From: a virus
DNA: 21,947 nucleotides
IMG/VR virus record: IMGVR_UViG_3300022756_000085
Location: 1 to 21,947 of that record
Strand: one strand, 5' to 3'
A program made the translations under genes and the position numbers. The notes beneath the pieces are model-generated. The model had not been told where the DNA came from and did no database searches. It worked only from the letters and a program-made list of their open reading frames with translations. This document shows, in pieces, positions 1 to 21,947 of the stretch (position 1 is the stretch's first letter; every line of letters starts with the position of its first letter).

Positions 1-2
1 GG

Positions 3-80
3 GGGTGTGGATGCAATCCCGGTATTGGCGGCATCGGGGGGATTGGCGGTACGGGGATGGTTTATGTTTTAAGCTGGTAG
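3..80 (+). CDS. C-terminal end of a Gly-rich phage protein (partial)
   Basis: The reading frame is open from the left edge and stops at TAG 78-80. The visible residues are Gly/Ile-rich (a GIGGIGGIGGTG run, then MVYVLSW). Such collagen-like or Gly-rich ends are common in phage tail-fibre and appendage proteins, and the next gene is also fibre-like, so an appendage role is plausible but inferred. The two other forward frames across these bases give less protein-like sequence. The rest of the gene lies outside the window. Confidence 0.45.
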   Translation, partial: GCGCNPGIGGIGGIGGTGMVYVLSW

Positions 81-86
81 GTCACT

Positions 87-1727
87 ATGGGTAATCCAGC
101 CGGCTTGTTCGACAAAGAGTGTGGAGTAAACCGCTCTTGGTTCGACCCTGATTTATCTAATCTCGGCTGGTGGGATCCGGAAATCGCTGCCGCCGCTGGC
201 GGGACTGTTATTAGCGCTGATGGCGCAGCCGTTGGTGCAGCGGCCGTGAGTGCCAACGGCGCGGCTATATGGGATTCAGTGGGCGCATCAGTGGGCTCCG
301 GTGTAGTCACTGGTGTCAGCGGTAAAACCGCGGGTTCAGTGGGCGCATCGGTCGGAGCCGCAACGGTTCAGGCGATCTCCTCGTCCGTGTTTGCCGGAAC
401 CGCGCGGTCTTTCACTGGTAACTATTTAGACGAAAGCTACAGCGAAGCCTTTGTAGATGGGTATGATCGTTTGAACGGGGATCCGGGAAATACCGATTCT
501 GTCGGTCAAGCTTTTGTCTCTAACGGCGGAACGTTGGATAGAGTGCAGTTTTTCGTGAAAAAGCACGGAAGCCCGACAGGGAACGCCGTCGCAAGGCTGT
601 GGCTTGTCAGCGGTACTGTTGGCGTAAACGCCAAGCCTACAGGCTCCTCGATTGCCACGTCAGATCCTTTCGACGTATCGACATTGACGACAACCGCGCA
701 ATTAATAACGCTCATGTTCTCCGGCGCGAACCGTTACCTCATGACTGCCGGAACAAGCTACGCCATCGCTCTTGAATACACTGGCGGCGACGCTGTGAAT
801 CATTATGTCGAACCAGGTTTCGACCAAGTTTTCTCTGGTCCTCCCACTCTGGAACACTCCGGCAACTGGGTGTTCAGGAATACCACGAGCGGATGGGAAG
901 GCGATCGCTTTGTTGACACGGCGTTCTACGTTTACGCAGTCGTCACTGGACCGACAGCCACAGGAATAGGCGCCGCGGTATGGGATTCGGTTGGCAACGC
1001 CGCGGGGAGTGCCGCGGTGAGCGCGAACTCCGGAGCGACCAAAGGTTCAGTCGCCAACGCCGCGGGGACCGGCACGGCGCTGGCGAACTCCGGAGCGATT
1101 GCAGGTTCAGTGGGCGCTTCTTCTGGCGTCGGTATCGCTACCGGACTCGCCAATGCGATTTGGGATGGAGTGTTCAACTCGACTGGCCTCGGTACGGCCA
1201 GCGCTAACTCGTCGGCAACATGGAATAGCGTCGGGAGTGCGGCTAGTGTCGGCGTAGCTACCGGATTCGGTAACGCGATATGGGATGGTGTCGGTAACGC
1301 TTCAGGCACGAGCACGGTCAGCGGCGACGGCGCTGCTATTACTTCTGCGACTGGCTCAGACTTCTTTGCGGCCGGGACTTCGACTGTTCAAGCGATTAGC
1401 TCGACTATCTACACCGGCACAGGGCAATCAGACGGCGCCGGTTCCGTAAATGGAGTTAGCGGTGCAACTGCGGGCTCAGTAGGCAACGCAGCCGGCATGT
1501 CGTTCGTCGTCGGTGACGGCGGAACCGGAGGCGTCGTCATCACGCCACCACCAGGCGGCGCGATGCCTTATGGTATTGAAGGTTTTTATTTTAAGGGCAA
1601 GTTCTACCCCAACAAGAAGCCCCCGCGTGAAAAAGAAAAAGAGAAACTCGTTGATCGCTTCGCTGATGCTCGCAGAGACGACAAAGAGTTGCTCGAAATA
1701 CTGGCAATGATTGCTCCCTATTTATGA
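87..1727 (+). CDS. Repeat-rich tail-fibre/appendage-like protein (546 aa)
   Basis: The likely role is a virion appendage or host-contact protein; this is inferred from composition and context. Residues 1-30 are Trp/Asp-rich (WFDPDLSNLGWWDPE). Residues 31-105 and about 290-480 are built from a 20-residue Gly/Ala/Ser repeat usually ending in WDSV, WDGV or AGSV. Between them, about residues 115-285, lies a non-repeated, aromatic-rich, beta-type domain with VGQAFVSNGGTLDRVQFFVKK and GTSYAIALEYTGGDA, reminiscent of the jelly-roll modules seen in secreted and phage surface proteins. The end is different: a Gly-rich hinge, then a charged Lys/Glu helical tail (PREKEKEKLVDRFADARRDD). The repeats suggest a beta-solenoid or trimeric stalk. 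The ATG at 87 follows a weak AGGT ribosome site. The stop TGA overlaps the next start as ATGA, suggesting coupled translation with the giant ejection-protein gene. No enzyme motif was recognised. Confidence 0.7.
   Translation: MGNPAGLFDKECGVNRSWFDPDLSNLGWWDPEIAAAAGGTVISADGAAVGAAAVSANGAAIWDSVGASVGSGVVTGVSGKTAGSVGASVGAATVQAISSSVFAGTARSFTGNYLDESYSEAFVDGYDRLNGDPGNTDSVGQAFVSNGGTLDRVQFFVKKHGSPTGNAVARLWLVSGTVGVNAKPTGSSIATSDPFDVSTLTTTAQLITLMFSGANRYLMTAGTSYAIALEYTGGDAVNHYVEPGFDQVFSGPPTLEHSGNWVFRNTTSGWEGDRFVDTAFYVYAVVTGPTATGIGAAVWDSVGNAAGSAAVSANSGATKGSVANAAGTGTALANSGAIAGSVGASSGVGIATGLANAIWDGVFNSTGLGTASANSSATWNSVGSAASVGVATGFGNAIWDGVGNASGTSTVSGDGAAITSATGSDFFAAGTSTVQAISSTIYTGTGQSDGAGSVNGVSGATAGSVGNAAGMSFVVGDGGTGGVVITPPPGGAMPYGIEGFYFKGKFYPNKKPPREKEKEKLVDRFADARRDDKELLEILAMIAPYL
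993..1352 (+). repeat. Six tandem 60-base (20-residue) repeats in the fibre-like gene
   Basis: Six in-phase units of exactly 60 bases can be laid out at 993, 1053, 1113, 1173, 1233 and 1293. Each encodes about G-N-A-A-G-x-x-x-A-x-A-N-S-x-A-x-W-D-S-V, with WDGV, WNSV, KGSV or AGSV as variants of the last positions. The first two units are still close in DNA (shared runs such as caacgccgcgggga and gcgaactccggagcga), so they were duplicated recently. Two further units are at 282-401, before the central domain, and degenerate copies follow 1352. Confidence 0.85.
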
Positions 1728-4700
1728 CACTGGCCGATTGCCTCGAAAAATCGCGATTGCCTACGAGCATCAAGGGCGCAATCAAGCTACAGGTAAAGAC
1801 GCGCGTTGATGCTGGCGGCATCAGCGAGAACGAAGCGGCACGCAGGGTTGCTCAAATTTTTCACGAAGCAGCGGTCGCCAGCCGAGACAAGATCGCGGCG
1901 GCATTAAAAGGAGGTGAGGCAGATGCCAGCGGAAAGCCAAGCACAGCGGAAGTGGGCGTTCGGAGTGAAGGGGGAGAAGTGGGCAAAGGAACACCACTTC
2001 GACAATCCGGGGAAACTCCCAGCTCGAGTACCGAAGAAAAAGCGGGCGAAGAAAAGCCCACTGGACGAAGTGGTGAACTTCAAGGGTTGAGTTTTAAGGC
2101 TGAACTCGACGACGGTTCCGGATTCGCGAGCAACGGTCTGCGGTTCGCAACGAAAGAGGAAGCTGAGAAGTCCGGTCGTGAAACTTTCAATCGCTGGATG
2201 GGCGCGAAAGAAATGCGCGTCGTTCCGAGTGACGAGCCGGTGACTCACAAGTGGGAAGGCGGCAAAAACGTTGCGATCGAGGAAGCCAAAGCGCCGGCGC
2301 TAACGCCAGAGGAACAAGCTGCCGCCGACGAGCTGTTCAGCGGTTTGTCAGCGTCCGCGGTTGAAGTTAAACAGAAACCGTTGCCCGTTGATAAAGGCGA
2401 AGCGCTATTCAAGTTTGCGCAGTTGATGACAAAAAACGGCGTCGACACGCCGGAAGCGCTCGCAGCCAAACTCCCTGAGGCCGGTCGCCCCTACGCACAG
2501 GCGATTTGGAGCACCATGGCTGCGTTTAATCCCAAGTTGCAGAAGGAGCCGGACTGGTCGACGTTGCTCAGTGGACTTGGAGCTCGCTCAGAACCCTCTG
2601 TGGTTTCAGGCACTCGACCATCTGCAGGAACAGTGGCCGGACAAACTAGCGGGACTCCTCGACCAGAACGGCCTGAAGGAGTATCTGGACAACCAAGTCG
2701 ATCAGACGTTGAGGGAAGTGGCGAAGTCGAGGGGGAAACCGGACTCGGTACTCGAACAGGTGTTGCCGACGTGGGTGTTGAACCCCAATCCGAATTACGA
2801 CCCGGAGAACCCGAAGCAACTATCGCCGGAACACCAGCAGAAGCTGAACGACTTCAAGAGCAGGATATTCGAAGCCGCCGAAGCGCAGGCTTAAATCATC
2901 GGATCCTTCCGGAACACGAGATCGCTCCCCGCGGCGAAGTAACAAAAACCCGCGCGAATATCGCGGCAATCAAGCTGCTCAAGCGTCTCGAGGCCGACGA
3001 CAAGGAAGCGACGCCCGCAGAAAAGGAAACGCTCGCGAAATACGTCGGCTGGGGCGGACTCTCGCAGTCTTTCGACCCGTTCAAGAAACTCGGTGTCCAA
3101 TTCAACGAGGAGCTAAAGTCGCTTCTCACTGAGGACGAGTATGACGCGGCGCGCCGGTCAACTCTCAACGCGCACTACACGAGCCGAGAGGCTATTGAGG
3201 CGATCTGGCAAGCGGTCGAGCGCCTGGGATTCAAGGGCGGCACGGTTGGCGAGTATGGCGCTGGCATCGGCCACTTCTTTGGCCTCATGCCCCCAGATCT
3301 CCAAAGCGAGAGCAAACTACTGGCGGTCGAGCGCGATGAACTCTCAGCGCGCATCATGTCGAAACTTTATCCAGGCGCGCGGGTTCGAGTCGGCGCATTG
3401 CAAGACCTCAAGACTAAGCCGAACTCCGTCGATCTCTTTGTTGGCAACGTGCCTTTCGATCAAAACGGACCAAGCGATAAAAACTATCCGACGCTCAACC
3501 TCCATAACTATTTTTTGGCGCGCATCCTCGACGACTTGAAACCAGGCGGAATCGCGGTCGTCATTTCGACGCACAACACGCTCGACGCGCAGCCGGTCCA
3601 ACGTGCGTATCTGGCGAGCAAAGGCGAACTGGTCGGCGCGATTCGGTTGCCAAACACCGCGTTCAAGGAAAACGCCGGCACCGAAGTCAACGCTGATATT
3701 CTCATTTTCCGTAAACCGGTAGAGCAACGGCCGGCGCCCGAGCCCTTCCTTAGCACTGTCGATATGCCGGTCTATAACGCTGACACCATAGACCTTTCGA
3801 AGAACACGCAGCCAATCACGGTCAACGAGTATTTCGGGCGGCATCCGGACATGATCTTAGGGCTGGTAAGTCGAGAAGGTTCAATGTACGGACCAGCGGA
3901 ACCGGCAATCATTCCTTTCACAGACGAAGCGGACAAGGGCGGACTCGGCACGTTGATTCGCGCCGCCGCCGACAAACTACCGCGCGAAGTTTTCGGAGCG
4001 ATCGACATGGCGCAAGAACCAGACGTCGAACACGCGGTTGCCGACGCAGCCGACAAACCCAACTCGATAATCCATAAAGACGGGAAGCTCTACATCGTCA
4101 GCGAGAGCAAGGAACTCGTGCCGGCCAGCGACGTGAACCCGCGCTTCACGGCGAAGGAAGTTAAAAAACGCGCCAAGGATTTCATCGACGTTCGCGAGAC
4201 TTACAAGCAACTCCTCGCGGCACAAACAAACCCTGAGACTGCTCAGGCCACGGTAGAAGCGCTGCGCGCCGATCTGAACAAAGCCTACGACCGCTACGTC
4301 AAGCGGCATGGCGCGCTCAATCGCTTAAAGTCGAACGTCTTTTCAGACGACCCCGAGTACGGGCTACTTCAGTCACTCGAAAACGTTGATTCGGAAGAAG
4401 TAAATGGAAAGCTCGTCAACGTCTATAACAAGGCGCCGGTATTCACGCGCCGGACACAGTTCCCTTATACCGAGCCAACCGAAGCCGAAAACGTCCGCGA
4501 CGGAATGCTGACCTCACTCGGTTACCGCGGCCGCATCGACCCGCAGTATATCGCCTCGCTGACCGGCAAGACGACCGAGGAAGTGGAGGAAGAACTGGAA
4601 AGCGAGAAACTCGCTTATCACGAACCGGACAGCGGGACGTGGCAGACCAACGATCACTACTTGAGCGGCAACGTCAGGATGAAACTCAAAGCCGCAGAGA

Positions 4701-7700
4701 AAGCCGCGGAATCAGACCCGCGCTACGATCGCAACATCGAAGCGCTCAAAGGCATCCAGCCGAAAGCGATTTCGATGGTTGAGATCAACGTCAGACTCGG
4801 CGGTGCGTGGGTGCCTCAAAAGATCGTCTCCCAATTCGGCCAGAAGCTATTCAACGCGCCCAACTTCACCGCGACGTATGTAGAGAAGGCCGACGCTTGG
4901 ATTACGAGTGGCAACGTGTACACGGTCGAAGGAACGAGCACTTACGCTGGCGGCACAATGACCGGCAACGAGTTGTTCAAGCAAGCGCTGAATCTCAAGA
5001 CCCCGCGGGTAATGGACACCATCCCGATAGGCGACGGTAAAACGAGGAAGGTGTTCAATCCGATCAAAACCGCGGCGGCGCAAGCTGCGCAGGACAAGAT
5101 CATGACCGAATTTAAGCGCTACGTCACCGAGAACGCCGATGTAGCGGAACTGCTCGAAAACGCTTACAACGAGGTATTCAACGGCCATGTTCTGCCGACC
5201 TTTGACGGCTCGCACCTCGTTCTGCCTGGTTCGAGCGCTGAAGTGACGCTTCGCCCTCACCAGAAAGACGCGATCTGGCGAATCATTCAGGACGGATACG
5301 CCATGCTCGCCCACGCAGTTGGCGCCGGGAAAACCTATGTGATGATCGGCGCTGCGATGGAAATGCGCCGGCTCGGTCTGGCGCGGAAGCCGATGTTGGT
5401 CGCCAAGAACGCGACGCTTTCGCAGTTTGCGGCGTCGTTCCGGAAGATGTATCCGAGCGCCAACGTGCTCGTCGGCAGTAAGGCCGACTTGTCGAAAGAG
5501 AAGCGCAATCAGTTTATGGCGCGCATCGCTTCCGGCGATTGGGATGCTGTCGTTGTCGCACAAAGCTCGTTCAATTTGCTGCCAAGCGACCCTGCGCGCG
5601 AAATCGCGTTCATCAGAGGGATGCTGGCCGACCTTGTAGAAGCCATTCGAGAGGCGAAGGCTAAGACTAACAGCGGTCGGGATCCAACCGTCAAAGAATT
5701 GGAAAAGGCGAAGGAGAAGCTGGAAACGCAACTGAAGGAACTGGCGAAGCGCCCCAAGGACAACACGATTACTTTCGAGCAGCTCGGCGTCGATGCGCTC
5801 TTTATCGACGAGGCGCATGACTACAAAAAACCGCCGTATGTGACCAAGCTGGACCGGGTAGGCGGACTCCAGAAGCAAATCAGCCAGCGCGCTTTTGCGC
5901 TCCTGATGAAAACGCGGTTCATCCAAGAGAAGAACAAAGGGCGCAACGTTATCTTGGCGACAGGAACCCCGGTAACAAACACGCTCGGCGAAGCGTGGCA
6001 CATGCTGCGACTCGGCGCGCCGCACCTTCTCGATGAGTATGGCGTGGACACATTCGACCGATTCGTTTCTACCTTTGCTACGATCGAGGCGATGCCAACG
6101 ACTAACGCGGTTGGCAACTGGGTAATCAGGCCGATGCTCGCGCGCTTCGTCAATGGTCCCGAACTCGTCACGATGATTCGCAGCGGTTGGGACGTGGTTA
6201 CGACCGAGGAACTGCACGATATGTTCCGCGAGCAGAAGATTCCGATTCCCGTCAAGATCGGCGGCAAGACGAGGGTGATAGCCGTAGGCATCACGCCGCC
6301 TGTGAGCGAGTACATGGATTTCCTTCACGAAGTTTTCAAGGCTTACAACGCCACGCCCAACAAGAAGCCGATCAGCGCGGTCCCGGTCCTAACCTACATG
6401 AGCGGCAGAGTCGCAGCGCTTGAACCGCGGCTCGTGAATCCCAACGCCGAAGATCATCCGAACAGCAAGGTCAACACGCTCGTTCGTGGCGTTGCCGAGG
6501 TCTATAAAGAGACGACGCCGAACAAATCGACCCAGCTCATCTTTTTCGACAATTACAAACCTTTCGACATTGGTTATCTCACTCGGTTCGCGGCCGGCGA
6601 AGGCATCACCCTCGACATGGAGGAGGAAGAACAAGGACTCGAATCTGAGGCCGCGGGCGCCTTCAACCTTTACGACGACATCAGAGAGAAGCTGATTGCC
6701 AGTGGCGTTCCGTCTGAGGAAATCGCCAACATCAACGATTACAAGACGCCGACGAAGCAGACTCAATTGTTCGATGCGTTTAACGCCGGCAAAATCCGCG
6801 TCCTGATGGGCGGCACAGACACGCTCGGTACTGGCGTCAACGTGCAGGACAAAGCCTACGCTCTTTGGCACCTCGATGCGACGTGGATGCCTTCGGGTAT
6901 CGAGCAACGTGAAGGGCGAATCGTGCGGCAGGGCAACGAGAATCCAGAAGTCGCGGTGAACAGCGTTGGCATGAAGAACACCGTCGATGCTGGCCTATAC
7001 ACAAAGCTTCTGATGAAGGCTAAATTCTTCCGGCAGGTGTTGAGCGGCAAATTCACAGGCCGCGAGTTCGACGACCCAACAGGTCCGCTCATCTTGTCTG
7101 CCGAAGAACAACAAGCGCTCTTGAGCGGCAACCCGCTCGTTCTGAAAAAGGTCGAGGCCGACAATCTCCTCCGTAATCTCCTGCTTGAAGAAGAAGGCCA
7201 CAATTCAGGCAAGGGCGAAACGGGGCGTCGGTTGCGCTCTGAAGAAGCCTATCTGAAGGACACAGAGCGCGGACTGGCGACTTACGAAGCTGGCCTGAAA
7301 GCGATGGGCGACCAGATCGACGGCGAACACTGGAAAGTTAAGATTGGCGCGCAGGAACTCAACGAGCGCAAGTCAATCGTCGCGGCGATAGATCGCATCA
7401 TTGGCGCAGCCAAGATCACGAAAGAGGTAAACTATCACGACCCTGGGGATTTGCGCAACGAAGGGCAACTCGTCGTTCAACTCACCGCCAACGGCGTAGA
7501 AGTGAAGGTGTATGGCGGTATGTATCGAGCAAGGTTCGACAGGGAAGGAGAGTTCGATAAACGGCTCGCGTCGATCATGTCGATCGACGGCCACGACATT
7601 TACGCTGGCGAAGCCAAGACGGGCAACGGTATCTTAGGAGTGCTCTCTGATCTGCCGGAAGATCTCAAAGGCCGCATCGAAGCGCGCAAGGGCAAAATCG

Positions 7701-10700
7701 TAGAAGGTAAATCGAACATCGCGAAGTTTAAGGCGCTACTCGACCAGCCATTCGAGCGAGCTGAGGAACTCGCAGCCGCGAAAGCTGAAGTCGCTCGCAT
7801 CAACGCGGAACTGACCGCCGACGACACGGCGTCAAAGACAGCAAGCGAGGAACTGTTCAACATCGGTTACACCGCGGCGCCACTCCTTTCGCGCATCGAC
7901 CAGGCTATCACCGAAGCGAAGGCCGAACTCAAAGCTATCGGCGCCGAGAGGCCACGGATGGAAACACCAGCCGGCGAAGTAAGGTCGCAAAAGATTGAGG
8001 TGCGCACCGGCGAACTTGAAGACCGCATTAAAGCGCTTGGCACGCGCCGTGCGTTCGTCGAGAAGACGCGCTACGACGCGGCGCTGCGCGGTGAAATGAC
8101 CGAGACGCCCTACAAATGGACGCCAACAGGGAAACCCGCACGGCCACTGGCGGCGTCAGTCCCGCAGACCAACTTTACGCCGGGACTCGACATCACCGAA
8201 GCCAAGCAAGGCATCCAGTCGCTATTACTGCCTTCGGCGATGAGCGCCGAGCATTTGCGCGCCGCGGAACTCGTCGGTTCCAAGCTCGGTCCCATGCACC
8301 GGCGACAGGAACAGACGCGCGCACAGTTTCAATCAGACTGGATGGCGTTCGAGAAGATGGGCGTCCATCGCGACGACGTTTCTCTTGTCAAAAATAGAGG
8401 CATCCAGTTCATGTCGGACGTGTCGCAAGGTAAGAACGTTGCGCCGGAACTCGCTAAGACCCGCGACAAAATCGAGGCGGTGTTCGCTAATCGCATGGAG
8501 CTTTTGGAGAAGGCGGATGCGCCGATGCAGCAAGTCCGCGAAAACTACTTTCCCGGCATGTGGACCACGGAATCACGGCGCGCTTTCAATCAGGCGATGG
8601 AAGATGCAGTCGAGAAGGGAGTCATCGACGCCGACACGTTCAACGTGAACAGCGCGACCCAACAGCAGGAAACTTGGATCCGCGAGCGCACGATCGAACT
8701 CATGGACAAAGGCGCGGGCAGCGACAAAGACGCCCTGCGGTATGTCTCACGGAAGCCACTTAAAGGACCGGAAACGTACAAGAAACAAAAAGTGTTCGAC
8801 GACATCATGACCGCGGTGCGCTTCGGCCTCATCCCGATCTCGAACAACCCGATTGATCTGGTCGCGCTCAAGCTGGCCGAAATCGACAGGTCGATCATGG
8901 CTAATCAAGTATTCCAGGCGCTTCGCGACAAGAAGCAACTGAAGACAATCAAGCCGTCCGAGAAAACGCCAGACGGTTGGGTGCCGGTACTCGACAAATA
9001 CGGCACGGTTTACGGACCGCCGACGATAGGCGAGGGCGAAGACGAGCAATACGTCGGGCTGCGCATCCTCGGCCGGCGCGTTGTCACGGCGCCGGTAGGC
9101 GACATTCTCAATAACTACCTTTCATCGAGTCTCTATAACAACCGCTACTTCGGGAAGGTGTATTCCGGCTGGATGGGCATGGCGAACCTCCTCAACCAGA
9201 CCCAGCTCGGCGTGGGAAGCGCCTTCCATGCGGGTTTCACTACGGCAGAAGCCCAGATCTCCGCAACGGCGAACCTCATCAAAGACGTTTACGGCCTCCT
9301 TCGTGGCAATCGTTCGCTCACGAACCTCATCGCTTCGACCAAATCCGTCGCGACCGCGACTGTCGAGACGGCAATGACTGGCGACAAAGTGCTCAACGCA
9401 TGGCGGAATCCAGACGGCTCAATCGACCCGCGCATCTTGCAAGTTGTCCGCGCCGCGGAACTGGCAGGCGCAGGGTTCCGGCTTGAGCAAGGGCTACGCA
9501 CCGACCAGAGCAGCAAGTTTCTGAGTGACTGGCTTAACGGCCACAGGCTGCGAGCTGCGCGTCGGTCGCCGGTGGCGTTTATCGAAATGCTGGCGAAGCC
9601 GATCATGGATTTGCTCGTGCCGCGACAGAAGGCTGGCGTGTTCGCGCATCTGGTCTGGCGCATCATCGAACAGAATCCAGACAAACCGCTCGACGCTTTA
9701 ACCTCGCAATTCCGCGCGGCATGGAACCGTGTTGACGCGCGCCTGGGACAGGTGCGGTACGATCGGCTGTTTATCAACAACGTCGCGAAGAACGTCATTC
9801 AGGGGAGTATCCGAGCTCCGGGCTGGTCCGGTGGAACGATTGCCGAGCTGGGCGGCTCGTTCAAGGACGCCTACGGCTTCTTTGAGGAGTTCGCGAAAAC
9901 CGGCAAACTGCCAGCAGACATTCCCGATCGCGTCGCCTACGTGATTGCACTACTCATCACTGTGGCGGTTATCAACGCGGTTCTGACGTTCGCGTTTACC
10001 GGCGAAGCGCCGAAGGGACTCGACTACTGGGCGTTTCGAACTGGCGGCAAAGACTTGCAAGGGAACCAAGAGCGCTTTGTGCTGCCGACGTACGTCAAAG
10101 ACATCATGGCCTACGCGAAAGCGCCGCTGACGACGCTCTCGCACAAGATGCACCCGATTATTTCCGTGTTCGGCGATCTGATTCGCAACGCTGACTACTA
10201 CGGCATCCAGATTCGTGACACCGACGCGAATGTAGCGAAACAGGCGATGTCGATTGTCGGCTACGTCGCCAAGTCGTTCACTCCATTCTGGATTCGCGGT
10301 GCGGCTAAGACCACGAAGGAACACGGTGGGTTCACAACTAAAGCGGTCCTGCCGTTAATCGGAATCATGCCGGCAACTCGCCAGATCACGCAGACCCGCG
10401 CTCAGGCCATCGCAGCCAAGATCAACCAGGCTACGCTCCCGGCCGCGCCGAAAACTCAGAGGCAAGAGGACCGGCGCTTAGAGAAGTCCGCGTTCACTTC
10501 ACAGATCAGGAGAGGCCAAACGCCAAACTTTTCCAAGGCGCTCTCGCGAGGCACAATCAAGGGGACCGACATCAAGGAACTCTATAAGCGCGCCACGCTT
10601 TCCCCTCTAGGAGTGTCGATCGACCACATGACTTTGGAAAACGCCGAGAAGGTCTACGCGGCCGCGTCGCCGCTCGAACGACAACAATTAACTGGAATAA

Positions 10701-10762
10701 TGGCGAGAAAACGTGCAAATAGCCTCAACCGAAAAGGTCGAACGATGTTTACAGGGTTCTAA
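1724..10762 (+). CDS. Giant polyvalent ejection/antirestriction protein: N6-adenine methyltransferase + SF2 helicase + LPD38-like C-terminus (3012 aa)
   Basis: Known family behaviour: such DarB-like polyvalent proteins are packaged in the virion, enter the cell with the DNA and protect it from restriction. Domains in order: residues 1-66, a small helical domain; 67-122, a low-complexity linker; 122-282, a module starting SFKAELDDGSGF; 283-391, a second low-complexity linker. Then comes the methyltransferase: YVGWGGL at 440-446, motif I EYGAGIG at 510-516, and motif IV NVPF at 575-578 (Pro-to-Val variant of NPPF). The SNF2-type helicase follows: Walker A GAGKT at 1200-1204, DEAH at 1362-1365, ATGTP at 1412-1416, and motif VI QREGRIVRQG at 1728-1737. 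About 1790-2140 is coiled coil. From about 2150 the helix-rich end resembles large polyvalent domain LPD38, with one hydrophobic segment near 2737-2758. The ATG overlaps the previous stop (ATGA). Both linkers coincide with small genes in the +1 frame. No ATG, GTG or TTG occurs in frame between 2895 and the first methylase motif at 3041, so the enzyme must be translated through the overlap. Confidence 0.9.
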   Translation: MTLADCLEKSRLPTSIKGAIKLQVKTRVDAGGISENEAARRVAQIFHEAAVASRDKIAAALKGGEADASGKPSTAEVGVRSEGGEVGKGTPLRQSGETPSSSTEEKAGEEKPTGRSGELQGLSFKAELDDGSGFASNGLRFATKEEAEKSGRETFNRWMGAKEMRVVPSDEPVTHKWEGGKNVAIEEAKAPALTPEEQAAADELFSGLSASAVEVKQKPLPVDKGEALFKFAQLMTKNGVDTPEALAAKLPEAGRPYAQAIWSTMAAFNPKLQKEPDWSTLLSGLGARSEPSVVSGTRPSAGTVAGQTSGTPRPERPEGVSGQPSRSDVEGSGEVEGETGLGTRTGVADVGVEPQSELRPGEPEATIAGTPAEAERLQEQDIRSRRSAGLNHRILPEHEIAPRGEVTKTRANIAAIKLLKRLEADDKEATPAEKETLAKYVGWGGLSQSFDPFKKLGVQFNEELKSLLTEDEYDAARRSTLNAHYTSREAIEAIWQAVERLGFKGGTVGEYGAGIGHFFGLMPPDLQSESKLLAVERDELSARIMSKLYPGARVRVGALQDLKTKPNSVDLFVGNVPFDQNGPSDKNYPTLNLHNYFLARILDDLKPGGIAVVISTHNTLDAQPVQRAYLASKGELVGAIRLPNTAFKENAGTEVNADILIFRKPVEQRPAPEPFLSTVDMPVYNADTIDLSKNTQPITVNEYFGRHPDMILGLVSREGSMYGPAEPAIIPFTDEADKGGLGTLIRAAADKLPREVFGAIDMAQEPDVEHAVADAADKPNSIIHKDGKLYIVSESKELVPASDVNPRFTAKEVKKRAKDFIDVRETYKQLLAAQTNPETAQATVEALRADLNKAYDRYVKRHGALNRLKSNVFSDDPEYGLLQSLENVDSEEVNGKLVNVYNKAPVFTRRTQFPYTEPTEAENVRDGMLTSLGYRGRIDPQYIASLTGKTTEEVEEELESEKLAYHEPDSGTWQTNDHYLSGNVRMKLKAAEKAAESDPRYDRNIEALKGIQPKAISMVEINVRLGGAWVPQKIVSQFGQKLFNAPNFTATYVEKADAWITSGNVYTVEGTSTYAGGTMTGNELFKQALNLKTPRVMDTIPIGDGKTRKVFNPIKTAAAQAAQDKIMTEFKRYVTENADVAELLENAYNEVFNGHVLPTFDGSHLVLPGSSAEVTLRPHQKDAIWRIIQDGYAMLAHAVGAGKTYVMIGAAMEMRRLGLARKPMLVAKNATLSQFAASFRKMYPSANVLVGSKADLSKEKRNQFMARIASGDWDAVVVAQSSFNLLPSDPAREIAFIRGMLADLVEAIREAKAKTNSGRDPTVKELEKAKEKLETQLKELAKRPKDNTITFEQLGVDALFIDEAHDYKKPPYVTKLDRVGGLQKQISQRAFALLMKTRFIQEKNKGRNVILATGTPVTNTLGEAWHMLRLGAPHLLDEYGVDTFDRFVSTFATIEAMPTTNAVGNWVIRPMLARFVNGPELVTMIRSGWDVVTTEELHDMFREQKIPIPVKIGGKTRVIAVGITPPVSEYMDFLHEVFKAYNATPNKKPISAVPVLTYMSGRVAALEPRLVNPNAEDHPNSKVNTLVRGVAEVYKETTPNKSTQLIFFDNYKPFDIGYLTRFAAGEGITLDMEEEEQGLESEAAGAFNLYDDIREKLIASGVPSEEIANINDYKTPTKQTQLFDAFNAGKIRVLMGGTDTLGTGVNVQDKAYALWHLDATWMPSGIEQREGRIVRQGNENPEVAVNSVGMKNTVDAGLYTKLLMKAKFFRQVLSGKFTGREFDDPTGPLILSAEEQQALLSGNPLVLKKVEADNLLRNLLLEEEGHNSGKGETGRRLRSEEAYLKDTERGLATYEAGLKAMGDQIDGEHWKVKIGAQELNERKSIVAAIDRIIGAAKITKEVNYHDPGDLRNEGQLVVQLTANGVEVKVYGGMYRARFDREGEFDKRLASIMSIDGHDIYAGEAKTGNGILGVLSDLPEDLKGRIEARKGKIVEGKSNIAKFKALLDQPFERAEELAAAKAEVARINAELTADDTASKTASEELFNIGYTAAPLLSRIDQAITEAKAELKAIGAERPRMETPAGEVRSQKIEVRTGELEDRIKALGTRRAFVEKTRYDAALRGEMTETPYKWTPTGKPARPLAASVPQTNFTPGLDITEAKQGIQSLLLPSAMSAEHLRAAELVGSKLGPMHRRQEQTRAQFQSDWMAFEKMGVHRDDVSLVKNRGIQFMSDVSQGKNVAPELAKTRDKIEAVFANRMELLEKADAPMQQVRENYFPGMWTTESRRAFNQAMEDAVEKGVIDADTFNVNSATQQQETWIRERTIELMDKGAGSDKDALRYVSRKPLKGPETYKKQKVFDDIMTAVRFGLIPISNNPIDLVALKLAEIDRSIMANQVFQALRDKKQLKTIKPSEKTPDGWVPVLDKYGTVYGPPTIGEGEDEQYVGLRILGRRVVTAPVGDILNNYLSSSLYNNRYFGKVYSGWMGMANLLNQTQLGVGSAFHAGFTTAEAQISATANLIKDVYGLLRGNRSLTNLIASTKSVATATVETAMTGDKVLNAWRNPDGSIDPRILQVVRAAELAGAGFRLEQGLRTDQSSKFLSDWLNGHRLRAARRSPVAFIEMLAKPIMDLLVPRQKAGVFAHLVWRIIEQNPDKPLDALTSQFRAAWNRVDARLGQVRYDRLFINNVAKNVIQGSIRAPGWSGGTIAELGGSFKDAYGFFEEFAKTGKLPADIPDRVAYVIALLITVAVINAVLTFAFTGEAPKGLDYWAFRTGGKDLQGNQERFVLPTYVKDIMAYAKAPLTTLSHKMHPIISVFGDLIRNADYYGIQIRDTDANVAKQAMSIVGYVAKSFTPFWIRGAAKTTKEHGGFTTKAVLPLIGIMPATRQITQTRAQAIAAKINQATLPAAPKTQRQEDRRLEKSAFTSQIRRGQTPNFSKALSRGTIKGTDIKELYKRATLSPLGVSIDHMTLENAEKVYAAASPLERQQLTGIMARKRANSLNRKGRTMFTGF
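1908..1917 (+). promoter_or_regulatory. Perfect Shine-Dalgarno site for nested small gene 1
   Basis: AAGGAGGTGA matches the 16S anti-Shine-Dalgarno end over ten bases. It lies five bases before ATG 1923, which is not in the giant gene's frame. It is the strongest ribosome site I see in the window, and it sits inside a coding region where the host gene has no need of it. This supports a separately translated nested gene. Confidence 0.8.
1923..2090 (+). CDS. Nested small basic phage protein in the +1 frame of the giant gene (55 aa)
   Basis: The ATG has a ten-base perfect ribosome site at optimal spacing. The product begins MPAESQAQRKWAFGVKG, continues with EKWAKEHHFDNPGKLP and ends in a Lys/Arg-rich stretch and a short acidic end. 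This looks like a family of small phage proteins starting MPAxSxAQRxWA that I recall from phage genomes near structural genes; their function is unknown to me. The balance of Trp, Phe, His and charged residues is that of a real protein, whereas the giant frame over the same bases is Gly/Ser/Glu/Thr/Pro filler. By hand count 37 of 56 codons end in G or C in this frame against 23 of 56 in the giant frame. The stop TGA (2088-2090) overlaps an in-frame TTG of the giant gene (2087-2089). It could be an accessory virion or DNA-binding protein, but that is a guess. Confidence 0.75.
   Translation: MPAESQAQRKWAFGVKGEKWAKEHHFDNPGKLPARVPKKKRAKKSPLDEVVNFKG
2087..2089 (+). other. Possible coupled restart codon (TTG) within the giant gene
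   Basis: TTG 2087-2089 is in the giant frame (residue 122) and overlaps the nested gene's TGA as TTGA, a classic layout for termination-reinitiation. The sequence after it, SFKAELDDGSGFASNGLRF and then ATKEEAEKSGRETFNRWM, reads like a protein N-terminus and resembles small stand-alone phage proteins I recall. A product from here would lack the first 121 residues but keep every enzymatic domain. No Shine-Dalgarno is evident apart from the coupling. Confidence 0.35.
2571..2894 (+). CDS. Nested helical protein in the +1 frame of the giant gene (107 aa)
   Basis: This frame runs from GTG 2571 to TAA 2892-2894 and encodes a well-balanced protein: NPLWFQALDHLQEQWPDKLA, then GLLDQNGLKEYLDNQVDQTL, then a Pro/Asn-rich stretch (LPTWVLNPNPNYDPENP) and a helical end (SPEHQQKLNDFKSRIFEAAE). 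The first part recalls the L-x-E-x-x-P ... LL-x-x-G-x-L-x-x-YL pattern of TnpV-like small proteins; that likeness is tentative and implies no transposon. By hand count 82 of 108 codons end in G/C in this frame but only 32 of 108 in the giant frame, where the product is a Gly/Ser/Pro/Glu linker. The weakness is the start: AAGGAG at 2543-2548 is 22 bases from the GTG, too far for normal initiation. Alternatives are a coupled start, another near-cognate codon, or a +1 frameshift from the giant frame just before 2571, which would append this protein to the preceding module. Confidence 0.6.
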   Translation: MDLELAQNPLWFQALDHLQEQWPDKLAGLLDQNGLKEYLDNQVDQTLREVAKSRGKPDSVLEQVLPTWVLNPNPNYDPENPKQLSPEHQQKLNDFKSRIFEAAEAQA

Positions 10763-10765
10763 TCC

Positions 10766-13075
10766 ATGACCAGCCTCGCCCCTCAACAAGCTGGCGATAC
10801 GGGACCGATTCCCCCAGCGATCACGCCGAACGAGGACCAGAGCGGCGAGATAAACCCACTCCAGCGCCACGCCGCAGCGCCGAAGCTCCAGACCAACCTG
10901 CAATTAACGCCGACGCAACTCGACAACCTCACGCAGCGCGCGCTCGACCGGATAGACGAGCTCCGCGGCGAAATGGGATTGCTCGATCGCGGGCAAGTCG
11001 ATGACGGAAGCTGGATGGGGAAGCGCCAGCAAAATCAAGCGCAATACGACAATGACTGGCAATACCGCGCGGCACTGGGCATCTTCAAGTTCTCGAATTT
11101 CTCGGTCAACATTTCCAAGCGGTACTCGCGGTTGATCTCAGCCAAGGCGAAAGACGACCTTGTTGGGACAGACCCGTTCTTCGCTGCGATGCCGGAGACG
11201 CACGGCGACCCTGAGACAGCCAAAGAAGTCGAGTGGTTCCTACAGGAGAAGATCAGACAGTCGAACGCGAAGAAAGCTTTCGGTATTGGCATCAAGACGG
11301 CGCTTATCCGCAACGAGTGCGTGATGAAGCCAACCTACATCAGCAATGTCAGTAAGTTCCGCGGGCCGGCGCGTGTCGCCGTTGGTCCGAACATGTACGA
11401 AGCCGCGGACGGCATTCATTACATCGCGCAGGGCGAGCCGATCATGACGCCGCGGGGAAACTACATCTACGAACTCGACGACTTTTTCCCGGATCCTAAC
11501 GTCGAAGGCATCGTTCGACTGAAAAAGGAGCCAATGGTGCAGTTTCGTAATGCGCCGGTGTTCGCCGACTTCGATGATCTCGACCAGACGATGATTCATC
11601 AGGAAGGACTCGACTTGAGGGGCCTCGACTACCGCGATTTCCTTTGCCCGCTCAACGTCGCCACTGTTCATGAAGCCGACATCAACGTTCATCTGTTTGA
11701 TGAGCAATGGGAGAAGCTGGTTTACACCTACGGCATTTTCGAGGTAAGCCAGGGCTACGTCACTCAGCCCTACATGAGCGGCGAAAAATCCGCGAAGTCG
11801 GCGCAAGGCGAGCAAGAGGGTATCACCAGTAAGATTCTGAAGATCGTCAATTGCGCCGACGTTTACATGCGCTGCGACGCCGACGACGACGGCGTTGAAG
11901 AAGAAATCTGGATGATCATAGACCTCGTGGCGAAAAAGGCCATTTGGTATGACTACCTCGGCGCCCACTTGAAGAAACGGCCTTTCGAAGTGATTCCAGG
12001 CATCGAGCAAGTCGCTAATCGCTGGTACGGCGTGGGCGTGTTCGAAATGCTCGATCACAAGCAGACCTACATCGACACCCAGTTCAACCGCGTCAATTTC
12101 AAAAGCTCGAAAAACTCGTCCGTTCGGTTCCGGGTAAAGAACGCGGTTGACCAGTGGAAAGCAGATCAGGAAGTCGTTTTCGGTGACGATCAGATTTTCG
12201 ACATAAGCGATCAGCGTTACAACGCGCAGAATCCGCCGCTATTTCAGGTTCAACTGACCGAGATCGACGAACACGCGATGCGGCTGATTGAACTGATGCT
12301 ACAGGCTTCCTCAAGCGAGATTGGCATTGCTGGTCCTAATGACGCAGCGATGGCCGGACTCGACACGACCAAGCTGGCCGAAGGCATCAAAGCGATGGAG
12401 CGCACCGGAAACGTGCTAATGAAGGAGACAGAGGGAAGTCACAACGAAGCGATCAACGCCCTTCTCGTTCAATGCATGGACATCGTACTCGAGCACATGG
12501 ACCAAGATGAGTTGATTTTCCATCCGGACTCCGGCTCGCTGATTCAATTGAACCGCGACGAGATCAGGGCAATGACGAAGAACGTCCGGTTGCTACTGAC
12601 CCGCAGCCGCTCGACCGAGACAATCGAAACCGCGCGCATGGTTGTCCAGCTTTGCAGGGAGTACTACGAAGCGCTGAATCCAGAGGAGCAAAACCTACTG
12701 CGCGACGAATATCTCCGGCAGTTGCGAGCGCTTGAGGTGCAGGACGCCAATGAACTCCTCCGTGAAGTGTCAGAGGAGGAGGTTGCCGCGTGGAAAAAAG
12801 AGCAGCAACAAGCCGCCAAGCTCCCGCCGAAAACGTCGATCGCCACGAAGTACACCGATCTCGAGCGCCCCGAACAGGTTCAGGTGCTCACCCGCGAAGG
12901 TATTCAGCCAGCGCAGGTAGGCCCCGTAACGTCACATCAGGCACAGGAAGTCGCTCAGACCGGCATGGAGGCCAACGCGAAAGAACAAGCGAAAGTCACC
13001 GCCGCACCCGCGCTAGAGAAAGCAAAAGCACAGTATGGACCAAAGCCAGCCGCCAAGCCCGCTACCAAGTCTTAA
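10766..13075 (+). CDS. Portal protein (769 aa)
   Basis: The portal forms the dodecameric ring at the capsid vertex through which DNA is packaged and ejected. Supporting features are the size (large podovirus portals are about 700-770 residues) and the position among ejection, scaffold and capsid genes. Internal blocks also fit: an N-terminal helical part ending YSRLISAKAKDDLVGTDPFF, a middle block RWYGVGVFEMLDHKQTYIDT near residues 419-438 resembling the clip/stem approach of P22-like portals, and SSEIGIAGPNDAAMAGLDTT further on. The C-terminus from about residue 650 is helical and then a Lys/Ala/Pro/Gln-rich tail, as expected for a barrel plus disordered end. The start ATG lies three bases after the giant gene's stop with only a weak ribosome site, so coupling is likely. 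The last 41 bases overlap the next gene in another frame. Confidence 0.88.
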   Translation: MTSLAPQQAGDTGPIPPAITPNEDQSGEINPLQRHAAAPKLQTNLQLTPTQLDNLTQRALDRIDELRGEMGLLDRGQVDDGSWMGKRQQNQAQYDNDWQYRAALGIFKFSNFSVNISKRYSRLISAKAKDDLVGTDPFFAAMPETHGDPETAKEVEWFLQEKIRQSNAKKAFGIGIKTALIRNECVMKPTYISNVSKFRGPARVAVGPNMYEAADGIHYIAQGEPIMTPRGNYIYELDDFFPDPNVEGIVRLKKEPMVQFRNAPVFADFDDLDQTMIHQEGLDLRGLDYRDFLCPLNVATVHEADINVHLFDEQWEKLVYTYGIFEVSQGYVTQPYMSGEKSAKSAQGEQEGITSKILKIVNCADVYMRCDADDDGVEEEIWMIIDLVAKKAIWYDYLGAHLKKRPFEVIPGIEQVANRWYGVGVFEMLDHKQTYIDTQFNRVNFKSSKNSSVRFRVKNAVDQWKADQEVVFGDDQIFDISDQRYNAQNPPLFQVQLTEIDEHAMRLIELMLQASSSEIGIAGPNDAAMAGLDTTKLAEGIKAMERTGNVLMKETEGSHNEAINALLVQCMDIVLEHMDQDELIFHPDSGSLIQLNRDEIRAMTKNVRLLLTRSRSTETIETARMVVQLCREYYEALNPEEQNLLRDEYLRQLRALEVQDANELLREVSEEEVAAWKKEQQQAAKLPPKTSIATKYTDLERPEQVQVLTREGIQPAQVGPVTSHQAQEVAQTGMEANAKEQAKVTAAPALEKAKAQYGPKPAAKPATKS

Positions 13076-13439
13076 CGAAGGAGAACTCGCTCGGCGCCTT
13101 AATCAACCAGGCGTCAAGGTTATAGATCATCCGGTTCCCGATGATCAGGCCGCCAACAAGAGACGAGCGGCCGGCGAGCTGGGCATGATCTCCGAGCTCC
13201 TTAATAGCACGGCGTTCGACTGGTTTTTCGAGAAGTGTCTATTACCGCAATTCGAGGGGAGCCGCGACGCGCTGCATAACCCCGCGACCAAGGATCTCAA
13301 CACGGCGCGCGCGAGATTTATTCTTGCCAAGGAAACGATTCGATGGATAAAAGAGCGGGAATTGCAACACCGAAAACTCCTCAACCCAACGGACTCCGGC
13401 CTCGACAAGCTGCGAGCCGAACTCAAACGATATGAATAG
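13035..13439 (+). CDS. Small portal-linked protein of unknown function (134 aa)
   Basis: The product is soluble and mostly helical, with a Pro/Ser-rich start, a central STAFDWFFEKCLLPQFEGSR block and a highly charged end (ARARFILAKETIRWIKEREL). No enzyme motif is visible. It overlaps the portal gene by 41 bases at its start and the next gene by 8 bases at its end. Its steady place after the portal suggests a head-assembly or connector accessory, which is inference. ATG 13035 has no clear ribosome site. The next in-frame ATG (13182-13184 region) would remove about 50 residues. The GC-rich third positions match the portal gene. Confidence 0.7.
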   Translation: MDQSQPPSPLPSLNEGELARRLNQPGVKVIDHPVPDDQAANKRRAAGELGMISELLNSTAFDWFFEKCLLPQFEGSRDALHNPATKDLNTARARFILAKETIRWIKERELQHRKLLNPTDSGLDKLRAELKRYE

Positions 13440-14022
13440 ATCAGCCGACGATCATCAGTTTACTCGTAACGAACTTAAAGAGCTGTTAGAGTCGATTACG
13501 AAACCCCCTATCGACCCCACGGCTAATGTCTTGAGCCTAGTTGGAGCCGCAATGCAGCGGCAGGATGATCTTCGAGCCGCGGAACAGCGCCGACTCGATG
13601 ATTTAGCTAGAGTGCAAGAACATTGCGATAGAGAGAGCGACGATTTGCGGGAAAAATTACGTAGAGCGGAATCAGCGCGAATTGATGCCGTCAATCTAGC
13701 TGAGTCCCGTCGTGTGGATTCACGCTTGGACCAGCAGCAACAGTCGGTAGCTATTGCAAGTAAAGAAGCCGCCGCAACCGCCGAAGCCTTGCGTTCGACG
13801 GTCGCATCAACCGCTGAAGCCTTGCGCGCTCAAGGCGCAGCCACAACGCTAGGCATCAACGCTGCCATTAAGGTTCTGGAGGAAAAGCAGTACCAAGCTG
13901 GAGGGCGGGATTTGCAACGCGTTGAAGGGAGACAATCGAGTCAATACCTTATCGCGTTCCTCGTCAGCCTGCCGGCGATGATTCTGGCCGTGGTATTAGC
14001 AATCAAGATGTTTGCTCACTAA
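13432..14022 (+). CDS. Coiled-coil protein with C-terminal membrane anchor (196 aa)
   Basis: About residues 40-150 are a long charged, Ala/Gln/Arg/Glu-rich coiled coil. The end is one hydrophobic helix (YLIAFLVSLPAMILAVVLAI, about 172-191) followed by a short KMFAH tail, giving a tail-anchored topology. A short internal duplication repeats the TAEALR motif twice about ten residues apart. It opens the membrane/lysis cassette, so a spanin-like or membrane-organising role is possible, though classic inner-membrane spanins carry the anchor at the N-terminus. The ATG overlaps the previous stop by 8 bases. Codon use is unlike its neighbours: 28 of the first 60 codons end in G/C against 46 of the first 60 in the portal gene, with several AGA, TTA and CTA codons. 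This suggests recent acquisition. Confidence 0.65.
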   Translation: MNRSADDHQFTRNELKELLESITKPPIDPTANVLSLVGAAMQRQDDLRAAEQRRLDDLARVQEHCDRESDDLREKLRRAESARIDAVNLAESRRVDSRLDQQQQSVAIASKEAAATAEALRSTVASTAEALRAQGAATTLGINAAIKVLEEKQYQAGGRDLQRVEGRQSSQYLIAFLVSLPAMILAVVLAIKMFAH

Positions 14023-14064
14023 ACATCCTTGCGCCATTTGAAAGCAGGGCTTAGAGGATAATCA

Positions 14065-14376
14065 GTGAAGCTACGACGCGACACGCTAATCAGTATTTAC
14101 TTCACGCTTTTAGCCGCATTCCTGCTCGTGCTCGCCGCTTTTTTCGTATCAAGTTGCACACAGGCGCCACTCAAAGCCCCGCAGTCGAGCGCAGTCGAAG
14201 GCGGGTTCCGGAACATCGAGAGCAGCGTCAGCACCGCAGAAGACCAGCGCCGAAAAATAGCCGCCGAGAACGCCAAGGCGCGCGCAAAGCTGGAGCGGAT
14301 CCACGATAAAGAAATCATCGAGATTCGCTACCGCGAGTATCGCGCACAGCATCCCAAACCTCTTTCGACGCCATGA
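14065..14376 (+). CDS. Small lipoprotein, outer-membrane spanin candidate (103 aa)
   Basis: GTG 14065 has AGAGG seven bases upstream. The N-terminus is positively charged (MKLRRD), followed by a hydrophobic stretch to residue 27 and a lipobox V28-S29-S30-C31, so processing and acylation at Cys31 are predicted. The mature part is short, first Pro/Ser-rich and then strongly charged and helical (RRKIAAENAKARAKLERIHD). A short lipoprotein beside a holin candidate and an endolysin fits an outer-membrane spanin, which helps fuse the membranes at the end of Gram-negative lysis. This would imply a diderm host. The family itself was not recognised. The TGA overlaps the next ATG as ATGA. Confidence 0.6.
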   Translation: MKLRRDTLISIYFTLLAAFLLVLAAFFVSSCTQAPLKAPQSSAVEGGFRNIESSVSTAEDQRRKIAAENAKARAKLERIHDKEIIEIRYREYRAQHPKPLSTP

Positions 14377-14888
14377 ATCGCTGGGTAATTCTAGGTATTG
14401 CTGTCGTTATCGGCGCTGTTCTGTCGATAGCAATGTGCAGTTCAACGCCGGTGCCGGCACCGACACGGACGCCGTTTACGATCAGCGACGAGGAACTCGC
14501 GAAGCTCACCGACGAGGACATGGCGAAAACCGAGGCGCACAAGCAGCAACTCGAAAAAGAGGTAATGAGCAGCATCGACACAGTGGGAGCGGTTGCGGTT
14601 CTACAGGGCGCTACTCTGACTGACGCCGCGCAAGCGACCGCCGAAGCGAAGGTAGCCTTCGCTCAGTATAAAAAGGAAACTCAGCAAACGATTTCGACAC
14701 TGTTAGCCTACAAGACGAAGTACGCGGCGAAAGCCGCCAAGCTCAAATTGGTTGGCGCCGTAGGCAACGTGATAATCCTCGCGCTCGCCGGAGTTATCGT
14801 GCTCAAGATTCCCGCGGTCGGCATCTACGTCGGCGGGATTGGTGCTGTTATCGCCAGCGCAGCGTGGTGGACATGGATACTCATCTAG
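14373..14888 (+). CDS. Membrane protein with N-terminal anchor and C-terminal hairpin (171 aa)
   Basis: An N-terminal hydrophobic helix (about residues 5-21) ends in SIAMC-SS, which resembles but does not fully match a lipobox because Met occupies the -1 site. A Pro/Thr linker, a helical charged middle (about 40-120) and two closely spaced hydrophobic segments from about 126 to the end follow, finishing AAWWTWILI. This gives three membrane segments around a soluble coil. Position within the lysis block suggests an accessory of holin or spanin function, but nothing specific was recognised. It starts on an ATGA overlap with the lipoprotein gene and its end overlaps the next gene. Confidence 0.6.
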   Translation: MNRWVILGIAVVIGAVLSIAMCSSTPVPAPTRTPFTISDEELAKLTDEDMAKTEAHKQQLEKEVMSSIDTVGAVAVLQGATLTDAAQATAEAKVAFAQYKKETQQTISTLLAYKTKYAAKAAKLKLVGAVGNVIILALAGVIVLKIPAVGIYVGGIGAVIASAAWWTWILI

Positions 14889-15199
14889 CCAACGCCGCGG
14901 CGCAGGTCATTCAAGGCGAGATACAGAAACCCGCCGAGGACTCTAAGAAATGGAAGCTAATCAATCGTGGAATGCTTGGCATCATCGCGATCTTCAGTAT
15001 TTCAGCCATCCTCGTTTTCATCAAGCCGAGCCTATCCGCTCATATTACCAGTCTGGCAGAGGCGGCTTTGACGGCATTCGGCGGCATCGTCGCGATAGGA
15101 ACCGGCTCGATCGCCGCAGTCGATTTTCGTAACAGCACGTCGCTTTCGCAGATCGCGCAAGCGCAAGCATCAGCACCTCAACCAATCGCAAAACAATGA
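14873..15199 (+). CDS. Two-helix membrane protein, holin candidate (108 aa)
   Basis: The product has a short polar N-terminus, two hydrophobic segments (GMLGIIAIFSISAILVFI and LTAFGGIVAIGTGSIAAV) and a polar Ala/Gln/Ser tail. Small size, two membrane segments and a position directly before the endolysin, with an ATGA overlap, fit a class II-type holin that lets the endolysin reach the cell wall. No holin family signature could be confirmed by eye. I chose ATG 14873 with GTGGTGG just before it. Two in-frame GTG codons at 14864 and 14867 are alternatives and would add up to three residues. Confidence 0.6.
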   Translation: MDTHLANAAAQVIQGEIQKPAEDSKKWKLINRGMLGIIAIFSISAILVFIKPSLSAHITSLAEAALTAFGGIVAIGTGSIAAVDFRNSTSLSQIAQAQASAPQPIAKQ

Positions 15200-15846
15200 T
15201 TCAACGCATCACTCAAAAAGCCTTCGATCTCATCGTTAAATTTGAAACGGGCGGTCCCAGCGAGTACAACCAGCATCCTGAATGGCCGGAAGGTCAATCA
15301 GGCGTGACCATCGGGTTCGGCTACGACCTCGGCTACGAAAAGAACTTCGTGGCTGATTGGCAACCTTATCTCGACGAGGACGCAATCAGCAGACTCGCCC
15401 GCACGATGGGCTACACCGGCAGTCGAGCGCACCAGGCTCTGAGCGGCGTACGCGACATCAAAGTGCCGTGGAGTGCCGCCGAGGAAGTATTTAACGAGCG
15501 CACGCTTCCACAGGAGATTCGTACGACGCTTACCGCGTTCCCATGCTCGGCGGACAAGCTGCCCGCGGACGCTTTCGGCGCGCTGGTGTCGCTGGTGTTC
15601 AATCGCGGCGGGTTAATCGACGACAGCGATCGTCGCCGCGAAATGAGAGAGATCAGGCAGATCATTTCCGAAATGTCACTGAACGAGTCGAACGCTATTC
15701 ACGAAATCGCCAACCAATTCCGGTCGATGAAGCGTCTCTGGCCGGACCATCACAATGATAGCGACCTCGTGGCGCGTCGCGAAGCCGAGGCGGAAATGAT
15801 CGAAGATTCGATGAGCGGGAACGATACAGGCGGCGGTATCGCTTAA
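15196..15846 (+). CDS. Endolysin, pesticin/GH24-like muramidase (216 aa)
   Basis: This enzyme is predicted to cut the glycan strands of peptidoglycan at the end of infection. Near the start is LIVKFETGG with Glu17 as catalytic acid, then GVTIGFGYDLGY at 36-47. Thr38 and Asp44 are six residues apart, as in the Glu-Thr-Asp arrangement I recall for pesticin-type muramidases, whereas T4 lysozyme has Glu-Asp-Thr. A later block, DAFGALVSLVFNRGG, matches the helix that closes the active site in this fold. There is no signal peptide, so export would depend on the upstream holin candidate. The C-terminus carries a short Gly/Asp-rich tail beyond the fold. The start overlaps the holin candidate's stop as ATGA. 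Confidence 0.88.
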   Translation: MIQRITQKAFDLIVKFETGGPSEYNQHPEWPEGQSGVTIGFGYDLGYEKNFVADWQPYLDEDAISRLARTMGYTGSRAHQALSGVRDIKVPWSAAEEVFNERTLPQEIRTTLTAFPCSADKLPADAFGALVSLVFNRGGLIDDSDRRREMREIRQIISEMSLNESNAIHEIANQFRSMKRLWPDHHNDSDLVARREAEAEMIEDSMSGNDTGGGIA

Positions 15847-15892
15847 AGAAATATCCTTGCGCTGATCGTAATTTCGGGCGAAACCCGATTCC

Positions 15893-17107
15893 ATGGAACC
15901 AACGCAGGCGCAAGCCGCCACGGACACGCCGGCTGCACCCCCATCTGGTGCAGATACTTCAACATCGCAGCCCGACTTAAAAGATGCCAGTCTCGAACAA
16001 CTCGACGAGTTGATGACGACCGGCAAAGTGACGTTAGCGCCAAAGCCGGGTGGCGGTGAACAGGAAGCACCAAAGGGTGAAGCACTCAAAGTCGAGACTC
16101 CTCCCGCGTCAGGTGAACAACCGACGCCACCGGTAGAGACTCCGACCGAGACGCCTCCAGTTGAAACGCCCGTTGAAACCGAGACGCCAACCGAGACGCC
16201 CGTTGAAACCGAGACGCCAGTCGTTGAAACTCCGACGCCACCGGAAGCGCCCAAGGGAGAAGAAGAAACTGCATCCCGATTTCGGTTCACTGAACCGAAG
16301 GACCGCGCGATTGCGGCATTAAAGAAAGCGCGTCCAGATCTCTCGTGGACCCAGGTTGAGGCGATGGTCGCCACCGACGAACCGGCCGCGCCGACCACGG
16401 AAGCCGTTATCGAGCAAGCGCCGGTTGTTGTAGCCGCGCTCGGCAACATCGAGACGATCAAAGCCGAGATCACGACCAGAGAAACGCTGATCGACGAGTA
16501 TGGCAAAGAGGAACGGTTGCCCGACGCTGAGTACACGAAAGCGACTCGCGAGCTCTCAAGACTGCAAGGCGACCTTGTGCGCGCAGAGAATGCCCACGAG
16601 AAGGCGATCGACACCGCAAAGACCGAGCTTCAATCTCGCGAGACGGAAGCCGCGCGCCATAGAGACGCGAAGCTGGCCTCGAAGAAAACGGCGATCGAGC
16701 TATATCCGGACGTAGCTGACGGCAACACCGCGCTCTCTGTAGCGGTCGCCAAGGCGTTCGAGGAAATGAAAGACCCGAATCACCCCGACAACCCGATTTT
16801 ATACGCTGATTCCGCGCCAGAGATCGTGACCGAACGTGTCGCGAAGAAGCTCGGTATCCAGCCGAAGGCCAAAGCGAAAGCTGTGGCACCTCCTGTTACA
16901 CCCGCCACTCCGGTTCAAGTGCAACCGCCACGTAGGACTGTGAGCCCACCGTCCGGAGGGAAAACCTCCGTCCCGGTGGTTCCACCTGCAGAGGACGCTC
17001 AGAAAACACTTGAACATCTTCAATCTCCCGAGGCAACGCTTGAGGAACTCGATGCTGCATTTAACGCATCGGATCCCGCGGCTGTGCTTGCTGCCGCTGT
17101 TCGGTAG
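15893..17107 (+). CDS. Capsid scaffolding protein candidate (404 aa)
   Basis: Its position directly before the capsid gene and its composition fit a scaffold, which guides shell assembly and then leaves. Residues 1-125 are Pro/Thr/Glu-rich and disordered, with a repeated VETETPTETP-type motif. Residues about 125-320 are charged and helical, including a probable coiled coil (KAEITTRETLIDEYGKEERL, then heptad-like Leu/Ala). After a Pro/Ala linker comes a short helical end. The two ends look alike: DASLEQLDELMTTGK near residue 30 and EATLEELDAAFNASD near residue 385, possibly two copies of a capsid-binding helix. No clear Shine-Dalgarno precedes ATG 15893. A small inverted repeat (tcggg-cgaaa-cccga, 15874-15888) occupies the leader and may affect initiation. 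Confidence 0.65.
   Translation: MEPTQAQAATDTPAAPPSGADTSTSQPDLKDASLEQLDELMTTGKVTLAPKPGGGEQEAPKGEALKVETPPASGEQPTPPVETPTETPPVETPVETETPTETPVETETPVVETPTPPEAPKGEEETASRFRFTEPKDRAIAALKKARPDLSWTQVEAMVATDEPAAPTTEAVIEQAPVVVAALGNIETIKAEITTRETLIDEYGKEERLPDAEYTKATRELSRLQGDLVRAENAHEKAIDTAKTELQSRETEAARHRDAKLASKKTAIELYPDVADGNTALSVAVAKAFEEMKDPNHPDNPILYADSAPEIVTERVAKKLGIQPKAKAKAVAPPVTPATPVQVQPPRRTVSPPSGGKTSVPVVPPAEDAQKTLEHLQSPEATLEELDAAFNASDPAAVLAAAVR
16166..16219 (+). repeat. Direct repeat in scaffold gene (period 30 bases)
   Basis: A 24-base sequence beginning acgcccgttgaaaccg is found at 16166-16189 and again at 16196-16219. It encodes the TPVETETP motif in the disordered N-terminal part of the scaffold candidate. 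The in-frame period means copy number could vary without breaking the gene. Confidence 0.8.
16946..16979 (+). other. Two-part inverted repeat near the 3' end of the scaffold gene
   Basis: CCACCG (16946-16951) pairs with CGGTGG (16974-16979). CGGAGG (16954-16959) pairs with CCTCCG (16965-16970) around a GAAAA loop, with a small internal loop between the stems. It lies inside coding sequence for a Pro/Ser linker, about 190 bases before the capsid start, with no T-run after it. It could be an RNA element that pauses ribosomes or marks a processing site, or may simply reflect Pro/Gly codons. Confidence 0.35.
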
Positions 17108-17166
17108 CTTTACTCGAATCGAAGTCAGCGCTTCCTCTGCTAACCAAGAGTTAGACAAAGGAAGCA

Positions 17167-18804
17167 ATGAAAAAATTACTTCGTAGTCGCTCCTATCGCT
17201 ATGCGATTGGGAGCATCCATTTGCTGACCGCGATTGCCGTTCTGTGCGCGACCCAAAGCGCACTGGCGTTCTTCGCTGTGTCGGCTGTCAACCCGCTGAT
17301 CACCTATCAGCTGGGCGTCAGTTATTCCAAGGTCAACGTCGAGACCGTCGCCAACATGGTGGCGATGACAGCAAAAGCCCAAGAAGAACTGTGGGTAAAA
17401 CGAGTTCTGATGGGCGCCGACCGAGACAACATCTTCTCAGACAACATGATTGGCGGTCCCGGTAGCGGGAAGCCGTTCATTCAGTATGACGATCTGACGA
17501 AGGTGGACGGCAACACGATTAACGTGCCTGTCGTCGCGCCGCTCGGCGGACCGGGAACCCAAGGTGAGGGTGACCGAATCGGTAATGAAGAAAAAATGCG
17601 AATCGGCAGCTTTCCGTGCAAAATCGGAAGGTTCTGGTTTGGCGTTGGCATCACCGACGTAGCGCAAGAGGAAACCGTTGTTGGTTCTCAGTTTGATAAC
17701 CTGGTGAACATGCTGCTTCGGCAGCGTCTCGGCAGGAAACTCACCGAGGACATGATGATGAACCTCAAAGCGAACGCTGCTGGCAACAACACGATTCGCC
17801 CGAACAACAAGGGGACTCGTGAAGCGCTGAAAAGCGCCGACGTGGTCGCAACAACGACCATCACCAAAGCCGGTCTGGTTCTGTCCTCGCTTGGCGGCAA
17901 ACCCGTTAAGACGATCAAGAACAAGGCGGGCGGCGACGTTGAGCAGTTCTTGTTTTTCTCAAGCCAATGGGGAACACAGGCGCTGGCGAGTGAAACCGCG
18001 TATTTGCAGGCGTTACAGTACGCAGCGGAGCGCGGCGTGCAGAATCAAATCTTCCGAGGCGACTTCGTCGATTGGAACGGCCACGGTATTTACCGCTGGT
18101 ACATCCGCGATCACGACGCCTTCGGTCCTGTAGGTTCTGTCATTCTGCCTCGCGCGTTTCTCGGCACAGCAATCCCGGCCGACAACACCGCTTACCCGAT
18201 TACCGGTGGTGGTAGTGCGCTCGGCGCGGCTGCGTTGCCCGCACCTAACTACTTCGAGGCTTTCTCGAACGCTCCGTGGACATTCACGAACGGCGTTGCG
18301 ATCGCAGCGGACGTAACCACGGTGCGCTACGTGTTGATTCAGAATTTGACTGGCGCGAACGCCGGCAAGTTCGGCTTCTACTCGTACCAAGTGAACACCG
18401 GCTTGGTGTTGACGATGGTGAGCCGGCTACGAGCTGCGGCAGCGGGTGCTGCTGTGACGACACTCGGCGGCGTGACATGGAACGTTGCGCCCTGGTTGGT
18501 TGCGTTCTTGACGGATTCGCATCCGATCGGCTCGCTCATCATCGAGACGAACAGTTTCGGCGTGCCGTTCGGCTACAGCTTCATGCTTGGAGAAATGGCC
18601 GGTATCTGCGGCTATGGCTCTTTGAAGGGGCGTAGCGCGAAAGGCGCGAGAACAGAGGAACACCGCAATCACGGAATGGACCACGGTATTGGTATCGAGG
18701 CTTGCTTCGGTTCCGCACCGGTGCAAAGGACGGATGGCGTCTTCCCTAACTACTGTTTGGTCGAGCATACCGTCCCGATTGATGGAATGCCTGTGATTAC
18801 CTAA
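17167..18804 (+). CDS. Major capsid protein, N4-gp56 type, with signal-peptide-like N-terminus (545 aa)
   Basis: This is the shell protein. Characteristic blocks include QEELWVKRVLMGADRDNIF, KPFIQYDDLTKVDGNTINVP, EEKMRIGSFPCKIGRFWFGV, LLRQRLGRKLTEDMMM and, near the end, EACFGSAPVQRTDGVFPNY; these match the N4-gp56/DUF4043 capsid family as I know it. The oddity is residues 1-34: MKKLLRSRSYRY is basic, about 13-27 are hydrophobic, and S-A32-L33-A34 gives an AxA cleavage site, together a textbook Sec signal peptide. ATG 17167 has a good AAAGGA site four to five bases upstream. An in-frame GTG at 17278 would give MSAVNPLITYQLG, the start I would expect for the family, but I see no ribosome site before it. 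Either two forms are made, or the extension is a cleaved leader. Confidence 0.88.
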   Translation: MKKLLRSRSYRYAIGSIHLLTAIAVLCATQSALAFFAVSAVNPLITYQLGVSYSKVNVETVANMVAMTAKAQEELWVKRVLMGADRDNIFSDNMIGGPGSGKPFIQYDDLTKVDGNTINVPVVAPLGGPGTQGEGDRIGNEEKMRIGSFPCKIGRFWFGVGITDVAQEETVVGSQFDNLVNMLLRQRLGRKLTEDMMMNLKANAAGNNTIRPNNKGTREALKSADVVATTTITKAGLVLSSLGGKPVKTIKNKAGGDVEQFLFFSSQWGTQALASETAYLQALQYAAERGVQNQIFRGDFVDWNGHGIYRWYIRDHDAFGPVGSVILPRAFLGTAIPADNTAYPITGGGSALGAAALPAPNYFEAFSNAPWTFTNGVAIAADVTTVRYVLIQNLTGANAGKFGFYSYQVNTGLVLTMVSRLRAAAAGAAVTTLGGVTWNVAPWLVAFLTDSHPIGSLIIETNSFGVPFGYSFMLGEMAGICGYGSLKGRSAKGARTEEHRNHGMDHGIGIEACFGSAPVQRTDGVFPNYCLVEHTVPIDGMPVIT

Positions 18805-18825
18805 CGATAACCCATTAACAACAGA

Positions 18826-18857
18826 CCCTCGGCGTCTCGGTGACGGGGCGCCGGGGG
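18826..18857 (+). other. GC-rich stem-loop after the capsid gene
   Basis: CCCTCGGCG (18826-18834) can pair with CGCCGGGGG (18849-18857) over nine base pairs, one of them G-U, around a 14-base loop. It lies in the 75-base gap after the capsid stop. No T-run follows, so it is not a standard intrinsic terminator. It may protect or separate the capsid mRNA, or damp readthrough. The next gene's AAAGGA ribosome site starts eight bases later. Confidence 0.5.
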
Positions 18858-18879
18858 GAGCCACAAAGGACTACACAAC

Positions 18880-19425
18880 ATGAGTACAGAGAACGACGAA
18901 AAGAAGGCCGCGGCAGCGAAAGCGAAAGCCGACGCTGCCGCGGCGAAGGCGGCTGAAGCCACTGCCCAGAAAGAGCAGAAAGCAGCCGACGATCTGGCGA
19001 AGGCGAAAGCTAACGCCAAGGAACTCCCTGAGGATACCCGTATCCCCAGAGCCAATGCCGACGTGCCGTTAGTGAGAGTGTACGGCGCCATTGCCGACGT
19101 GGTTATCGACATCGTGAACAACGCAATCGTGAGTGTTCTGTTTGTCGAAGCCAAATCCTTCACGAAAGACAGGGATGAGAAAGTCCTGTTCATCGAAGGG
19201 CCGAACACCCTAGAGGTTGCTTCGGAGAGCCATACAGAGGGTAAATTCGGAGTCAAAGCAGACGGCTCCGTGGTTTACAACCAGCGAGGGCTGGGCGAAA
19301 GCGCCGATTGGGAGCTGGTTCACATCGGTAAACTCCTCGGCAAGCAAGGCGGCAAGAAAGCGCCGGCTGCGAAGCCGAAGCCAGCGCCGAAGCCGAAGCC
19401 AGCGAAGAAACCGGCAAAGAAATAA
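18880..19425 (+). CDS. Lys/Ala-rich structural-type protein after capsid gene (181 aa)
   Basis: Residues 1-50 are a very regular Lys/Ala/Glu helix (repeated KAKADAAAAKAAEA pattern). Residues about 60-150 form a compact beta-rich domain with VRVYGAIADVVIDIVNNAIV and LFIEGPNTLEVA. The last 25 residues are a Lys/Pro/Ala tail with repeated KPKPAPKPKPA. Position right after the capsid gene and the basic tail suggest a virion component such as a head decoration, head-completion or DNA-contacting protein, but I do not recognise a family. AAAGGA lies nine bases before ATG 18880. The gene is bracketed by GC-rich stem-loops. Confidence 0.7.
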   Translation: MSTENDEKKAAAAKAKADAAAAKAAEATAQKEQKAADDLAKAKANAKELPEDTRIPRANADVPLVRVYGAIADVVIDIVNNAIVSVLFVEAKSFTKDRDEKVLFIEGPNTLEVASESHTEGKFGVKADGSVVYNQRGLGESADWELVHIGKLLGKQGGKKAPAAKPKPAPKPKPAKKPAKK

Positions 19426-19436
19426 TCAACCCGATT

Positions 19437-19468
19437 TAGCGGCGCGGGGCGCAACCCCGCGCCCGCTA
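19437..19468 (+). other. Strong GC-rich hairpin between two structural genes
   Basis: TAGCGGCGCGGGG (19437-19449) pairs with CCCCGCGCCCGCTA (19455-19468) around a CGCAA loop, with a single bulged base. Three weaker outer pairs (19434-19436 with 19469-19471) may extend it to about 16 pairs. The sequence after it is GATTAAAGGAGG, not a T-run, and contains the next gene's ribosome site. It is the strongest inverted repeat I see in the window and lies in a gap of only 59 bases. It could act as a factor-assisted terminator, an mRNA stabiliser or an RNase processing site. Confidence 0.65.
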
Positions 19469-19484
19469 GATTAAAGGAGGTGCA

Positions 19485-19877
19485 ATGCACTACGTTCTTT
19501 TAGTGAACAGAGAGGTGGGACTCAGCCAAGACATCTATCCTGTCTGCGGCAAAAGTGGCAAATGCTACGGGCAGGCCACGAAAGACGCTCCCCGCGGCGG
19601 CGTTGCGTTCAAACTGTCGATCGAGGATTACGAGCGCGACAAGTGGGACATTCTCGGCAATCGCAATTTTCAGCAGACGTGGGTTCCGGAGTTTATCGAG
19701 GAACCGATTCAAGAGGCGGTGAACGAACCCGCGCGACCTAAACATCAGCCAGACCTCGATGCTCTGAAATGGCACGAGCTTACAAAGCTCGGCAAAAGCC
19801 TGGGCGTGTTTAAGGTCGGCATCACGCGAGCGTTCCTAACCTCGCTCATCCGCGATCGACTCAGGGAGGCCGCATGA
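19485..19877 (+). CDS. Connector-region protein with possible SAP/HeH-like end (130 aa)
   Basis: AAGGAGGTG at 19474-19482 gives ATG 19485 one of the best ribosome sites in the window. The N-terminal half is a small beta-type domain with two Cys (PVCGKSGKC at residues 20-28) and GGVAFKLSIEDYERDKWD. An acidic/Pro linker (EEPIQEAVNEPARPKHQPD) leads to a helical end, LDALKWHELTKLGKSLGVFK followed by RAFLTSLIRDRL, whose spacing resembles small helix-extension-helix or SAP-type nucleic-acid-binding motifs. Such ends occur in phage head proteins. The function is unknown. The CxxxxxC pair could bind a metal or form a disulfide. The stop overlaps the next start as ATGA. Confidence 0.7.
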   Translation: MHYVLLVNREVGLSQDIYPVCGKSGKCYGQATKDAPRGGVAFKLSIEDYERDKWDILGNRNFQQTWVPEFIEEPIQEAVNEPARPKHQPDLDALKWHELTKLGKSLGVFKVGITRAFLTSLIRDRLREAA

Positions 19878-20839
19878 CTCATCAAGACGCCGTTCTCGAC
19901 CTTTTGAAATACGTCGGTATCTACGGATTCGCGCCGACATCGAGCAGCGAGGAAGTGGGCGGCGAGGATGATGCCGACATTAACATGGCGGTCGCCAGCG
20001 TGAATTTCGCGCTGCAGGAGTTCTATCGCAGAGGACCAAAGGCGCTCAAAGAAGGGCATCTGGCAGCTTATCTAAACGCGCCAACGACGATCACTCTTAC
20101 GACTGTCAGCGAATCCATAGCCGCCACAGGTACGACGCAAGCGTGGATGAAGGGCTGCTCGGTCCTGATCGACGGTGACCCAGGTCTCAACAAGATCATC
20201 GAGATTGTTGGCAGCAACGTCACTTTGCTCGCTCCTTACCATGGCGCTTCGGGCGCTCACGGCGCTCTGGTTTATGCTGATGCGGTAAAGCTACCCGTCA
20301 ACGTCTCGACAGTATTGGATCCCGTCGAGATTCCAGGCTCCCATCGTCTGAGGCCGTGCGCCGGCCGCGTTGATTTCGAGTTAATGGGCGGAAACGGCTC
20401 GGTGTGCTACTTGGTCGATATGGGCGGCTACGGTTCCGGGGCCTTCTATCCAATGCTGAACTCGAACAAGCAGACTGGCGCCCCGCGGGTGTGGCTGATC
20501 GAACAAGACCGAGTTGGCGGGCTATATCTCGGACTCAATCCGATGCCGACCAAAGCCTCGAACATTCTTTATGACGCCTACTTGAAACCCGAAGTCGTCA
20601 TTCGCGCAGATCTCAATGAAACTGGCGGCGCCGACCCTGGTGTTGCGTTCACGTCGATTCCAGCGGACACCGTTGAATCCGTCCTTTTACCGATCGCTCG
20701 CGCCCACTTCTTTCAGCATCCGAGTCTCAAAAACAACGAAATGCGTCCCACGATAAAAGAGGAGCGCATGGATGCTATCTCAACCCTTCAAACTGGCCTC
20801 GGCAATAAGGTAGTGCCGGTCCGAGTCCGGTACTTGTAG
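19874..20839 (+). CDS. Head-tail adaptor/connector-like protein (321 aa)
   Basis: The N-terminal 65 residues are helical and acidic (ADINMAVASVNFALQEFYRR), typical of phage adaptor proteins that dock on the portal ring. A beta-rich middle follows (TTITLTTVSESIAATG ... GCSVLIDGDPGLNKIIEIVG, residues about 70-130), then blocks DFELMGGNGSVCYLVDMGGY and LIEQDRVGGLYLGLNPMPTK, and a helical end with FFQHPSLKNNE. The C-terminal half resembles neck/adaptor proteins of podoviruses, where it lies downstream of the capsid gene. The identification is by layout and general character and not by a named family. AGGGAGG lies just upstream of ATG 19874, which overlaps the previous stop. Confidence 0.6.
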   Translation: MTHQDAVLDLLKYVGIYGFAPTSSSEEVGGEDDADINMAVASVNFALQEFYRRGPKALKEGHLAAYLNAPTTITLTTVSESIAATGTTQAWMKGCSVLIDGDPGLNKIIEIVGSNVTLLAPYHGASGAHGALVYADAVKLPVNVSTVLDPVEIPGSHRLRPCAGRVDFELMGGNGSVCYLVDMGGYGSGAFYPMLNSNKQTGAPRVWLIEQDRVGGLYLGLNPMPTKASNILYDAYLKPEVVIRADLNETGGADPGVAFTSIPADTVESVLLPIARAHFFQHPSLKNNEMRPTIKEERMDAISTLQTGLGNKVVPVRVRYL

Positions 20840-20843
20840 GCTT

Positions 20844-21947
20844 ATGCCACTCAAACGAGGCCGCGGCGATACGGTGGCTGGACGTGGCCGGCTGTTTGTA
20901 AAACAGCGCGGCGCGGTCAATCTCGTTCCTGAGAAGTACTGGCGGCAACTCAAGCGCTACGAAACTCAAGAGGACGTAACGGCGGATTACACGTTCCCTG
21001 TCGGGCTAACCGGCAATCGCGCCTACATGAAGTTGGCGCAGAAGACGATCACCGAAGCGCGGCTGACAATCGTTGAGGACATTCTCGACGCTTCCCCGGA
21101 TCCTCTGATTGGCGCCGAACTCGACAAATGGGGTTCGCTGTCGATCACTGAGACGCTCGTGGCGGACGGCACACCGATCGACACCGGCTATCTCGTGCTG
21201 ACGTCGAAAGTGACGCCGCTGGGCAACGGCCAGTCGATCAAGATAACTGTTCGTTATCCAGCGGGACTCGCTGGCGAGCATCTACTGATTAAGAAGCTCG
21301 GTAAACCGCTGGTTGTTCCCGAACGTTTTCAAGGGCTTCTGCGCGACGACACGACGATCACCGAGGTAGCGATTTCGGGTTACACCTTCCCTTCGGTACT
21401 CACCGGCACTCAGAGCGAGATTATTTACGAAGAAGAAGATCAGGACCGGGCGAAGCTCAAGACTTCGACGCAGGTTTTAACCAACGGGGCGGCGCTAGTC
21501 AGCCTCAAGCAGACCGATAAAAAGCAACTCGAAACGATCACTGAGACAATCGGCGATCTCACACAGACGATAACGCCGAGCGCGCTGACCGTTGAGGCAA
21601 GCGTCGAGTCGATTGGCGACGGGTTCACGATCAAGAAGGTTGGCACGATTCCCTCCATCCTGCCGTTGCCGTCCTACGAGAAAGAGCGCCCTGATAACGT
21701 GCCGCAGCGGTTTCGAGCGGTAGTGCCGACACTGACGTTTGAACAAATCCTGATAGGGACCGCTGCCGAACCTACGCTTGGCATTGGTGATTTGAAGGCC
21801 AGCGAGGAACAGCTCGACGCTTTCCTGAAGAAAACCTCGTTGACCAGCCGCGCGTCGATTTCGTTGCCGGTGTCTCTGGTCGGAAAGGACACGAGCGACT
21901 TCAAGGAGATCGTGACTATCACCGAGACGCTGAAAACGCCAGCGTCG
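20844..21947 (+). CDS. Tail/baseplate-like structural protein, 5' part (368 aa visible, runs off window)
   Basis: The frame is open from ATG 20844, four bases after the previous stop, to the window's last base, so the C-terminus is missing. The start is basic (MPLKRGRGDTVAGRGRLFVK). The rest is Thr/Ile/Val/Glu-rich with alternating strand-like pattern and at least three related stretches around TITE: TITEARLTIVEDILDASPDP, TITEVAISGYTFPSVLTGTQ, and TITETIGDLTQTITPSALTV, plus TFEQILIGTAAEP further on. A beta-rich repeated architecture next to an adaptor gene fits a tail or virion surface protein; no family was recognised. The ribosome site is weak (TAGG), so coupling to the upstream gene is likely. 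Confidence 0.65.
   Translation, partial: MPLKRGRGDTVAGRGRLFVKQRGAVNLVPEKYWRQLKRYETQEDVTADYTFPVGLTGNRAYMKLAQKTITEARLTIVEDILDASPDPLIGAELDKWGSLSITETLVADGTPIDTGYLVLTSKVTPLGNGQSIKITVRYPAGLAGEHLLIKKLGKPLVVPERFQGLLRDDTTITEVAISGYTFPSVLTGTQSEIIYEEEDQDRAKLKTSTQVLTNGAALVSLKQTDKKQLETITETIGDLTQTITPSALTVEASVESIGDGFTIKKVGTIPSILPLPSYEKERPDNVPQRFRAVVPTLTFEQILIGTAAEPTLGIGDLKASEEQLDAFLKKTSLTSRASISLPVSLVGKDTSDFKEIVTITETLKTPAS

Follow-up and report, generated by a model that had tools for sequence, protein, structure and literature searches.

The stretch 1923-2090 (+) of an IMG/VR virus contig of 21,947 bases, hereafter the window, is very probably a real, independently initiated gene lying inside a giant polyvalent gene, in its +1 frame, a reading that extends with the same confidence to the explanation given below as a whole and is made without translation or proteomic data. 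The small gene opens with ATG 1923, runs for 55 codons to TGA 2088-2090, encodes the 55-aa protein MPAESQAQRKWAFGVKGEKWAKEHHFDNPGKLPARVPKKKRAKKSPLDEVVNFKG and lies fully within the giant ORF 1724-10762. It is preceded by the Shine-Dalgarno (SD) sequence AAGGAGGTGA (1908-1917, +), with a gap of 5 bases to the ATG; all these coordinates agree with those of the initial annotation, whose higher third-position G/C in the small frame was also recomputed with identical values (37/56 versus 23/56 in the giant frame). Over the same bases (1922-2089, +), the translation of the giant frame, DASGKPSTAEVGVRSEGGEVGKGTPLRQSGETPSSSTEEKAGEEKPTGRSGELQGL, is, as had been stated, a low-complexity linker; it is hydrophilic and rich in Gly, Glu, Ser, Pro and Thr, and the synonymous and nonsynonymous counts bear on this reading as well.

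Alternative-frame ORFs of at least 55 codons abound in this GC-rich giant, 13 of them in the +1 frame, so that the frame could be open and SD-like by accident, with only the giant being coded. However, the nested gene is the only alternative-frame ORF in the giant that combines an ATG, a 6-mer SD and at least 40 codons, it ranks first of the 53 alternative-frame ORFs under the codon model, and it is one of only two in the window (the other being 2571-2894) that beat the giant frame. Together with these signals, the selection on the small frame and the stand-alone homologues described below leave a chance ORF next to no credibility; specifically, the homologues and the substitution pattern refute it.

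The giant host gene (1724-10762, +), whose start codon ATG 1724 shares bases with the stop of the gene before it (ATGA), encodes a 3012-aa polyvalent protein with a DarB-like methylase-helicase core. It is matched by phrog_10089 (DarB-like antirestriction, E 8.5e-255 over 2900-5500), by the DNA methyltransferase phrog_11801 (E 1.9e-109) and, in its helicase domains, by the ResIII and Helicase_C profiles, and it qualifies as a DarB-like polyvalent protein in being multidomain and having a methylase fused to an SF2 helicase. The small gene, in turn, qualifies as embedded in that the giant frame is uninterrupted and is coding to either side of it and the small frame is under selection; production of both proteins is not shown. 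The TTGA overlap at 2087-2090 and the following domain, SFKAELDDGSGF..., which resembles a stand-alone start, would suit a giant that is not one protein, its frame being merely open across separate small genes and the true giant starting downstream at TTG 2087. This is improbable in view of a giant frame without a stop from 1724 to 10762, of the coding score of 1724-1920 in that frame, of the presence of the SFKAELDDGSGF domain inside an even larger ORF in L012 and L013, and of the 12 other lineages in which large ORFs, in the same phase, likewise continue open to either side of the small gene. One continuous giant that contains the small gene is thus the preferred reading. Directly after the giant lies a gene (10766-13075, +) for a 769-aa protein that is portal-like by position and size only, has no convincing Pfam or PHROG family and is 64% identical to the product of the gene after the L019 giant. 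The major capsid protein gene (17167-18804, +; PF13252 E 1.3e-8, phrog_334 E 1.9e-16) puts the locus in a virion module, an assignment by neighbourhood only, since packaging or injection of the giant is not shown.

The small protein family and selection on the two frames

A protein search with the 55-aa product recovered 10 relatives in viral contigs, and profile searches of viral contigs raised this number to more than 100, giving 100 distinct small genes in total, 87 of which are stand-alone. Hence, the stand-alone phage homologues expected for the product were obtained, and the view that proteins of the MPAxSxAQRxWA type exist as ordinary stand-alone genes is borne out by these 87 distinct copies. 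The relatives in viral contigs are 43-89% identical to the window protein, family members mostly have 39-68 residues, and the family is defined here as the MPAxSxAQRxW..HHFDNxGxLP small phage protein family. In the first alignment, the 14 invariant residues are M1, P2, A3, S5, Q6, Q8, G17, W20, H24, H25, D27, N28, L32 and P33, and the window protein carries all 14, which makes it a member; its own start with a ribosome-binding site and its protein-level selection complete membership at the level of sequence, translation not being shown. Features of the protein are an N-terminal helix, the nearly invariant motif HHFDN-G-LP and a tail rich in Lys and Arg, and AlphaFold2 predicts one helix pair (6-16, 18-23) with a mean pLDDT of 73.5.

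No Pfam, PHROG or NCBIfam profile matches the small protein, a tblastn search of isolate phages found no match to it (the DarB core, used as a control, matched 102 phage records), and no match was found in prokaryote genomes; therefore, all members known from this analysis come from uncultured viruses. The best hits of a BFVD structure search were 44-aa uncharacterised phage proteins with 36-40% identity, none of them significant. MPAxSxAQ small phage proteins such as DUF3008/DUF6496, which we take to be short with a similar N-terminal motif, served as a lead only: none of 11 members of the present family matched a Pfam family of the DUF3008/DUF6496 type at E<=1, and, in contrast to these proteins, the HHFDN-G-LP motif appears particular to the family defined here.

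The homologues also bear on a programmed frameshift, by which the first 66 residues of the giant would be joined to the small frame through a +1 shift at AAAAGGAGG, without separate initiation. Internal SD-like sequences can stimulate frameshifting, and the phase is indeed +1. Yet the stand-alone homologues start at the same Met with the same MPAxS N-terminus, and the sequence before the ATG is unrelated among the nested giants, making such a shift very hard to credit. Instead, it is inferred that ribosomes would start at ATG 1923 on the giant mRNA and that the small protein would be made separately from the giant.

The window and two further contigs, L168 and L019, permit a comparison of the two frames over the same bases. 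Among these three, identity over 54 codons is 70-87% for the small protein and 46-56% for the giant reading; the changed codons (synonymous/nonsynonymous) number 15/16, 13/14 and 15/7 in the small frame and 1/29, 2/29 and 2/24 in the giant frame. Considering all pairs with 80-99% protein identity, the differences distribute over the three small-codon positions as 0.23/0.17/0.60 for nested and 0.21/0.18/0.61 for stand-alone pairs. Nested and stand-alone copies thus experience the same selection at the protein level, and the likeness of the two profiles implies that nesting has not visibly altered the constraint on the small protein. The codon-phase and synonymous-rate analysis thus places the small frame under selection, with 60% versus 61% of changes at the third position and nearly all giant changes nonsynonymous. 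In the C-terminal part of the giant, compared between the window and L019, the third position of the giant itself is the most variable, as in an ordinary gene. Stops in the small frame of relatives that retain the giant frame would have argued against the gene; in the relatives, the small frame is retained irrespective of whether the giant frame is open, and in 56 of the 87 stand-alone copies the giant phase is interrupted. None of the refuting conditions of the initial annotation that could be computed went against it.

Recurrence and origin of the nesting

The nesting recurs. In 13 lineages (the window and 12 others), a large ORF of 745-5078 aa, open on both sides, encloses the entire small gene, and in all 13 the small frame is the +1 frame of the giant. 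Each nested record holds exactly one copy of the small gene, the nested one being the only one found there (13/13). Neither the giant protein nor the position within it is constant: with residues numbered from the beginning of the open frame or of the fetched stretch, the nested start falls at giant residue 66 in the window, 1712 in L168, 1999 in L019, 501 in L035 and 207-494 in the others. A 6-mer SD precedes 7 of the 13 nested copies versus 5 of 415 other +1-frame ATGs in the giants (Fisher p 2.6e-9), and any SD core precedes 10/13 versus 44/415 (p 1e-7); a recognisable SD is absent in 3/13 nested copies. Under the codon model, the small ORF ranks first or second in 12 of the 13 giants, and the small frame does not score above the giant frame in L087, L098, L124 and L162.

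Of the two partners, the small gene predates the giant linker, which is the new reading, although the tree does not fix whether the gene was captured or escaped. Accordingly, the initial annotation had the right direction in proposing that the giant overprinted the small gene; the case is not unique, being accompanied by the 12 further nested lineages. The window, L168 and L019 form a clade (99/98), in which DNA identity is 80-85% inside the nested gene and 22-33% outside it, the flanks being unrelated right up to the gene. A tree of only 52 columns requires 8 changes between nested and stand-alone states and rejects one clade of nested copies (p-AU 0.0012). Because the nested copies are not one clade and their flanking DNA is unrelated, nesting arose or moved several times, and repeated nesting probably proceeded via in-frame module exchange. 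Such exchange is directly visible in L172 and L173, from two samples, which are 99-100% identical through the N-terminal part of the giant and the nested gene and after it (from about 5050) switch abruptly and in frame to unrelated giant domains, the nested gene remaining stationary beside the switch; this is recent domain swapping in a polyvalent gene. No empty-linker relative of a nested giant was found, the only new relative, L173, also having the nested gene.

A single ancestral nesting, from which all 13 copies would derive with the giant domains reshuffled around one nested pair, would account for the same phase in 13/13 copies despite the two alternative phases being about equally often open in stand-alone copies (35/87 and 31/87), for the homologous flanks of several nested giants and for the L172/L173 exchange next to a conserved nested gene. 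Against it stand the 8 changes and the rejected clade, with the reservation imposed by the few columns, and the unrelated flanks of the window, L168 and L019; it is therefore considered unlikely, yet it stays in contention. Under the favoured reading of repeated nesting, the near equality of the open phases means that stops alone do not explain the constant phase. Its probability is 5e-5 if the 13 cases are independent, about 0.002 with 8 events and about 0.02 with 5, and the true number of events is below 13 because several nested giants share flanks. Either shared descent within modules or selection for the phase explains the constancy. The phase used by the nested giants reads as an Ala/Gln/Gly/Glu-rich linker, and the other phase is Arg/Ser-rich (21% Arg).

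The mechanism that we propose is that giant genes may grow and shuffle through in-frame exchange in their linkers, and that an existing small gene in or beside a linker would be taken into the giant ORF. The captured gene would be tolerated because its giant-phase reading is a benign disordered linker, and it might then be carried along as the neighbouring giant domains are swapped. Whether this extends to a general rule, namely that polyvalent giants carry complete small genes in their linkers, that a head-module gene entered them several times, always in the linker-reading phase and moving with in-frame modules, and that some giants hold more than one passenger, seems to us evenly poised.

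Relation to known architectures

The closest known architecture is the lambda Rz/Rz1 pair, in which a short phage gene likewise lies entirely within a longer gene, in the +1 frame. Rz and Rz1 serve a single function together, whereas here the host is a giant multidomain protein and the small gene recurs in different giants at different positions. Two-component spanin genes are also overlapped or separated in other phages (PMC6139136), and o-spanins occupy both the +1 and the -1 frame, while only one phase is seen in the present family. Similarly, in the overprinting of viruses and bacteria, reviewed in PMC8227390, one stretch of bases encodes two proteins in different frames; classically a new ORF arises in an old gene, whereas here the small gene came first and it is the long frame that acquired a new, weakly constrained linker. 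The giant is one of the DarB-type polyvalent proteins (PMC5512222), sharing their multidomain make-up, methylase-helicase core and place among virion genes, and is set apart by the complete genes inside its linkers. Iyer et al. 2017 (PMC5512222) also point to small ORFs near a large polyvalent gene as possible cassettes, and a term search of the text of that paper did not bring up overlapping genes. Open-access papers, within a partial coverage of the literature, yielded no description of a gene nested in a polyvalent gene.

Nested phage genes are already known, usually as one functional pair; what is new is one conserved family that recurs in different giants in a fixed phase, an old small gene being read through. 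Its stand-alone relatives make the selection test clean, and the family provides a natural series for how two genes come to share bases, why one phase is chosen and to what extent pipelines that forbid long overlaps under-count phage genes. Moreover, at the level of DNA, the linkers of polyvalent proteins are more than filler. The nested gene will probably escape standard annotation; if giants are carriers of small genes, annotation overlooks a whole class of phage genes.

Putative function, further candidates and neighbouring features

Stand-alone copies often lie beside portal, head maturation protease and scaffold genes, further neighbours being an SU10-type adaptor and terminase, and in L106 the copy directly follows a DarB-like gene. 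The nested loci yielded none of these neighbour families, which means that their phages are not merely the same phages with a longer giant. The N-terminal helix, the HHFDN-G-LP motif and the Lys/Arg-rich tail make a role in head assembly or DNA contact likely, and a minor head-assembly or DNA-binding protein is our tentative best guess. It is inferred, not demonstrated, and rests on neighbourhood and composition because there is no profile family and no isolate-phage match.

The other alternative-frame ORF of the window that beats the giant frame (2571-2894, +) has 107 aa, a GTG start and the same +1 phase; it lies over the second linker of the giant and scores as coding under the codon model, which the giant frame there does not. 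It is a candidate, either a second nested gene with a weak start (GTG) or a frameshifted former domain, and no convincing homologues were found outside its own contig group. Separately, L014 was discarded as a relative of this 107-aa ORF, the 28% identity being to a different structural gene and largely due to a shared PNPNYDPEN stretch. In L168, a 109-aa ORF (10995-11321, +) in the +1 phase of the 5078-aa giant has no relatives outside its own contig group and remains a candidate; it is the strongest alternative ORF of any giant examined (codon model d=0.46), far above the giant frame.

Some features of the giants and their surroundings are recorded for their own sake. The giant-frame domain at 2087-2290 of the window, SFKAELDDGSGFASNGLRFATKEEAEK..., shares 73% identity with a portion of the L012/L013 giant; starting at a TTG that overlaps the TGA of the small gene, it looks like an absorbed small gene. 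Upstream of the giant, 87-1727 (+) encodes a 546-aa Gly/Ala/Ser-rich protein with repeated GSVGNAAG-like units, without a Pfam or a significant PHROG family, which is perhaps a tail fibre-like protein. Lastly, the L035 giant (6177-12098, +) combines a stretch resembling an integrase (phrog_1, E 2.5e-15) with a ParB-like one (E 2e-4), unusual partners within one large ORF.
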